In this document: positions 1 through 64,000 of the stretch, piece by piece
Layout: the number at the start of each line of letters is the position of its first letter
How positions within the stretch are numbered: position 1 is the first letter of the stretch
NCBI RefSeq assembly: GCF_005670685.2
Contig: NZ_CP062008.1
Coordinates: 3,534,001-3,598,000, forward strand
Source of the DNA: Mycolicibacterium mucogenicum DSM 44124
GTDB lineage: Bacteria > Actinomycetota > Actinomycetes > Mycobacteriales > Mycobacteriaceae
Reading direction: 5' to 3'
Length of the DNA stretch: 64,000 nt
The notes under the pieces: generated by a model
Told to the model about the DNA's origin: nothing
Seen by the model: only the letters and a program-made list of their open reading frames with translations
Database searches by the model: none
Translations under genes and position numbers: made by a program

Positions 1-37
1 CGTGCGCGTCGGCCAATTCCGCTGCGTTCAATGCCAT
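1..37 (-). CDS. nadC: nicotinate-nucleotide pyrophosphorylase, N-terminal fragment
   Basis: Only the first 12 codons lie in the window (MALNAAELADAH); the gene runs off the left edge. It starts with an ATG whose last base overlaps the nadB stop (TGATG), so translation is probably coupled. Identity rests on position: nadA-nadB-nadC is the usual mycobacterial order for de novo NAD synthesis, and NadC converts quinolinate plus PRPP to nicotinate mononucleotide. The fragment is too short for domain evidence. Confidence 0.7.
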   Translation of the reverse strand, partial: MALNAAELADAH

Positions 38-1635
38 CAGTTGCACACTCCTATCGGCAGGGCGGCCACCGCACGCCCGGCGGCATCCAGCCGCACATCG
101 ATCGATACCCCGAAGGCCGGATCGCGATCCGGTCGGTCACTGCGGTGGTGGCAGCCACGGGATTCCGCGCGCACGGCCGCAGCGGCAGCAACCGCCGAGG
201 CCGTCACGGTCAAGGCCGCATCCTCGACGGCGGCACGGTCCGACATGGCCGTGCCGCGGGCGCCGGCGAGCAACTCGCCCAGCCGGCCCAGCCCGGCGGC
301 GTCGCGCACCACCGAGGCGTAGCTCGTCATGTCACGTTGCAGCACATCGCGATTCAGCGCGGGCCGCTTGCCCAGATCCGGCTCCGGTACCCGGTTTCCG
401 CCGGCGTCGCGGGCCTGCTCCGCCGCCGCACGACCGGCCCGGCCACCGACCACCAATCCCTCCAGCAGGCTGTTGGAGGCCAGGCGGTTGGCGCCGTGCA
501 TACCGGTGCGTCCGACCTCGCCGGCGGCGTACAGACCCGCCATCTCGGTGCGGCCGAACACGTCGGTGACCACACCCCCGCAGCTGTAATGGGCGCCCGG
601 CACCACCGGAATCGGTTGGCGCGCAGGGTCGATGCCGGCCGCCAGGCACGCGGCCGTGACCGTCGGGAACCGGGCGGCGACGTCGGGGACGCCGCGCGCA
701 TCGAGGTAGACGTAGTCGTCGCCGGTGGCCGCGAGGCGGGCATCGATCGCGGCGGCCACGACGTCGCGCGGAGCCAGGTCCCCCATCGGGTGCACACCGT
801 CGGTCACCGAGTCGCCGCGGAGGTCACGCAGGACGGCCCCTTCGCCGCGCAAGGCTTCGGTGATCAGCGGGCACCGGCCGCCGGCCGCGCCGGTGTACAG
901 CATCGTCGGGTGAAACTGGATGAATTCGATGTCACGGACCGGTAATCCGGCGCGCAGCGCCAGGGCGATGCCGTCGCCGGTCGAACCGTCCGGATTCGTC
1001 GTCGCGGTGTACAGCTGCCCCAGGCCACCGGTCGCCAGGATCACCGACGGCGCCGTCAGCACACCCGGTCCTTCAGGACTCAGCACCAGCAGACCGCTGA
1101 CCGCACCGTCGTGGTGCAGGACCTGCAGCGCAACATGATTGGGTCGGATGTCGAGCGTCTGGGTCGCGGCGGCCAGTGCGCGCTGCACCTCGGCACCGGT
1201 GGCATCGCCACCGGCATGGATGATGCGGCGGCGGCTGTGCCCACCCTCGCGGGTCAGGGACCAATCCCCCGGCCCGGCTTCGTCGAAAGCCGCACCGGCG
1301 CCGACCAATTCACGCACGGCGGCATAGCCGTCGGCGACGATCGAGGTGACCGCGTCGACATCGCACAAGCCGGCCCCGGCCGCGACGGTGTCGGCGACGT
1401 GCGCCTGCACCGAATCATCGGTGTCGGGGATGACGACCGCGATGCCGCCCTGGGCATAAGCGGTCGCCGTCTCGCCGGACTTGCCGACGACCACGACGCG
1501 GCTGCCGGCCAGCTGGGCGGCACGCGCCGCCGCGAGGCCGGCGACCCCTGTGCCGACGACGATGACGTCGGCCCGCTGGCGCCAGTAGCCGCGGCCGCCG
1601 CAAGCAGCCGTCCGACGGCCCGCGTGGGCGCTCAC
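37..1635 (-). CDS. nadB: L-aspartate oxidase NadB
   Basis: FAD flavoprotein that oxidises L-aspartate to iminoaspartate, the substrate of NadA, in cytosolic NAD synthesis. The 532-residue product has an N-terminal FAD-binding loop (GTGVAGLAAA, about residues 28-37). It also has the succinate dehydrogenase/fumarate reductase-family motifs EFIQFHPT, RGEGAVLRD and HYSCGG, and a second FAD motif GLYAAGEVGRTGMHGANRLA. Length fits the family. It starts with GTG one base after the nadA stop, and its own stop overlaps the nadC ATG. It is therefore the middle gene of nadABC and should share the NrtR-controlled promoter upstream of nadA. Confidence 0.96.
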   Translation of the reverse strand: MSAHAGRRTAACGGRGYWRQRADVIVVGTGVAGLAAARAAQLAGSRVVVVGKSGETATAYAQGGIAVVIPDTDDSVQAHVADTVAAGAGLCDVDAVTSIVADGYAAVRELVGAGAAFDEAGPGDWSLTREGGHSRRRIIHAGGDATGAEVQRALAAATQTLDIRPNHVALQVLHHDGAVSGLLVLSPEGPGVLTAPSVILATGGLGQLYTATTNPDGSTGDGIALALRAGLPVRDIEFIQFHPTMLYTGAAGGRCPLITEALRGEGAVLRDLRGDSVTDGVHPMGDLAPRDVVAAAIDARLAATGDDYVYLDARGVPDVAARFPTVTAACLAAGIDPARQPIPVVPGAHYSCGGVVTDVFGRTEMAGLYAAGEVGRTGMHGANRLASNSLLEGLVVGGRAGRAAAEQARDAGGNRVPEPDLGKRPALNRDVLQRDMTSYASVVRDAAGLGRLGELLAGARGTAMSDRAAVEDAALTVTASAVAAAAAVRAESRGCHHRSDRPDRDPAFGVSIDVRLDAAGRAVAALPIGVCN

Positions 1636-1636
1636 G

Positions 1637-2650
1637 CTATTCCCCGCCGCCGGGCTGCCCGATCCCGATCATGCGCTGCACGCTCAACCGAGCTGCGGCT
1701 GCGACATCTTCGTCGACGTGAACTTCGTCGGCACCGTCCCGCAGGCAGCGCAGCAGCGCGGCCGGCGTGATCATCTTCATGTATGGGCAGGAGGCCCGAT
1801 CGTTGACGGCGAGAAACTCGGTTTCCGGTGCGGCACGGCGCAACTGGTGCAGCATGCCGATTTCGGTGGCGACCAGGACCTGCTTGGCGTGGGTCTCGCG
1901 GGCGGCGTCGAGCATGCCGCCGGTCGACAGGATTTTGACCCGGTCGTCGGGCACCGCGCCCTCGCCGGCCAGGTACAGAGCCGAGGTGGCGCAACCGCAT
2001 TCGGGGTGCACGAAGAGTTCGGCGTCGGGGTGGGAGCGGGCCTGGTCGGCGAGCTCGTCACCGTTGATGCCGGCGTGCACGTGGCATTCGCCGGCCCAGA
2101 TGTGCAGGTTGTCCCGACCCGTCATGCGGCGCACGTGGGCACCGAGGAACTGGTCCGGGCAGAACAGCACGGTCTTGTCCGCGGGAATCGAGGCGACGAC
2201 CTCGACCGCGTTGGACGACGTGCAGCAAATGTCGGTGAGGGCTTTGACGGCCGCGGTGGTGTTCACGTAGGACACCACGACCGCGTCCGGGTAGTCGGCC
2301 TTCCAGGCCCGCAGGTCGTCGGCGGTGATCGAATCGGCCAGCGAGCAGCCCGCCCGCTGGTCCGGGATCAGCACCGTCTTGGCCGGCGACAGGATTTTGG
2401 CGGTCTCGGCCATGAAGTGCACACCGCAGAACACGATGGTGTCCTCAGCGGCGTCCGCAGCGATCCGCGACAGCGCCAGCGAGTCGCCCACATGGTCGGC
2501 GATGTCCTGAATCTCGGGCAGCTGGTAGTTGTGCGCGAGGATTGTGGCGTTGCGTTCCTTGGCAAGGCGACGCACTTCGTCTGCCCACTGCCCGTCGGCG
2601 ACCACGTCGCCGAAACCTTCGAACTCCGCCGCACGGTCCAGAACCGTCAT
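1637..2650 (-). CDS. nadA: quinolinate synthase NadA
   Basis: Iron-sulfur enzyme that condenses iminoaspartate with dihydroxyacetone phosphate to quinolinate. The 337-residue product carries the cluster cysteines in the expected contexts: [14 protein letters not shown] and ASCPYMKM. I chose the ATG giving [10 protein letters not shown] because AAAGGAGAC lies just upstream. A longer reading would run through the operator. It is the first gene of nadABC, with NadB one base downstream. A 23-bp NrtR box ends 25 bp before the start codon, so NAD-responsive repression is likely. Confidence 0.96.
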
Positions 2651-2675
2651 GGCCGTCTCCTTTGAACCTGGCCAG

Positions 2676-2698
2676 GTTTTCGACTTATGATCGAAAAC
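2676..2698. promoter_or_regulatory. NrtR operator upstream of nadABC
   Basis: Perfect inverted repeat GTTTTCGA-N7-TCGAAAAC in the nadA leader/promoter. The same arms and spacer length recur next to nrtR (5774-5796), which ties the two sites to one regulator. NrtR control of nadABC is known in mycobacteria; assigning this site is inference from sequence and context. Confidence 0.88.
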
Positions 2699-2856
2699 AT
2701 GCCACATACTAGCACTGCACACGAAATGTTCACCTTCGTGTACCGCGCGCGAGGGCACCGGGCCTGACCGCAGCCCTCGCGAAGCGGCTACGCAGCGGGT
2801 GGTCGACCGCTATGACTGCGCGCCCGACCAGCAAAGACGACCGAGAGCGTCCGGGC

Positions 2857-3963
2857 TCAACGTCTCGTACCGCCCGCCAAGGTGGTGCCGGCTCGGAGCA
2901 GGAGATACGTCAGCCCTATCGCCGCGCCGACGACAATGACGAGATGAGCGCCAATCGGGCCGGTGGAAATCGAGCCCGCCGGACTGACCATGAGGAACGA
3001 CGACGCGACGCCGACGGCAACCGCCGTCGCTATCACGAGAATGCGGCCGCCGGCGCCCGCCAATAGCGGGCGCGCCGATTCCAGGGTCCGCGAGCCAAAT
3101 CTGCCAATTCGTGAACTGCCGACCCGTCCGGCAAGCACACCCCACGAAACAAAGGCGCCGTATGCCACAACGGCATTGCTGAAATCGATGTTCATGATCA
3201 GCAACACGACCAGATGAAATATGGTCGCGACAGCCAGCGTGATCCGGAACGCGCGCCACCAAAGTAACGCAATGAGGAAGGACAACTCGAAAACGACGGT
3301 GAGCCAGTCGACGGCCTCCCACGCGACCGGCACATCATGTTCAGCTATCCACCGGGCCAGCCAGTGCGTCCGCCCTTGTGTCACGAAGCCGAGTACGAAG
3401 TATCCGCGCGAGGCTTGGCTTGAGAATGACAGCCAGCCGGTGAGGACCTTGGTCAGCGCCGCGGCGAAAAATCCCCAGCCGATCAGCAGAGCCAACAATC
3501 GCAAGGGCCACTGTGGCTGAACAGAGGTTTCATTTCTGCGCCGAAGGGCGTCGAGGGAATAGCGGTTCCCCCAGTTGGCGAAGGCCAATACCAGCGGCGG
3601 CAATGTCAACAAGATCGTGTGGTCGATCTTGCCCAGACAGAACGTCACACCATAGGTGGCGGAGAGTATGAGCCAAGCAGCCAGCGACACATACTTCGTC
3701 CATATGCCCAGACCGAGCATGACGAGAATGACTGACCGAAGAACTTCCATCCCGCTGAGTACCGGCATTGAAGGGAATCCCGATAGGAGTTGAAGTGGCC
3801 CGGGCGGCGGATGAAACATGAAATCGGGATACTCGGCCAGCCACGTGATGTCGGGCGCGACCAGTAGGACGCTGACCGCATAAACGATGCGGGATATGCC
3901 CAAATCCTCAGGGGTGAACGGTCCATCTTCGACCCAGCGGTCGAATTTATCGATGACCCTCAC
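2857..3963 (-). CDS. HTTM-like polytopic membrane protein
   Basis: A 368-residue protein with many hydrophobic segments, including runs near WLILSATYGVTFCLG, LALLIGWGFFAAALTKVL and ITLAVATIFHLVVLLIMNI. The layout resembles HTTM (horizontally transferred transmembrane, vitamin K carboxylase-like) or DoxX-like proteins; I cannot name a substrate. It starts with GTG inside the upstream gene's stop (GTGA), so the two are translationally coupled. The base composition looks less GC-rich than nadA or nrtR. It belongs to a three-gene block between nadA and nrtR, genes that I recall as adjacent in M. tuberculosis. The family call is tentative; the membrane topology is clear. Confidence 0.7.
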   Translation of the reverse strand: MRVIDKFDRWVEDGPFTPEDLGISRIVYAVSVLLVAPDITWLAEYPDFMFHPPPGPLQLLSGFPSMPVLSGMEVLRSVILVMLGLGIWTKYVSLAAWLILSATYGVTFCLGKIDHTILLTLPPLVLAFANWGNRYSLDALRRRNETSVQPQWPLRLLALLIGWGFFAAALTKVLTGWLSFSSQASRGYFVLGFVTQGRTHWLARWIAEHDVPVAWEAVDWLTVVFELSFLIALLWWRAFRITLAVATIFHLVVLLIMNIDFSNAVVAYGAFVSWGVLAGRVGSSRIGRFGSRTLESARPLLAGAGGRILVIATAVAVGVASSFLMVSPAGSISTGPIGAHLVIVVGAAIGLTYLLLRAGTTLAGGTRR

Positions 3964-4460
3964 GTCGCATTTCCGAAATCGATGCTGACGGTACGCAGCG
4001 GCGCGTATTCGACTCTGGACGGCTCGGCCGCCTCATATATCGCCGTCCGCCACACGATGTCCAAGCCGACAACTTCTCGGCCAGGAAACCGCGCCGTGAT
4101 CTTTGATCGCAGCCAGGCGATTGCTTCGGGATCAGACCCGAAAGTGTCGTTGTCATATGCGGTCGAAAATGCGATCAATGGCACCGACGGGCCCGGGGGC
4201 AGGATGGTCTCTATCGGCGCAGACTCCGCATGCCCGTCCGCGAAACGAACGACAAGCCCGGGCTCTTTCGCCTTGGGCACACCAGTTTCCAATAAGCAGC
4301 CGGGACAGTTCGCCGGGAATCCGGGAAGGATGAGAGCCGGGTAGGGTTCCCCGCGCGCAATACCGAGAAAGACGTACTGCAGCAGGGCAATCCACAAAAA
4401 AGTGACCGCAAAGATCATCCGCACGGTGCGCTTGTCGGCCGAGCCGCAGGATCGCGTCAC
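3960..4460 (-). CDS. small membrane-anchored or exported protein, unknown function
   Basis: A 166-residue product from a GTG start preceded by AGGA. An N-terminal hydrophobic stretch (MIFAVTFLWIALLQYVFLGI, about residues 15-34) looks like a signal anchor. It is followed by a soluble region with a cysteine pair (NCPGC) that could be structural or redox-active. No family is recognised. Its stop overlaps the GTG of the downstream HTTM-like gene by 4 nt, so the pair probably works together at the membrane; such pairing with HTTM proteins is plausible but not proven. An ATG 42 nt downstream (4418) is an alternative start. Confidence 0.6.
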   Translation of the reverse strand: MTRSCGSADKRTVRMIFAVTFLWIALLQYVFLGIARGEPYPALILPGFPANCPGCLLETGVPKAKEPGLVVRFADGHAESAPIETILPPGPSVPLIAFSTAYDNDTFGSDPEAIAWLRSKITARFPGREVVGLDIVWRTAIYEAAEPSRVEYAPLRTVSIDFGNAT

Positions 4461-4658
4461 CGAAGATGTCCTACCCGCCCGAGGTGCAAGAAGAACTCGC
4501 GCTGAGCCACTTCTCCCCCTTTCACATCCCAGGTGCCAAATCCCCCGAACCAGCAACCTTTGAACGCACTCAGGACGTTACCAAGCACATGCCTGCCCGA
4601 GGGCGAAGTTGACGGCCCAAATGGACTCGTACGGCTTCGTGACCTGCCGTGGCGCCGA

Positions 4659-5591
4659 CTACACGGCGGGGTCGGGCGGCTCGACTTCGGCCTGCCATCG
4701 GCCCGCGTCGGCGCGATCTGGCGAAGACGGATCAGCTGCCGATGGGGCCTCAGAGCGCCCCTGGCAGTTCAGCCACGTCTGTTGCGTCTGGACGGCGATG
4801 GCGTCGTTCGCAGTCCCGGTGCCGTCCCATAGCCCCCGACCGGCAACCGTCACGATGGGCCAGAAGTACGCCGCGACATCGCGCACCTGCCGGATCGGGA
4901 TCCGCGTGGACACGGCGGCGTAGTGCAACCAGTAGTCGTCCGCCCGGGGGCACACGTGGGCGAACGCTTCGCCCTGATCCCGCAGTGCCCCAAGCAGTTC
5001 CGGAGGGTAGGCGACACCGGATACGCCGGTCGCGAACACCGTCTCGGAGGCTTCGGTCGTGGTGCACATCGGCCAGGTTCGGTACGGACCGTCGCTGCGG
5101 ATGCGCGCACGGAAAGCGGTGACCTCCCCGGGTCGATGTGCGGTGAGCAGCTCCGCGAGCCAGGTGGGCGGGTAGTAGACGTCGTCGTCCGCCGTGACGA
5201 GGGTGCGGTCGGGTTCATCCGGCAATATCTCGTTGGTGTACGGGAAGTACTTCTTGTGCGGTCCGTAGTCGCGGCAATGACGAATTTCCAATCCGCGGGC
5301 CTGCAGTCGTTTCAATGTTGCCGGCGGATCGAGGTACGCGTCACGGTCATCGAGCCACAGGATCAATCGGCGAGGCTTGACGGCGCCGGCACCGATTGTC
5401 TCGATCGTTTGCCACACCGTAGAAATCCGCTTGCCGTAGCTCGTCAGCGACACGTTGGCGGTACCGGTGCCGACGACAGACTCAGCGGACCTGTGGTTTC
5501 GCACGAGCAGACGCGCGCCCAGTGTGCCCAGCTCCGCGAAGGTGCATACCCACCCGAGCGAATCCGTTGGGTGAATGCCGATATTGCGCAT
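4659..5591 (-). CDS. putative GT-A type glycosyltransferase
   Basis: A 310-residue protein with a DDDVYYPPTW motif preceded by hydrophobic TLVTA. This is the kind of acidic DxD nucleotide-sugar/metal site found in GT-A glycosyltransferases. VSLTSYGKRISTVWQTIETI followed by LILWLDD also fits glycosyltransferase-like proteins of capsule or surface glycan loci. The ATG start at 5591 has GGGGAAGG upstream; a GTG at 5645 would add 18 residues. It is the first gene of the minus-strand block that continues about 200 bp later with the small exported protein and the HTTM-like protein. Its acceptor is unknown. Confidence 0.6.
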   Translation of the reverse strand: MRNIGIHPTDSLGWVCTFAELGTLGARLLVRNHRSAESVVGTGTANVSLTSYGKRISTVWQTIETIGAGAVKPRRLILWLDDRDAYLDPPATLKRLQARGLEIRHCRDYGPHKKYFPYTNEILPDEPDRTLVTADDDVYYPPTWLAELLTAHRPGEVTAFRARIRSDGPYRTWPMCTTTEASETVFATGVSGVAYPPELLGALRDQGEAFAHVCPRADDYWLHYAAVSTRIPIRQVRDVAAYFWPIVTVAGRGLWDGTGTANDAIAVQTQQTWLNCQGRSEAPSAADPSSPDRADAGRWQAEVEPPDPAV

Positions 5592-5773
5592 GGCCCCACC
5601 GGCCTTCCCCCGCGTGGCGAACACGAAGCTTTGCTGCAATCGCACGTGAGTCTAATGGCTGAGGCGAGATTCTTCTTTTCGAAGAGCACTTGCTGACGGA
5701 GTGACGGATTTGCCGGCCGATTGTCGAATTCGGCCGGCCACACCACCTCCGCCGGCCGCTTTTGATCTCCGAT

Positions 5774-5796
5774 GTTTTCGACTTAAAATCGAAAAC
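5774..5796. promoter_or_regulatory. NrtR operator containing the nrtR -10 box
   Basis: Inverted repeat GTTTTCGA-N7-TCGAAAAC, same arms as at 2676-2698. The centre contains TAAAAT (5784-5789), a mycobacterial TANNNT -10 element, and the operator ends on the base before the nrtR GTG. The -10 box to start codon spacing of 7 nt predicts a leaderless mRNA and direct autorepression. Confidence 0.85.
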
Positions 5797-6489
5797 GTGA
5801 CGGACGTGGGGACTGCGCATGAAGTGCTCGCCGTCGTCTTCCAGGTGCGCCACCTCGACAGCAAGACACCGCAGCTCAGCGTGCTGCTCTGGGAGCGCGC
5901 CATGGAGCCGCAACGCGGCGCGTGGTCCCTGCCCGGCGGTCAGCTGCGGCACGACGAAGACATGGTCAGTTCCGTCCGGCGTCAGCTCGCCGAGAAGGTC
6001 GACCTGCGCGAACTGACCCACCTCGAGCAGCTCGCGGTCTTCTCCGAGCCCAAGCGCGTGCCCGGCCCGCGCACCATCGCCTCGACCTTCCTGGGCCTGG
6101 TGCCCTCCCCCGCAACACCCGAACTGCCGGGCGACACACGCTGGCATCCGGTGTCGGCACTGCCACCCATGGCCTTCGACCACGGCCCGATGATCACGCA
6201 CGCGCACGCCCGACTGGTCGCCAAGATGTCCTACACCAACATCGGATTCGCCTTGGCACCAAAGGAATTCACCCTCACCACGTTGCGGGACATCTACGCC
6301 GCCACTTTGGGCCACCCGGTGGATCCGACCAATCTGCAGCGCGTGCTGGCCCGGCGCGGCGTCATCACCCCGACCGGCACGACGGCCCGCTCCGGACGCA
6401 GCGGCGGCCGCCCCGCCGCGCTGTACCGCTTCACCGACTCCACATACCGCGTCACAGACGAGTTCGCCGCGTTGCGTCCACCTAGTTAG
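5797..6489 (+). CDS. nrtR: Nudix-like transcriptional repressor NrtR
   Basis: Predicted repressor of NAD synthesis genes, 230 residues. The N-terminal Nudix fold has a degenerate Nudix box (residues 48-70). G48, E54, R62 and E66 are kept, but the REUXEEXGU positions read Q63, K67 and D69, so hydrolase activity is unlikely. NrtR proteins use this fold to sense ADP-ribose or related NAD metabolites. The C-terminal region ([15 protein letters not shown] onwards) is a winged helix for DNA binding. I chose the GTG directly after the operator because a -10 box lies 7 nt upstream. A start at 5701 would translate the operator. Confidence 0.9.
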
Positions 6490-6551
6490 TTGCTCTACGC
6501 ATCGTGACGTAGGTCACTTTCAGGCCACATTTCGCGAGCCGGAATTGGTTT

Positions 6552-6566
6552 TTAAGGGTTCCTTAA
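6552..6566. promoter_or_regulatory. 15-bp palindrome before the lipase gene
   Basis: TTAAGG-GTT-CCTTAA, a perfect 6-bp-arm inverted repeat centred 22 bp before the lipase ATG. Its AT-rich centre within GC-rich surroundings suggests an operator. The regulator is unknown. Confidence 0.45.
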
Positions 6567-6580
6567 GACATGATTTCCCG

Positions 6581-7909
6581 ATGACCATGGGCAATGCAGC
6601 CAGGGCGTTCGACGCCGAGTGGATCGGCCAGCCGTACCACGAGGAACTCCAGCCCGGCACCCGCCCACTGCGGCCCAGCGAGGACTCGTTCTACGTGCCG
6701 CCCGTCGGCTTCGAACTCACCGCGCCCGGCACCGTCCTGCGGTCCCGTGACGTCGAGCTCGGCTTCATGGGCGTCATCCCCCAGGGCGTCACCGCCACCC
6801 AGCTGCTGTACCGCAGTACCGATCTCAACGGCAGCGCGCAGGCCGCGGTGACCACCGTCCTGCTGCCCGTCGGCCACAACGCCGACACGCGCTGCCCCAT
6901 CGTGTCGTATCAGTGCGCCATCGACGCGGTCTCCGACGCCTGCTTCCCGTCCTACGCCCTGCGCCGTCGCGCCCGGGCCCTGGGCTCGGTGGCACAGCTC
7001 GAATACATGCTCGTCGCCGCGGTCCTCGCGCAGGGCTGGGCCGTGTCCATCCCGGATCACGAAGGCACCGACGGCATCTGGGGCGCGCCGCACGAACCCG
7101 GGTACCACATCCTCGACGGCCTGCGCGCCGCCATCAACACCGAATCACTCGGCCTGTACGCCGACGCGCCGATCGGCCTGTGGGGCTACTCGGGCGGCGG
7201 CCTCGCCAGTGCCTGGGCCGCGGAGGAATACGCCAACTACGCGCCCGAGCTCAATGTCGTCGGCGCCGCCCTCGGCTCTCCGGTGGCCAACCTGGGCAAC
7301 GTCTTCAACCAGCTGAACGGCACCTCCAAGGCGGGCCTGCCGGCCACCGTCATCGCGGCGCTCATGCACATCTACCCAGGCCTGAACCGCGTCATCCATG
7401 AGCACGCCACCGAGGCCGGTAAGGCGATGCTGCGCAACATCGAGGGCATGACCACCGCCGAGGCGGTGATCCGGCACGCCGGACTCGACTTCGACACCCT
7501 GCTGAAGTCGCCGCTGCAGGAAGTGCTCGAGACCCCAGAGGTGCAGCACGTCTTCGAGAGCATCAAGCTCGGCAAGACGGCGCCGACCCCGCCGCTGCTG
7601 ATCATGCAGGCCGTGTACGACCAGATCATCGCCGTCGGGAACATCGACGAGCTGACCGACACCTACGTCATGGGCGGCTCGCACGTGACCTACCACCGCG
7701 ACATCCTCAGCGAGCACATCGCGCTGCACCCGCTGGCCGCGCCGATGACGCTGAACTGGCTCGCCGAACGGTTCGACGGCAAGCCGCTGGGCCCGACCGT
7801 ACGTACGTCGTGGCCGGCCCTGCTGAACCCGGCGACCTACCTCGGCCTGCTCAAGCTGGGCGTCGTCAGCACGAAGGTTCTGCTGGGACTTCCGATTGGG
7901 CGTCGGTAG
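6581..7909 (+). CDS. secretory-type lipase (LIP family)
   Basis: A 442-residue alpha/beta hydrolase of the LIP/secretory lipase family, the same type as I recall for Rv1592c in the same neighbourhood. The nucleophile elbow is GYSGGG in [21 protein letters not shown] conserved [17 protein letters not shown] block precedes it. The likely role is hydrolysis of lipid esters. There is no clear N-terminal signal peptide, so its location is uncertain. The ATG of [10 protein letters not shown] is chosen over an upstream TTG because that TTG lies before the palindrome. Its 3' end overlaps the convergent DUF2567 gene by 44 nt. Confidence 0.85.
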
Positions 7910-8537
7910 CCACCGGGGCGACGGCTGCCGGTAGCCGGACCGGCGCCGGCTCCACCGGCGGCCAGGCGCCCAGATCGTCGCGCTTGGTCGCCAGCGTGCA
8001 GAACAGATAGACCAGCGCCGCAACGCCGGCCGGGAAAATCAGCGTCGTGGCGATGACCCATGGCGAGTGGCCGAAGAACACCGGCGGCGCCTCGACGAGG
8101 TAACCCACCCGATGCTCGGGCGACAACGGCGCGCCCGCGAGATCCGGTGTCCCATAACGCCAATGCGCGACGACGGCGCCCACGCCCGTGAGCGCGCCCG
8201 CGGCTGCCACATTGCCGAGCGCCAGCGCGCCGGCCAGCAGCGGCCCGCGATGCGCGCGCCATTGCCACACCAATGTCGCGGCCACGACGGCGATCACCGT
8301 CAACAGACCGACCGCCAACGCACCGCCCAGGAACACCCGGTCCGATTCGTCACCGAAGTACCCGTGGATGCGCTGACCCTTCTTGGTCAGCGCGACGACG
8401 GCGTCGACCGGCGGGGCGAGGAACGCCCACACCACGCCGCCGAGAGCGCCGGTCAGCGCCAGGCCGACGACGACCCGCAGCGCCGCGGCGCGATGCGAAA
8501 GCGTTGGCGCCGAGGCTGTTTCAGCGGGCTGACTCAC
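7866..8537 (-). CDS. DUF2567 family membrane protein
   Basis: A 223-residue integral membrane protein with about four hydrophobic segments ([79 protein letters not shown]). It resembles the protein I recall as Rv1591. Function unknown. It starts with GTG overlapping the bsaP stop (GTGA), so it is coupled to bsaP and bioB. Whether it helps biotin supply or merely shares the transcript is not known. The C-terminal tail overlaps the convergent lipase gene. Confidence 0.75.
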
Positions 8538-8773
8538 CGTTGAGTTTCCAGGTCCTTCGAGTCCACCACCCCGTGCCGGGAGCACTTGGCCCACCAGCCG
8601 TCGGGGCGCACCTGCACCACCATGCGTCGGCCGCATTCGGCGCACCAGCGGGGCGCCTCCAGACCGAGCTGGGCCGTGGTCGGCATGACGGCGCCGTCGA
8701 CGGCGTCCGCCGCGACACCGGTGTACACGTTGAACTTGCCGGCACTGACGGGTGCGGGCAATTCTCTGGTCAT
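8534..8773 (-). CDS. bsaP: biotin synthase auxiliary protein BsaP
   Basis: A 79-residue protein directly downstream of bioB (11 nt from the bioB stop). The C-terminal half has C44-x2-C47 and C64-x2-H67, consistent with metal or Fe-S binding. Its length and position match Rv1590, reported as BsaP and needed by mycobacterial BioB to turn dethiobiotin into biotin. A GTG one codon earlier (8776) is an alternative start. The stop overlaps the DUF2567 gene start. I am confident of the family; the cofactor is inferred from the cysteines. Confidence 0.85.
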
Positions 8774-8784
8774 CACGTCTAGTT

Positions 8785-9801
<1,017 letters not shown>

Positions 9802-9830
9802 TTACTTCAGGCCGACTGCGGCCTACAACT

Positions 9831-9843
9831 TGAACGGTGTTTA
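9831..9843. promoter_or_regulatory. BioQ-type operator between bioB and bioQ
   Basis: TGAACGGTGTTTA, an imperfect copy of the TGAACNNNGTTCA palindrome; the perfect version is at 12855-12867. It overlaps the TAGGAT -10 box (9842-9847) that sits 6 nt before the bioQ GTG. One site can therefore control both divergent genes. Confidence 0.8.
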
Positions 9844-9853
9844 GGATACAGAC

Positions 9854-10441
9854 GTGCAACTGCACCGAAGCGACGTGGTGGCCAAGGCCGCCGAAATCCT
9901 GGACAACTACGGGATCGCCGACCTGACCATGCGCAGGCTGGCGCGTGAACTGAGCGTCAGCCCAGGCGCTCTGTACTGGCATTTCGCCGACAAGCAGGAG
10001 CTACTGGGCGCCGTCGCCGACCGCCTGCTGGCCAGCGCGGCGACCGTTCCGGCCGGCGGCGAATGGCCGGACCGCATCGTCGCTCTGTGTTCGGCGCTGC
10101 GCGACGCGCTGCTGTCCGCCACCGACGGCGCCGAGCTGGTGTCGGCCAGTTTCTCCGCCGGGCGATCGGCCGAGCTGAGCCGCATCGTGGCGGCCCTCAC
10201 CGACGCGTGCGTCGAATCGGGGCTCACGGCGCACGACGCCGACCTCGCGGCCCGCACCATCGTCTACTACGTGCTGGGCTTCACCGCCGACGAACAGTCC
10301 CGCATCCAGTGGGACGCGGCCGGCGCCACGGTGGCCGACAGCGAGGCGGTGTGGTCCGAAAATGCCGGTGGCCGTTTCACTTTCGGCCTCGGTCTACTCG
10401 TCGACGGGCTCGCGGCGCACGCCATCAGCCGCCGCAGCTGA
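9854..10441 (+). CDS. bioQ: TetR-family biotin repressor BioQ
   Basis: A 195-residue TetR-type regulator. The N-terminal helix-turn-helix spans LTMRRLARELSVSPGALYWHFADKQELL, and the C-terminal half is the helical dimer/ligand domain. Divergent placement from bioB and the operators before bioB and bioF match mycobacterial BioQ, which represses biotin genes. The GTG start is 6 nt after a TAGGAT box, giving a leaderless transcript whose -10 box lies in the operator, so autoregulation is expected. Confidence 0.9.
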   Translation: MQLHRSDVVAKAAEILDNYGIADLTMRRLARELSVSPGALYWHFADKQELLGAVADRLLASAATVPAGGEWPDRIVALCSALRDALLSATDGAELVSASFSAGRSAELSRIVAALTDACVESGLTAHDADLAARTIVYYVLGFTADEQSRIQWDAAGATVADSEAVWSENAGGRFTFGLGLLVDGLAAHAISRRS

Positions 10442-10483
10442 GGCCGGGACACGCGTCGAGGGCCGGCCACCGCACCGGGTGCG

Positions 10484-10993
10484 TCAGCCGAGCAGAATCT
10501 CCGTGCGGGTGTCGCCGTTCCACAGCCGCAGTCGGGTCGCGGTGGCGCTGATCTCGGCCGGCCGGCCGGCAATGCCGAGTGCCCTGGCGAGCCGATCCGG
10601 CGGGATACGACGCGCCAGGGTGACGTGTGGCGTCCAGTCACCCGGCTCGGTGTGCGGCATGGGGCCCGGCCGTAGATACGGCGCGGCGAGCGCGCAGACC
10701 TCGGCGTGCAGGTCGAGCAGGTCGGCGCTGGGCACCACGAGACGGGCCAGGACTCCGGCGGAGCGGCCGAACACCAGCGTGGCGCCTAAACGGGCCCGGA
10801 ACGGGAACCGCCCGTCGACACCGGCCAACGCCGGCACCACCGCCTCGTCGATCTGCTGGGCAACACACAAGGTGGCATGTGGACGAGCGGCGGGCGGTTG
10901 AGCGACGATCCCCGCCGCGCGCAGGTCGTCCCAGGCGCGCCGGATCACGGCCTCGGTGTCGAGGTCGAACAGCAGCTCGACCGAGTGCACCAT
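10484..10993 (-). CDS. 2'-5' RNA ligase-like 2H phosphoesterase
   Basis: A 169-residue protein with the two HxTx motifs of the 2H phosphoesterase fold: HATLCVA in the N-terminal half and HVTLARR in the C-terminal half. Such enzymes hydrolyse cyclic phosphodiesters or join RNA ends; the substrate here is unknown. Its ATG starts one base past the bioD stop, so it is the last gene of bioA-bioF-bioD. A link to biotin synthesis is only positional. Confidence 0.8.
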   Translation of the reverse strand: MVHSVELLFDLDTEAVIRRAWDDLRAAGIVAQPPAARPHATLCVAQQIDEAVVPALAGVDGRFPFRARLGATLVFGRSAGVLARLVVPSADLLDLHAEVCALAAPYLRPGPMPHTEPGDWTPHVTLARRIPPDRLARALGIAGRPAEISATATRLRLWNGDTRTEILLG

Positions 10994-10994
10994 G

Positions 10995-11687
10995 TCAGCC
11001 GACCAGGCTCGAAACCCATTGCGGATCAAATGCTTTCGCGCTCACGGCAGCGAACTCCCCGGGCGACAACCGGCCCGCGCCGTCGGGCAGCACGGCACGC
11101 ACCGGAGCGATGTCCGCGAGCGCACCCCGGTTGGATGCTTCCGCGAGCCCCGGCTCCTGCGGCCAACTGCCGATCACCAGACCGGCGCACGCGATGTCAT
11201 GCGCAGCAAGCGATTCGACGGTCAGGCCGGTGTGGTTGAGAGTGCCCAGACCCGGTGCGACGACGACCAGGACCGCGGCCCCGAGTTCGACGGCCAGGTC
11301 GCGCAACGTCGTGCCGTCGGCGCCGAGTTGGACGAGCAGTCCCCCGGCGCCCTCGACGAGGGTCAGCTGACGGGGCCGGTCGACGTTGCGGACCAGAGCG
11401 ACCAGCTCCTCGCGCGTCGGCAACTCCATACCGGCCAATTCGGCGGCCGCGACAGGGGCGAGCGGTTCGGGATAGCGCCAGCCCGGCACGAGCGACGTGA
11501 CGTCCGCCAGGCGACCCACCTCGGCCAGATCGTCGTCACCGTGGCCGGCGGCCGGCGAGATGCCCGTCTGCACCGCCTTGCACACCGCGACGTCCAGACC
11601 GGCCTGGCGGGCGGCACTGGCCAGCGCCGCGGTGGCGATGGTCTTGCCGACGCCGGTATCGGTCCCGGCGACCAGCAGCAGCGTCAC
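10995..11687 (-). CDS. bioD: dethiobiotin synthetase BioD
   Basis: Forms the ureido ring of dethiobiotin from DAPA, CO2 and ATP. The 230-residue product begins [16 protein letters not shown], with the P-loop GTDTGVGKT and the following CKAVQTG motif; [11 protein letters not shown] is also typical of the family. The GTG start overlaps the bioF stop (GTGA). Upstream is bioF and downstream a 2H phosphoesterase, all on one transcript. Confidence 0.95.
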
Positions 11688-12826
11688 GACTGCACCAGCG
11701 CGAGCACCTCGCCGAGCACCCGCCCGGCCAGATCCAGTTCGGTGTCGTCGAGCGACGCGCGCGCCGTCAGGCGCAGACGCGAGGTACCGGCCGGCACCGA
11801 CGGGGGCCGGAAGCAGCCGACCCGAACTCCGCGGTCCAGGCACGCCGATGCCGCGGCCAGCGCGACCTCGGGGTCACCCAGGATCACCGAGACGACGGCC
11901 GAATCAGGCGTGTGGACGGCGCCGCCGAACCGGGCCAGCGTCGCGGCGTGCGTCAGCACGGCCTGCGCCCGCCAGGGCTCGGCGATGAGGACATGCAGCG
12001 CGGCCTGCGCGGCGCCGACGGCGGCCGGCGCCAGACCGGTGTCGAAGATGAACGTGCGCGCGGCGTCGATGAGGTGCGCCCGCACGGCGGCCGGCCCGAG
12101 CACCGCGCCGCCCTGGCTGCCGAGCGACTTGGACAGCGTCGTCGTCACCACGATGTCGGGCTCGCCGGCCAGGCCGACCTCGTGCACGAGGCCACGGCCA
12201 CCGGTGCCGCGCACGCCGAGGCCGTGGGCCTCGTCGACGATCAGGAGCGCGCTGTGCCGGCGACAGACCTCGTGCAGGGCGCGCAAGGGCGCGAGGGCAC
12301 CGTCGGTGGAGAACACCGAATCGGTGATCACGACGGCCCGCTCCTCGGACCGGCTGACCAGAGCGGTCTCCACGGCGCCGACGTCGTTGTGCGGGGACAC
12401 CACCACGCGGGCTCGGGACAGCCGACAGGCGTCGACGAGTGAGGCGTGGCTGTAGGCGTCGGAGACGACCAGTGCGCCCGGCCCCGACAGCGCCGCCACC
12501 GCAGCGATGTTGGCGGTGTAGCCGGACGAGAACACCAGCGCCGACTCGGCGCCCATGAAGTCGGCCAGCTCGGCCTCGAACTCCTCGTGCAGTTCGGTGT
12601 TGCCGGTGACCAGGCGCGATCCGCCGGAACCCGCGCCCCAGGTGTGCAGCGCCGTCACGCCGCCCGCGATGACGTCGGGATGCTGGGTCAGACCGAGGTA
12701 GTCGTTGGACGCCAGGTCCAGTTCGGTGGCCACCGCGGGCCGGACCCGCAGCGACCGACGCAGACCCGCGGCGCGGCGCTGGCGTTCGACATCGGCGAGC
12801 CAGGCCAGCGGCGAGTGATCAGTCAT
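11684..12826 (-). CDS. bioF: 8-amino-7-oxononanoate synthase BioF
   Basis: PLP enzyme that condenses pimeloyl thioester with alanine. The 380-residue product has SNDYLGL near the N-terminus, [11 protein letters not shown] (PLP-ring aspartate region) and the lysine site [15 protein letters not shown] start with GGAGAG upstream. A BioQ operator overlaps the bioA stop 29 bp upstream, so bioF-bioD can have their own regulated promoter as well as readthrough from bioA. The stop overlaps the bioD GTG. Confidence 0.95.
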
Positions 12827-12854
12827 CGGCGCGCTCTCCTGACTCCAGTGCAAT

Positions 12855-12867
12855 TGAACGGTGTTCA
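12855..12867. promoter_or_regulatory. BioQ operator overlapping the bioA stop
   Basis: TGAAC-GGT-GTTCA, a perfect 5-bp-arm palindrome. Its last three bases on the plus strand are the complement of the bioA TGA stop. The bioF start lies 29 bp downstream on the minus strand. This suggests an internal, biotin-regulated promoter for bioF-bioD. Confidence 0.82.
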
Positions 12868-14157
12868 GGTTAACGCACCGGCAACGGCGACCACAGCAGA
12901 GGTGACCTGGTCGATCTCGTCGGGCGTACAGATGAAGGGCGGCATCACGTACAGCAGCTTGCCGAAGGGCCGCAGCCACACACCGTGCTCGATCGCGGTG
13001 ACCGTGGCCAGCGCCATGTTCACGGGCTCGCGCATCTCGACGACGCCGATGGCGCCCAGCACGCGCACGTCGGCGACCGACGGCAGGTCGGCGGCCGGTG
13101 CCAGACCGCGCCGCAGCCCGTCCGCGATGGTCGCCACTCGTGTCTTCCAGTCCTCGCTCAACAGCAGCTCGACGGCCGCCACCGACACGGCGCACGCCAG
13201 CGCGTTGGCCATGAACGTCGGCCCGTGCATGAGCGCGCCCGGCTCGCCGGAGCTGATCACCCGCGCGATCTCGGCGGTGCACAGCGTCGCCGCCAGCGTC
13301 ACATAGCCACCCGTGAGCGCCTTGCCGACGCACATGATGTCGGGGCTGACGCCGGCGTGGTCGGCGGCGAACAGCTCGCCCGTCCGCCCGAATCCGGTCG
13401 CGATCTCGTCGAAGATCAGCAGCACGTCGTGCCGGTCGCAGATGTCGCGCAGTGCCGTCAGGTACCGCGGGTCGTGGAACCGCATGCCGCCGGCGCCCTG
13501 GACAACGGGCTCGACGATGACGGCAGCGAGCTCGTCCACATGCGCGGCCAGCTGGGCCTCGAATGCCTCGACATAGGCCGGGTCGAATTCCGCGGGCACG
13601 CGCGGCGCGAAGATCTGGGGCATCAGCACATCGGTCCAGATCGAGTGCATGCCGCCGTCGGGGTCGCAGACGCTCATCGGGGTGAAGGTGTCGCCGTGGT
13701 AGCCGCCGCGCCACGTCATCAGCTTGTGCCGGCCGGGACGGCCGAGGCTGCGCTGGTACTGCAGCGCCATTTTCGCGGCGACCTCGACGGAGACGGAACC
13801 GGAGTCGGAGAAGAACACGGTGTCCAGTCCGGCCGGGGTGATCTCGACGAGCAGCTGCGCCAGCCGCGCCGCGGGCTCATGCGTGAGGCCGCCGAACATG
13901 ACGTGGTTCATCCTGCTCAGTTGCCGGGTGATCGCGGCGTCGAGCACCGGATGCCCGTGCCCGTGCACCGCCGTCCACCACGAGCTCATCGCGTCGATGA
14001 CCTGCACCGGCCGGCCCTCGTGGATGAGGGTCAGCATGATGCCGTGCGCCTCGGTGGCAACCACCGCCGGCAAAGCCTCGGCGCCGATGGTGCTGTACGG
14101 ATGCCAGATGTGGGCGGTGTCGATCGCCGAGATTTCGGCAGGGTTCAGCGCTGGCAC
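12865..14157 (-). CDS. bioA: DAPA aminotransferase BioA
   Basis: Adenosylmethionine-8-amino-7-oxononanoate transaminase of biotin synthesis; PLP-dependent class III aminotransferase of 430 residues. Seen motifs are [37 protein letters not shown] and the PLP lysine in VGKALTGG. The start is the GTG of [13 protein letters not shown], 8 nt after a TAGGCT -10 box. Longer readings run into the divergent promoter region. It is the first gene of bioA-bioF-bioD-2H, divergent from the acyltransferase gene. Confidence 0.95.
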
Positions 14158-14181
14158 GAGGACCGAGCCTAATCGCCCGCC

Positions 14182-14205
14182 GAGCACGTCGAAACGGGCG
14201 TGCTC
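14182..14205. other. inverted repeat in the bioA/acyltransferase divergent region
   Basis: GAGCACG and CGTGCTC, 7-bp arms separated by 10 bp, lie 25 bp before bioA. It could be an operator for one of the divergent genes; it does not match the BioQ box. Confidence 0.35.
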
Positions 14206-14252
14206 AGCACGCGGGCGACTCGCCGTTACATGAACGTGGCCTGGATCTTGGG

Positions 14253-14258
14253 TAGATT
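14253..14258 (+). promoter_or_regulatory. -10 box for the acyltransferase gene
   Basis: TAGATT fits the TANNNT consensus and lies 11 nt before the ATG, predicting a leader of about 4-5 nt. Confidence 0.45.
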
Positions 14259-14269
14259 GACATTCGACC

Positions 14270-16423
14270 ATGACGACTCTTGCAGCACCGCGGCCGGCGT
14301 CGCAGCCCGGGTCGGGCAACGCCGAGCGCGTCTCCGACAGCGGTGCGGACGCCGCGGCGGGCAATGCGCCGAGCGCGTTCTACCGCCACGACCTGGACGG
14401 CCTGCGCGGCATCGCCATCGCGATGGTCGCGGCCTTTCACGTGTGGTTCGGCCGCGTCTCCGGCGGCGTCGACGTCTTCCTCGCGCTGTCCGGCTTCTTC
14501 TTCGGCGGCAAACTCCTGCGGATCGCGCTGACGCCGAACGCGCCGCTGTCCCCCGGTCCGCAACTGCGCCGCCTGGTCCGTCGCCTGCTGCCGGCGCTGA
14601 TCGTCGTGCTCGCCGCGGGCGCCGTGCTGACCATCGTGATCCAGCCTCAGACCCGCTGGGAGACGTTCGCCGACCAGAGCCTGGCCAGCCTCGGCTACTA
14701 CCAGAACTGGGAACTCGCCGAGACCGCGTCGAACTACCTGCGGGCCGGCGAATCCGTCAGCCCCCTGCAGCACCTCTGGTCGATGTCGGTGCAGGGCCAG
14801 TTCTATGTCGCGTTCCTGGCGCTGATCTTCGGCTTCGCGTACCTGTTGCGGCGCCGGCTCGGCGACCGGCTCCGGCCGGCCTTCATCGCGCTGCTCAGCG
14901 TCCTGACCGTCGCGTCGTTCGTCTACGCGATCTTCGCGCACCAGGCCGACCAGGTGAGCGCCTACTACGACAGCTTCGCCCGCGCCTGGGAGCTGCTGCT
15001 CGGCGCTCTCGTCGGCGCGCTGGTGCCGTCCGTTCGATGGCCGATGTGGCTGCGCAACGTGGTGTCGGTGGTCGCGCTGGCGGCCATCCTGTCGTGCGGC
15101 GCCCTGATCGACGGCGTGCGCGAATTTCCGGGGCCCTGGGCGCTGGTTCCGGTCGGCGCGACCATGCTGTTCATCCTCAGTGCCGCAAATCACACCGAGC
15201 GGCTGCCGGCGCCGAACCGGCTCCTGGCCACCGGCCCGTTCCTGTCGCTCGGCACCATGGCCTACTCGCTGTATCTCTGGCATTGGCCGCTGCTGATCTT
15301 CTGGCTGGCCTACAGCGGCCACAGCCGGGCCCATTTCGTCGATGGCACGGCCGTGCTGCTCGTCTCCGGGGTGCTCGCCTGGCTCACCACCCGTTACGTG
15401 GAGAATCCGCTGCGCCGGCCGGCGACGACGGGTTCGGCCGGATTCGCCGGGCTGCGGCGGCCCACGGCCGTGCTGGGGACGCTTGTCGCCGTGATGGGTG
15501 TGTCGCTCACCGCCACCGCCTTCACGTGGCGCGAGCACATGAACACTGCCCGCGCCAACGGCAAGGAACTCGCCACCCTGTCGGCGGTCGACTATCCGGG
15601 CGCCCGCGCCCTGCTGCACCACGCCCGGGTGCCGAAGCTGCCGTTCCGCCCGACGGTGCTCGAGGCGCACGACGACGTGCCCGCGACGACGGCTGACAGC
15701 TGTATCGCCGACTTCGACGACCTGTCGATCCGAAACTGCACCTACGGTGACGCGCAGGCACCCCGCACCATCGCGCTGGCCGGCGGCTCGCACGCCGAGC
15801 ACTGGATCACCGCACTGGACCTGCTCGGCAAGCGCTATCACTTCAAGGTCGTGACCTATCTGAAGATGGGCTGTCCACTGTCGACCGAGCAGAACCCGCT
15901 GGTGATGGGCGACAACCGGCCGTACCCGAAGTGTTACGAGTGGAACGAGCTGGTCATGCCGAAGCTGGTGGCCGACCACCCGAGCTTCGTCTTCACCACC
16001 TCCACGCGGCCCTGGAACATCAAGTCCGGTGACGTGATGCCCGGCACGTACATCGGTATCTGGCAGCGCCTGTCGGATGCGAACATCCCGATTCTGGCGA
16101 TGCGCGACACTCCGTGGCTGGTCCGGGACGGTAAGCCGTTCTTCCCGGCCGACTGCCTTGCCAGCGGCGGCAATTCGACGTCCTGCGGCATCGCCCGCTC
16201 CGAGGTACTGTCCGACCACAACCCGACCCTCGATTTCGTCGCGCAGTTCCCACTGTTGAAACCGCTCGACATGAGTGACGCGGTGTGCCGCCCCGACATC
16301 TGCCGCGCTGTGGAGGGAAATGTGTTGCTATACCACGACTCTCATCACCTGTCCGCCACCTACATGCGCACCATGACCGGCGAACTCGGCCGCCAGGTCG
16401 GGGCTGCCACCGGCTGGTGGTGA
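14270..16423 (+). CDS. OafA-type acyltransferase with SGNH domain
   Basis: A 717-residue inner-membrane acyltransferase-3 protein fused to an extracytoplasmic SGNH hydrolase domain. The N-terminal acyltransferase-3 signature is [20 protein letters not shown], followed by [11 protein letters not shown] and about ten hydrophobic helices up to residue 420. The C-terminal domain has an AGGSHAEHW block I (GDS-like), with a late HHLSATYM block carrying the catalytic-type histidine. Such proteins O-acetylate or acylate cell-envelope glycans. It resembles the protein I recall as Rv1565c and likewise precedes treX. The substrate is unknown. treX follows 9 nt later, so the genes probably share a transcript. 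Confidence 0.88.
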
Positions 16424-16432
16424 GCTGCCTTC

Positions 16433-18556
16433 ATGGTTGTTGGCGTCTGGCCGGGTAGCGCCTATCCCCTCGGTGCGACCTACGACGGTTCCGGCACCAA
16501 TTTTTCAGTGTTCTCCGAAGTCGCCGAGCGCGTCGAGCTGTGCCTGATCGCCAAGGACGGCAGCGAGGAACGCGTCAACCTCGACGAGGTCGACAGCTAC
16601 GTGTGGCACTGCTATCTGCCGACGGTCACGCCCGGGCAGCGGTACGGATTTCGCGTGTACGGACCGTGGGACCCGGCCAATGGACACCGCTGCGATCCGA
16701 GCAAGCTGCTGCTCGATCCCTACGGCAAGTCGTTCCACGGCGACTTCGACTTCAGCCAGGCGCTGTACTCCTATGACTTGACGGCGCCATCGGCCACCGG
16801 TGAGCCGCCCGGCGTCGATTCGTTGGGGCACACCATGACCAGTGTGGTCATCAACCCATTCTTCAACTGGGACAACGACCGTGTGCTGCGGACGCCGTAT
16901 CACGAGACGGTGATCTACGAGGCCCACGTCAAGGGTATGACGCAGACGCACCCGGCGATCCCCGAGGAACTGCGCGGCACCTACGCCGGACTCGCCCACC
17001 CGGCGATCATCGAGCACCTACGGTCGCTCGGCGTAACGGCCATCGAACTGATGCCCGTGCACCAGTTCCTGCACGACCACCGGCTGCTGGACCTCGGGCT
17101 GCGAAACTACTGGGGCTACAACACGTTCGGCTTCTTCGCGCCGCACTACCAGTACTCGGGGAATCAGCACGCCGGCAGCGCGGTCGCCGAGTTCAAGACC
17201 ATGGTGAAGTCGTTCCACGACGCCGGCATCGAAGTCATCCTGGACGTGGTCTACAACCACACCGCCGAAGGCAACCACCTCGGCCCGACGCTGAACTTCC
17301 GCGGCATCGACAACGCCGCCTACTACCGGCTAGATGACGACGACCTGTCGCTCTACAAGGACTTCACCGGCACCGGCAACAGCCTCAACGCCCGTCATCC
17401 CCACACGCTGCAGCTGATCATGGACTCGCTGCGGTACTGGGTACTCGAGATGCACGTCGACGGCTTCCGCTTCGACCTCGCCTCGACGCTGGCCCGGGAG
17501 TTCTACGACGTGGACCGGCTCTCGGCGTTTTTCGATCTGGTGCAACAGGATCCGGTGATCAGCCAGGTGAAACTGATCGCCGAGCCGTGGGATGTCGGCG
17601 AGGGTGGCTACCAGGTCGGCAACTTCCCAGGTTTGTGGACCGAGTGGAACGGGAAATACCGCGACACTGTGCGCGACTACTGGCGGGGCGAGCCCGCGAC
17701 CCTGGGCGAGTTCGCCTCGCGACTGACCGGTTCCTCGGACCTGTACGAGGCGACCGGCCGCCGACCGAGCGCGAGCATCAACTTCGTCACCTGCCACGAC
17801 GGCTTCACGCTGACCGACCTGGTGTCGTACAACGAGAAGCACAACGAAGCCAACGGCGAGGACAACCGCGACGGCGAGAGCCACAACCGCTCCTGGAACT
17901 GCGGCGTCGAAGGCCCGACCGACGACCCGGAGATCCTCGAGCTCCGCGAACGGCAGCGCCGCAACATCTTCGCGACGCTGATGCTGTCGCAGGGCACACC
18001 GATGATCAGTCACGGTGACGAGATCGGGCGCACCCAGCAGGGCAACAACAACGTCTACTGCCAGGACAACACACTGTCGTGGATGGACTGGACCATGTGC
18101 GAGACCAACGCGGCACTGCTGGAATTCACCCGCACCGTGGTGGCGTTCCGGCGCAAGCATCCCGTCTTCCGGCGCCGCCGGTTCCTGGCCGGGCAACCGG
18201 TACGCAGCACCGGGCAGATCCGCGACATCGCATGGCTGACTCCCGCTGGCGAAGAGATGACGCTCGAGGACTGGGATTCCGGCTTCGGCAAGAGCATCTC
18301 GGTATTCCTCAACGGCGACGCGATACCCGAACCCAACGCCCGCGGTGAGCGCGTCACCGACGACTCGTTCCTGCTGTGCTTCAACGCCCACGACGAGGCA
18401 CTCGATTTCGTGATTCCCGGCGAGGACTACGGGGCGAGCTGGGCGGCGGCGCTGGACACCGCGGACCCGCACGGCCACACCGAACTGGTGGCCGCCGCCG
18501 GCGAGACGATTTCACTGCAGGCCCGCTCGCTGCTGGTGCTACGTAAGACGGCGTGA
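16433..18556 (+). CDS. treX: glycogen debranching enzyme TreX/GlgX
   Basis: A 707-residue GH13 debranching enzyme that hydrolyses alpha-1,6 branches of glycogen. The N-terminal CBM48 region (GATYDGSGTNFSVFSEVAERVELCL) precedes the catalytic barrel. Barrel motifs are DVVYNHT, DGFRFDLAS (nucleophile Asp), AEPWDVG (acid/base Glu) and FVTCHDGFTLTD. It is the first step of the TreX-TreY-TreZ route, which turns glycogen into free trehalose. It starts 9 nt after the acyltransferase stop, and its TGA overlaps the treY start. Confidence 0.95.
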   Translation: MVVGVWPGSAYPLGATYDGSGTNFSVFSEVAERVELCLIAKDGSEERVNLDEVDSYVWHCYLPTVTPGQRYGFRVYGPWDPANGHRCDPSKLLLDPYGKSFHGDFDFSQALYSYDLTAPSATGEPPGVDSLGHTMTSVVINPFFNWDNDRVLRTPYHETVIYEAHVKGMTQTHPAIPEELRGTYAGLAHPAIIEHLRSLGVTAIELMPVHQFLHDHRLLDLGLRNYWGYNTFGFFAPHYQYSGNQHAGSAVAEFKTMVKSFHDAGIEVILDVVYNHTAEGNHLGPTLNFRGIDNAAYYRLDDDDLSLYKDFTGTGNSLNARHPHTLQLIMDSLRYWVLEMHVDGFRFDLASTLAREFYDVDRLSAFFDLVQQDPVISQVKLIAEPWDVGEGGYQVGNFPGLWTEWNGKYRDTVRDYWRGEPATLGEFASRLTGSSDLYEATGRRPSASINFVTCHDGFTLTDLVSYNEKHNEANGEDNRDGESHNRSWNCGVEGPTDDPEILELRERQRRNIFATLMLSQGTPMISHGDEIGRTQQGNNNVYCQDNTLSWMDWTMCETNAALLEFTRTVVAFRRKHPVFRRRRFLAGQPVRSTGQIRDIAWLTPAGEEMTLEDWDSGFGKSISVFLNGDAIPEPNARGERVTDDSFLLCFNAHDEALDFVIPGEDYGASWAAALDTADPHGHTELVAAAGETISLQARSLLVLRKTA

Positions 18557-20829
18557 TGACGGTGCCGGTCTCGCCCGTAGTCGCCACGTACCGGCTGCAG
18601 ATGCGCAGCGACGGAATGACTTTCGACGACGCGTTGGCGCTGCTGCCCTACCTCGACGATCTCGGCGTCTCGCACCTGTACCTGTCGCCGGTGCTGACGG
18701 CCGTGACCGGGTCGACGCACGGCTACGACGTCACCGACCCGACGGCCGTCTCGGCGGAGCTCGGTGGGCCGGAGGGCTTTTCCCGGCTGTCCGCCGCCGC
18801 GCGGGCGCGCGGCATGGGGCTCGTCGTCGACATCGTGCCGAACCACGTCGGCGTCGAACAACCCGAACAGAATCCGTGGTGGTGGGACGTCCTGACGCAC
18901 GGTCGGGCATCACGCTTCGCCCACTTCTTCGACATCGACTGGGATCTGGACCCCGACGGCCGAATCGTGTTGCCGGTGCTGGGTTCCGACTCCGACGTCG
19001 ATGATCTCGCCGTCGACGGTGACGTGCTGCGGCTGGGTGACCGGACCTGGCCGATCCGGCCCGGCACCGGCGCCGGCACGGCCGCAGAGGTCTATGCCCG
19101 GCAGGCGTACCGGCTGACGGGCTGGCAGTCCGGTTCCTGTGGCTACCGGCGGTTCTTCTCCATCACCTCACTGGCGGCGGTGCGCCAAGAGGACCTCGAC
19201 GTGTTCGACGCCAGCCACGCCGAGATCGCGCGCTGGTTTCGTAACGGGCTGGTGGACGGTTTGCGGGTCGACCACATCGACGGGTTGACCGATCCCGCAG
19301 GCTATCTCGTGCGGCTGCGGGAACTGGCCGGAGACGACGCCTGGATCGTCGCCGAGAAGATTCTGGCCGCCGACGAGCCGCTGGACCCCAGCCTCCCCAT
19401 CGCGGGCACCACCGGCTACGACGTGCTGCGGGAGATCGGCGGGCTCTTCGTCGACCCGGACGGCGCCGCCGCGCTCACGGAACTGGCCCGCGAAACCCAT
19501 AGCGATGCCCGGGAACTGAAGATCAAGGCCGCCACCGAAACCCTGGCCAGCGAGTTGGCCCGGCTGTGCCGTGCGATCACGCGGGCCGCCGGCGACGACG
19601 ATCCCGCCCTCCCGGCCGCCGTCGCCCAACTGCTCAGCCACGCCGGCGTGTATCGCACCGACTACCCCGTGCTGGCCGCGACGCTGCCCGAAGCCATCAA
19701 CCAAACCCTCAGCACCGCACCGGAACTGGCATCGGCGCTGCAGCTGGTCGTCACCGCCATCGAGCAGCCCGAACCGGCGGCGCGGTTGCAGCAGTTGTGC
19801 GGAGCGACGACGGCCAAGGCCATCGAGGACACCCTCTTCTACCGAGACGCGCGGCTGGTGTCGTTGAACGAGGTCGGTGGCACACCGGAACGGTTCGGCA
19901 TGAGCACGGCCGAGTTTCACCAGCGCGCCGTGGCGCGCGCACGCGACTGGCCCGCCACCTTGGTGACCCTGTCCACCCACGACACCAAGCGCGGCGAGGA
20001 TGTGCGGGCCCGCATCACGGTGCTGTCCCAGCGCGCCGAGCACTGGGCGCAGCGCGTCGGCCGCTGGAACACGGTGTGCGTACCACCCGACGAGGGCACC
20101 GGATTGTTCCTGTGGCAGAACATCATCGGTGTCTGGCCCACCGCGGGCGACGTCGACGACGCCGTCCGCGCGCGGCTGCACTCCTATGCCGAGAAGGCGA
20201 TTCGCGAAGCCGAGCTGCACACCGACTGGGAGCAGCCGGACCGGGAGTTCGAAGATGCGGTCCACGACTGGATCGATGCGCTGATCGACGGCCCGATCGC
20301 GGCCGAGATCACCACGTTTGTCGGGCAGCTCGACGAGGCCGCGCGTTGCGATGCCGTCGCGCAGAAACTGCTCGCCCTGACGGTGCCGGGTATCCCCGAC
20401 ATCTACCAGGGCACCGAACTGTTCGACGACAGCCTGGTGGACCCCGACAATCGCCGTCCGGTGGATTTCGCTCTCCGACAGCGTGAGCTCGATACCTTGA
20501 ACCACCCCAAGATTCGGGTCGTGGCGGCAGCGTTGCGGTCACGCCGGGAGCGGCCGGCGACGTACCTGTCGGGCGACTACACGCCCGTCGCCGCCGACGG
20601 TCCCGCCGCTGACCACGTGATCGCATTCCAGCGGGGTACCGACGTTCTGGTGGTCGTCCCCCGCTGGACGCTGAAGCTCAACGAATCCGATTGCGCCGAA
20701 ACCACTCTGGCTTTGCCAGCCGGCGACTGGACCGACCGGCTGACCGGCCGCACCTGGTCGGGCACCGTCGCCGCCAACACGCTGTTCGCCGAACTGCCCG
20801 GCGTACTTCTGGAGAAAGCCGATGGCTGA
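18556..20829 (+). CDS. treY: maltooligosyl trehalose synthase TreY
   Basis: A 757-residue GH13 enzyme that converts the reducing end of a maltooligosaccharide to a trehalose unit. It begins ATYRLQMRSDGMTFDDALALLPYL, typical of TreY. Other motifs are HLYLSPVLTAVTGSTHGYD, DIVPNHVG, GLRVDHIDGL and the late GIPDIYQGTE. ATG overlaps the treX stop by one base (TGATG); a GTG one codon earlier is possible. The end overlaps treZ by 8 nt. Length fits the family. Confidence 0.96.
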   Translation: MTVPVSPVVATYRLQMRSDGMTFDDALALLPYLDDLGVSHLYLSPVLTAVTGSTHGYDVTDPTAVSAELGGPEGFSRLSAAARARGMGLVVDIVPNHVGVEQPEQNPWWWDVLTHGRASRFAHFFDIDWDLDPDGRIVLPVLGSDSDVDDLAVDGDVLRLGDRTWPIRPGTGAGTAAEVYARQAYRLTGWQSGSCGYRRFFSITSLAAVRQEDLDVFDASHAEIARWFRNGLVDGLRVDHIDGLTDPAGYLVRLRELAGDDAWIVAEKILAADEPLDPSLPIAGTTGYDVLREIGGLFVDPDGAAALTELARETHSDARELKIKAATETLASELARLCRAITRAAGDDDPALPAAVAQLLSHAGVYRTDYPVLAATLPEAINQTLSTAPELASALQLVVTAIEQPEPAARLQQLCGATTAKAIEDTLFYRDARLVSLNEVGGTPERFGMSTAEFHQRAVARARDWPATLVTLSTHDTKRGEDVRARITVLSQRAEHWAQRVGRWNTVCVPPDEGTGLFLWQNIIGVWPTAGDVDDAVRARLHSYAEKAIREAELHTDWEQPDREFEDAVHDWIDALIDGPIAAEITTFVGQLDEAARCDAVAQKLLALTVPGIPDIYQGTELFDDSLVDPDNRRPVDFALRQRELDTLNHPKIRVVAAALRSRRERPATYLSGDYTPVAADGPAADHVIAFQRGTDVLVVVPRWTLKLNESDCAETTLALPAGDWTDRLTGRTWSGTVAANTLFAELPGVLLEKADG

Positions 20830-22540
20830 CCACGAATTCTCGGTCTGGGCGCCGACACCGAACGACGTCGCACTCGACGCCGACGGGATCCGGTATCCGA
20901 TGACCCGCTCCGACGACGGGTGGTGGCGCGTCACCGTCGACGTGCCGGCCGACGTCCGGTACGGCTTCGTCCTTGATGACTCCGAACCACTGCCCGACCC
21001 CCGTTCGCCGCGGCAACCCGATGGCGTGCACGGGTTTTCGCAGCTGTGGACATCCGCGCCGCCGGCCCCCTGGCCAGGCCGGGCCATCGACGGCGCGGTG
21101 ATCTACGAACTGCACGTCGGCACGTTCACCGCGGCCGGCACGTTCGACGCCGCAATCGAGCGGCTGGACCACCTCGTCGACCTCGGTGTGGACTTCGTCG
21201 AACTCATGCCGGTCAACGCCTTCAGCGGCAACCACGGCTGGGGCTACGACGGCGTGCTGTGGTACGCCGTGCACGAACCCTACGGCGGCCCTTCGGGTCT
21301 CGTGCGCTTCGTCGACGCCTGCCATCAACGGGGCCTGGGCGTGCTGCTCGACGCGGTGTTCAATCACCTTGGCCCATCAGGGAATTACCTGCCCAAGTTC
21401 GGGCCGTACCTGACGGTGGGCCGGACCCCGTGGGGTGAGGCGATCAACATCGCCGCCGCCGACTCCGATCCGGTCCGCCGGTACATCATCGACTGCGCCC
21501 TGCGCTGGATGCGGGACTTCGGCATCGACGGCCTGCGACTGGACGCGGTGCACGCACTGGTCGACACCACGGCGGTTCATCTGCTGGAAGAGCTGGCCAC
21601 CGAAACCGATGCGTTGGCAACCGAACTCGGCCGCCCGTTGTCCCTGATCGCCGAGAGCGACCTCAACGACCCGCGGCTGATCACTCCGCGTGACCGCGGT
21701 GGCTACGGCCTCGCCGCCCAGTGGGACGACGACATCCACCACGCCATCCACACCGCGGTGTCCGGCGAACGGCAGGGCTACTACGCCGATTTCGGGTCGA
21801 TGCAGGCACTCGCCACCACCCTCGCACGTGGCTTCTTCCACGCCGGCACCTACTCGTCGTTCCGGCGCCGGCGCCACGGCCGGCCGCTAGACACCACGAG
21901 CATTCCGGCCACCCGGCTGCTGGCCTATACCTGCACGCACGATCAGGTCGGCAACCGGGCGATCGGCGACCGCCCGTCGCAGAACCTCGACTTCGGACAG
22001 CTGGCGGTCAAGGCCGCGCTGGTCCTCGGATCGCCCTATACGGCAATGCTTTTCATGGGCGAGGAGTGGGGCGCGTCGACGCCGTTCCAGTTCTTCAGCT
22101 CACATCCCGAGCCCGAGCTGGCACGCGCGACGGCCGAGGGCCGCAAGGCCGAGTTCGCCGACCACGGCTGGGCCGCCGACGACATCCCCGATCCGCAGGA
22201 CCCCGCCACGTTTCAGCGTTCCAAACTCGACTGGGACAAGGTCGGCACGGGCGAGCACGCCCGGCTGCTGCGGATCTACCGCGACCTGATCACGCTGCGG
22301 CGCACCGAACCCGACTTCGCCGACCCCTGGCTGGACCACCTGCGCGTCGAGTTCGACGAGACCGACCGCTGGATCGTCATGCATCGCGGGGCGTTCGCCG
22401 TCGCGTGCAACCTCGGTGAGCAGCCCGCCGTCGTGCCCGTCACCGGCGAGTCGGTCCTGAGCTCAGCCGAGCCGCAGATCGGGACAAACGCCACGACACT
22501 GCCCGGCCACAGCTTCGCGATCCTCCGTCGACGCCCCTAG
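20822..22540 (+). CDS. treZ: maltooligosyl trehalose trehalohydrolase TreZ
   Basis: A 572-residue GH13 enzyme that releases trehalose from maltooligosyl trehalose. After an N-terminal beta domain (FSVWAPTPNDVALD), the barrel shows DAVFNHLGPSGNYLP, DGLRLDAVHAL (nucleophile Asp), AESDLNDPR (acid/base Glu) and CTHDQVGNRA. The start overlaps treY by 8 nt. The TAG stop uses the TA target dinucleotide plus the first base of the IS630 element, yet the protein end appears intact because the pre-insertion sequence also read TAG. Confidence 0.95.
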   Translation: MADHEFSVWAPTPNDVALDADGIRYPMTRSDDGWWRVTVDVPADVRYGFVLDDSEPLPDPRSPRQPDGVHGFSQLWTSAPPAPWPGRAIDGAVIYELHVGTFTAAGTFDAAIERLDHLVDLGVDFVELMPVNAFSGNHGWGYDGVLWYAVHEPYGGPSGLVRFVDACHQRGLGVLLDAVFNHLGPSGNYLPKFGPYLTVGRTPWGEAINIAAADSDPVRRYIIDCALRWMRDFGIDGLRLDAVHALVDTTAVHLLEELATETDALATELGRPLSLIAESDLNDPRLITPRDRGGYGLAAQWDDDIHHAIHTAVSGERQGYYADFGSMQALATTLARGFFHAGTYSSFRRRRHGRPLDTTSIPATRLLAYTCTHDQVGNRAIGDRPSQNLDFGQLAVKAALVLGSPYTAMLFMGEEWGASTPFQFFSSHPEPELARATAEGRKAEFADHGWAADDIPDPQDPATFQRSKLDWDKVGTGEHARLLRIYRDLITLRRTEPDFADPWLDHLRVEFDETDRWIVMHRGAFAVACNLGEQPAVVPVTGESVLSSAEPQIGTNATTLPGHSFAILRRRP

Positions 22541-23598
22541 TGTCGCGCGTCTGAATTTGTTTTACGGGCGTGGGGCAGGATTTCGTCGGCGGTCTTGGTC
22601 CACACGAATGGGTGGCAACGTTGGTTCCAACCGTCGATGAATGCGCCGATGGCTGCGATGAGTTCTTTGACGCTGTCGAACGATCCCCGGCGGATCGCTT
22701 GGCGGGTGATGATCGAGAAGAACACTTCGACCATGTTCAGCCAGGAACCTGATGTCGGGGTGAAATGCAGTGTCACACGCGGATTCTTGGCTAGCCACGC
22801 GTTGATGTCCGCATGCTTGTGGGTGTGGTAGTTGTCGCACACCACATGTAGCCGGCGCCTCGGATACGCCCGGGCCACGGTCTTGAGGAAGTCGAGGAAC
22901 TCGGCTTTGCCGTGACGTTCATAGCAGCGGTCGGTCACTTTCCCGGTCGCGATCTCCAGTGCCGCGAACAGGGTCGCGGTGCCGTTGCGCTGGTAGTCGT
23001 GTGTGGCCTTCTCTGGCAGACCCGGGCGCATCGGCAGGATCGGTTGGGTCCGGTTCAGTGCCTGAATCTGCGATTTTTCGTCTACGCACAAAACGATCGC
23101 TTTCTCGGGCGGGTTCAGATACAGCCCGACGACGTCACGAACTTTGGCTTCCAGTTCGGGGTCGGTGGAAAACTTGAACGTCTGGCGGCGCCACGGTTTG
23201 ACCCCGTAGCGTCGCCACGCCCGGGCCACGGTGGCATCCCCGACGCCGAGGTACTTACCCAGCAGACGACTCGACCAGTGCGTCACCGCCAACGAATCCG
23301 GCGGCGGATCGAGTGTGGCCGCCAGGATCGCCGCGTCATCGACAGTCTTAGGTCGACCACTACGGGGTTCATCGTCCAGACCGTCAATGCCTAACGCGGC
23401 GAACCGATCCCGCCACTTGATCACCGTCGGCCGCGACACCCCCACCAGTCGGGCCGCTCCCGACGTGCCCGCACCATCGCCCACGGCCAACACGATCCGG
23501 GCCCGCTCAACATGGCCGGCAGGCATCGTCGAGGACCGTGTCCACGACTGCAATGTCGCACGATCCTCATCACTGATCACCAACGCAGATGACGGCAT
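22537..23598 (-). CDS. IS630-family DDE transposase
   Basis: A 353-residue transposase. The N-terminal helix-turn-helix region (SGAARLVGVSRPTVIKWRDRF) is followed by a second DNA-binding part. The DDE catalytic triad is visible as VLCVDEKS, VVCDNYHTH and SWLNMVEVFF, so the enzyme looks intact. The reading frame runs through the terminal inverted repeat to the last base of the element. Its TAG stop is made from the target TA and the adjoining host base. No frameshift is present, unlike some two-frame IS630 relatives. Confidence 0.95.
   Translation of the reverse strand: MPSSALVISDEDRATLQSWTRSSTMPAGHVERARIVLAVGDGAGTSGAARLVGVSRPTVIKWRDRFAALGIDGLDDEPRSGRPKTVDDAAILAATLDPPPDSLAVTHWSSRLLGKYLGVGDATVARAWRRYGVKPWRRQTFKFSTDPELEAKVRDVVGLYLNPPEKAIVLCVDEKSQIQALNRTQPILPMRPGLPEKATHDYQRNGTATLFAALEIATGKVTDRCYERHGKAEFLDFLKTVARAYPRRRLHVVCDNYHTHKHADINAWLAKNPRVTLHFTPTSGSWLNMVEVFFSIITRQAIRRGSFDSVKELIAAIGAFIDGWNQRCHPFVWTKTADEILPHARKTNSDARH
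22540..22551. repeat. IS630 left terminal inverted repeat
   Basis: GTGTCGCGCGTC, matching 23631-23642 in inverse orientation without mismatch. Confidence 0.92.
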
Positions 23599-23630
23599 AC
23601 ACCATCATCGCACACTGTAAACTAATTAAT

Positions 23631-23642
23631 GACGCGCGACAC
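23631..23642. repeat. IS630 right terminal inverted repeat
   Basis: GACGCGCGACAC, the inverted partner of 22540-22551. It overlaps the first base of the ilvA stop on the minus strand. Confidence 0.92.
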
Positions 23643-24928
23643 TAGGTCAGGTAACGGTAAGCCGGTGACCCCGGCTCCAACGGCTCCACGTGGATGCCCG
23701 AATTGTGCATCCGCTCCAGCAACCCGTCGAAGTTGGCGGCCGAGCCGAGTTCGATGCCGACGAGCGCGGCGCCGGTCTCCCGGTTGTTGCGCTTGACGTA
23801 TTCGAACAGGGTGATGTCGTCGTTGGGCCCGAGCACCTCGTCGAGGAATCGCCGCAGCGCGCCGGGCTCCTGCGGGAAGTCCACCAGGAAGTAGTGCTTG
23901 AGACCCAGATGCACCAGTGACCGCTCGAGCACCTCGCCGTAGCGCGAGACATCGTTGTTGCCACCGGAGATCAGGCACACGACCGTCGAGCCGGGCTCGA
24001 CACCGTTCTCCATCAACGCCGCCACGGACAGCGCGCCCGCGGGCTCGGCGATGATGCCCTCGTTCTGGTACAGGTCGAGCATTGCGGTGCACACCGCGCC
24101 CTCGTCGACGGTCGTCACCGAGACCATGTCGCCTGCCGCGGCGAGCGCCGCGTAGGTCAGCTCCCCGGCCCGGGCCACCGCAGCGCCGTCGACGAACTGG
24201 TCGACGTGCTCCAGCGTGACCGGCTCGCCCTTGGCGAGCGCCGAGATCATCGACGCCGCACCTGCGGGCTCGGCGCCGAGCACGGCGGTCGCCTTGGTGT
24301 GCGCGGTCAGGTAGGTGGTGATGCCGCTGATGCAGCCGCCGCCACCCACCGGCACGATCACCAGGTCGGGTTCGCCGTCCAGCTGCTCGAGGATCTCGAC
24401 GGCGATGGTGCCCTGCCCGGCCATGGTGCGCAGGTCGTCATACGGCGGGACCAGCGTGGCGCCCGTCCGGGCGACATCCTCGAGCGCGGCCTCGGCGGCC
24501 AGGTCGTAGGTGGCGCCGCCGACGATCAGCTCGATGAAGTCGCCACCGTGGTAGCGGATGCGGTCCCGCTTCTGCTTGGGGGTCTTGGCCGGGACATAGA
24601 CGCGGCCGTGCACACCCATCGAGCGACAGGCCAGCGCGAAACCCTGGGCGTGGTTGCCCGCCGACGAGCACACCACACCGGCGGCCTTCTCCTCGTCGGA
24701 GAGCTGCATCAGCAGGTTGTAGGCACCGCGCAGCTTGTACGAGCGCACCGCCTGCAGGTCCTCACGCTTGAGGTACACCTGGGCGCCGGTCAGCGCCGAC
24801 AGCCGGTCGCTGTACTGCAGCGGGGTGCGGGTGACCACCGAGGAAATTCGCCGGGCAGCCGCATCGATGTCGGCCGCGGCAAGCGGCGACGTCCTGTGGG
24901 TTCCCTGGCTCAGCTCGGCAGACACCAT
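23642..24928 (-). CDS. ilvA: threonine dehydratase IlvA
   Basis: PLP enzyme that deaminates threonine to 2-oxobutanoate, the first step of isoleucine synthesis. The 428-residue product has the PLP lysine in VRSYKLRGAYN and the GGGGCISG phosphate loop. A single C-terminal ACT-like region (LVDFPQEPGALRRFLDEVLG) suggests the short form with one regulatory domain. The start is the ATG of MVSAELSQG, inside a 19-bp palindrome. The TAG stop is formed by the IS630 target TA plus the terminal base of the element; the coding region is not damaged. Confidence 0.93.
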   Translation of the reverse strand: MVSAELSQGTHRTSPLAAADIDAAARRISSVVTRTPLQYSDRLSALTGAQVYLKREDLQAVRSYKLRGAYNLLMQLSDEEKAAGVVCSSAGNHAQGFALACRSMGVHGRVYVPAKTPKQKRDRIRYHGGDFIELIVGGATYDLAAEAALEDVARTGATLVPPYDDLRTMAGQGTIAVEILEQLDGEPDLVIVPVGGGGCISGITTYLTAHTKATAVLGAEPAGAASMISALAKGEPVTLEHVDQFVDGAAVARAGELTYAALAAAGDMVSVTTVDEGAVCTAMLDLYQNEGIIAEPAGALSVAALMENGVEPGSTVVCLISGGNNDVSRYGEVLERSLVHLGLKHYFLVDFPQEPGALRRFLDEVLGPNDDITLFEYVKRNNRETGAALVGIELGSAANFDGLLERMHNSGIHVEPLEPGSPAYRYLT

Positions 24929-24939
24929 CTAATGGTGTC
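24921..24939. promoter_or_regulatory. 19-bp perfect palindrome over the ilvA start
   Basis: GACACCAT-CTA-ATGGTGTC, 8-bp arms and 3-bp spacer. The left arm contains the ilvA start codon (minus strand). It lies between divergent ilvA and the DUF1345-like gene, so a bound protein or an RNA hairpin could block ilvA translation or transcription. No regulator is known to me. Confidence 0.55.
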
Positions 24940-24961
24940 ATCTCGGTGCAAAACTGAGCGC

Positions 24962-25711
24962 ATGGACCCCACTCCAGAACCCTTGCCTCCGGCGGTCAGG
25001 ACATTCGTCGAGCGGACACACCGTCTGACCAGCAACGCCGAACACCATGTGCCGTCGTGGCTCCGCCCGGGTGATCCGGAGAACCGGCTGCCGGTGATCT
25101 TCGCGATCCTGGCGGCGGTGACGTTGCAGCGCGCGATCCCTGTGCAGTACACCGTCCCGGAAATACCCCGGTGGCCGTTGATCACTCTGGAGCTGCTGCT
25201 GGTGGCCGTCCTGATGATCATCAATCCGGTGCGGCTGTCCCGCCAGACCACCGTCGGCCGCTGGACCATGATCGTGCTGACCGCGGCGATCACGCTCGAC
25301 AACACGGCATCGGCGATCATCCTCGACCTGAACATCCTGTCCGGCAAGGTGAGCAACGACGCGGGCGTCCTATTGGGCAGCGGCGCAGCGATTTTCATCA
25401 CCAACATCATCGTGTTCGGCATCTGGTACTGGGAGCTGGACCGTGGCGGCCCATTTGCGCGGCGGGCCGGCGACAACCCGTACCCGGATTTCCAGTTCCC
25501 GCAGATGAGCGACCCGCAGAACGCCAAACCCAATTGGCGCCCGACTTTCGTCGACTACCTGTACACCAGCTACACCAATGTGGTCGCGTTCTCGCCCACC
25601 GACACCATGCCCCTGTCGCGCTGGGCCAAGACGATGATGACCGTGCAGTCGATGGTCGCAGTGTCGACCACCGCGCTGGTGGTGGCGCGCGCCGTCAACG
25701 TGCTCAAGTAG
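24962..25711 (+). CDS. DUF1345-like membrane protein
   Basis: A 249-residue membrane protein with about five hydrophobic segments (LPVIFAILAAVTLQRAI, LITLELLLVAVLMIINPV, WTMIVLTAAITLDNTASAII, GAAIFITNIIVFGIWYW, MMTVQSMVAVSTTALVVARA). The conserved-looking stretch DYLYTSYTNVVAFSPTDTMPLS followed by a terminal helix resembles DUF1345 proteins. Function unknown. It is divergent from ilvA with 33 bp between starts, and I see no strong RBS. The ATG of MDPTPEPLPP is the natural start; longer readings lie inside ilvA. Confidence 0.72.
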   Translation: MDPTPEPLPPAVRTFVERTHRLTSNAEHHVPSWLRPGDPENRLPVIFAILAAVTLQRAIPVQYTVPEIPRWPLITLELLLVAVLMIINPVRLSRQTTVGRWTMIVLTAAITLDNTASAIILDLNILSGKVSNDAGVLLGSGAAIFITNIIVFGIWYWELDRGGPFARRAGDNPYPDFQFPQMSDPQNAKPNWRPTFVDYLYTSYTNVVAFSPTDTMPLSRWAKTMMTVQSMVAVSTTALVVARAVNVLK

Positions 25712-25741
25712 GCCCCCGCAGACGCGCGGAGCACGGCGGAC

Positions 25742-26593
25742 TCAGCCGCAGTCGCGATGGGGTTCCAGCAGTTCGGCCTGCCCCACCTCGGGTCGGGTGG
25801 TCGGCAGCCACCGCCGCGTCGACTCGAGCGACCGTTCGATGAGCTCGCCCGAACGGGAGAAGTCGATCGGCGACACCCGCACCGGACACAACGGCGGCAC
25901 CACATGCAGTTCGACCGCTCCCTCGAACCGCTCGACGTCCGTCGCCAGCCGCCGGTTGATCGCCAGCGTGAACGCGTGCATCGCCATGGCCAGTGCGGCG
26001 CGCGGCGGTTCCGGCATGGCGCACGAATAGCCCGTCGGCAGCACCCACACCTCGGTCGCGCCCAGTTCCACCGCATAGGACAGCGGTGTGTTGTTCACCA
26101 CGCCGCCGTCGACCAGATCGCGTCCGCCGATCCGCACCGGCGGCAGGACCGCGGGGATGGCGGCGCTGGCGACGATCGCATCGACGGCGTCGCCCGACGA
26201 CAGGAGGACGTCCTGCCCCGAGAGCACGTCGGTGGCCACCACATGCAGTGGCGTGGGCGCGTCCTGCAGCCGCCGGAACCGCAGATTCTGGCGGAGCAGC
26301 GTGCGGATGCCGATATCGGAAACCAGATGCGGCCGGCGCCCCAGAAACCCGAGCAGTCCCATACTCGGGCTGGTCGGGAACACTTTGCGGCGCGACAGGG
26401 TCCGCCACAGATCGGCCAGCGCCAGGGCCCCGTCGTGGTCGGACCGCCCCGCGATCCAGCCGCCGTTGAGGGCACCGACAGAGGTGCCGACGATCAGATC
26501 CGGCTTGATGCCGGCCTCGGCCAGACCCAGCAGCATGCCCACCTGGATGGACCCCAGGCTGCCGCCGCCGGACAGCACGAACGCCGTAGTCAT
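25742..26593 (-). CDS. patatin-like phospholipase
   Basis: A 283-residue patatin-domain lipid acyl hydrolase. The oxyanion loop GGGSLG is at residues 9-14, the nucleophile elbow is GTSVG with S38, and the dyad aspartate is D162 in VDGGVV. All catalytic elements are intact. No signal peptide is seen, so it probably acts in the cytoplasm or on the inner membrane face. The start ATG overlaps the stop of the upstream sensor kinase (ATGA), so the pair is translationally coupled. Confidence 0.9.
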   Translation of the reverse strand: MTTAFVLSGGGSLGSIQVGMLLGLAEAGIKPDLIVGTSVGALNGGWIAGRSDHDGALALADLWRTLSRRKVFPTSPSMGLLGFLGRRPHLVSDIGIRTLLRQNLRFRRLQDAPTPLHVVATDVLSGQDVLLSSGDAVDAIVASAAIPAVLPPVRIGGRDLVDGGVVNNTPLSYAVELGATEVWVLPTGYSCAMPEPPRAALAMAMHAFTLAINRRLATDVERFEGAVELHVVPPLCPVRVSPIDFSRSGELIERSLESTRRWLPTTRPEVGQAELLEPHRDCG

Positions 26594-28050
26594 GGTCTTT
26601 CTCCGTCCTCCGCCGCGGGTTGTAGCGGAAGCCGCACGACGAACGTGGTGTCGCCCGGTTGTGAGGCCACGAACAGCTCCCCGCCGTGCCGGTCGACAAC
26701 GATCTGCCGGGCCAGGTGCAGGCCCAGGCCGGTACCTTCACCGAGCGGTTTCGTGGTGAAGAACGGGTCGAAAATGCGCCCGCGGATGTCGGCCGGAATT
26801 CCGCCGCCGGTGTCGCTGATCTCAATCCGGACCGCATCGTCCTCGAACCGGCTGCGCACCGTCAGTCTCCCTGAGCCGGCCGGCCGCATGGCGCCGATGG
26901 CGTTCTCGATGATGTGCGTCCATACCTGATTGAGTTCGGCTGGATGGCAAAGCAATTCAGGTATCGAGGGGCCGAAGTCCGTGATCACTTCGACCGGCGT
27001 ACCCGCGCCGATCCGGCCGGCGAACATCCGCAGGGTACTGGTCAGCAGTGCGTCGACGTCCGCGAACTGGAACGGCGCGCTGTTCAGCTGGGTGTACTGC
27101 TTGACGTCGGTGACCAGGCCCGAAATCCGTTGTGCGGCATCATGAACCTGATGGGTCAGCAGTTCGGCCTCGACCCGGTGCCGCAACCATGTCACGGCCC
27201 GCGGCAACCAGTCCGGCTGCCGGTCACCCGGCACCAGCTGTTCGAGCCATTCACAGTCCAGGCCGGCCTCGACGAACGTCGGCGCAATGTCCCAAGCATC
27301 CGCTATCCCCCGGTTGGACAACCAGTCCCCGACCTCATCCTCCAGGTCGCTCGCCTGCATCGCCGATAGCGGCCGCCCCGACGTAGCGGCCACCTTCGCG
27401 ACCACGTCAGTTTGCGCCCGACCCAGGAAAGTCAGGGCCGCGCTGTCGAATTCGCTGTCCGCCAGTGGCGCGAGGAGAGCATCCAGCCGGCTGCGCAGGT
27501 CGGTCGCGGCGCGGACGACGGCCGCCACCGGGTTGTTGAGTTCGTGCGTCAAACCGGCCGAGAGCTGTCCGAGCGCCAGCATCCGGTCCCGTTCGTCGGC
27601 GACGCGGTGCTGCTTCTCCGCGGTCTCCGCCAGTCCATCGATGAGGTGCACAGCCATCGGGAACTGGCTCTTGACGAAAGCACCGAATTCGTCGGCAGGC
27701 ATGACGAAGAACCGCGTCCGCCGGGTGGCCCGCACCGAGAACCGGTTCCGGTCATGACCGACGGGGCTGAACGCCGACCGGGCACCGAAGTAGACGCCGG
27801 GCTGCGACGTTCGATCGATCTCCAGTTCCCGGCCGCCGGCACGCTTGGAGAGCACCAATTCGCCGTCGATGAGTACCCGCAGCGGCGTGACGGGGTCGCC
27901 TTCGGCGATGACCGGCCCCGGGCCGAACACCTCGATGTGACCGGCGTGACAGAGCTGCGCCAGCTGCTCGTCCGTCAACGACTCGAACAGGAACAGTTCC
28001 CTCAGTTCCTCGGGTAGGCACTGCTGGCGGTCACCACCGACGTCTGTCAC
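26590..28050 (-). CDS. cNMP-domain soluble sensor histidine kinase
   Basis: A 486-residue protein. Residues about 20-140 form a cyclic-nucleotide/CRP-like sensor domain (LFLFESLTDEQLAQLC through FVMPADEFGAF). The phospho-acceptor H-box is LGQLSAGLTHELNNPVAAVV. The C-terminal HATPase has N-box HIIENAIGAM, G1 DTGGGIP, F-box FDPFFTTK and G2 GEGTGLGLHLA. There are no transmembrane segments. No response-regulator gene is adjacent; instead the downstream patatin gene overlaps by 4 nt, suggesting a functional link between signalling and lipid hydrolysis. Confidence 0.88.
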   Translation of the reverse strand: MTDVGGDRQQCLPEELRELFLFESLTDEQLAQLCHAGHIEVFGPGPVIAEGDPVTPLRVLIDGELVLSKRAGGRELEIDRTSQPGVYFGARSAFSPVGHDRNRFSVRATRRTRFFVMPADEFGAFVKSQFPMAVHLIDGLAETAEKQHRVADERDRMLALGQLSAGLTHELNNPVAAVVRAATDLRSRLDALLAPLADSEFDSAALTFLGRAQTDVVAKVAATSGRPLSAMQASDLEDEVGDWLSNRGIADAWDIAPTFVEAGLDCEWLEQLVPGDRQPDWLPRAVTWLRHRVEAELLTHQVHDAAQRISGLVTDVKQYTQLNSAPFQFADVDALLTSTLRMFAGRIGAGTPVEVITDFGPSIPELLCHPAELNQVWTHIIENAIGAMRPAGSGRLTVRSRFEDDAVRIEISDTGGGIPADIRGRIFDPFFTTKPLGEGTGLGLHLARQIVVDRHGGELFVASQPGDTTFVVRLPLQPAAEDGERP

Positions 28051-28380
28051 GCCGACACACTAAGCCCGCCCGGCCGATGGGCCGCGGTCATTCGGATCAA
28101 TCCGCGTCCGGGTCACAACACGACGCGCACCGGAATCGAGACGACTCGGATGCGTCATTCACGCACTCGATCCGGTCCCGCACCCCTGCCCGGCAGCTGG
28201 CGTCGACGCCCCGTGTCGCCGGTCACGGAATTGCTCACCCCGCCCGAACATCCGCTAGAGTGAACAGCGCCAGGCCGCAGTAACCCCGGGCCCCAAATTT
28301 CGCCGCCACGAGCGGCCTACCGCCGAGAGGCGTTCTGCGGTCTGGCTTTAACTTCTCCGCCGACATTCTCGGCGCCAGCG
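28051..28380. other. 330-bp gene-free region with an orphan promoter-like signal
   Basis: No credible coding sequence. On the plus strand TTGCTC (28231-28236) and TAGAGT (28256-28261) are spaced 19 bp, a plausible SigA promoter. Downstream sequence contains short hairpins, including CGCCGA-CATTC-TCGGCG near 28359-28375, but no T-run. The adjoining gene on that side is on the minus strand, so a transcript would be non-coding. This is also where the order of recognisable genes changes block. Confidence 0.45.
28231..28261 (+). promoter_or_regulatory. possible SigA promoter for a small RNA
   Basis: TTGCTC-N19-TAGAGT, with expected start near 28268. No open frame of note follows on this strand before the convergent gene ending at 28381. 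The call is tentative. Confidence 0.35.
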
Positions 28381-29019
28381 TCAATCAAGCGAATCGGTGC
28401 GCCACAGCCCGGCTGCGGCATGCAGCTCGTTGGCGATCCGGGTGAACGTCACCGCACGGTCCGTGAGGTCTGCGGCGCGCTCCGGCGCCGTCGTCGTCGC
28501 GTCCTCGGCCAGGCTCGTGCAACCGGCCGCACTCACGCGGCAGTACGCCGCCGCGCGCTCCAGCGCGACGGCGAAATCGCCCTCGAAGACGCCGCGCAGA
28601 ATCCGGTCGGCGAGCTCACGGATCTCGGTCGGCCCGACGGGCGTCTCCGCACCGGCGACCACGGGGTCGATCGAATGCAGTACCTCGGTGCCGCGGCCGA
28701 ACATCAGGCTGGCCGAATAGGGGTCCGTGCGGATCGACAGCCGCAGCAGATAGACGCGCCACAGCGCACCGGGCAGACTGCGCGCCCCGGCACCCGCCCA
28801 CAACTCGGCGATGGTCTCGATGCCGTGCTCGTCGGTGTACGCCACCAGCCGGGAGACCACGTCTGGGTCCGGATAGCTGCGGACACGTTCCAGCAGCGCC
28901 GCCGCGGTCTCGTGGGCGACGCGACTGTCCTGGACGGGATCCTCGACGTCGTGGAACGCCTCGAAGCCGCGGCCCAGGAACTTGGTCGGCTTGTGAATCC
29001 GCCGACGGTCGTCAGTCAT
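28381..29019 (-). CDS. conserved hypothetical protein, helical
   Basis: A 212-residue soluble protein that I do not recognise. It is mostly helical by composition. It begins MTDDRRRIHKPTKFLGRGFE and contains a conserved-looking WRVYLLRLSIRTDP block in the middle and ARIANELHAAAGLWR-like helix at the end. Two cysteines (YCRVSAAGC) are close together. It lies 32 bp downstream of the zinc-ribbon-like gene next to rbpA and is probably co-transcribed with it. Neighbourhood hints at transcription-related function, but nothing in the sequence proves it. Confidence 0.65.
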   Translation of the reverse strand: MTDDRRRIHKPTKFLGRGFEAFHDVEDPVQDSRVAHETAAALLERVRSYPDPDVVSRLVAYTDEHGIETIAELWAGAGARSLPGALWRVYLLRLSIRTDPYSASLMFGRGTEVLHSIDPVVAGAETPVGPTEIRELADRILRGVFEGDFAVALERAAAYCRVSAAGCTSLAEDATTTAPERAADLTDRAVTFTRIANELHAAAGLWRTDSLD

Positions 29020-29051
29020 GCACTATTTCTTTCCCGCCGCCGCGCGAGCCG

Positions 29052-29378
29052 TCAGCGCCAACCGTCGGCGTCTTTGGCGGCCTGCAGCAGTACTTCGCAC
29101 AGTTCTTTCAATTCAGTGGGTCCGGCGCCTTCGGCAACTGCGGTCGCGACGTCCTCGGCCGCACACCGTACCTGATAAACGCGGTCGGAGAGCGCCGCCG
29201 CTTCCTCCGCGCTGAGCACCACCGAGTCCTCGGCCAGGTTGGTTCCCTTGACCATCGCCCGCTGCTCGTAGGCCCGCTGCCGGCACGACTGACGGCAGTA
29301 CTGGCGACGACGGCCCATGCCCGCGTCGGCCACCTCCCGGCCACACCACCGGCACGGCTGCGCCTTCAAGCGCTTCAT
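29052..29378 (-). CDS. small zinc-motif protein next to rbpA
   Basis: A 108-residue protein with CRWCGREVADAGMGRRRQYC and RQSCRQRAY at the N-terminus: four cysteines arranged C-x2-C ... C-x3-C in a basic context, typical of a small zinc finger. The C-terminal half is acidic and helical. It corresponds in position to the gene I recall as Rv2049c. RBS GAGG lies 6 nt before the ATG. It is divergent from rbpA. A nucleic-acid-binding role is inferred from the basic zinc motif only. Confidence 0.7.
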   Translation of the reverse strand: MKRLKAQPCRWCGREVADAGMGRRRQYCRQSCRQRAYEQRAMVKGTNLAEDSVVLSAEEAAALSDRVYQVRCAAEDVATAVAEGAGPTELKELCEVLLQAAKDADGWR

Positions 29379-29444
29379 GTCCGCCTCACGATCGTGACTG
29401 TATCCGGCGGGCGGCCGAACCCCGGTATCATGGACAATCGAGTC

Positions 29445-29472
29445 GGGAACTTCACGGCGCTGGCCTGCGTTG
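29445..29472 (+). promoter_or_regulatory. ECF-sigma (SigH/SigE-type) promoter of rbpA
   Basis: GGGAAC (29445-29450), 18-bp spacer, GTTG (29469-29472). This matches the GGAAN-N18-GTT pattern of SigH/SigE and of SigR, which controls rbpA in Streptomyces. Expected start near 29478, about 29 nt before the rbpA ATG. Confidence 0.65.
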
Positions 29473-29506
29473 ATTCCCTGTCGCTATACCAAGGGAGTGA
29501 TTTTCG

Positions 29507-29842
29507 ATGGCTGATCGTGTCCTGCGAGGCAGTCGCCTCGGAGCTGTGAGCTACGAGACCGACCGTAACCATGACCTGGCGCCGCGGCAGGTGGCCCGCT
29601 ACCGCACCGACAACGGCGAGGAATTCGAAGTTCCGTTCGCCGACGATGCGGAGATCCCCGGCACCTGGGCGTGCAAGAACGGCATGGAAGGCACCCTGCT
29701 CGAGGGTGACGTTCCCGAGCCCAAGAAGGTCAAGCCGCCGCGTACCCACTGGGACATGCTGCTCGAGCGTCGTTCCATCGAGGAGCTCGAAGAGCTGCTC
29801 AAGGAGCGCCTGGAGCTGATCAAGACCCGCCGCCGCGGCTGA
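29507..29842 (+). CDS. rbpA: RNA polymerase-binding protein RbpA
   Basis: A 111-residue activator that binds RNA polymerase and group I/II sigma factors and stabilises open complexes. The N-terminal tail and basic core (MADRVLRGSRLGAVSYETDR) are followed by a beta core; the C-terminal sigma-interaction helix is THWDMLLERRSIEELEELL. The ATG has RBS AGGGAG 9 nt upstream. An ECF-type promoter lies upstream and a strong terminator follows 13 nt after the stop, so it is monocistronic. Confidence 0.96.
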   Translation: MADRVLRGSRLGAVSYETDRNHDLAPRQVARYRTDNGEEFEVPFADDAEIPGTWACKNGMEGTLLEGDVPEPKKVKPPRTHWDMLLERRSIEELEELLKERLELIKTRRRG

Positions 29843-29855
29843 TCGCGCCAACAAA

Positions 29856-29881
29856 AAAGCCCCGCCGCGAGGCGGGGCTTT
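29856..29881. terminator. bidirectional terminator between rbpA and ppm1
   Basis: 11-bp perfect stem AAAGCCCCGCC with a GCGA (GNRA) loop. On the minus strand it ends in a run of six T, giving a canonical intrinsic terminator for ppm1; on plus it ends in TTTCTTTG. It serves the convergent pair rbpA and ppm1. Confidence 0.9.
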
Positions 29882-29895
29882 CTTTGTCTGCGTGA

Positions 29896-30657
29896 CTAGC
29901 GGACGACGCCGCGAGCCCGGTCCAGCCGGCCGCGGATGCCCCACTTCGCCACCTGCGACATGGCCTCGCGGATGTTCGACCCGCTCATCTTCGACACACC
30001 CAGTTCGCGCTCGGTGAACGTGATGGGCACCTCGACGACGGTGAAGCCCGCGTTGATGGCGCGCCACGTCAGGTCGATCTGGAAGCAGTAGCCCTTCGAA
30101 TCGACGTCGTCGAGGCCGATTTTCTCCAGCACGTCGTGCCGGTAGGCGCGGTATCCGGCCGTGATGTCGTGAATCTTGACGCCCAGCAGCACCCGGGCAT
30201 AGGTGTTCGCGGTGCGCGACAGGACGAGCCGGCGATGCGGCCAGTTGCGGATGGCACCGCCCGGGACGTAGCGCGAGCCGATGGCCAGGTCGGCGCCGGC
30301 GTCGACGGCGTCCAGCAGGCGGTAGAGCTCCTCGGGCGCGTGGCTGCCGTCGGCGTCCATCTCGACCAGCACGCTGTAACCGCGGCCCAGGCCCCACGCG
30401 AATCCGGCGAGGTACGCGGCGCCCAGACCGCCCTTGCCCGCGCGGTGCATGACGTGCACGCGGTCTGGATCGGCCAGCGCCAGCTCATCGGCCAGCTGAC
30501 CGGTGCCGTCGGGGCTGTCGTCGTCGACGACGAGCACGTGGACGTCCGGACGGGCGGCATGCACCCGGCCGACGATCAACGGCAGGTTCTCGCGCTCGTT
30601 GTAGGTCGGAATGATGACCAGCGTGCGCTGACTCGGACGGTCGTCGCCCATGGTCAT
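29896..30657 (-). CDS. ppm1: polyprenol monophosphomannose synthase Ppm1
   Basis: A 253-residue GT2 glycosyltransferase that transfers mannose from GDP-mannose to polyprenyl phosphate, supplying PPM for lipomannan, LAM and protein mannosylation. Motifs: [26 protein letters not shown] and [14 protein letters not shown] (DxD metal site), then GSRYVPGG. No transmembrane domain is present. In M. tuberculosis this domain is fused to Lnt. Here the two are separate but touch: the lnt TAA overlaps this ATG by one base (TAATG). Confidence 0.95.
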
Positions 30658-32483
30658 TACCCCTGTTCGCTCTCGGTGTCGGTATCGGTGTCAGGCGCAG
30701 TCGGGCTGCCGTCCTGATCTGCCGCGGCCGCCTCGCGGCGGCGCACGAGGTTCCTATTGTGCAGCATGGCTGCCAGAAGAGCCGAAACGCCGACTGCGAT
30801 GAGCACGCCATTGATGACCGGGCCCCATCTCGTGGCGAGCGTCAGATCGGTCTTCAACCGCACCTGACGGTCGAGGTAACCGGGCTGGAAGAACTCGGTG
30901 CGCTCGAGGACCTGGCCGTTCGGAGCGACCACCGCACTGATGCCGGTGGTACCCGCGACGACGACGTACCGGTCGTGTTCGACGGCGCGCAGCCGGGCGA
31001 ACGCCAGCTGCTGCACGCTCATCGGTTCGTCGAACGTCGCGTTGTTCGCGGGCACTGCCAGCAACTGCGCGCCATTGAGGACGGACTGCCGGGCGGCACG
31101 GTCGAAGATGACCTCCCAGCAGGTCGTCACCCCGATCGGCACGCCCGCGGCGGTGACGACGCCGTTGCCGTTGCCCGGCACGAAGTAGCCGGCCCGATCG
31201 GCGTACGACGACAGCAGCCGGAAGAAGCTGCGCCAGGGCAGGTACTCGCCGAACGGCTGGACGATGGCCTTGTCGTGGCGATCCCCCGGCCCGTCGGTCC
31301 CGTTCCACACGATCACCGAGTTGGTGGTCACCGGGTGCTCCGGTGTGTACTCCGGCGCCGCCAGCACGGTGCCCACCAGGATCGGCGCGTGGATCGCCGC
31401 CGACGCGGCCGAGATCAGTTCCGCGGCGTCGGCGTTGACCAGCGGGTCGATGTCCGACGAGTTCTCCGGCCAGATCACCACCGTCGGCTGCGGTGCACGG
31501 CCGGCGCGGACGTCCTCGGCCAGCTGCTTGGTCTCGCGCACGTGGTTGTCGAGTACCGCGCGGCGCTGGGCGTTGAAGTCCAGGCCGAGACGCGGCACAT
31601 TGCCCTGGATGGCGGCGACGTTGATCGCGGGGTCGTCACCCGCACCGGCTCCGGCCTTGCGGACGTGCGGCCAGGCCAGCACGGTGAGCAGCAGGACCAC
31701 CGCGATGCAGATGCCCGGGATGAAGACTTCCGGCGGTGCCGCGGCGCCGGTGCGGTGGTCGTGACGCCAGTGCCGGACCGCCTCGAGCACGATGGCCGTC
31801 GCGCTGAAACCGATGAGCGCCACCGCGAACGACACAAGCGGCGCACCGCCGAGCTGCGCGAGCGGCAGCAGCGGGCTGTCGGTCTGGCTGAAGGCCACGA
31901 CACCCCACGGGAAGCCGCCGAACGGCACCGTCGACTTGAGCCATTCGGCCGCCACCCACAGCGCGGCGAACCACAGTGGCCACGTCGGTAGCCGCCGCAC
32001 GAGGACGGCGGTCAGGCCGAACACACCCGTGAAGAACGCCTCCAGCGCCGACAGCATCAGCCATGGCACCGGGCCGACGAAATTGCTGATCCACGGCAGC
32101 AGCAGCGTGTAGAACGCCAGGCCGCCCAGCATGCCGTAGCCGAAACCACCTGCGGGCGTGGTGCGTTCGTCGATCAGCACCCAGGCCAGCAGCGCCAGTG
32201 CGACGAACGACAGGTACCAGAGGTCGAACGGCGGGAAGCTCGCGCACAGCAGCAGACCGGCCACGACGGCCGCGGCCAGCCGGACCAGTCGCGGCTCGAA
32301 GAACCGCCTCAGGCCGGTGATGATCCGCGCGCCGCGACCCGGGCCTTGCGGCTGCTCCGGTTCTGCGGGTGTCTCCGGCTCCGCCTCGGTTTCCGGGGGC
32401 GCCTCGGTGCGTTCAGTGTCTTGGGTGTCTTCGGCACCTTCGGTGTCTGCCGTGTCTTCGGTGCCTTCGGTGCGCTCAGCCAT
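30657..32483 (-). CDS. lnt: apolipoprotein N-acyltransferase Lnt
   Basis: A 608-residue inner-membrane enzyme that N-acylates the lipoprotein diacylglyceryl-cysteine and also anchors Ppm1. About seven hydrophobic helices precede a nitrilase domain. The triad is visible as Glu in VIWPENSSD, Lys in [14 protein letters not shown] and Cys in [10 protein letters not shown]. The first 45 residues are an unusual acidic Thr/Glu/Asp repeat ([20 protein letters not shown]), and the tail ends [11 protein letters not shown]. Start overlaps the amidohydrolase end by 8 nt. Confidence 0.94.
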
Positions 32484-34092
32484 GGATCAGCTCACCGCGG
32501 TGCACGGTCTGCAGGCAGGTCGGCAGCTCGTCGTCGGGACCGAGTGGTGGCAGCGCCGGTACGCGCGACCGCGGATCGGTCGACCAGCGCTGCACGGCGT
32601 CGGCCGGTGCGGTGACGTCGAGGGCGTCGGCGCCGCCGGGTACCTGCCACACGGCGTACGACGCGACGGCACCGGGCACCAGCGTCCCGGTCATCCCGTC
32701 ACGGACGCCGCCGGCCCGCCAGGCGCCGCGGCTGGCCGCCAGGAACGCCGAGCGCGCCGAGATGGCACTGCCCGCTGTCCGGTGACTGATGGCCGCGCGC
32801 ACTGATTCCCACGGATTGATGCTGGTGACAGGACTGTCCGAACCGAAGGCGAGGGGCACGCCTTGCGATGCTAACAGCGCAAACGGGTTCAAACCCTGCG
32901 CTCGATCGACACCGAGACGCTGGGCGTACATACCGTCGGCGCCGCCCCACAGCGCGTCGAAATTGGGCTGCATGCTGGCGACGACGCCCCAGGAGCCGAG
33001 TTTGCGCGCCTGCTCCGCGTCCACCATCTCGAGGTGCTCCAGCCGGTGACCACAGCGCGCCACCGCGGGTGCCCCGAACGCGGCCACGGTCCGGTCGAGG
33101 GCTTCGACGACGGTGGCGACCGCGGCGTCGCCGATGACGTGGAAGCCCGCGGTGATACCGGCCTCGGTGCAGGCCAGCAGATGCGCGGTGACGGCGTCGG
33201 TGTCCAGGTAGGTGTTGCCGCAGCAGTCGGGCGCATCGGTGTAGGGCTGCTGCAGCCAGGCGGTGCGCGAGCCGAGCGCGCCATCGATGAAGAGGTCACC
33301 GGCCAGACCCTGGGCTCCGGTCCGGGCCATCAGGTCGCGGGCAGCGGCCGCGTCGGCGACGGCCTCGCCCCAGTAGCCGACGATGTCGACGCCGTGTTCG
33401 GTGGCGCGCAGGTCGGTCCAGTCGTCGAGGCCGCCGATCTCGGGGCCCGCGCACTCGTGGACCGCGACGATGCCGTTGCGGGCGGCCAGGTCGAGCGCGG
33501 CGCGCTGGGCGTCGCGGCGTTGCGCTGCGCTGAGCAGGTTGCGGGCCGCGGCGCGCACGCGGTGGTGGGCGTCGGCGGTCAGCGGTCCCTGCGCGGAGAA
33601 GCCCGCGGCGTCGGCAAGGCCGGGCACCAGCTGCCGCAGTCCCGTCGTCGCGACGGCCGAGTGCACGTCGACCCGGGCCAGGTAGGCAGGCCGACCGCCG
33701 AGCACGCCGTCGAGGTCCGCGGTGGTCGGGACGAGGCGGTCGGGCCAGCCGGATTCATCCCAGCCGTGGCCCCAGACGACGCCGTCCGGGTGCTGCGCGG
33801 CGTGTTCGGCCAGCAGGGTCAGCAGGTGCGGCAACGACGTCGCGGTGCGCAGGTCGAGCCCGACCACGGTGAGCCCCGTGGCGGTCAGGTGCACGTGGCT
33901 GTCGACGAACGCAGGCGCCACGAATGCGCCCTCGAGATCGACGATGGTGGCGTCTGGATGCAGTGCCCGGCCGACGTCGTCGGATCCGAGCCACGCCACC
34001 ACTCCGTCACGGATCGCGATGGCAGTGGCGTCGGGCGCCGCGGGGCTGTGAATACGACCGCCCAGCAGCAGCGTCGTCGCAAAGGTGGTCAC
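32476..34092 (-). CDS. YtcJ-like metal-dependent amidohydrolase
   Basis: A 538-residue amidohydrolase-superfamily protein. Metal-binding motifs are FVDSHVHL near residue 62, [22 protein letters not shown] and the late [13 protein letters not shown]. This pattern matches the YtcJ-type family, whose substrates are poorly known. The same protein type sits beside ppm1 in M. tuberculosis as I recall (Rv2052c). It is followed by lnt with an 8-nt overlap and preceded by fxsA by 21 bp, so the genes form one transcript. Probably cytosolic. Confidence 0.85.
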
Positions 34093-34113
34093 GAAGGTGA
34101 CAGGTTAGTCCGT

Positions 34114-34602
34114 TCAGCCGGCGTGCCGGTGCACAGCGACCGGTGAGCTGTCGATGACCTCGATCACTTCGCCGTCGATGTACTCGCCGCGACCGCGGTA
34201 GCGCTCATCGTGGTTGATGTAGATCACCTGGGTCGGGAAGTCCATCGGGGTGAGCCGACGGCCGAACAGGGCGTTCGCCGCCGGCCGCACCGCGCGCCGG
34301 GTGAACGGCACCAGCATGAGCGCCCCGAGCACCGAGCTGGCCAGCCCGGGAACGACGACCAGCACCGTGCCGAGAGCCACCAACAGACTGTCGGTGGCCA
34401 GTGTCGGGTCGGCCGATCGGGCGCTCAGCGCCTCGGACAACCTGCTGAAATGCCGGGTGATCTGCGTGCCGGCGATGGCCAGACCGGCGGCAAAGGTGGC
34501 CAACAGCGCCAGTAATGTCCAAGCCACACCGATGGTCGAGGCCAGGGCTGCCAGCACCGCGACCTCGACCAAGGCATAAACCAGAAACAGTCGCATCGCC
34601 AT
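34114..34602 (-). CDS. fxsA: FxsA family membrane protein
   Basis: A 162-residue membrane protein. The N-terminal hydrophobic block (MRLFLVYALVEVAVLAALAS, GVAWTLLALLATFAAGLAIAG) and the central VALGTVLVVVPGLASSVLGALMLVP are the FxsA signature. FxsA was first noted for suppressing phage T7 exclusion in E. coli; its role here is unknown. The C-terminal soluble tail contains YRGRGEYIDGEVIEV. The ATG of MAMRLFL is chosen; a second ATG two codons on has better RBS spacing (AGGG, 7 nt). Confidence 0.85.
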   Translation of the reverse strand: MAMRLFLVYALVEVAVLAALASTIGVAWTLLALLATFAAGLAIAGTQITRHFSRLSEALSARSADPTLATDSLLVALGTVLVVVPGLASSVLGALMLVPFTRRAVRPAANALFGRRLTPMDFPTQVIYINHDERYRGRGEYIDGEVIEVIDSSPVAVHRHAG

Positions 34603-34636
34603 GCCCTGGACAACGCCGGAACGCCGGAATTGGTTC

Positions 34637-35029
34637 CTAGCCGCCGGGAAGCGGCTCGACCTCGATGGCCGCGTGCACCTTCTCGACACCGCCGCGGATG
34701 ATCGCCTGCGGGATCCACCACCAGGCGTGCCACCAGTAGCGCCTGGTCACCATGTCGAAGACGCGTTTGGTCTCGGACTTCGGCAGGTTGCGGGCGATGG
34801 CCTCGACCGGTTCGCCTTTGACCTTCCCCAGCGCGCCGCACTTCTGGATGGTCACGCGCGGCGTGTTCTTGATCCGCTTGGTCTTCCACGAGCCGTCGTC
34901 GGTGCTGATCAGCAGCTTGCCCTCGTGCGGCACGCCCCAGACCGGTGTCGGCTTGGGCCGGCCGTCCTTCGTGAAGGTGGTCAGCAGCAAATACTTCTCG
35001 CGGTACACGTCTTCGAACTTCGGAGCCAT
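34637..35029 (-). CDS. F420-dependent PPOX-class oxidoreductase
   Basis: A 130-residue split-barrel protein of the PPOX/flavin-deazaflavin oxidoreductase superfamily. The signature is YLLLTTFTKDGRPKPTPVWGVP followed by KTKRIKNTPRVTIQKC, seen in proteins that bind F420 rather than FMN. The substrate is unknown. The start lies 4 nt after the purU stop. A close paralogue precedes purU (35921-36307), so purU is bracketed by two related enzymes. The C-terminal YWWHAWWWIP segment is unusually Trp-rich. Confidence 0.85.
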   Translation of the reverse strand: MAPKFEDVYREKYLLLTTFTKDGRPKPTPVWGVPHEGKLLISTDDGSWKTKRIKNTPRVTIQKCGALGKVKGEPVEAIARNLPKSETKRVFDMVTRRYWWHAWWWIPQAIIRGGVEKVHAAIEVEPLPGG

Positions 35030-35033
35030 GTCT

Positions 35034-35920
<887 letters not shown>

Positions 35921-35924
<4 letters not shown>

Positions 35925-36307
35925 GCGGCCCGCAGCTCCAGCGCGACGTTGTTCTCCATGCCGCCGCGCAGCTTGGAGAACAAATTGAAGGCCTTGCCGA
36001 TCAAGCCGTAGCGCTTGCCGATGCCGTCGTAGACGTTGCCCAGCTGCGACTTGTCCAGGATGGCTGCCGTGGCCTCGACGGCCTCGCTCTTCGGGTTGCC
36101 GCGCATGTCGCACTTGGCGACCGTCACGCGCGGGGTGTTCCGGATGCGCTTGACCTTCCAGGCCTTGGCCTCGGAGATGACCAGCAGCCGGTCACCGTCG
36201 GGGACGGCCCAGACCGCAGTGGGCTTGGGCCGGCCGTCCTTGGTGAAGGTGGTCAGCAGGATGTAGTTCGCGGTGGCGACATCGGCGAAGGTGAGGGCCA
36301 TGGCCAT
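35921..36307 (-). CDS. F420-dependent PPOX-class oxidoreductase, paralogue
   Basis: A 128-residue split-barrel protein with YILLTTFTKDGRPKPTAVWAVP and KVKRIRNTPRVTVAKC, clearly paralogous to the product of 34637-35029. Likely F420 cofactor; substrate unknown. The C-terminal half differs (YDGIGKRYGLIGKAFNLFSKL). The ATG of MAMALTFADV is used; a second ATG lies two codons on. It is first in a PPOX-purU-PPOX-fxsA-amidohydrolase-lnt-ppm1 gene string with short or overlapping junctions. Confidence 0.85.
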
Positions 36308-36384
36308 CAGGTTAGTGCGTGGGCGACGAGCGTGAACGCTGTGCACGCCCACCGGAGCAGGTGCGCGCACAACGCCCACGAGCG

Positions 36385-37875
36385 CTACGTCTTGTCGTGC
36401 GGCAGGTGCGGCGCGGTGGGGATCGGCGGCTGTGGGATCACCGGGTACTCGCCGGTGTATCCGACACGCTTGGCCGCGATCGCCAGGACGTTGCCCCGCA
36501 CCGCGTACCAGCCGCCGATCAGTAACGGGACCAGCAGGATGATGGCGATCAGGTTCCAGTAGTTCTCGTAACACATCAGCGCGGTGACCGCGACGAGGAA
36601 CAGCAGCGTCGCGTAGCTGGTGTACGGCGTACCGGGCAACCGGAAGCTGGGCCGCTGCAGAATGCCCTTGGCCTCCCAGCGGTACAGCTGAATCTGGCAG
36701 GCGACGATCATGCCCCAGGTGAAGATGATGCCCAGCGCCGACAGGTCGAGGGCGATGTTGAACGCATCCTCGGGTACGAACAGGTTGAGGATGACGCCCA
36801 GCAGGGTGAGCGCGGCAGTCAGCGCGATCCCGCCGAACGGCACGCCGTTGCGGTTCATCTTCGCGGTGAACCCGGGGCCGCTGCCATTCATCGCCATCGA
36901 GCGCAGCACGCGGCCGGTCGAGTACAGGCCTGCGTTGAGGCTGGACATCGCGGCGGTGAGCACCACCATGTTCATGATGCCACCGGCCGCGGGAACGCCG
37001 ATCTTGGAAAAGAATGTCACGAAAGGACTTTCGCCCTTGTGGTACGCCGTGTAGGGCAACAGCAGCGCCAACACCACCAACGAGCCGACATAGAAGATTC
37101 CGATACGGGCGACCACCGAGTTGATCGCCCGCGGCATCACCTTGGCGGGCTCTGCGGTCTCCCCGGCGGCGATGCCGACGAGTTCGACTGCGGCGTAAGC
37201 GAAGATGACGCCGGACGTGACGATCACCAACGAGAACAGGCCGGTTGGGAAGAGTCCGCCGCTGTCGGCGATCACGCCGAATCCGGTTGTCTGGCCTGAT
37301 ATTTCGAATCGACCGCCGAGGAACACGATACCGACCACCAGGAACGTGACCAGCGCGGCGACCTTGATGATCGAGGCCCAGAATTCCATTTCACCGAACA
37401 GCTTCACCGAGATCATGTTCAGGGTCACCACGATCCCCAGCGCGATGAGTGCGATCAACCACTGCGGTATCGCCTTGAACATGCCCCAGTAGTGCATATA
37501 GAGCGCAACCGCGGTGACATCGACAATCGCGGTGGCTGCCCAGTTGAAGAAGTAGAGCCAACCGGTGACGAAAGCTGTCTTCTCACCGAAGAATTCGCGC
37601 GCGTATGACACGAATGAACCAGAGGAGGGCCGGTGCAGCACCAGCTCGCCGAGGGCCCGCAGGATGAAGAAGACGAAAACACCGCAGAAGGCATACACCA
37701 GGAACAGGCCCGGGCCGGCCGAGTGCAGGCGGCTGCCCGCGCCCATGAACAAGCCGGTGCCGATGGCGCCGCCGATGGCGATCATCTGGATCTGACGCGG
37801 CTTGAGGGCCTTGTGGTATCCCTCGTCTTCGTGCGCAAGCGCCGAATTGTCGTAAGTCGTTGATTCAGTGGTCAT
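36385..37875 (-). CDS. amino-acid permease, AnsP/CycA-like (APC superfamily)
   Basis: A 496-residue transporter with about twelve hydrophobic helices. The first-helix signature [20 protein letters not shown] and the [22 protein letters not shown] segment are typical of the amino-acid transporter (AAT) family of APC permeases. That family includes asparagine (AnsP), GABA and D-Ser/Ala/Gly (CycA) carriers. I cannot choose the substrate from sequence alone. Hydrophilic N-terminus and proline-rich C-terminus are cytosolic by family topology. The gene stands alone, 77 bp before the PPOX gene, and that gap contains imperfect GCGTGGGCG/CGCCCACG inverted repeats. Confidence 0.88.
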
Positions 37876-38052
37876 TCGGTTCCCGTCGGCGTCGGATGGG
37901 CCCAGTTGTCATGGGGTCACATCGATGTCGTCCACACGGGAGATCGGTCCGATACCGCCTCAGACTCCTGTGTTCGGCCCCACACCAAAACACTAAGTCG
38001 GATGTCGCGCACGCGTCGGCTCAGACGGTAAACACTGCGTGAACCATAAATT

Positions 38053-38970
38053 TCAGCGGCGCGACCATGCCGGCCATCGTCGGCGGCGGCTCTGCGACGC
38101 CGGGACATCCCGCATGATCTTCGCGACGATGGCGACAAACTCGGTGCATGAGTCATAGCGCGCAGACGGATCTTTCGCGAGCGCCTTCGCGAACACCGAA
38201 TTCAACGCAGTGGGCAGCCAGGAGCGGCGTGAGGTGAGCGTCGGCACCTCGTCGTGTAGATGGGCATAAGTGATGGCGAACGTGGTGGGGCGCGGATACG
38301 GCGGCAGGCCGGTCAGCCACTCGAACATGGTGCAGGCCAACGCGTAGCCATCCGTTTGCGGCAACAACTGTTGCGCGGTAAGGAGTTCCGGCGCTGCGTA
38401 GGCAATCGACCCGCGGACCCGGCCATTGCGAGCCAGGGGTTTCGCATCATCCAACAACTGCGCGATGCCGAAATCGGTCAGGAACGCCGAGCGCTGGTCG
38501 GAGCTCAGTAAGATGTTGGCGGGCTTGACATCCCGATGTATCACGTCCATCTGATGCGCATAGTCCAGGGCCGAGCCGATCTGCGTCGACACCCGAACGA
38601 CCGCATCGACATCAGGCTCCTGATCCGGTCCGGGTATCAACACCGTCGACTCGGGGCCGTCGACGTACTGCATGGACAGCCACAGCCTGGTGGGTTGCGC
38701 ACCAGCTTCGTCTGCCCCGCCGCTGTCGGCCCGCAGCTCTCCGTGCTCGTACATCGCCACAATGTGCGGGTGCCTCAGTCGGGAGGCGATGCTGAACTCC
38801 CGCTCCAGCCGCCAGGCCACCCGGTCGTCGGCCTCCCGGTTGTGAAATACCTTCAGCGCCACCGGAATCGATTCCGCGGGCCGGCGAGCCCTGTACACGT
38901 CAGCGCTGCTGCCGCGGCCGAGGCGGCTTTCGATGACGTAACCGGCGACCACCGCACCGATCTCGAACAC
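38053..38970 (-). CDS. soluble Ser/Thr protein kinase
   Basis: A 305-residue Hanks-type kinase without a transmembrane or sensor domain. The Gly loop is LGRGSSADVY; catalytic residues are K40 (VALK), HRD 145-147 (VIHRDVKPAN) and DFG 166-168, with YAAPELL as the APE motif. It looks active. The C-terminus ends in a basic tail right after the fold. The GTG start is 6 nt after TATCCT, so the mRNA is probably leaderless; a longer N-terminus would include low-quality Arg/Trp-rich sequence. The target is unknown. It is followed by the permease 177 bp away. Confidence 0.9.
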   Translation of the reverse strand: MFEIGAVVAGYVIESRLGRGSSADVYRARRPAESIPVALKVFHNREADDRVAWRLEREFSIASRLRHPHIVAMYEHGELRADSGGADEAGAQPTRLWLSMQYVDGPESTVLIPGPDQEPDVDAVVRVSTQIGSALDYAHQMDVIHRDVKPANILLSSDQRSAFLTDFGIAQLLDDAKPLARNGRVRGSIAYAAPELLTAQQLLPQTDGYALACTMFEWLTGLPPYPRPTTFAITYAHLHDEVPTLTSRRSWLPTALNSVFAKALAKDPSARYDSCTEFVAIVAKIMRDVPASQSRRRRWPAWSRR

Positions 38971-38976
38971 CGAGCC

Positions 38977-38982
38977 AGGATA
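38977..38982 (-). promoter_or_regulatory. -10 box for the kinase gene, leaderless
   Basis: TATCCT on the minus strand, 6 nt before the kinase GTG, fitting TANNNT. It supports that start codon. Confidence 0.55.
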
Positions 38983-39022
38983 ACTGCGACCTTCGGATTT
39001 CTCCCGGCCAAGGAGCGTGCCG

Positions 39023-42000
39023 CTACCCCTCCAACTCCCCCTCGGTCTCCAGCAGCACCTGCTTGAGCCCGTCGAGGGTCTGGGAATCCGGTTCGGCCCA
39101 CATGCCGCGGCCCGCCGCCTCCAGCAGCCGCTCGGCCATGCCGTGCAATGCCCACGGGTTGGACTCACTCATGAACTTACGGTTCTCGGGGTCCAGGACG
39201 TAGCTCTGCGTCAGCTGCTCGTACATCCAGTCGGCCATGACGCCCGCGGTGGCGTCGTACCCGAAGAGGTAGTCGACGGTGGCCGCCATCTCGAAGGCGC
39301 CCTTGTAGCCGTGCCGGCGCATGGCGGTCATCCAGCGCGGGTTGACGACGCGGGCCCGGAACACGCGCGTGGTCTCTTCCGAGAGCGTGCGGGTGCGGAC
39401 GGCGTCGGGCCGGGTGTTGTCGCCGATGTAGGCGGCGGGGTCCTTGCCGGTCAGCGCGCGCACGGTCGCGACCATGCCGCCGTGGTACTGGAAGTAGTCG
39501 TCGGAGTCGGCGATGTCGTGCTCACGGGTGTCGGTGTTCTTGGCCGCCACCGAGATTCGCCGGTAGGCCCGGTTCATGTCGTCGGTCGCCGGGGCGCCGT
39601 CGAGGCCACGGCCGTACGCGAAGCCGCCCCATGCGGTGTACACCTGGGCCAGGTCGGCGTCGTCGCGCCAGTTGCGGCTGTCGATGAGCTGCAGCAGGCC
39701 GGCGCCGTAGGTACCCGGCTTCGAGCCGAAAATCCTTGTGGTGGCGCGTCTCTGGTCGCCGTGGTCGGCGACGTCGACCTGTGAGTGGGCGCGGACGTAG
39801 TTGTCCTCGACCGGCTCGTCGAGTCCGGCGACCAGCTGGACGGCGTCGTCGAGCATGGTCACCACGTGCGGGAAGGCATCGCGGAAGAAGCCGGAGATGC
39901 GGACGGTGACATCGATGCGCGGGCGGCCCAGCTCGGCCAGTGCGATCGGTTCCAGCCCGACCACGCGGCGGGACGCGTCGTCCCAGAGGGGCCGAACACC
40001 CAGCAGCGCAAGCACTTCGGCGATGTCGTCGCCCGCGGTGCGCATGGCCGAGGTGCCCCACACCGAGAGCCCGACGGATTCGGGCCAGCGGCCGTAGTCC
40101 GCGCGGTAGCGCTCCAGCAGCGAATCCGCCATCGCCACACCGGTTTCCCACGCCAGCTTCGACGGGACCGCCTTGGGGTCGACGGAGTAGAAGTTGCGTC
40201 CCGTGGGCAGCACGTTGACCAGGCCACGCAACGGCGATCCCGACGGCCCGGCCGCGATGAAGCCGCCGCCGAGGGCGTGCAGGATCTGGTCGATCTCGCG
40301 GTTCGTCGCGCGCAGCCGCGGCACCACCTCGGTCGCCGCGAACCGCAGCACCTTGGCGACCTCCGCGTTGTCGGTGATGCCGTCGACGGCGGCGGCGTCC
40401 CAGCCCGACTTCTGCAGTGCCGCAACCAGTTCCCGGGCCTGACCTTCGGCCGCGTCGACGGCCTCGCGCTCGGCAGAGCCGTCCTCGGCCAGCCCCAGCG
40501 CCTCACGCAGCCCCGGCACCGACTGCTCGCCGCCGAACAGCTGCCGTGCCCGCAGGATGGCCAGCACCAGGTCCAGTTCGGCCTCGCCGTCGGGCGCCTG
40601 CCCCAGGATGTGCAGGCCGTCGCGGATCTGGACGTCCTTGATCTCGCACAGCCAGCCGTCGACGTGCAGCAGCATGTCGTCGAACACGTCCTCGTCGGGC
40701 CGGTCCGCCAGCCCGAGGTCGTGGTCCATCTTGGCGGCGCGCATCAGCGTCCAGATCTGCTGGCGGATGGCCGGCAGCTTGCCGGGGTCCAGCGCCGAGA
40801 TGGTCGAGTGCTCGTCGAGGAGCTGTTCCAGCCGAGCGATGTCGCCGTAGGTCTCGGCGCGGGCCATCGGCGGGATCAGGTGGTCGACCAGGACGGCATG
40901 CGCGCGGCGCTTGGCCTGCGTGCCCTCGCCGGGATCGTTGACCAGGAACGGGTACACCAGCGGCAGGTCGCCGAGCGCGGCGTCGGTGCCGCACGCGGCG
41001 GACATGCCGAGGGTCTTGCCGGGCAGCCATTCCAGGTTGCCGTGCTTGCCCAGGTGGATCATCACGTCGGCGCCGAAGTGCTTGTTGATCCAGTGGTAGG
41101 CGGCCAGGTAGTGGTGGCTCGGCGGCAGGTCGGGGTCGTGGTAGATCGCGACGGGGTTCTCACCGAAGCCGCGGGGCGGCTGGACGATGAGCACGATGTT
41201 GCCGGAAACCATTGCCGCGATGACGATCTCGCCATCGGGGTCCTGCGAGCGGTCGACGAACAAGTCCCCTGGCGCCTCGCCCCAGTGTTCGGTGACGGCA
41301 TCGGTGAGTTCGGCGGGCAGCGTCGCGAACCAGGCGCGGTAGTCCTTGGCGGAGACGCGCACCGGGTTGGCTTCCAGCGCTTCGGTGCTGAGCCAGTCGG
41401 GGTCCTGGCCGCCCTTCTCGATCATCGCGTGGATCAGGGCGTCACCGTCGCCGGAGGCGACGATCGTGGGGAGGTCTTCGGGCGCTTCGCCGTCGCCGAT
41501 GCGGTAGCCGGCGTCGCGCATGGCGCGCAGCAGTGCGACGGCGCTGGCCGGGGTGTCGAGGCCGACGGCGTTGCCGATGCGGGCGTGCTTGGTCGGGTAC
41601 GCCGAGAACACCAGCGCGACACGCTTGTCGGCGGGCTCGATGTGCTTGAGGCGGGCATGCCGGACGGCCAGCCGCGCGACGCGCTCGCAGCGCTCGGGGT
41701 CGGCGACGTACGAGATCAGGCCTTCGCTGTCGATCTCCTTGAACGAGAACGGCACGGTGATGATGCGGCCGTCGAACTCCGGCACCGCGACCTGCGACGC
41801 CACGTCCAGCGGCGTCAGGCCGTCGTCGTTCTCGTCCCACTGCGCACGCGAGCTCGTCAGGCACAGGCCCTGCAGGATCGGAATGTCGAGGGCCGCCAGA
41901 TGCGCGACGTTCCAGTTGTCGTCGTCGCCGCCGGCGCTCGCGAGGGCGGGCGTCGCGCCGCCGGCCGCCAGCACTGTCGTGATCAGGGCATCGGCGGTGC

Positions 42001-42607
42001 CCAGCAGCTCGATGAGCTCGGGCTCGGCGGTGCGCAGCGAGGCGCAGAAGATCGGCAGCGGCCGGCCGCCGGCCTGCTCGATGGCGCCGCACAGCGCGTC
42101 GATGTAGGCGGTGTTGCCGGCCAGCTGCTGGGCGCGGTAGTAGAGCACCGCGACGGTCGGCCCTTCGGCGTCGGACGAGCGGTCCAGCAGCCCCCAACTC
42201 GGAGCGGATTCGGGCTCGCCGAAGCCGAACCCGGTCATCAGCACCGTGTCCGACAGGAAAGAATGCAGATTCACCAGGTTGCTGACGCCGCCCTGCGCCA
42301 GATAGATGTGCGCCTGGAGCGCGACACCGGCCGGGACGGTCGAGTGACTCATCAGGTCGGCGTCGGGCGTCTGCTCCCCTGACAGCACCACAGTCGGGAT
42401 ACCGGTGGCGACGACGGCATCGATGTCGTCCTGCCAGGTGCGATAGCCGCCCAGCACCCGCACGATCGCCAGGTCCGAACCCGCCAGGAGGTCCGCCAGT
42501 TCCCCGTCGATCAACCGGGACGGATTGGCCCACCGGTACTCGGCGCCGCTGGCGCGGGCGGTGATCAGATCGGTGTCGGACGTCGAGAGCAGCAGTACGG
42601 TCGGCAC
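39023..42607 (-). CDS. cobN: cobaltochelatase subunit CobN
   Basis: Large ATP-dependent subunit that inserts Co into hydrogenobyrinic acid diamide in aerobic cobalamin synthesis. The 1194-residue length fits CobN/magnesium chelatase H. Motifs include HLGKHGNLEWLPGKTLGMS, NFYSVDPKAVPSKLAW and GGMVATVRALTGKDPAAYIGD. The GTG start is 3 nt after the stop of the tandem diguanylate cyclase, so the two may be co-transcribed. The CobS and CobT partner genes are not in this window. Confidence 0.95.
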   Translation of the reverse strand: MPTVLLLSTSDTDLITARASGAEYRWANPSRLIDGELADLLAGSDLAIVRVLGGYRTWQDDIDAVVATGIPTVVLSGEQTPDADLMSHSTVPAGVALQAHIYLAQGGVSNLVNLHSFLSDTVLMTGFGFGEPESAPSWGLLDRSSDAEGPTVAVLYYRAQQLAGNTAYIDALCGAIEQAGGRPLPIFCASLRTAEPELIELLGTADALITTVLAAGGATPALASAGGDDDNWNVAHLAALDIPILQGLCLTSSRAQWDENDDGLTPLDVASQVAVPEFDGRIITVPFSFKEIDSEGLISYVADPERCERVARLAVRHARLKHIEPADKRVALVFSAYPTKHARIGNAVGLDTPASAVALLRAMRDAGYRIGDGEAPEDLPTIVASGDGDALIHAMIEKGGQDPDWLSTEALEANPVRVSAKDYRAWFATLPAELTDAVTEHWGEAPGDLFVDRSQDPDGEIVIAAMVSGNIVLIVQPPRGFGENPVAIYHDPDLPPSHHYLAAYHWINKHFGADVMIHLGKHGNLEWLPGKTLGMSAACGTDAALGDLPLVYPFLVNDPGEGTQAKRRAHAVLVDHLIPPMARAETYGDIARLEQLLDEHSTISALDPGKLPAIRQQIWTLMRAAKMDHDLGLADRPDEDVFDDMLLHVDGWLCEIKDVQIRDGLHILGQAPDGEAELDLVLAILRARQLFGGEQSVPGLREALGLAEDGSAEREAVDAAEGQARELVAALQKSGWDAAAVDGITDNAEVAKVLRFAATEVVPRLRATNREIDQILHALGGGFIAAGPSGSPLRGLVNVLPTGRNFYSVDPKAVPSKLAWETGVAMADSLLERYRADYGRWPESVGLSVWGTSAMRTAGDDIAEVLALLGVRPLWDDASRRVVGLEPIALAELGRPRIDVTVRISGFFRDAFPHVVTMLDDAVQLVAGLDEPVEDNYVRAHSQVDVADHGDQRRATTRIFGSKPGTYGAGLLQLIDSRNWRDDADLAQVYTAWGGFAYGRGLDGAPATDDMNRAYRRISVAAKNTDTREHDIADSDDYFQYHGGMVATVRALTGKDPAAYIGDNTRPDAVRTRTLSEETTRVFRARVVNPRWMTAMRRHGYKGAFEMAATVDYLFGYDATAGVMADWMYEQLTQSYVLDPENRKFMSESNPWALHGMAERLLEAAGRGMWAEPDSQTLDGLKQVLLETEGELEG

Positions 42608-42610
42608 CGA

Positions 42611-44938
42611 CTATTCGTACCGCACCGGCGATGCCGGCTGCTCCGCGGTGTCGGACGGCGCCTCGACCAGCTGGTTTCGGCCCCCGGCTTTGGCCTCGTA
42701 GACCGCGCGGTCCGCGCGGGCCAGAAGTTCACGGGCAAAACTGCCCGCCGCGGCCCAGTCCGATCGGGACATCTCAGCGAAACCGGCCGAGGCGGTCAGC
42801 GTCGTGGGCGTACCCGCGACCGGGCCCAGCCCGGCGATGCCGCTGCGCAGTTCTTCGGCCCGCCGCCTGCTGCCGGTGCCGTCGCTGTTGTCGGGACCGC
42901 GCCACAGCGCCGCGAATTCCTCGCCCCCGACGCGGGCCACGACGACGCCCGCGTCCACGGTCGCCAGCCGCAGGTATGTGCCGATCGCACGCAGCGCATC
43001 GTCGCCCGCCGGATGGCCGTACCGGTCGTTGAAGCCCTTGAAGTCGTCGACGTCGAGCACCATCAGCGCCGCATACCGGGTCTCCATCGCCGCGTCGAGT
43101 TCGTCGAGCGCCTCGTCGAAGGACCGCCGGTTGGCCAATCCGGTCAGCGGGTCGGTTCTGGTGAGCTCGTCGAGCTTGCGCTCGTCGAGCCACGCCAGCC
43201 GCACCGATCGCTCGAGCTTGTAGGAGAACCGCATCGTCACGGCAACCATGAAGATGGCGGTGCCCACGGTGAGCAATCTGTTGCTGGTCCACGGGAACAC
43301 CCACAGCTCCAGCGCCGACACCCACAGCAGGATCGCCAGGACCGAAGGGGCCAGCAGCCGGAACCGGATCTTCACCACGCACAGGCTCAGCAGCACCGCC
43401 GTGGGCATGAGGTACGGGACGACGTCGTAGCCCTGCGGCAGCTGCACCACCCGCTCGTACATCTGGGCACTGGTGATGACGCCGACGGCCGCGACATACG
43501 TGGGAGCGGAGAATCGGTAGAGCCGCGGCACCAACGCGGTCAGCGCGGCCAGCGTCGCCATCGGCATGATCCCGTAGACCAGCGTGTACACGCCGAGTGC
43601 CTGCGATTCGGGCGGCATCTTCAGCACGGTCTTGTACGACGACAGCATCGCGAGGCAGACGGCATCCAGGCCGAGCATGATCGCGGCCCGCGAGATGCGC
43701 CCCTGCCGGTCGTACACCTTCCGGAACTCCGCTTCCTGATCGCGCGTCGGCGCGGGCTGCGGTTCAACGGCAGGGACCGTCGGACGCCGGGGGCCGCGGC
43801 TCCTGTCGCGGCTCGCCATGACGGGCAGCTGCGGGTCGGCGACGGCGAGCCGGTCGCGGCCATCGCGCTTGGCCCGGTAGAGGGCCGAGTCCGCGCGGCG
43901 GAGCAGTTCGACGGCGTTGATGGTGGCCGCGTCGGGTTCCGGGTCGTGCGCCAGGCCGGCCGACGCGGTGACGACGCGCCCGTCGGCGTCGTGAGCGATC
44001 GCGAGTGCGGCGATTCCGGACCGGATCTCCTCGGCGCGGGTGGCCATCGTGGCCGGGTCGGCCGCACACCACACCGCGACGAACTCCTCACCACCTAGGC
44101 GGGCGCAGAACTCGTCCACACCGGTCAACGAGTCGCCCAGATGGGCGCCGACGCGGCGCAGGCAGTCATCGCCGGCCAGGTGACCGTTGCGGTCGTTGAA
44201 GCCCTTGAAGTCGTCGACGTCGAGCACCAGCACGGCCAGGCCCTGTCCGGTGCGCCGTGCGGCCCGCGCCACCTCCGTGAGCTGTTCGTCGAAGTAGCGC
44301 CGGTTCGGCACTCCGGTCAGCGCGTCGGTGCGGGTGAGGCGGGCCAACGTGCGGGCCCGCAACCACCCGGTTCGGGTCGACCGTTCGAGTTCGTAGGCAG
44401 CGCTGAGCGCCACGGTCACCATCCCGATCAAGGCGACGATGTCGAAGAGTTCGTTGCTCGTGGGCTCGAACGCCGAGAGCTCGGTCGCGACGATGCCGGC
44501 AAGCCCGGCCAGAATCGCCGGGGCCAGGAGCACGAAGCGGATCTGCACGACGATGAGGCTCATCAGGATCGCCACGGGCATGGCCAGCGGTACGACGTCC
44601 AGACCATGCCGGATGCACGCGATGCGCAGCACCATGAAGCAGGCGACGTCGATGTACACCGAGGCGATGTAGAGGAGCGACGACCACCGCTGCAGTGGGC
44701 TGTGGTCACCGCTGAGCCAGCGCAGCACCATGGGCACGATGACGGCCAGCAGCAGGGAGCGGCCCAGCGGCATCACCTCGGGCGGCACCCGCAGCAGGGT
44801 GTGGTGAAAGGCGATACCGGCCGTGATCACGATCAGCAGGACGGCCCACATCTCATGGCGGGCCTTGCGGCCCGACTGACCGAAGCTCAGCTGGAACTCG
44901 GACTCGAGGGGCTCGCTGAACCGAATCCCGTTGACCAT
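42611..44938 (-). CDS. tandem double diguanylate cyclase, two TM-GGDEF modules
   Basis: A 775-residue membrane protein made of two similar halves, each with about six hydrophobic helices followed by a GGDEF domain. The signatures LDVDDFKGFNDRNGH...GGEEF (282-286) and LDVDDFKGFNDRYGH...GGEEF (671-675) are both intact and 389 residues apart. Both domains could therefore make c-di-GMP. No RxxD inhibitory site precedes either motif. The ATG of MVNGIRFSEP is used; upstream extension is low-quality. It ends 3 nt before cobN. Two complete membrane-cyclase units in one chain is unusual. Confidence 0.9.
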   Translation of the reverse strand: MVNGIRFSEPLESEFQLSFGQSGRKARHEMWAVLLIVITAGIAFHHTLLRVPPEVMPLGRSLLLAVIVPMVLRWLSGDHSPLQRWSSLLYIASVYIDVACFMVLRIACIRHGLDVVPLAMPVAILMSLIVVQIRFVLLAPAILAGLAGIVATELSAFEPTSNELFDIVALIGMVTVALSAAYELERSTRTGWLRARTLARLTRTDALTGVPNRRYFDEQLTEVARAARRTGQGLAVLVLDVDDFKGFNDRNGHLAGDDCLRRVGAHLGDSLTGVDEFCARLGGEEFVAVWCAADPATMATRAEEIRSGIAALAIAHDADGRVVTASAGLAHDPEPDAATINAVELLRRADSALYRAKRDGRDRLAVADPQLPVMASRDRSRGPRRPTVPAVEPQPAPTRDQEAEFRKVYDRQGRISRAAIMLGLDAVCLAMLSSYKTVLKMPPESQALGVYTLVYGIMPMATLAALTALVPRLYRFSAPTYVAAVGVITSAQMYERVVQLPQGYDVVPYLMPTAVLLSLCVVKIRFRLLAPSVLAILLWVSALELWVFPWTSNRLLTVGTAIFMVAVTMRFSYKLERSVRLAWLDERKLDELTRTDPLTGLANRRSFDEALDELDAAMETRYAALMVLDVDDFKGFNDRYGHPAGDDALRAIGTYLRLATVDAGVVVARVGGEEFAALWRGPDNSDGTGSRRRAEELRSGIAGLGPVAGTPTTLTASAGFAEMSRSDWAAAGSFARELLARADRAVYEAKAGGRNQLVEAPSDTAEQPASPVRYE

Positions 44939-45044
44939 CGCCGACCACACGGACTGCGCCTCCCCTGTCGCGACGGGCCACTTGGCCAGCAGCCTAACGT
45001 CGCGGCCTGCGCGATCAGACCGAACCGGGGAGCGGAAAAAGCAA

Positions 45045-45077
45045 CGGCGGGCGGGTTGCTGTGCAACCCGCCCGCCG
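45045..45077 (-). terminator. intrinsic terminator of the 36-residue protein gene
   Basis: 15-bp perfect stem (45045-45059 with 45063-45077) and TGT loop; on the minus strand it is followed within 4 nt by TTTTT. It isolates the small gene from the downstream cyclase. Confidence 0.85.
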
Positions 45078-45101
45078 GCGGTCTCATCTACGTCGCTGTG
45101 G

Positions 45102-45212
45102 TCAGCGCTGGTTGGTCTCCCACCGCTGGTACCACGTCTTGCCCTGGTAGGGCAGGCCCGCGGCCACGATGAGAGCGAAGACGCCACCAACGTACAGAGC
45201 GAAATCGGACAT
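45102..45212 (-). CDS. 36-residue single-pass membrane protein
   Basis: Begins MSDFALYVGGVFALIVAAGL, one hydrophobic helix (residues 4-20), followed by a polar tail with two Trp and ending ETNQR. The AAGGAGG Shine-Dalgarno 7 nt before the ATG is among the best in the window, and a strong terminator follows 24 bp after the stop. These support a real monocistronic gene. It is divergent from cobG. I do not recognise the family. It could be a subunit or regulator of a membrane complex. Confidence 0.72.
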   Translation of the reverse strand: MSDFALYVGGVFALIVAAGLPYQGKTWYQRWETNQR

Positions 45213-45361
45213 TGCGTCCCTCCTTAGGTCATCCGAATGCGATGTAGCAAGCGGAAGTTCGCGTTCCACGGTACGGGTCGATGCCTTGAATACAAGGGAC
45301 TTGTAAGGCACGGAACAGCCCGGAAACGGCAGTGACCTGTTTCACTATTTGCGGCACAACG

Positions 45362-45367
45362 TAACGT
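45362..45367 (+). promoter_or_regulatory. -10 box for cobG
   Basis: TAACGT, 7 nt before the GTG at 45375, consistent with a leaderless cobG transcript. It overlaps the alternative GTG at 45366, which it argues against. Confidence 0.5.
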
Positions 45368-45374
45368 GGACAAG

Positions 45375-46496
45375 GTGATTCGCAGCCGTGACGACGACGC
45401 CTGCCCGGGCGCCCTGCAGGTGCACCAGGCGGCCGACGGTGGCCTGGCCCGCATCCGCCTGGCCGGCGGGATGATCACCGCTGCGCAACTGGAGGCACTG
45501 GCCCTCGCGGCCCCCGAATTCGGTTCGCCGGCAATGGAACTGACCTCGCGCGGCAACATTCAGGTGCGTGGAATCCGCGACGCCGCAGGGCTGGCCGCGG
45601 CGGTCCAGACGGCGGGCCTGCTGCCCTCGGCCACCCACGAGCGCGTCCGCAACATCGTGGCATCCCCGCTGTCGGGCCGCAGCGGCGGGCTGGGCGACGT
45701 CCGGGCCGTCGTGCACGACCTCGATTCCGGCCTGCAAAACCGTCCTGACCTGGCCGAACTTCCCGGCAGGTTCTGGTTCGGGGTCGACGACGGCCGCGGT
45801 GACATCTCGGGCCTGGCGCCCGATGTGAGCACCCACCTGATCTCTTCCGACAGCGCCGCCGTGCTGGTCGCGGGCCGCGACACCGGCGTGCGGATCGCCG
45901 CTGCACAGGCCTCGGAGACCCTGCTGAACCTGGCCCACGGCTTCCAGCATATTCGCAGAAACCGTTGGCGGACAAGCGAACTGGATGACACCGACGCCCT
46001 CCTGGATGCGGCCGGGCTGAAGCCGACCGAACCGTCCGGTGCGACCTGGGCGCCCGTCGACGTCCCGCCGGTCGGCTGGATCACCCAGGACGACGGCCGG
46101 ATCACGTTGGGCGCCGCTGTCCCGCTGGGTGTGCTGCAGGCCCGTACCGCCGAGTTTGTGGCAGCCATCACCGCTCCCGTGGTGGTCACACCATGGCGCT
46201 CGTTACTCATCTGTGACCTCGAAGAGGGCATCGCCGACACCTCGCTGCGGGTGCTGGCGCCCATGGGGCTGATATTCGACGAGCACTCCCCCTGGCTGTC
46301 GATCAGCTCCTGCACCGGCAGGCCGGGGTGCGCCAAGTCACTGACCGACGTGCGCAGTGACGCGGCCGCGGCGGCGGAGTCGGGCGAGCCCGGCGGCCGC
46401 AGGCATTTCGTCGGCTGCGAGCGCGCGTGCGGCAGTCCGTCGGTCGGTGAGGTGCTGGTGGCGACCAACTCGGGGTACGAACCGCGCCACCCGTAG
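45375..46496 (+). CDS. cobG: precorrin-3B synthase CobG
   Basis: Fe-S/siroheme-reductase-like oxygen-dependent enzyme that hydroxylates and contracts precorrin-3A in the aerobic pathway. The 373-residue product has LTSRGNIQVRG (nitrite/sulfite reductase ferredoxin half-domain). Its C-terminal cluster cysteines are ISSCTGRPGCAKS and VGCERACG (C-x5-C ... C-x3-C). Start chosen as the GTG of VIRSRDDDACPG, 7 nt after a -10 box. It leads cobG-cobH-cobIJ. Confidence 0.94.
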   Translation: MIRSRDDDACPGALQVHQAADGGLARIRLAGGMITAAQLEALALAAPEFGSPAMELTSRGNIQVRGIRDAAGLAAAVQTAGLLPSATHERVRNIVASPLSGRSGGLGDVRAVVHDLDSGLQNRPDLAELPGRFWFGVDDGRGDISGLAPDVSTHLISSDSAAVLVAGRDTGVRIAAAQASETLLNLAHGFQHIRRNRWRTSELDDTDALLDAAGLKPTEPSGATWAPVDVPPVGWITQDDGRITLGAAVPLGVLQARTAEFVAAITAPVVVTPWRSLLICDLEEGIADTSLRVLAPMGLIFDEHSPWLSISSCTGRPGCAKSLTDVRSDAAAAAESGEPGGRRHFVGCERACGSPSVGEVLVATNSGYEPRHP

Positions 46497-46505
46497 GGTT
46501 ATCGC

Positions 46506-47132
46506 GTGCTCGACTACGTCCGCGACGCTGCGGAGATCTACCGGCAGTCGTTCGCGACGATCCGTGACGAAGCGGATCTGGCGCGATTTCCCGACGACGT
46601 CTCACGCGTCGTCGTCCGTCTGATCCACACCTGCGGCCAGGTCGACGTCACCGAGCACGTCGCCTACACCGACGACGTGGTGACCCGCACGCATGCCGCG
46701 CTGGCTGCCGGGGCTCCGATCCTGTGCGACTCGTCGATGGTGGCGGCGGGCATCACGCGCTCGCGCCTGCCCGCGAACAACGACGTGGTGTCGCTGGTCG
46801 CCGACCCGGGTGCGCCCGCCATGGCCGAGAAGCTCGGCAGCACCCGGTCCGCGGCGGCCGTCGATCTGTGGGCCGACCGGCTCGGCGGTGCCGTGCTGGC
46901 CATCGGCAACGCACCGACCGCGCTGTTCCGGCTGCTGGAGCTGCTGGACGAGGGCGCCCCGGTGCCCGCCGCGGTGCTGGGCGGCCCGGTGGGCTTCGTC
47001 GGCTCGGCGCAGTCGAAGGACGAATTGATCGCGCGGCCGCGCGGCATGGACTATCTGGTGGTGACGGGGCGGCGTGGCGGCAGTGCCATGGCCGCCGCCG
47101 CGGTGAACGCGATTGCGAGTGAACGAGAATGA
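46506..47132 (+). CDS. cobH: precorrin-8X methylmutase CobH
   Basis: Moves the C11 methyl to C12, giving hydrogenobyrinic acid. The 208-residue product has [20 protein letters not shown] with the catalytic-type histidine, then [20 protein letters not shown] and [12 protein letters not shown], all family signatures. GTG start 10 nt after the cobG stop. The stop overlaps cobIJ by ATGA. Confidence 0.96.
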
Positions 47133-48601
47133 GCGCCCTGGGCACCTTGTACGGCGTCGGCCTGGGTCCCGGTGACCCGGAATTGGTGACGGTCAAGGCC
47201 GCGCGCGTGATCGGCGAGGCCGACGTGGTGGCGTACCACAGTGCGCGCCACGGCCACAGCATCGCGCGCCGCATCGCCGAACCGTATCTGCGCGCCGGCC
47301 AGATCGAGGAGCACCTCGTCTACCCGGTGACGACCGAGACCACATCGCATCCGGGCGGTTACGACGGCGCCATCGAGGACTTCTACACCGAGGCCGCCGA
47401 GCGCATCGCCACCCACCTCGCCGCGGGCCGCAACGTCGCGCTGCTGGCCGAGGGCGACCCGCTGTTCTACAGCTCCTACATGCACATGCACACGCGGCTC
47501 ACCGAGCGGTTCCACGCCGTCATCGTGCCGGGCGTGACATCCGTCAGCGCCGCCTCGGCCGCGATCTCGACACCGCTCGTGCAGGGCGAACAGGTGCTCA
47601 CCATCCTGCCCGGCACACTGCCTGCCGGCGAGCTGCAGCGCCGCCTCGCCGACACCGACGCCGCCGTCGTGATGAAGTTGGGCCGCTCGTACCCGGCTGT
47701 GCGGCAGGCGCTTTCGTCGGCCGGACGGCTGGACGAGGCGTTCTACGTGGAGCGCGCGAGCACCGAGGCGCAGCGGGTGCTGCCGGCCGCCGACGTCGAC
47801 GAGACGACGGTGCCGTACTTCTCCATCGCGATCCTGCCGGGCGGACGGCGTGAGGCCCGCACCGGCGGCAGTGTTGTCGTGGTCGGGCTGGGCCCCGGCG
47901 ACCCGGAGTGGACGACGACGCAGACCCGCCGCGAGCTGGCGGCTGCCACCGACCTGATCGGCTACGGGCCGTACCTGGACCGCGTGCCGGATCGCCCCGG
48001 CCAGCAGCGGCACCCGAGCGACAACACCGATGAACGCGCCCGCGCCGAGTTGGCCTGCAGGCTGGCCCAGCAGGGCCGGACGGTAGCCGTGGTGTCGTCC
48101 GGTGACCCCGGCGTTTTCGCGATGGCGACCGCGGTGCTCGAGGAGGCCCAGCAGTGGCCGGGCGTCGAGGTCCGGGTGGTCCCGGCGATGACCGCCGCGC
48201 AGGCCGTGGCCAGCCGGGTCGGTGCGCCGCTCGGCCATGACTATGTGGTGATCTCACTGTCCGACCGGCTCAAGCCGTGGGACATCATCGCCCAGCGCAT
48301 CACCGCGGCCGCCCGCGCCGACTTCGTGCTCGCGATCTACAACCCGGCGTCGAAGACCCGTACCTGGCAGGTGGCCGCGATGCAGGACCTGCTGCTGGAG
48401 TACCGGGACCCGAACACCCCCGTCATCATCGGTCGTGACGTGGCCGGGCCGAACGAAACGGTGCGCGTGGTGCGGCTGGCCGACCTCAAGCCGGCCGAGA
48501 TCGACATGCGCTGCCTGCTGATCATCGGGTCGTCGCAGACGGTGTGGCACAGCACCCCCGAGGGCGACCGGGTGTTCACCCCACGGTATTACCCCCACTG
48601 A
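47129..48601 (+). CDS. cobIJ: fused CobI-CobJ methyltransferase
   Basis: A 490-residue fusion. The N-terminal half ([33 protein letters not shown]) is precorrin-2 C20-methyltransferase CobI. The C-terminal half, from about residue 247 ([38 protein letters not shown]), is precorrin-3B C17-methyltransferase CobJ. Both SAM-binding GxGxGDP loops are intact. This fusion is normal in mycobacteria. The start overlaps the cobH stop. Confidence 0.96.
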
Positions 48602-48629
48602 TTCGATTGGGCCACTAGGGTTTCCGGAC

Positions 48630-50510
48630 ATGAGCGAAAGCCCTCGAGTCACGCGCCTGGTCATGTACAAGCACGGCATGGCGCTGGTCGAACGCAGTGG
48701 CCCGGTCGACGGTGATTTCGCCCTGACGTTCCGCCACGCCCAGATGAAGGACGTGCTGAAGTCGCTGTCGGTGACTGGGACGGGCACCGACCTGGCCGTC
48801 GGGGCGGTCTCGTTCGACACCCCGACCGACCCGCACACCCAACTGGGCGGCCGCGGGGTGCAGATCGAGTCCGGCAACGCGCTGCGCGGGCTGTTCGACG
48901 GCCTGCGGGGCCGCACCGTCGAAGTCGACTGCGGCGCCGCGCGCCATCGGGGCGAGGTGATCGGCGTCGACGAATCCGCAAAGTATCGACAGGTGCTGGT
49001 CCTGCGCACCGACGCCGGGTCGGTCAGCCTGATCGAACTGGCCGACGTCGCTGCCGTGACGCTGGCGGAGGGACCGTCACGCGACAACCTCGAGTACCTG
49101 CTGGACCGGTCCCGCGCGCTGACCGCGGGCCAGAATTGCCAACTGGGCGTACAGGTTCGGGGCAGCGGGACCGTCCAGGTGTCCTATGTGGTGCCGGCCC
49201 CGCTGTGGCGGCTGTCGTACCGCCTGGTCCGCGACGGTGACGCACTGGTCTTGACCGCGATGGGCATCGTGCACAACCCGGTCGACGAAGACCTCACGGA
49301 CGTCGCGCTGACCCTGACCACCGGCGAACCGGTCTCCTTCGACATCGACCTGTACGAGAGCAAGCACGCGTATCGGGAGGTCGTCGAGGAAAGCCGCCGT
49401 GGCGCGGTGCCCGTGTCCGCCGCGGCGAAGAAGACCCGGTCGCCGGCCGAGGTCCCGGTGGCGATGGCGATGCCCGCTCCTGCCGGCGCCGGGTTTTTCG
49501 ATGCGTATGCCGATGCCGTCGACGATGTCGAAACCGCCGACCGCGGTGAGTATTTCGAGTACCGGCTCAGTACCCCGGTGTCGCTCAAGCGCGGCGGCGC
49601 GTCGATGATTCCGCTGGCGGTACAGGCGGTGGACGGGGTCCGGCGCGAGCTGGTGTGGAACGGCCGCGACCGCTCCCCCGAGATCGTCCTCGTCTTCACC
49701 AACACCGCGGGCATCGTGCTCGAGGAAGGCCCAGCCGTCATCTACGAGCAGGACGCCTATGCCGGTGAAGCGATGGTGCCCTTCACCGCCCGTGACGCGA
49801 AAGTGCGGCTGCCGTTCGCGAAAGATCTTGCAGTGCGCTGTCGGCACACCTCGACCGTCAGCGACGTCACCGCCCGCGTCCGTCTGGCCCGCGCCGCGCT
49901 GGTACACGAGCAGCGCCGCGAGATGGTGCACACCCTGCGGGTCGAGAACGACCATGCCGAGCCGGTCGACGTGATCTTCGAGATCACCCGTTTTCAGGGG
50001 CGCCGCGTCGAACCGCGGGACAACGTGACCGCGATCGCCGACGACGGGACCAACCACCGGATCACGGTCACCGCGGCCGGTCACGGGGCCGTCGAGGCCA
50101 CGGTGCTGGAAAGCTGGCCGCTGTCCAGTGAGATCGACTACGAGCACCTCGCGCCGGGTCAGCTCGAGGAGTGGCTGGCCGACCGGTCCCTCGACGCGGC
50201 CACCATCACCACGCTCGGCGATGTCCTGGACAAGTGGGCGGCCGCCGAGCGGCTGGAATCGGACGCCGAGCAGGTCGAGGCTGCGCGCTCGGGTGACTAC
50301 GAGGCGCAGAGCCGAATCTCGGAGCAGCTCAACGTCCTCGGCACCGACGGACCCGAAGGCGAGCTACGGCGCCGGCTCATCGTGGACCTGGAGGCGCTGC
50401 GGGACCGCAGCACCGAGCAGGGCGAGAAGGTCCGTCAGCTCCGCGACGATGCGGAAGCGCACCGGCGGGCCGCGTGGGACGAACTCCAGCGGCTCATCGA
50501 CGCGCCCTGA
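48630..50510 (+). CDS. DUF4139-like protein, unknown function
   Basis: A 626-residue protein. The middle part (APLWRLSYRLVRDGDALVLTAMGIVHNP, then DLTDVALTLTTGEPVSFDIDLY) resembles the DUF4139 beta-rich domain. The C-terminus (about 520-626) is charged, with coiled-coil character (LESDAEQVEAARSGDYEAQSRI). No signal peptide is seen. It lies 28 bp after cobIJ on the same strand, and its last 17 nt overlap convergent cobK. A role in cobalamin metabolism is possible only by position. As I recall the M. tuberculosis order, other genes occupy this place. Confidence 0.75.
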   Translation: MSESPRVTRLVMYKHGMALVERSGPVDGDFALTFRHAQMKDVLKSLSVTGTGTDLAVGAVSFDTPTDPHTQLGGRGVQIESGNALRGLFDGLRGRTVEVDCGAARHRGEVIGVDESAKYRQVLVLRTDAGSVSLIELADVAAVTLAEGPSRDNLEYLLDRSRALTAGQNCQLGVQVRGSGTVQVSYVVPAPLWRLSYRLVRDGDALVLTAMGIVHNPVDEDLTDVALTLTTGEPVSFDIDLYESKHAYREVVEESRRGAVPVSAAAKKTRSPAEVPVAMAMPAPAGAGFFDAYADAVDDVETADRGEYFEYRLSTPVSLKRGGASMIPLAVQAVDGVRRELVWNGRDRSPEIVLVFTNTAGIVLEEGPAVIYEQDAYAGEAMVPFTARDAKVRLPFAKDLAVRCRHTSTVSDVTARVRLARAALVHEQRREMVHTLRVENDHAEPVDVIFEITRFQGRRVEPRDNVTAIADDGTNHRITVTAAGHGAVEATVLESWPLSSEIDYEHLAPGQLEEWLADRSLDAATITTLGDVLDKWAAAERLESDAEQVEAARSGDYEAQSRISEQLNVLGTDGPEGELRRRLIVDLEALRDRSTEQGEKVRQLRDDAEAHRRAAWDELQRLIDAP

Positions 50511-51219
50511 CCCAGGCTTCGGCTTCGTCGACGGTGGCGGCTGTCGCCACGCCGTCGGGCAGCACCGGCCGGTCCACCATGATCACCGGAACATTCAGCG
50601 CGGCAGCGGCATCCAACTTCGCGCGCGTCATGCCGCCACCGCTGTTCTTCGTGACCAGGGCGTCGATCCGGTGGTCTCGCAGCAGCGCCAGCTCGTTGTC
50701 GTAGTCGTACGGACCGCGCGACAGCAGGATGTGGTGCTGCGGCGGCAACGTCTCGGCGTCCGGCGGCGTGACGGCACGGATGAGGAACCAGGCGTCCGAC
50801 GCGCGGAAGGCCGTCGTGCCCGAACGTCCCGTGGTGAGGAAGACCCGTTGGTAGCCAAGGTCTTTGACGGTCTGCGCGGCCTGCCGGTCATCGGCGACGA
50901 CGATGGCGTCACCGTACGGCCACGCCGGCCGCGCCAGGACCAGGTGCGGCAGCCGCAGGCTTGCGCAGGCCTGGGCGGCGTTGGCGGTGATGGTGGCGGC
51001 GAACGGGTGCGTGGCGTCGACGACGGCGGTGATCTCGTTGTCCTGCAAGTAGGTCCGCAGGCCGTCGACGCCACCGAAGCCGCCGATCCGCACCGGGCCC
51101 ACGGGTAGCGCCGGGTCGGGGACGCGGCCGGCCAGGGAACTGATCAGCTCGACATCGAGGTGCAGCCGTTTGGCCAGTGCCCGCGCCTCGGACGTCCCAC
51201 CCAGGAGCAAGACTTTCAC
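50494..51219 (-). CDS. cobK: precorrin-6A reductase CobK
   Basis: NADPH-dependent reductase of the aerobic corrin pathway, 241 residues. It begins MKVLLLGGTSEARALAKRLH, with a Rossmann-type GGTSE loop. It also has VVDATHPFA and ALVTKNSGGGMTRAKLDAA, both CobK/CbiJ signatures. GTG start with AGAGG upstream. It is convergent with and overlaps the DUF4139-like gene by 17 nt. It lies downstream of cobL-cobM, with a 60-bp inverted repeat in the gap. Confidence 0.94.
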   Translation of the reverse strand: MKVLLLGGTSEARALAKRLHLDVELISSLAGRVPDPALPVGPVRIGGFGGVDGLRTYLQDNEITAVVDATHPFAATITANAAQACASLRLPHLVLARPAWPYGDAIVVADDRQAAQTVKDLGYQRVFLTTGRSGTTAFRASDAWFLIRAVTPPDAETLPPQHHILLSRGPYDYDNELALLRDHRIDALVTKNSGGGMTRAKLDAAAALNVPVIMVDRPVLPDGVATAATVDEAEAWVRARR

Positions 51220-51239
51220 CGGTTACCTCTCGTCTCTCT

Positions 51240-51300
51240 CGCGAGCAGACGTAAACCTGTCGATTTCGGCCCCGAAATGACAGTTTTGCGACTGCTCGCG
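51240..51300. repeat. long imperfect inverted repeat between cobM and cobK
   Basis: Arms of about 28-30 bp starting CGCGAGCAG and ending CTGCTCGCG, with inner matches AAAC/CTGTC and ATTTCGG/CCGAAAT around a GC-rich centre. A transcript would fold into one long hairpin. There is no T-run, so this may be a dispersed repeat or a processing/termination structure. Confidence 0.65.
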
Positions 51301-51308
51301 GCAATACA

Positions 51309-52064
51309 TCAGTGGGTGGCCCCGCGGCGCCGGCCGCTGGAATACAGGTAACTCTCGTCAAATCCCCGGGCGCCCAGCGCATCTCCCACGAAGATGACCG
51401 CGGTCTTGGTGATGCCCGCCGCTTTGGTCTGCTCGGCCAGTTCGGACAGGGTACAGGTGATGACCTGCTCGGTCGGCCAGCTGACGAAAGCCACCACCGC
51501 GCAGGGGGTTTCCGGGCGGTATCCGCCCTCGAGCAGCTGCGGGACGATGTTGTCGATCTGCGCGGCCGCCAGGTGCAGCACCAGGGTGGCGCCGGGCTTG
51601 GACAGCGATACCAAATCCTCGCCGTGGGGCATCGCGGTCGACAGTGTCGCCACCCGGGACAGGGTGACGGTCTGGGCCACGCCGGGCACCGTGAGCTCGC
51701 GCCCGAGCGCCGCGGCGGCAGCAGCGAAAGCCGGTACGCCGGGCACGATTTCGTAGTCGATACCGAGCTCGTCGAGCCGGCGGCACTGCTCGGCCACCGC
51801 GCTGTAGATCGACGGGTCCCCCGAATGCAGGCGCGCCACGTCGAGCCCTGCTTCGTGCGCGGCGACCGACTCGCCGATGATCTGCTCGAGGTTGAGCGGA
51901 CCGGTGTCGACGATCCGCGCGCCGGGCGGGCATTCCGCCAGCAGGTCGTCGGGCATGATCGAGCCGGCGTACAGACAGACCTGGCATGACCGCAACAGCC
52001 GCTGCCCCCGCACGGTGATGAGATCGGCGGCACCGGGTCCCGCGCCGATGAAGTACACCGTCAT
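51309..52064 (-). CDS. cobM: precorrin-4 C11-methyltransferase CobM
   Basis: SAM-dependent corrin methyltransferase, 251 residues. It begins MTVYFIGAGPGAADLITVRG, with the GAGPG SAM loop. It also shows CLYAGSIMP, LHSGDPSIYSA and EIVPGVPAFAAAAA. The ATG overlaps the cobL stop (ATGA), so cobL-cobM are translationally coupled. cobK follows after 89 bp. Confidence 0.96.
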   Translation of the reverse strand: MTVYFIGAGPGAADLITVRGQRLLRSCQVCLYAGSIMPDDLLAECPPGARIVDTGPLNLEQIIGESVAAHEAGLDVARLHSGDPSIYSAVAEQCRRLDELGIDYEIVPGVPAFAAAAAALGRELTVPGVAQTVTLSRVATLSTAMPHGEDLVSLSKPGATLVLHLAAAQIDNIVPQLLEGGYRPETPCAVVAFVSWPTEQVITCTLSELAEQTKAAGITKTAVIFVGDALGARGFDESYLYSSGRRRGATH

Positions 52065-53248
52065 TCTTTGACCACCGTCCACTGGGTTATCGGCAATGCC
52101 GGGCGCCAACCGGTGAAGCCACCGATCGGTTCGCCGTGATAATGCTGGAACCGGCGCAGTTCGCCACCCAGCTTCGAAAAGAGCTGCACCACAAAGGCTT
52201 CCGACTCTGCCGTCACCGCATTGGCGACCAGCCGGCCACCGGATTCGAGCGCGTCGAAGCAGGCGTCGAACAGCCCCGGTTGGGTCAGGCCACCGCCGAT
52301 GAAGATGGTGTCCGGGCCGGCCAGATCCTGGAATCCCTCCGGCGCTGCGCCGCGGACATCGACACGGACGCCGAATGTGTTGATGTTGCGGGTGATCCGC
52401 TCGCGGCGCCCGTCATCGCTTTCGAACGCGACGGCCCGGCCAGCTGACGCCCGGCACCATTCGATCGCCACACTGCCCGAACCCGAGCCGACGTCCCACA
52501 GGATTTGATTCGGGCGCGGCTGCAGCGTGGCAAGGGTCACCGCGCGGATGTGCTGTTTGGTGATCTGCCCGTCGTGGTCAAAGGCCGTGTCCGCCAGTGC
52601 CGCCCCGATGCGCAGGTCAGGGACATATTGCACGGCAATGACATTGAGCGCGTCGACGTGCGGATCCTGGGTCTGCCACTCCTGGGCCGTCATCGTCGTG
52701 ATGCGTTCGGCCGGCCCGCCGAGTTGTTCCAGGACGGTGAAGTCGGACTGGCCGCGCCCGGCTTCAGTGAGCAGCCGGGCCAGCGCCCGCGGGGTGTCGG
52801 CGCCCTTGGACAACACGACTGCCTGCCCGCCCAGTCGCATCGCGGTGTGCGGTGCGGCGTTGACGAGGCTGATCACCTCGGTGTCCTGCACGCTCCAGCC
52901 CAGTCGCGCGCACGCCAGGGTCACCGAGGACACGTGTGGCAGCACCGTCACGCGATCCCGGCCGAACAACCGGATCAGGGTGGCGCCGATGCCGTGCAGC
53001 ATCGGGTCGCCGGAGGCCACCACGTGCACGTCCCCCAGCCCGTCGAACAACGTGGGCAGGGCCGCCAGCATCGGCGACGGCCAGGCCTTCCGCTCGGCGG
53101 TGACGTCCGCGTCCAGCAGATCCAGCTGCCGCGGACCGCCGAAAATCACGGTGGCGCTTTGCAGTTCAGTGCGCGCCGCGCCACCGAGCCCGGCCATGCC
53201 GTCGGCGCCGATGCCGACGACGATGATCTTGCCTTCGTTACCGGTCAC
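52061..53248 (-). CDS. cobL: precorrin-6Y C5,15-methyltransferase CobL
   Basis: Bifunctional enzyme that methylates C5 and C15 and decarboxylates the C12 side chain. The 395-residue product has an N-terminal CobE-like methyltransferase domain (IIVVGIGADGMAGL, VVASGDPMLHGIG). Its C-terminal CobT-like SAM domain has LWDVGSGSGSVAIEWCR and PDTIFIGGGLTQPG. GTG of [11 protein letters not shown] overlaps the upstream SDR stop (GTGA). Order SDR-cobL-cobM-cobK on the minus strand. Confidence 0.95.
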   Translation of the reverse strand: MTGNEGKIIVVGIGADGMAGLGGAARTELQSATVIFGGPRQLDLLDADVTAERKAWPSPMLAALPTLFDGLGDVHVVASGDPMLHGIGATLIRLFGRDRVTVLPHVSSVTLACARLGWSVQDTEVISLVNAAPHTAMRLGGQAVVLSKGADTPRALARLLTEAGRGQSDFTVLEQLGGPAERITTMTAQEWQTQDPHVDALNVIAVQYVPDLRIGAALADTAFDHDGQITKQHIRAVTLATLQPRPNQILWDVGSGSGSVAIEWCRASAGRAVAFESDDGRRERITRNINTFGVRVDVRGAAPEGFQDLAGPDTIFIGGGLTQPGLFDACFDALESGGRLVANAVTAESEAFVVQLFSKLGGELRRFQHYHGEPIGGFTGWRPALPITQWTVVKE

Positions 53249-54003
53249 CTCGGCATCTTCCGCCAGATGGCCTTCGGCACAAAACGAGTCGCAAAGATCA
53301 GCGGGCGAATGCCCCACGGCACCCAGACCGCCGACTTGCCCTTCCGCAGCGCCGTCGCGGCAGCCTCGGCGACCTGCGCGGGCGTGCTCGACATCGGTGC
53401 CGGGTCCATGCCCTCGGTCATCCGGCCGATCACAAAGCCGGGCCGCACGATGAGCAATCGGATGCCCGTGCCGTGCAGCGCGTCGGCCAACCCGCACGCG
53501 AAGCCGTCCAGGCCCGCCTTGGCCGATCCGTAGACGTAGTTGGCCCGGCGGACCCGCGCCCCGGCGATCGACGAGAACACCACCAACCGTCCCCGACCCG
53601 CGGCGCGCATGCGCTGCGTCAACAGGGTCAGCAGGTTCACCTGCGCCACGTAGTCGGTGTGGACGACGGCCACCGCGTGCGCGGCGTCGTCTTCGGCCCG
53701 GGCCTGTTCGCCGAGGACGCCGAAGGCCAGCACCGCGGTGCCGATGGGCCCGTGCTCGGCTTCGATCGTGCTGAGCAACGCGGCATGCGAGGCCAGATCG
53801 TCGGCGTCGAACTCGCAGGTCTGTACCTCGGCGGCGCCGGCCGCTCGGACCGCCTGCACCTCGTCGATCAGCTGGTCGGCCCGGCGGGCAGCGAGCACCA
53901 CCGTGTTGCCCGGCGCCAGCCGGATGGCCAGTTCCAGGCCGATCTCACTGCGGCCGCCGAAGATGACGACCACCTCGCCGCCGGTATCCGCCGTGTCGTT
54001 CAC
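53245..54003 (-). CDS. short-chain dehydrogenase/reductase
   Basis: A 252-residue SDR. The nucleotide loop [16 protein letters not shown] is a variant GxxxGxG, and the catalytic YxxxK is in [13 protein letters not shown] with serine in VFSSIAG upstream. It resembles the cell-wall DprE2-like SDR group and the gene I recall as Rv2073c beside cobL. The substrate is unknown. The GTG start at 54003 is 7 nt after GATAAT, an acceptable -10 box; another GTG at 54018 would overlap that box. The stop overlaps cobL. Confidence 0.85.
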
Positions 54004-54038
54004 GGCTGCGATTATCACCTGCGCTACTTTTGATCACG

Positions 54039-54452
54039 ATGGCGAAGGCAACGACACGGCTCACCAGTGACGCGCTGGCATTCCTCACCGAGCGTCATCT
54101 GGCGATGCTGACCACCCTGCGGTCGGACAATTCCCCGCACGTCGTGGCTGTCGGTTTCACCTTCGACCCCAAGACCCACATCGCGCGCGTCATCACTACG
54201 GGCGGCTCCCAGAAGGCCCTCAACGCAGCCCAACGCGGCGTTGCCGTGCTGAGTCAGGTCGACGGTGCCCGGTGGCTGTCGCTCGAAGGCAAGTCGACCG
54301 TCAGCAACGACGCCGACGACGTCCGCGACGCCGAACTGCGCTACGCCCAGCGCTACCGCACCCCGCGGGTGAACCCACGGCGCGTGGTGATCGAGGTCCG
54401 CATCGAACGCGTCCTCGGCTCCAGCGAGCTGTTGGACCGCGGCGAGGCCTAG
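54039..54452 (+). CDS. F420H2-dependent biliverdin reductase-like protein
   Basis: A 137-residue split-barrel PPOX/FDOR protein. The sequence ([66 protein letters not shown]) closely resembles Rv2074. That protein was reported to reduce biliverdin with F420H2 and has the same length and neighbours. Cytosolic. ATG follows TACTTT by 8 nt, so the leader is nearly absent. Divergent from the SDR gene. Assignment is by resemblance from memory. Confidence 0.85.
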
Positions 54453-54467
54453 TCAGTCCGGCAATGT

Positions 54468-54531
54468 CGTCGAAAAGGACCAAATGGTCGCTGTGACGAC
54501 CTCGAGAACAACCACTTGGTCCTTCTCGACG
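54468..54531. repeat. 21-bp-arm inverted repeat after the biliverdin reductase gene
   Basis: Arms 54468-54488 and 54511-54531, CGTCGA-AAGGACCAA-TGGT type, match with two mismatches around a 22-bp loop. Likely an RNA hairpin that ends or stabilises the upstream transcript; there is no T-run. Confidence 0.7.
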
Positions 54532-54557
54532 CCAAGACGTTCACCACTACACACCAC

Positions 54558-54573
54558 CGACAACTATTCGTCA
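54558..54573. promoter_or_regulatory. putative IclR-regulator operator before iclR
   Basis: CGACAACTATTCGTCA, an imperfect palindrome (GAC.A-N4-T.GTC). It is directly followed by TAAGAT (54574-54579), a TANNNT -10 box. The same motif with one change lies at 55638-55653. Confidence 0.6.
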
Positions 54574-54610
54574 TAAGATGCTCAGCGTCCCCAGACCGGC
54601 AGGAGCATCG

Positions 54611-55507
54611 ATGGCACGCGGCACTCCGCTGGAAGACAGCGCACGGGCAGGCTCACCGCCCACCGACCGCGTCGTCAGCATCATCGAACTCCTGGCGCAG
54701 CAGTCCGAACCGAGTTCGGTGGCCTCCATCGCATCCCGACTGGACCTCAACCGCGCGACCGTCACCTCGATCCTGCTGGCCCTGGAGCGCGCGGGTTGGG
54801 TTGTGCGCCTTGCTGATCGGAGTTACACCCTCGGTCCGGGCATGCTCGGCGTCGCCGAGGCCGTGCGCAATGCCCTGCCCCTGCCGGAAAACCACACCGA
54901 GGTCCTGCACGACCTGGCACATGCCACCAAATGCGGTGTTTCGCTGGCCATGGTCGGCACCACCGAGATGACGTTCGTCAGCGTGGTGCGCGGCGTCGGC
55001 CACATCCCGGGCGGCGTCGGTGTCGGCGTGCGCCTGCCGTTGACGCCGCCGGCCGGCGCGACGGTGATCGCCCGCCGCGACGCGGCAAGCCAACAACAGT
55101 GGCTGGCCGGGGCGCCGCAGGAGCTGCGCCCCGACTTCAGCAACCTGCTCGACCAGCTGCGCAAGGACGGCGTCGCCATATTCGATTTCGGCGACGCCAA
55201 CCCCGAAGTGCTGGGCGTACTGGGCGACGTCGCCGAACTGCTCTCCGAGCACCCCCGGCGCAGTGCGCTACGGCAGCGGGTTTTCGAGACGCTGGTCAGC
55301 CTCGGCGGAAAGCCTTACAGCACGGCACAGCTCGAATCCCCCGAGCCGCTCGCCGTGAGCTATCTGAGCACCGCCGTGGACAACGCCGCCGGCCACCCCG
55401 CCTACGAGCTTCAGCTCGGGCCGCTGGATCCGTCGGTCAGCGCCGCCGACCGCGCGCGGTACATCCACGAATTGCGCTCGGCCGCAGCAAAGCTCGGCCA
55501 GCACTAG
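54611..55507 (+). CDS. IclR-family transcriptional regulator
   Basis: A 298-residue regulator. The N-terminal winged helix spans DRVVSIIELLAQQ to LDLNRATVTSILLALERAGWVVR, and YTLGPGMLGVAEAV begins the linker and effector domain. The effector domain is less conserved than usual. ATG with RBS AGGAG 5 nt upstream. It is followed 163 bp later by the secreted-protein/P450 operon in the same direction. Sharing of the 16-bp motif suggests it regulates itself and that operon. The inducer is unknown. Confidence 0.82.
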   Translation: MARGTPLEDSARAGSPPTDRVVSIIELLAQQSEPSSVASIASRLDLNRATVTSILLALERAGWVVRLADRSYTLGPGMLGVAEAVRNALPLPENHTEVLHDLAHATKCGVSLAMVGTTEMTFVSVVRGVGHIPGGVGVGVRLPLTPPAGATVIARRDAASQQQWLAGAPQELRPDFSNLLDQLRKDGVAIFDFGDANPEVLGVLGDVAELLSEHPRRSALRQRVFETLVSLGGKPYSTAQLESPEPLAVSYLSTAVDNAAGHPAYELQLGPLDPSVSAADRARYIHELRSAAAKLGQH

Positions 55508-55637
55508 CCACCGTCACAACCCAACCCGCCGACCGTCCGGCGGGCACTTTCGCGACCCACTCAGCGGAAAACAATGCTTGCGCGTCCGTCGCGGGGATGC
55601 TTACCATCTGCCCGTCGCCAATTATTTGGCAATTGAA

Positions 55638-55653
55638 CGACAATTATTCGTCA
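55638..55653. promoter_or_regulatory. second copy of the putative IclR operator
   Basis: CGACAATTATTCGTCA, 15 of 16 bases identical to 54558-54573. It lies 18 bp before the secreted-protein start, in an AT-rich stretch where a promoter is expected. Confidence 0.6.
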
Positions 55654-55670
55654 CTATTTCGAGAGCGTGG

Positions 55671-58127
55671 ATGGACACAGCGACGACGCTGCATCGCATT
55701 GGTAGCTCGGCGGGATCGGGCCACGCCCGGTTCATCGGCCGCGTAGGCGCACTGGCCGTTGCCCTCGGCATCGGCATCGCCGTCGCGAACGGTCCCGCCA
55801 TCTGCCTGGCCGACACCGGCACCGGCGCCACCTCCGGCGCGTCCACGTCCGCGTCGTCCGCCGACACCCCGTCGCCGGCCACCAAACCGAAGCCCGAGAA
55901 GCCCGCGAAGAAGGCGAAAAAGCCCAAGCGACAGAACGACTCGTCGGCCACGACACCCGACAAGCCCGGGGACACCGACAGCCCGAAGTCCGACACCCCC
56001 GACCAGACGCCGGCGACGACGAATCCCGGATCGGGCAACCCGGCCGAGACCACGAATTCGACGCCCAAGAAGTCCCGGCAGAAGCAGCAACGCAACCGGA
56101 CGACCAAACCCATCGCGTCAGTCGCCCAACCTGCCGCCGCGACGACTCAGACCGCCCCGAAGGCCGCCACCCCGACCGCGGCCGCCACCGCACCGAAACC
56201 GGCTGCAGCCCAGGCACCTTCAGTGGAGTCCGCTGCCACCACGGTCTCGTCGGCCCTGTCCGCCGCCGCGACCAAGATCAACACCCTCACGGCGACAACG
56301 CATCCCGTCTCCACGGCCGCCACCGGCGGCAACTTCGTCACGCATGTGGTGTCGAGCCTGCTCGGCGCCATCGGGCTCGTCCCGCACGCCGGAACCAGTC
56401 CCACCGCTCCGCCGCAGGCGCCGGTGCTGTGGACCCTCTTCAGCTGGATTCGCCGCGAGATCGGCCACACGTTCTTCAACTCCGCGCCGATCGTCAACTA
56501 CAAGCAGACCGAGACCAGCCAGACCTTCGGCGGCGTCATCAAGGGTGACTTGAAGGCCACCGACGCCAACGGCGACAAGCTCACCTACACCGTCGACAAG
56601 GGCCCGACGAAGGGCGCCGTGGCGGTCCGCCCGGACGGCACGTTCACGTACACCCCAAGCGACGCACTGGCATTCACCGGTGGCACCGACTCGTTCACGG
56701 TCACCGTCGACGACCGGCCGGGCAATCCGTTCCACATCAACCTGCTGAAACTGTTCCAGCCGAACGCCGGTGCCACCACCACCGAGACGGTCACTGTCAC
56801 GGTGAAGCCGACCAGTCCGCTCGGCACAGCCGACCAGATCGCGCTGGAACAGAAGGCCCAGGAGATCGTCAACACGCCGCAGGTGCAGGCTGCCATCGAG
56901 GCGCTCAAGCAGGCCTGGCTGGCGCATGCGCAGCAGCGGTTCGGCCTCGTCGGCGGCGTCGACGCCAAGAACCTGGCCCTGCTCGACGCAGCCGCCCGGG
57001 AGCAGGCACTCAATGCCGCGATGACAGTGGTCAACAACGATCCGGACAACCCGCTGGTGATGGCCGTCGATATGCGCGCGCACAGCTGGTACGGCATCGA
57101 CACCCCCGGCGGGAGGTTCATCTACGACAACCCCGACACCATCTACCGCACCATCCCGGTGCGCAGCGACTCGACGTACGTCATCAGCGGCAAGTACCTG
57201 GGCGGCGTCCCCGCCGACGGGAACTTCGGCGTCTACGCCGACATCAGCGATGCCAAACCGATCGGCAATCTGTTGGCGAAGGACCTCGTGGTCAACGCCG
57301 ACGGTACGTTCACCATCACGGTGGACGGCAATCCCACCCAGCCGGGGCAGACCAACCACATCTATCTGCCGCCGGAGGCCCAGCAGATCTTCGTCCGGTA
57401 CACGATGGCGGATTGGAACACCGAATCGGCGCCCGGCCTCACCGTGACGCGCACGAGCGGTCCGGCGGGCTCGCGTGCGGAGAGCTTCGACGAGATGGTC
57501 GCCCACACCGCCGACATCCTCGCGAATTTCGGCACCAGCGCACACAATACGGCGCTCGACATCGTCACCCTCAACCTGCAGACCGGGCAGCTCAAGCCGC
57601 CCAACACGCTGACGCAGCCGTTCAACTTCCCCGGCACCCTGGTGTCGCAGAAGCAGAGCCTCGGCTACTTCCAGCTGGCCGACAACCAGGCTCTGGTCAT
57701 CACGATCAACCCCGGCAACGCCGGATACTTCGTGGTGCCGGTGACCAACGACTGGGAACTGTCGCCCGGCGACGGCACCGCGCAGACGAGCCTCAACAAC
57801 GCACAGTCCATCGCCAATGCGGATGGCACCTACACGCTCGTCATCTCCCCCGACGACCCCGGCGTGGCCAACTGGGTCTCCACCGGCGGCCTCAACCAGG
57901 GCACCCTGTACATCCGGTTCCAGGCGCTCGATGCCGCCTCGTCGGCGGTGCCGATGATCGTCTCGCAGCAGGTCGTCACCCTCGATCAACTCGGCACCGT
58001 GCTGCCGGCCGGCACCAAGTACGTGACCGACGCCGAAAGGCAGGCCCAGCTCGCCGCCCGCCAGGACGGCTACAACGACCGCTTCGGCCCCTTCCCGCAG
58101 ATCACCACAGGAGCACAGTCCGTATGA
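55671..58127 (+). CDS. large secreted protein with cadherin-like repeat
   Basis: An 818-residue exported protein. A signal-type hydrophobic segment lies at residues about 21-46 (RFIGRVGALAVALGIGIAVA). Then comes a 150-residue Thr/Pro/Ala/Lys-rich linker, a VCBS/cadherin-like unit (LKATDANGDKLTYTVDKGP ... GTFTYTPSDALAFTGGTD), and a long C-terminal domain resembling DUF1214-type proteins (YDNPDTIYRTIPVRSDSTYV). The ATG of MDTATTLHRIG is chosen so the signal is near the N-terminus. Its stop overlaps the P450 start (ATGA). Function unknown; surface binding or processing of a P450 substrate is a guess. Confidence 0.8.
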   Translation: MDTATTLHRIGSSAGSGHARFIGRVGALAVALGIGIAVANGPAICLADTGTGATSGASTSASSADTPSPATKPKPEKPAKKAKKPKRQNDSSATTPDKPGDTDSPKSDTPDQTPATTNPGSGNPAETTNSTPKKSRQKQQRNRTTKPIASVAQPAAATTQTAPKAATPTAAATAPKPAAAQAPSVESAATTVSSALSAAATKINTLTATTHPVSTAATGGNFVTHVVSSLLGAIGLVPHAGTSPTAPPQAPVLWTLFSWIRREIGHTFFNSAPIVNYKQTETSQTFGGVIKGDLKATDANGDKLTYTVDKGPTKGAVAVRPDGTFTYTPSDALAFTGGTDSFTVTVDDRPGNPFHINLLKLFQPNAGATTTETVTVTVKPTSPLGTADQIALEQKAQEIVNTPQVQAAIEALKQAWLAHAQQRFGLVGGVDAKNLALLDAAAREQALNAAMTVVNNDPDNPLVMAVDMRAHSWYGIDTPGGRFIYDNPDTIYRTIPVRSDSTYVISGKYLGGVPADGNFGVYADISDAKPIGNLLAKDLVVNADGTFTITVDGNPTQPGQTNHIYLPPEAQQIFVRYTMADWNTESAPGLTVTRTSGPAGSRAESFDEMVAHTADILANFGTSAHNTALDIVTLNLQTGQLKPPNTLTQPFNFPGTLVSQKQSLGYFQLADNQALVITINPGNAGYFVVPVTNDWELSPGDGTAQTSLNNAQSIANADGTYTLVISPDDPGVANWVSTGGLNQGTLYIRFQALDAASSAVPMIVSQQVVTLDQLGTVLPAGTKYVTDAERQAQLAARQDGYNDRFGPFPQITTGAQSV

Positions 58128-59335
58128 CCGCCACCGCCGTCACCTTCACTCCCGGTTCCGCCGCCACCTGGCGCAGCCCGTGGGCCATGTATGCCGCACT
58201 GCGCGAACACGATCCGGTTCACCACGTTGTTCCCGCGCACGCGCCGGACAAGGACTATTGGGTGCTGTCGCGCTACGCCAACATCTCCGCAGCGGCCAAG
58301 GACCACGAGACCTTCTCGTCTGCCGAGGGCCTCACCTTCAACTACGACGACATGGAAGCCGTTGGCATCAAAGATAATCCGCCGATGGTGATGCAGGACC
58401 CGCCGGTCCACACCACCTTCCGGCGGCTGGTGGCCAAGGGATTCACCCCGCGGCAGGTCACCGCGATCGAACCCAAGGTGCGCGAATTCGTGGTGGACCG
58501 CATCGAGAAGTTGCGCGCCAAGGGCACCGGCGACATCATCACCGAGTTCCTCAAACCCATGCCCACCATGGTGGTCGCGCATTATCTCGGTGTCCCGGAA
58601 AAGGATTGGGATCGCTTCGATGCGTGGACCGATGCCATCGTCGCCGCCAACTCCACCGGGCACCAGCCCGCGGCCGCCCCCGCCATCGCCGAATTGTTCA
58701 CCTACTTCAACGAATTGATCGCCTACCGCCAGAAACGTCCCGAGGACGACACCGTCTCGCACCTGGTGGAAGCCGGCTTCGGCGCCGACGGCGACATGTC
58801 CGGAATCCTGTCCATCCTGGGCTTCGCCTTCACGATGATCACCGGCGGCAATGACACCACGACCGGAATGCTCGGTGGCGCAGTGCAATTGCTCACCGCC
58901 CGCCGCGACCAGCGACAGCTCCTGATCGACGACCCGGCGCTGATCCCGGATGCCGTGGAGGAACTGCTGCGGCTCACCTCGCCGGTGCAGGGCCTGGCGC
59001 GTATGACGACCCGCGACGTCGAGATCGAGGGCACCACGATTCCGGCCGGCCGCAAGACCTTCCTGCTGTACGGCTCGGGCAACCGCGACCACCGGCAGTT
59101 CGGCTCGGACGCCGAGGAGTTGAACGTGCTGCGGCGCCCCGCGCAGATCCTCACGTTCAGCCACGGCAACCACCACTGTCTCGGCGCCGCGGCGGCCCGC
59201 ATGCAGGCCCGCGTCGCGCTCGAGGAACTCCTGACCCGGTGTCCGGATTTCGACGTCGACGCCGACGCGGTCGAGTACGCCGAAGGCAGCTATGTGCGCC
59301 GCCCCACGCACCTGCCGTTCACGGCGCAGCCATGA
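58124..59335 (+). CDS. cytochrome P450
   Basis: A 403-residue P450. The I-helix oxygen motif is GGNDTT (AGxDTT variant) within LGFAFTMITGGNDTTTG. The ExxR is EELLR. The heme loop is FSHGNHHCLG with Cys352 as iron ligand. It looks fully functional and soluble. It is coupled to the secreted-protein gene by ATGA and to the ferredoxin by ATGA, so the three are translated together. The substrate is unknown; many mycobacterial P450s act on lipids, sterols or terpenes. Confidence 0.95.
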   Translation: MTATAVTFTPGSAATWRSPWAMYAALREHDPVHHVVPAHAPDKDYWVLSRYANISAAAKDHETFSSAEGLTFNYDDMEAVGIKDNPPMVMQDPPVHTTFRRLVAKGFTPRQVTAIEPKVREFVVDRIEKLRAKGTGDIITEFLKPMPTMVVAHYLGVPEKDWDRFDAWTDAIVAANSTGHQPAAAPAIAELFTYFNELIAYRQKRPEDDTVSHLVEAGFGADGDMSGILSILGFAFTMITGGNDTTTGMLGGAVQLLTARRDQRQLLIDDPALIPDAVEELLRLTSPVQGLARMTTRDVEIEGTTIPAGRKTFLLYGSGNRDHRQFGSDAEELNVLRRPAQILTFSHGNHHCLGAAAARMQARVALEELLTRCPDFDVDADAVEYAEGSYVRRPTHLPFTAQP

Positions 59336-59523
59336 GCCGGGTGGAGGTCGACCCCGAGATCTGCATCGGCATGGGTATGTGCGAGGGAATCAGCGCGGCA
59401 TTCCGGGTCGGGGACAACGGCACGGTCGACATCGGTGACACCACCGACGTCGACCCGCTGGTGTTGCGCCGGGCCGTGGCGGCCTGTCCGACGGGCGCGT
59501 TGCGCATGGCCGACGACCTGTAA
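59332..59523 (+). CDS. [3Fe-4S] ferredoxin, P450 redox partner
   Basis: A 63-residue ferredoxin. Cysteines C11, C17 and C52 (CIGMGMC ... ACPTG) fit the P450-type [3Fe-4S] family; Met14 sits where a [4Fe-4S] protein has its second cysteine. The start overlaps the P450 stop (ATGA), which makes it the obvious electron donor to that P450. A ferredoxin reductase is not encoded nearby. Confidence 0.93.
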   Translation: MSRVEVDPEICIGMGMCEGISAAFRVGDNGTVDIGDTTDVDPLVLRRAVAACPTGALRMADDL

Positions 59524-59603
59524 CGCGGCGCCACAACCGGCCCGCCGACGGCAACCAACCGGCATGACGCACGTCACCCGGGCATGGTTCGATCTAAGAC
59601 GCC

Positions 59604-61223
59604 ATGACTATCGCGAGCCCTTTCCCCGAGGTCCAGATCCCGACGACGGCCGTCTCCGAGTACATCTTCGGTGATCTGGCCGAGTCGGACGCCGATCGCA
59701 TCGCCATCACCGAGGTCGCGACCGGTGCCGAGTACACCTACCGCGAACTGACGACCCGGATCGAGGCGTTCGCCGGCGCGCTGGCCGCCCGCGGTCTGGG
59801 CGTCGGCGACGTGGTCGGCCTACTGGCGCCCAACAGTGCCGCATTTGCCGTCGCCTTCCACGGCATTCTGCGGTCCGGCGCCACCGCCACGACCATCAAC
59901 GCGCTGTTCACGGCCAAGGACATCGCGAAGCAACTGACCGACTCCGGTGCCGCCATGCTGATCACCGTCACGCCGCTGGCGCCGCAGGCGTTGCAGGCCG
60001 CCGCCGAGGTCGGGCTGACAGCCGATCGCGTGGTCGTGCTCGACGGCCCCGGAACCGCGGCCGACGGCCATCCCAACGCGGCCGAACTGCTCGACGCCGC
60101 ACTGCCCGCACCCGAGGTCAGCTTCGACCCCGCCACTCATCTGGCAGCCCTGCCCTACAGCTCGGGCACCACGGGAAACCCCAAGGGCGTCATGCTCACC
60201 CACACGAACCTCGCGGCGAATGTGGCGCAGATTCGGCCCATCCAGGGCCTGGTCCCCGAGGACCGCGTGCTCGCGGTGCTGCCGTTCTTCCACATCTACG
60301 GCATGACGGTGCTGCTCAACTCCGTCCTGCACGCCCGGGCCCGACTGGTGATCATGCCCAGCTTCGATCTCGCGCTCTTCCTGAAGACCATCCAGGACCA
60401 CAAGTGCACGTTCGCGTTCATCGCGCCGCCGGTCGCGGTGGCGCTGGCGAAGCACCCGATGGTCGACTCGTACCGGCTCGACTCCCTGAAGGGTCTGATG
60501 TCCGGCGCCGCGCCGCTCGACGACGACCTCGGCATGGCGGTCGCCGACCGGCTCGGCTGCCCCATCGTGCAGGGCTACGGCATGAGTGAGCTGAGCCCGG
60601 TGAGCCACTGCATGCCGTTCGACGGCGGCCGCGAACTCGTCGGCGCCGTCGCACCGTTGAGCTCGTGCGGCTGGACGGTGCCGAACGCCGTCAGCAAGAT
60701 CGTCGACCCCGATACGGGAGCCGAGATCGGCCGGCCCGAGCACGGCCTCAGCGAGGTCGGCGAACTGTGTTTCCGCGGTCCCAACGTCATGGCCGGCTAC
60801 CTCAACAACGACGCCGCCACCCGCGAGACCATCGACGACGACGGCTTCCTGCACACCGGCGACCTGGCCCGGGTCGACGCCAGCGGCTGCATCTACATCG
60901 TCGACCGGCTCAAGGAACTCATCAAATACAAGGGCTACCAGGTGCCCCCGGCCGAACTCGAGGCCGTGCTGCTGACGCACCCCGGTATCGCCGATACGGC
61001 AGTGGTCGGGGTGCGCGACCCGGAATCGGGCGAGGAAGTACCCAAGGCGTTCGTCGTCCTGCAGCCGGAGTCCGGGTTGACGGGCGACGAGATCATGGAT
61101 TTCGTCGCCGGCCAGGTCGCGCCGTACAAGAAGGTCCGGCAGGTCGCGTTCATCGACGCGATCCCGAAGTCTGCCGCCGGCAAGATTCTGCGCCGCGAAC
61201 TGCGCGACATCCGCGAGGTCTAG
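59604..61223 (+). CDS. 4-coumarate-CoA-ligase-like acyl-CoA synthetase (FadD family)
   Basis: A 539-residue ANL-superfamily ligase that activates a carboxylic acid as acyl-AMP, then acyl-CoA. Motifs: P-loop YSSGTTGNPKGVMLTH, the QGYGMSELSP block, TGDLARVD, and the C-terminal catalytic lysine PKSAAGKILRREL. Complete by length. It starts 80 bp after the ferredoxin and is probably in the same operon. A P450 oxidation followed by CoA activation would make sense for degrading a hydrophobic substrate. Its TAG stop shares CTAG with the convergent gene. Confidence 0.92.
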   Translation: MTIASPFPEVQIPTTAVSEYIFGDLAESDADRIAITEVATGAEYTYRELTTRIEAFAGALAARGLGVGDVVGLLAPNSAAFAVAFHGILRSGATATTINALFTAKDIAKQLTDSGAAMLITVTPLAPQALQAAAEVGLTADRVVVLDGPGTAADGHPNAAELLDAALPAPEVSFDPATHLAALPYSSGTTGNPKGVMLTHTNLAANVAQIRPIQGLVPEDRVLAVLPFFHIYGMTVLLNSVLHARARLVIMPSFDLALFLKTIQDHKCTFAFIAPPVAVALAKHPMVDSYRLDSLKGLMSGAAPLDDDLGMAVADRLGCPIVQGYGMSELSPVSHCMPFDGGRELVGAVAPLSSCGWTVPNAVSKIVDPDTGAEIGRPEHGLSEVGELCFRGPNVMAGYLNNDAATRETIDDDGFLHTGDLARVDASGCIYIVDRLKELIKYKGYQVPPAELEAVLLTHPGIADTAVVGVRDPESGEEVPKAFVVLQPESGLTGDEIMDFVAGQVAPYKKVRQVAFIDAIPKSAAGKILRRELRDIREV

Positions 61224-61888
61224 CGCGGGATCGTCTCGCCGACATCGCGCGCGGCCTTGGCCTGGCGGTACCCGACCACGAGCCCGACGAGCGGCATCAA
61301 CACCAGGCCGGCCAGTCCGAACAGGTCGCCGCGCACCCCGAGCGGCTCGGCGGCGGCCCACACCGGGATGCCGCTGTGATCGGCGGACAGCAGATCGGCG
61401 TCACCTTCCTCGCTCGGCGCCGACGATTCGTGTACTTCGATGGTGGGCTGCGGCGCACCTGGCGCCTGCCACCAGGGCCCGCCTGTCGACGTACCGGTGT
61501 GCTGTTCGGCGACGACGACGGGCACCGGCGGATTCGGGGGCGTCAACACCGGTACCGCAGCGGGATTGTCGGAACCGCCGGCACCGGGCGCGGTGTTGTT
61601 GCTCTTGCCGTTCGCCTTCGCTGATTTCCCGGTGTTGGTCTGGCCCGAGACCGACGAATTGGCACCAGAGTTGCCGCGCGAGCCACCGTTGCCGGAGTTG
61701 CCGTTGCCGGCGTTGCCACGTGGGGAGCTGCTCTTGCCGGAACCCGCCTTGCCGGAGCTGCTGTTGCCACCGTTGCCATTGGACCCGCCGGGATCGGCGG
61801 CGGCGATCGCCATCGAGGGTCCGGCCATCGTCAGAAATACCGATACCGAGAGGCCGGCAACCGTCAGCAGCGCATCGTCACGGCGCAT
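61220..61888 (-). CDS. secreted Gly/Ser/Asn-rich protein with C-terminal TM
   Basis: A 222-residue protein. The N-terminal signal is LLTVAGLSVSVFLTMAGPSM ending AIAAADPGG. It is followed by about 70 residues of Gly/Ser/Asn-rich low-complexity repeats (NGNGGNSSSGKAGSGKSSS style). A Pro-rich middle follows, then a C-terminal hydrophobic helix (LFGLAGLVLMPLVGLVVGY) with a basic tail, which looks like a membrane or wall anchor. Function unknown. Convergent with fadD; the two TAG stops overlap in one CTAG. Confidence 0.75.
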   Translation of the reverse strand: MRRDDALLTVAGLSVSVFLTMAGPSMAIAAADPGGSNGNGGNSSSGKAGSGKSSSPRGNAGNGNSGNGGSRGNSGANSSVSGQTNTGKSAKANGKSNNTAPGAGGSDNPAAVPVLTPPNPPVPVVVAEQHTGTSTGGPWWQAPGAPQPTIEVHESSAPSEEGDADLLSADHSGIPVWAAAEPLGVRGDLFGLAGLVLMPLVGLVVGYRQAKAARDVGETIPR

Positions 61889-62001
61889 GTCTGCCCCCGA
61901 TCGGTTCCGCTGAGTGGCAACCCCCTGCGCACTCCGGTCCCTCATCATGGCATGCCACCGCGCCCGGGTTGACGATTTCCGCAGTCGTCGCGGGTCAGGG
62001 C

Positions 62002-63012
62002 TCAGGCCGCGTCCGGGTCCTGTGCGATGCCGTCCGCGGCCTTGCGCAGCAACGTCAACGCGGTGCGCGCCCACGTCTGCGTCGCGCCCGCGAGCCCGCA
62101 CGAGGGCGTCAGGCCGACGCGCTCGCGCAGCACCGTCCGCGGGAACCCGAGCCGGTCGGTGACACTCGCGGCGGCCGCGGCCACCGTCTCGACCGGGACG
62201 GGACGCTCCGGAGCGACGCCCGGCAGCACGCCGAGCATGATGGTCCGGCCCGCTTCGATCCACTCGCCGATGCCGTCGAGGTCGGCCGCGGTCAGCTTGG
62301 TCACGTCGACGGAGATGGCGCTGAAGGCGGTGCGCGCCAGGGTCTTCCACGGCACGTCCGCGGCGCACACGTGAATGCTCGCCTGACCCCCGACGGTCGC
62401 GATGCACTCGTCGAGCAGGCTGGCGGCGAGCGGCGCGTCGACCGGCGCCACCGGCGACATCCGGGTTACCCCGGCAAGCCGCCCGGCCAGCGCGGCGGGC
62501 AGTGACGGCTCGTCGAACTGCACGACGACGTCGGCGTCGCAGCGCCGCGCGACCTCGGCGCGATGGTGCGCGACGCCTTCGGCGAGGGAGCCGGCCAGGT
62601 CCCGCAGCGCGCCCGCATCGGTGATGGCCCGGTGACCGCCGGGCAGTTCGAGTTCGGCGGCCAGCGTCAGTGGACCGGGGACCTGCACCTTGATGGTCCG
62701 TCTGGTCCCGCGCAGCCCGGCTTTCTCCCATGCCTCTTCGAGCGCGTCGACATCCTCGTCGAGCAGGCCGGTGGCGCGGCGCACGACGGCACTGCGGCCG
62801 GATGCGATGCGGTAACCGCGGGGGACGGTGTCGAGGCCGATGTCGACGAGCAGTGCGCCCGCCCGCCCGATGATGTCGGCGCCGACGCCACGCGCCGGCA
62901 GCTCCACGAGATGCGGCAGGGCGGGCAGCTCACCGACGACGACTGCCGCCGCTTCCCGGGCGACCGTCCCCGGCCACGAGCCGATACCGGTTGCCTGGGC
63001 GAAAACAGTCAC
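62002..63012 (-). CDS. MetE C-terminal-domain-like protein
   Basis: A 336-residue protein related to the C-terminal half of cobalamin-independent methionine synthase. It begins MTVFAQATGIGSWPGT and contains VQVPGPLTLAAEL, VVQFDEPSLPAAL (metal/substrate region), IHVCAADVPW (zinc-type His-x-Cys) and LTPSCGLAG. Half the size of MetE and lacking its N-terminal domain, so it is probably not a full methionine synthase. It matches the gene I recall as Rv3015c next to ligA. GTG start. Substrate uncertain. Confidence 0.85.
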   Translation of the reverse strand: MTVFAQATGIGSWPGTVAREAAAVVVGELPALPHLVELPARGVGADIIGRAGALLVDIGLDTVPRGYRIASGRSAVVRRATGLLDEDVDALEEAWEKAGLRGTRRTIKVQVPGPLTLAAELELPGGHRAITDAGALRDLAGSLAEGVAHHRAEVARRCDADVVVQFDEPSLPAALAGRLAGVTRMSPVAPVDAPLAASLLDECIATVGGQASIHVCAADVPWKTLARTAFSAISVDVTKLTAADLDGIGEWIEAGRTIMLGVLPGVAPERPVPVETVAAAAASVTDRLGFPRTVLRERVGLTPSCGLAGATQTWARTALTLLRKAADGIAQDPDAA

Positions 63013-63022
63013 CCGGCCAACA

Positions 63023-63367
63023 CTATTCGATGGGGTCCGCGGCCGGATCTTCCACGTAGCTGCGCAGCCGGTCCAGGGCCCGGTCCCAGCGCTTCGACAG
63101 CGCGGTCAGGTACTCACTGGCCTCGGCGAGCGGGTCCGGCTGGATGCGCCAGATGCGCTCGCGCCCGTGCCGGCTGCTGGTCACCAGCCCCACCGCCTCC
63201 AACAGCAGCAGATGTTTGGTGGCCGCCTGCCGGGTCACCGGAATCACCTGTGTCACTTGCAAAGTCGAGCACGGACCGGCCTCACAGAGCCGCACGACGA
63301 TACGCAGCCGATTGGGGTCGCCGAGCGCGTCGAACAGTGGCGCCCGGTCTTCGACCGCCGTACTCAC
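63023..63367 (-). CDS. ArsR-family transcriptional regulator
   Basis: A 114-residue winged-helix repressor. LFDALGDPNRLRIVVRLCEAG and VTRQAATKHLLLLEAVGLVTSSRHGRERIWRI form the DNA-binding core. No clear metal-binding CxC motif is present, so it is likely the non-metal type that pairs with SRPBCC proteins. The start overlaps the upstream SRPBCC stop (ATGA). Two GCAACC-N4-GGTTGC sites lie upstream of the pair and are the expected operators. Confidence 0.9.
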   Translation of the reverse strand: MSTAVEDRAPLFDALGDPNRLRIVVRLCEAGPCSTLQVTQVIPVTRQAATKHLLLLEAVGLVTSSRHGRERIWRIQPDPLAEASEYLTALSKRWDRALDRLRSYVEDPAADPIE

Positions 63368-63852
63368 ATCGACTCGCCCAGGTACTTGCGTACCAGTTTC
63401 GTCTGGGCTTCCCAGCCGCCGCTGTTGGCTTCGAACGCCGCGGCCCGGCGATGGGCCGGGATGTTGTCGAACCCGGATTCGACGATCTGCAGCAGCACGC
63501 CATCGCTGGTCTCGGTGAGCGTGAACTCGACGAGGGTGGTCGGCTCGTTGTCATAGTCGGCACCGGGTTCGACGGCGTACGGGTGCCAGCGGAACGCCAG
63601 ACGCCGCGGCGGTTCCACGGCCACGATCTGCCACACCGAGGCTGTCCCGGCGTGCGGTTTCTGTGCGGCGGCGACCTCGTCGTCGACCTCGGTCGGTGTG
63701 ATCACCCCGGTCACCGATTCACCCGCGACGAACGGGCCGTCGAATCGGACGCCGAACCAGCGCCCGAACTCGTCGGCGTTGGAAATGGCGCGCCACACGC
63801 GGTCGAGCGGCGCACGCAAGGTGACTTCTTTTTCGATGCGATCGGAATTCAT
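63364..63852 (-). CDS. SRPBCC (AHSA1-like) protein
   Basis: A 162-residue START/Bet v1-like fold protein. VTLRAPLDRVWRAISNADEFGRWFG is the family opening, and the late LVEFTLTETSDGVLLQIVESGFDNIP is typical of the activator of Hsp90 ATPase 1-like group. These often bind small hydrophobic ligands. The ATG start has a strong AGGAGG 6 nt upstream that lies inside one operator. It is first in an SRPBCC-ArsR operon. Confidence 0.88.
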   Translation of the reverse strand: MNSDRIEKEVTLRAPLDRVWRAISNADEFGRWFGVRFDGPFVAGESVTGVITPTEVDDEVAAAQKPHAGTASVWQIVAVEPPRRLAFRWHPYAVEPGADYDNEPTTLVEFTLTETSDGVLLQIVESGFDNIPAHRRAAAFEANSGGWEAQTKLVRKYLGESM

Positions 63853-63854
63853 AA

Positions 63855-63870
63855 GCAACCTCCTGGTTGC
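63855..63870. promoter_or_regulatory. operator 1 of the SRPBCC-ArsR operon, over the RBS
   Basis: GCAACC-TCCT-GGTTGC. The spacer contains part of the AGGAGG ribosome-binding site, so binding here would lie over the RBS-encoding DNA and block elongation from the promoter. Confidence 0.75.
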
Positions 63871-63900
63871 CTATCACGTTACGACCGCACCTTCGGATAC

Positions 63901-63916
63901 GCAACCATATGGTTGC
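63901..63916. promoter_or_regulatory. operator 2 of the SRPBCC-ArsR operon
   Basis: GCAACC-ATAT-GGTTGC, a perfect 16-bp palindrome with the same arms as operator 1; centres are 46 bp apart. Confidence 0.78.
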
Positions 63917-63928
63917 TTTTGGATGGGA

Positions 63929-64000
63929 TCAGCGCGCGATGGTGGCGCTGGCGATGACCTCGTCGCCGTCCGGGTCGCGGCGGTACAGCACCATGGTCTG
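63929..64000 (-). CDS. mnmA: tRNA-specific 2-thiouridylase MnmA, C-terminal fragment
   Basis: The last 23 codons (QTMVLYRRDPDGDEVIASAT...) before a TGA; the rest lies beyond the right edge. The sequence fits the C-terminal beta-barrel end of MnmA, and M. tuberculosis mnmA (trmU) is near Rv3015c-ligA as I recall. It would thiolate U34 of Lys, Glu and Gln tRNAs. The identification is by short resemblance and position. Confidence 0.65.
   Translation of the reverse strand, partial: QTMVLYRRDPDGDEVIASATIAR

Follow-up and report, generated by a model that had tools for sequence, protein, structure and literature searches.

The local regulators of the IclR family, as far as the text of PMC8222616 describes them, have a winged helix, act at an A/T-rich palindrome, lie beside their target genes and bind in tandem, at sites spaced by about two helix turns. 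The centres of these sites are 18–22 nt apart, which fits binding by tetramers (PMC8222616). The regulator and sites of the locus studied here are alike in these features, but their half-site reads TGACAA or TGACGA, compared with TGRAACA in the published group 2, and the words Mycobacterium and P450 are absent from the main text of that paper. CYP130A1 (Rv1256c) of Mycobacterium tuberculosis is termed an orphan enzyme in the text of a 2019 review (PMC6469627). The P450 of our locus belongs to the same family, but to a separate paralogue clade. It comes with an IclR site and its own ferredoxin, whereas the ordinary CYP130 of the same genome (locus L210) has a TetR neighbour and no ferredoxin was found there. 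The CYP-linked ferredoxins of M. marinum, in the set described in PMC6237146, are likewise small single-cluster proteins encoded beside a P450 gene, with His, Asn, Tyr, Ser, Thr or Phe at the variable position in contrast to Met here. Finally, DUF1214-type proteins (PF06742; 6ANS, named uncharacterised) share the C-terminal domain of the large protein encoded here, in which a signal-like N terminus, a Lys/Pro-rich linker and then one Ig-like domain are added in front. The gene set was not described in the titles and abstract openings of the literature searched, mostly outside subscription journals. The type of switch is familiar, and the gene set looks new.

Layout of the locus

The window, i.e., the whole 64,000-nucleotide stretch of mycobacterial DNA that was analyzed, contains the following features:
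54558..54573, no strand: O1, candidate operator, a single palindrome at the iclR promoter, kept in L083, L084 and L085
54574..54579, + strand: candidate −10 element of iclR (TAAGAT), abutting O1
54611..55507, + strand: iclR, IclR-family regulator of 298 aa
55578..55607, + strand: candidate operon promoter TTGCGC-18-TACCAT, with GATGCTTACCATCTGC invariant in four aligned genomes
55616..55631, no strand: O2, candidate operator, weaker palindrome CGCCAATTATTTGGCA
55638..55653, no strand: O3, candidate operator, strong palindrome before the operon, from motif search and alignment
55671..58127, + strand: sec, probably exported DUF1214/6ANS-like protein of 818 aa, from profile matches and sequence reading
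58124..59335, + strand: cytochrome P450, CYP130 paralogue of 403 aa
59332..59523, + strand: single-cluster ferredoxin of 63 aa, CXXMXXC(X)nCP, from motif and profile matches
59580..59603, + strand: conserved element before the ligase gene, with TTCGAT invariant in 12 aligned genomes
59604..61223, + strand: 4-coumarate-type acyl-CoA ligase of 539 aa, a downstream neighbour and no member of the conserved unit

The junctions are as described in an earlier sequence-only reading of this DNA: ATGA overlaps link sec to the P450 gene and the P450 gene to the ferredoxin gene, and the ligase gene starts 80 bp further on. The results support its view that the genes for the secreted protein, the P450 and the ferredoxin dedicated to this P450 are arranged as one group behind the palindrome. 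The same gene order and both motif copies were found in three relatives (L083, L084 and L085). As read from the sequence, the conserved unit is iclR with the genes for a probably exported DUF1214-type protein, the P450 and the ferredoxin. The iclR start is likely at 54611 because the region 54578–54611 varies in length between species; AGGAG lies five bases ahead of this start candidate. The iclR product matched PF09339 (HTH_IclR) at 5.6e-10, above the curated cut-off, which corresponds to the N-terminal IclR winged helix. Its C-terminal effector part gave no Pfam effector-domain match at 0.001, and therefore nothing hints at the inducer.

The palindromes and their IclR clade

The two copies of the motif, CGACAACTATTCGTCA at 54558–54573 and CGACAATTATTCGTCA at 55638–55653, share 15 of 16 bases, as noted earlier, and a search of the 6.1-Mb genome returned exact matches at these two positions only. 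When up to two mismatches were allowed, six places were found compared with five for the control (the pattern read backwards), and therefore only the exact motif is informative. It was absent from all 197 other genus genomes sampled. In L083, L084 and L085, each of the two sites retains at least 15 of its 16 bases, with varying flanks; it is this conservation, not the motif count, that excludes chance. The repeated motif reported earlier is confirmed, and the case for it is stronger than first put. The degenerate palindrome was rejected as a genome-wide probe, as it was too common (60 of 198 genus genomes, with many control matches as well) and, with one mismatch, stayed at control level in 11 genomes.

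Both copies had been placed where a core promoter is expected. This holds at iclR, where O1 abuts the −10-like hexamer (TAAGAT in three of four aligned genomes, TACGAT in the fourth), but not at sec, where the promoter candidate with the best conservation ends upstream of O3. A similar promoter layout, TTGCCT-17/18-TACAGT, is present in L040 and L041. A strict sigma-70 scan found no promoter, and we infer the promoter positions given here from the sequence. Of note, the weaker palindrome before sec (55616–55631, three mismatches) had been missed in the earlier reading.

Loci of 43 IclR homologues were fetched, 19 with at least 49% identity and 24 below, and a matrix was trained on 16 sites from these loci. 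Of the 19 high-identity loci, 18 had a site that scored 15 bits or more (20 bits or more at 16 of them), compared with none of the 24 others. The reversed control of 1.68 Mb gave two places at 15 bits and none at 20 bits. Nine high-identity loci were held apart, i.e., they were outside matrix training and were no apparent duplicates of training loci; 20 bits were reached in six of these and 15 bits in eight. Most of the nine are closely related to training loci (several share neighbour genes at 80–87% identity). The agreement is thus partly by construction, because the matrix was built from these loci and those held apart are mostly close relatives. The locus of one 54% homologue (L217) was without a site, and the sites of L222 and L223 reached 15.4 bits only. 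Sites of 22.9–26.6 bits were also found in all seven stretches from genomes without the iclR orthologue, which had been chosen for their match to the degenerate pattern, and the matrix score alone was therefore rejected as proof of an operator. L096, also without the orthologue, has a 20.1-bit site. In L093, no iclR was found within the 17 kb fetched, though a site precedes its P450 and ferredoxin genes. On balance, the data support the palindrome as the predicted operator of this IclR clade.

Before most target genes, though not before iclR, the site is accompanied at 22 bp by a half-site or a weaker copy. Each of the four aligned cassette genomes has O2 upstream of O3 at a distance of exactly 22 bp. 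An offset scan covered 27 sites and placed the best neighbour at 22 bp for 19 of the 21 sites away from iclR starts and for none of the six adjoining one; the sites of L038–L041, between divergent genes, were counted among the former. O1 has no 22-bp partner. Of five target sites at held-apart loci, three (L211, L214 and L218) had their best neighbour at 22 bp; for the other two, L215 and L216, the distance was 29 bp. Many of the 22-bp partners are low-scoring half-sites. Eight high-scoring sites from orthologue-free loci had a 22-bp best neighbour in two cases, weakly. The predicted operators of the window are thus palindromic, with a tandem within the 18–22 nt centre spacing that the text of PMC8222616 gives for the family.

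The P450, its ferredoxin and the exported protein

By P450 nomenclature, more than 40% identity defines a family and more than 55% a subfamily. The best solved-structure match of the P450 was CYP130 (2uuq; 592 bits, residues 8–400), with clearly over 55% identity as judged by eye on the alignment, and this places it in the family and subfamily of CYP130A1. It is 67% identical to the ordinary CYP130 copy elsewhere in the genome. In a 70-row tree, in which the M. tuberculosis CYP130 protein itself was no row, the P450 fell in a clade separate from the ordinary CYP130 of the genus (support 96/91), and the other copy of this genome grouped with the ordinary set. The P450 was therefore rejected as a CYP130A1 orthologue. 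The paralogue clade consists of P450s from operator-bearing loci. A ferredoxin gene adjoins the P450 gene in six of six intact fetched relatives of this clade, and none was found beside ordinary CYP130 in 30 loci, 29 of them short.

The ferredoxin motif, CIGMGMC...CP, has three cysteines and Met at the variable position, where three distant relatives that were compared have Asn. Encoded beside a CYP gene, the protein falls in the CXX?XXC(X)nCP class and is a predicted binder of a [3Fe-4S] or [4Fe-4S] cluster.

The N terminus of the sec product is hydrophobic and signal-like, as read by eye with no predictor, and the protein is probably exported. Its match to PF06742 was just above the cut-off of 25 for the whole protein (25.8 bits) and reached 28.3 bits for the C-terminal part alone. 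A profile of eight sec-type proteins matched 6ANS at 2.5e-19, and all eight matched PF06742 with E values no higher than 0.05, although several scores fell short of the curated threshold. The spread of this protein type is known mainly from loci beside iclR orthologues. A structure prediction from residue 253 on had a mean pLDDT of 48 and was set aside.

The proposed switch and its alternatives

We consider it likely that the locus is a local IclR-family switch that represses iclR and the predicted sec/P450/ferredoxin operon until an inducer appears. Without inducer, two IclR dimers would bind cooperatively to O2 and O3, 22 bp or about two helix turns apart, and block transcription just downstream of the operon promoter, while one dimer on O1 would repress iclR itself. 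An inducer, perhaps a lipophilic compound that the cell imports or produces itself, would release the IclR protein. The derepressed operon would then supply the exported DUF1214-type protein, the CYP130-type P450 and the dedicated ferredoxin, which would pass electrons to the P450. The adjacent ligase gene is conserved separately from the unit, and read-through may reach it.

In the window's clade, the switch would govern an exported DUF1214 protein and a P450. In other species of the genus, the genes behind the operator encode an exported DUF1214 protein, no P450 having been found beside it, or PPE and PE-PGRS surface proteins and, in one case, a fatty-acid desaturase, a carrier protein and a P450. 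A tentative, rather doubtful reading is that this IclR clade controls the make-up of the cell surface and not a catabolic route; if so, a single signal would adjust surface proteins along with oxidised envelope lipids.

The sign of control in the repressor switch could also be reversed. IclR-family regulators include both activators and repressors, and PcaU and PobR activate their targets. The best likeness of the IclR protein to a named subfamily is a weak one to PcaR/PcaU/PobR (TIGR02431, residues 21–170, far below the cut-off). However, in L040 and L041 as in the window, the best candidate among the predicted promoters is upstream of the operators, whose position suits block rather than activation, and we regard activation of the operon as unlikely.

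The sequence-only reading had added the ligase to the inducible route, so that surface protein, P450, ferredoxin and ligase would form one pathway ending in CoA activation. The ligase gene is indeed on the same strand after an 80-bp gap, it comes after the cassette in L083, L084 and L085 as well as in the window, and a 65–67% ligase relative lies 2–7 kb from CYP130 in seven of 11 Gordonia loci. However, the ligase is a common genus gene (95 of 198 genomes at E up to 1e-150), and none of the other 94 ligase-bearing genomes is among those with an IclR relative of at least 49%. It is kept in two close relatives in which the cassette was lost. These retain ferredoxin scars (38 residues, 79%, in G149; 20 residues, 75%, in G157), and insertion of the cassette into the ligase locus, considered first, was therefore rejected in favor of loss. 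An element ahead of the ligase gene is conserved in all 12 aligned, hand-picked genomes, some without the cassette; 59580..59603 is probably the ligase's own promoter and ribosome-binding site, outside the cassette. Moreover, no ligase match at E 1e-4 accompanied the P450 in L119, L120 and L093 (the L040, L041 and L093 clusters with 12–17 kb of DNA). The Gordonia linkage was judged weak as functional support: the ligase relative runs opposite to CYP130 in seven of seven loci, a glycosyltransferase and a YbjN gene intervene in L107, and a glycosyltransferase is near in L108, which together suggest chance neighbourhood. The ligase was thus ruled out as a cassette member on conservation, and a common pathway appears decidedly improbable; read-through from the operon into the ligase is possible. 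The compound classes proposed for the route (terpene, sterol or aromatic acid) found support in none of the results.

That the repeated 16-mer is chance or core-promoter likeness with no regulator, as shared promoter-like AT content, the degenerate palindrome in 60 of 198 genomes and the high-scoring orthologue-free sites might suggest, is very hard to believe given the site conservation, the link to the IclR clade and the repeated presence of a partner at 22 bp, which is mostly missing at unrelated sites.

With this unit, a member of the CYP130 family would have its own regulator, operator and ferredoxin, and therefore the inducer could be searched for by reporter and the P450 substrate narrowed from it. 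To our knowledge, few dedicated local regulators are known for surface proteins. Through the operator, the regulon would become readable in different species, with one and the same predicted switch placed before surface proteins of quite different families.

Palindrome copies and the conserved cassette

The sequence-only reading had claimed that a 16-bp palindrome precedes iclR and recurs before the secreted-protein gene. Both copies were present (54558-54573 and 55638-55653) and differed by one base, and the gene junctions matched the earlier description, with ATGA overlaps and an 80-bp gap. The genome-wide motif search proposed in that reading found the exact motif only at these two places in the 6,099,273-base genome, and it was absent from every other genome among the 198 genus genomes searched. 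With up to two mismatches, six places were found versus five in the backward control (pattern read backwards), so looser matching is uninformative.

Scanning the named genomes with the P450 yielded 36 loci, three of which (L083, L084, and L085) carried iclR, the secreted-protein gene, P450, ferredoxin, and ligase in identical order. Their P450s were 92-96% identical to that of the window, and both operator sites were retained with at most one base changed. A second palindrome, CGCCAATTATTTGGCA (55616-55631), located 22 bp upstream of the secreted-protein-gene site, was likewise retained in these three relatives. A palindromic repeat of ~65 bp also lies upstream of iclR (54468-54532), with three further places in the genome at 77-80% identity; it was present in L083 and was not seen in L084 or L085.

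Association of the predicted operator with one IclR clade

Among the matches listed for the 198 genus genomes, eight further IclR relatives had 52-62% identity and two had 41-42%. The palindrome (up to three mismatches) was found near all eight of the former. One of the two 41-42% relatives was without it at this threshold, and the other had a poor match only, ~3 kb off. A matrix was built from 16 of these sites and run on 43 loci of IclR homologues, namely the best 30 of a longer list from the 198-genome search and 13 from a sample of 396 genomes, 22 of which had an IclR match at E ≤1e-45. Sites of at least 20 bits were detected in 16/19 loci with an IclR homologue of at least 49% identity, and sites of at least 15 bits in 18/19; none of the 24 loci below 49% identity had a site of at least 15 bits. 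The backward control (1,677,137 bases of reversed DNA) gave six places of at least 12 bits, two of at least 15, and none of at least 20. In this control, L219 and L220 (loci of 36-42% IclR homologues) reached 15.8 and 17.5 bits, perhaps reflecting a different palindrome.

Because the 43-locus count includes training data, nine high-identity loci that were neither training loci nor apparent duplicates (L008, L211, L214, L215, L216, L217, L218, L222, and L223) were counted apart; L212 and L213 were left out as apparent duplicates. Sites reached at least 20 bits in six of the nine and at least 15 bits in eight. The nine are not fully independent: several have neighbouring genes that match training-locus genes at 80-87% identity, and the site in L008 was already known before matrix scoring. 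The matrix scan found no site in L217, where only a fragment of a secreted-protein gene was found. L222 and L223 hold second iclR copies (49-51% identical) in two genomes that also hold an 85-96% copy; their sites are all weak, and a P450 of another type lies nearby.

At whole-genome scale, a high matrix score is not diagnostic. Seven stretches chosen by degenerate-palindrome match from genomes without an IclR orthologue all contained sites of 22.9-26.6 bits, and the fetched locus L096 contained one of 20.1 bits. Seven of these eight sites lay inside open frames of more than 300 codons, and the best neighbour was at 22 bp in only two of the eight, with scores of -13.7 and -4.6. The latter neighbour belongs to a 26.4-bit site at L209 2472, which is either a chance match or the site of a more distant regulator.

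Predicted tandem operators and putative promoters

For 27 sites, several of them from close relatives and not independent, the best second match was sought within 16-40 bp on both sides. It was exactly 22 bp away in 19/21 sites not adjoining an iclR start and in 0/6 of those adjoining it. In L200 and L202, the 22-bp neighbour ranked second, and in L202 its score was no better than background. For target sites held apart from training, the best neighbour was at 22 bp in 3/5 and at 29 bp in L215 and L216. The partner was a clear second palindrome (11-18 bits) in the clade of the window, L037, L042, and L044; at other loci it was degenerate or a half site. The 22-bp spacing recurred before quite different genes, and in every case with a clear target gene the weaker member lay upstream. 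A family-wide study of IclR regulators (PMC8222616) found tandem palindromes whose centres lie 18-22 nt apart and linked them to tetramer binding.

Scanning the region with a strict consensus gave no promoter. The segment GATGCTTACCATCTGC was invariant across the four cassette genomes aligned, and TTGCGC located 18 nt upstream of TACCAT suggests that transcription begins near 55614, immediately ahead of the tandem operators. L040 and L041 have a comparable layout, in which TTGCCT-17/18-TACAGT precedes tandem sites. At iclR, TAAGAT is directly abutted by the operator. Both putative promoter-operator arrangements would suit repression.

Cassette genes, cassette loss, and other targets

Among solved P450s, M. 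tuberculosis CYP130 was by far the best match to the P450 (592 bits versus 230 for the next). A tree of 70 P450s placed the window's P450 in a group (support 96/91) with those of L083, L084, L085, L040, L041, and L093 and the truncated L037 copy, all from operator-bearing loci; the other CYP130 of this genome fell among ordinary genus copies. That second gene (G000:C1:1275889-1277091, L210) is 67% identical to the one in the window and adjoins a TetR-family gene. The truncated paralogue (L037 8105-9821) lies behind tandem operators beside a phage-type integrase gene. A ferredoxin gene adjoined the P450 in L040, L041, L083, L084, L085, and L093; none was found within 1.5-kb flanks at 29 ordinary genus CYP130 loci or beside this genome's own ordinary copy, and among 32 other named loci only L108 had one, ~3 kb away. 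The variable cluster position of the ferredoxin in the window is methionine, unlike in the M. marinum ferredoxin set as presented in PMC6237146.

Ligase relatives (E ≤1e-150) occurred in 95/198 genomes. In genomes G157 and G149, the pre-cassette gene adjoins the ligase without the cassette, and both genes are 94-98% identical to those of the window. Between them lie ferredoxin-gene remains of 20 residues at 75% identity (G157) and 38 residues at 79% (G149), which indicates that the cassette was once present and then lost; the remains differ between the two genomes.

Ferredoxin-gene scars at the cassette-loss sites
L151, 10224-10283: ferredoxin-gene remains
L152, 6137-6250: ferredoxin-gene remains

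Immediately upstream of the ligase, the 12 genomes aligned, with and without the cassette, share an element in which TTCGAT is invariant. In Gordonia, a ligase relative was near CYP130 in 7/11 loci, on the opposite strand every time; in L107, the two are separated by a glycosyltransferase and a YbjN gene. Neighbouring genes within the window (50494-53497 and 62002-63012) include ones for cobalamin synthesis (CobK, tetrapyrrole methylases) and one resembling cobalamin-independent methionine synthase.

The predicted secreted protein combines an Ig-like domain with a DUF1214-type domain at its C terminus, the latter related to 6ANS, a structure of an uncharacterised protein. This DUF1214-type domain recurs, scoring weakly against Pfam, in the proteins encoded beside iclR in L038-L041. 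L155 (1230-2024) encodes a distant relative (24%) of the C-terminal part of the secreted protein; the locus lies ~9 kb from the ligase gene, and its genome lacks the cassette.

Among other putative targets of the clade, sites precede a PPE gene in L042-L044 and, in L042, also a PE-PGRS gene; in L199 (2406-5090), the genes behind the site encode a fatty-acid desaturase, an acyl-carrier-like protein (read from sequence), and a P450. Further sites in L200, L201, and L202 were without a clear target. These few loci tentatively link the IclR clade to surface proteins and lipids. For sequence evidence, the regulatory reading of the cassette is strong: it points to a real, conserved, and local IclR regulon whose type is familiar and whose gene set is not.
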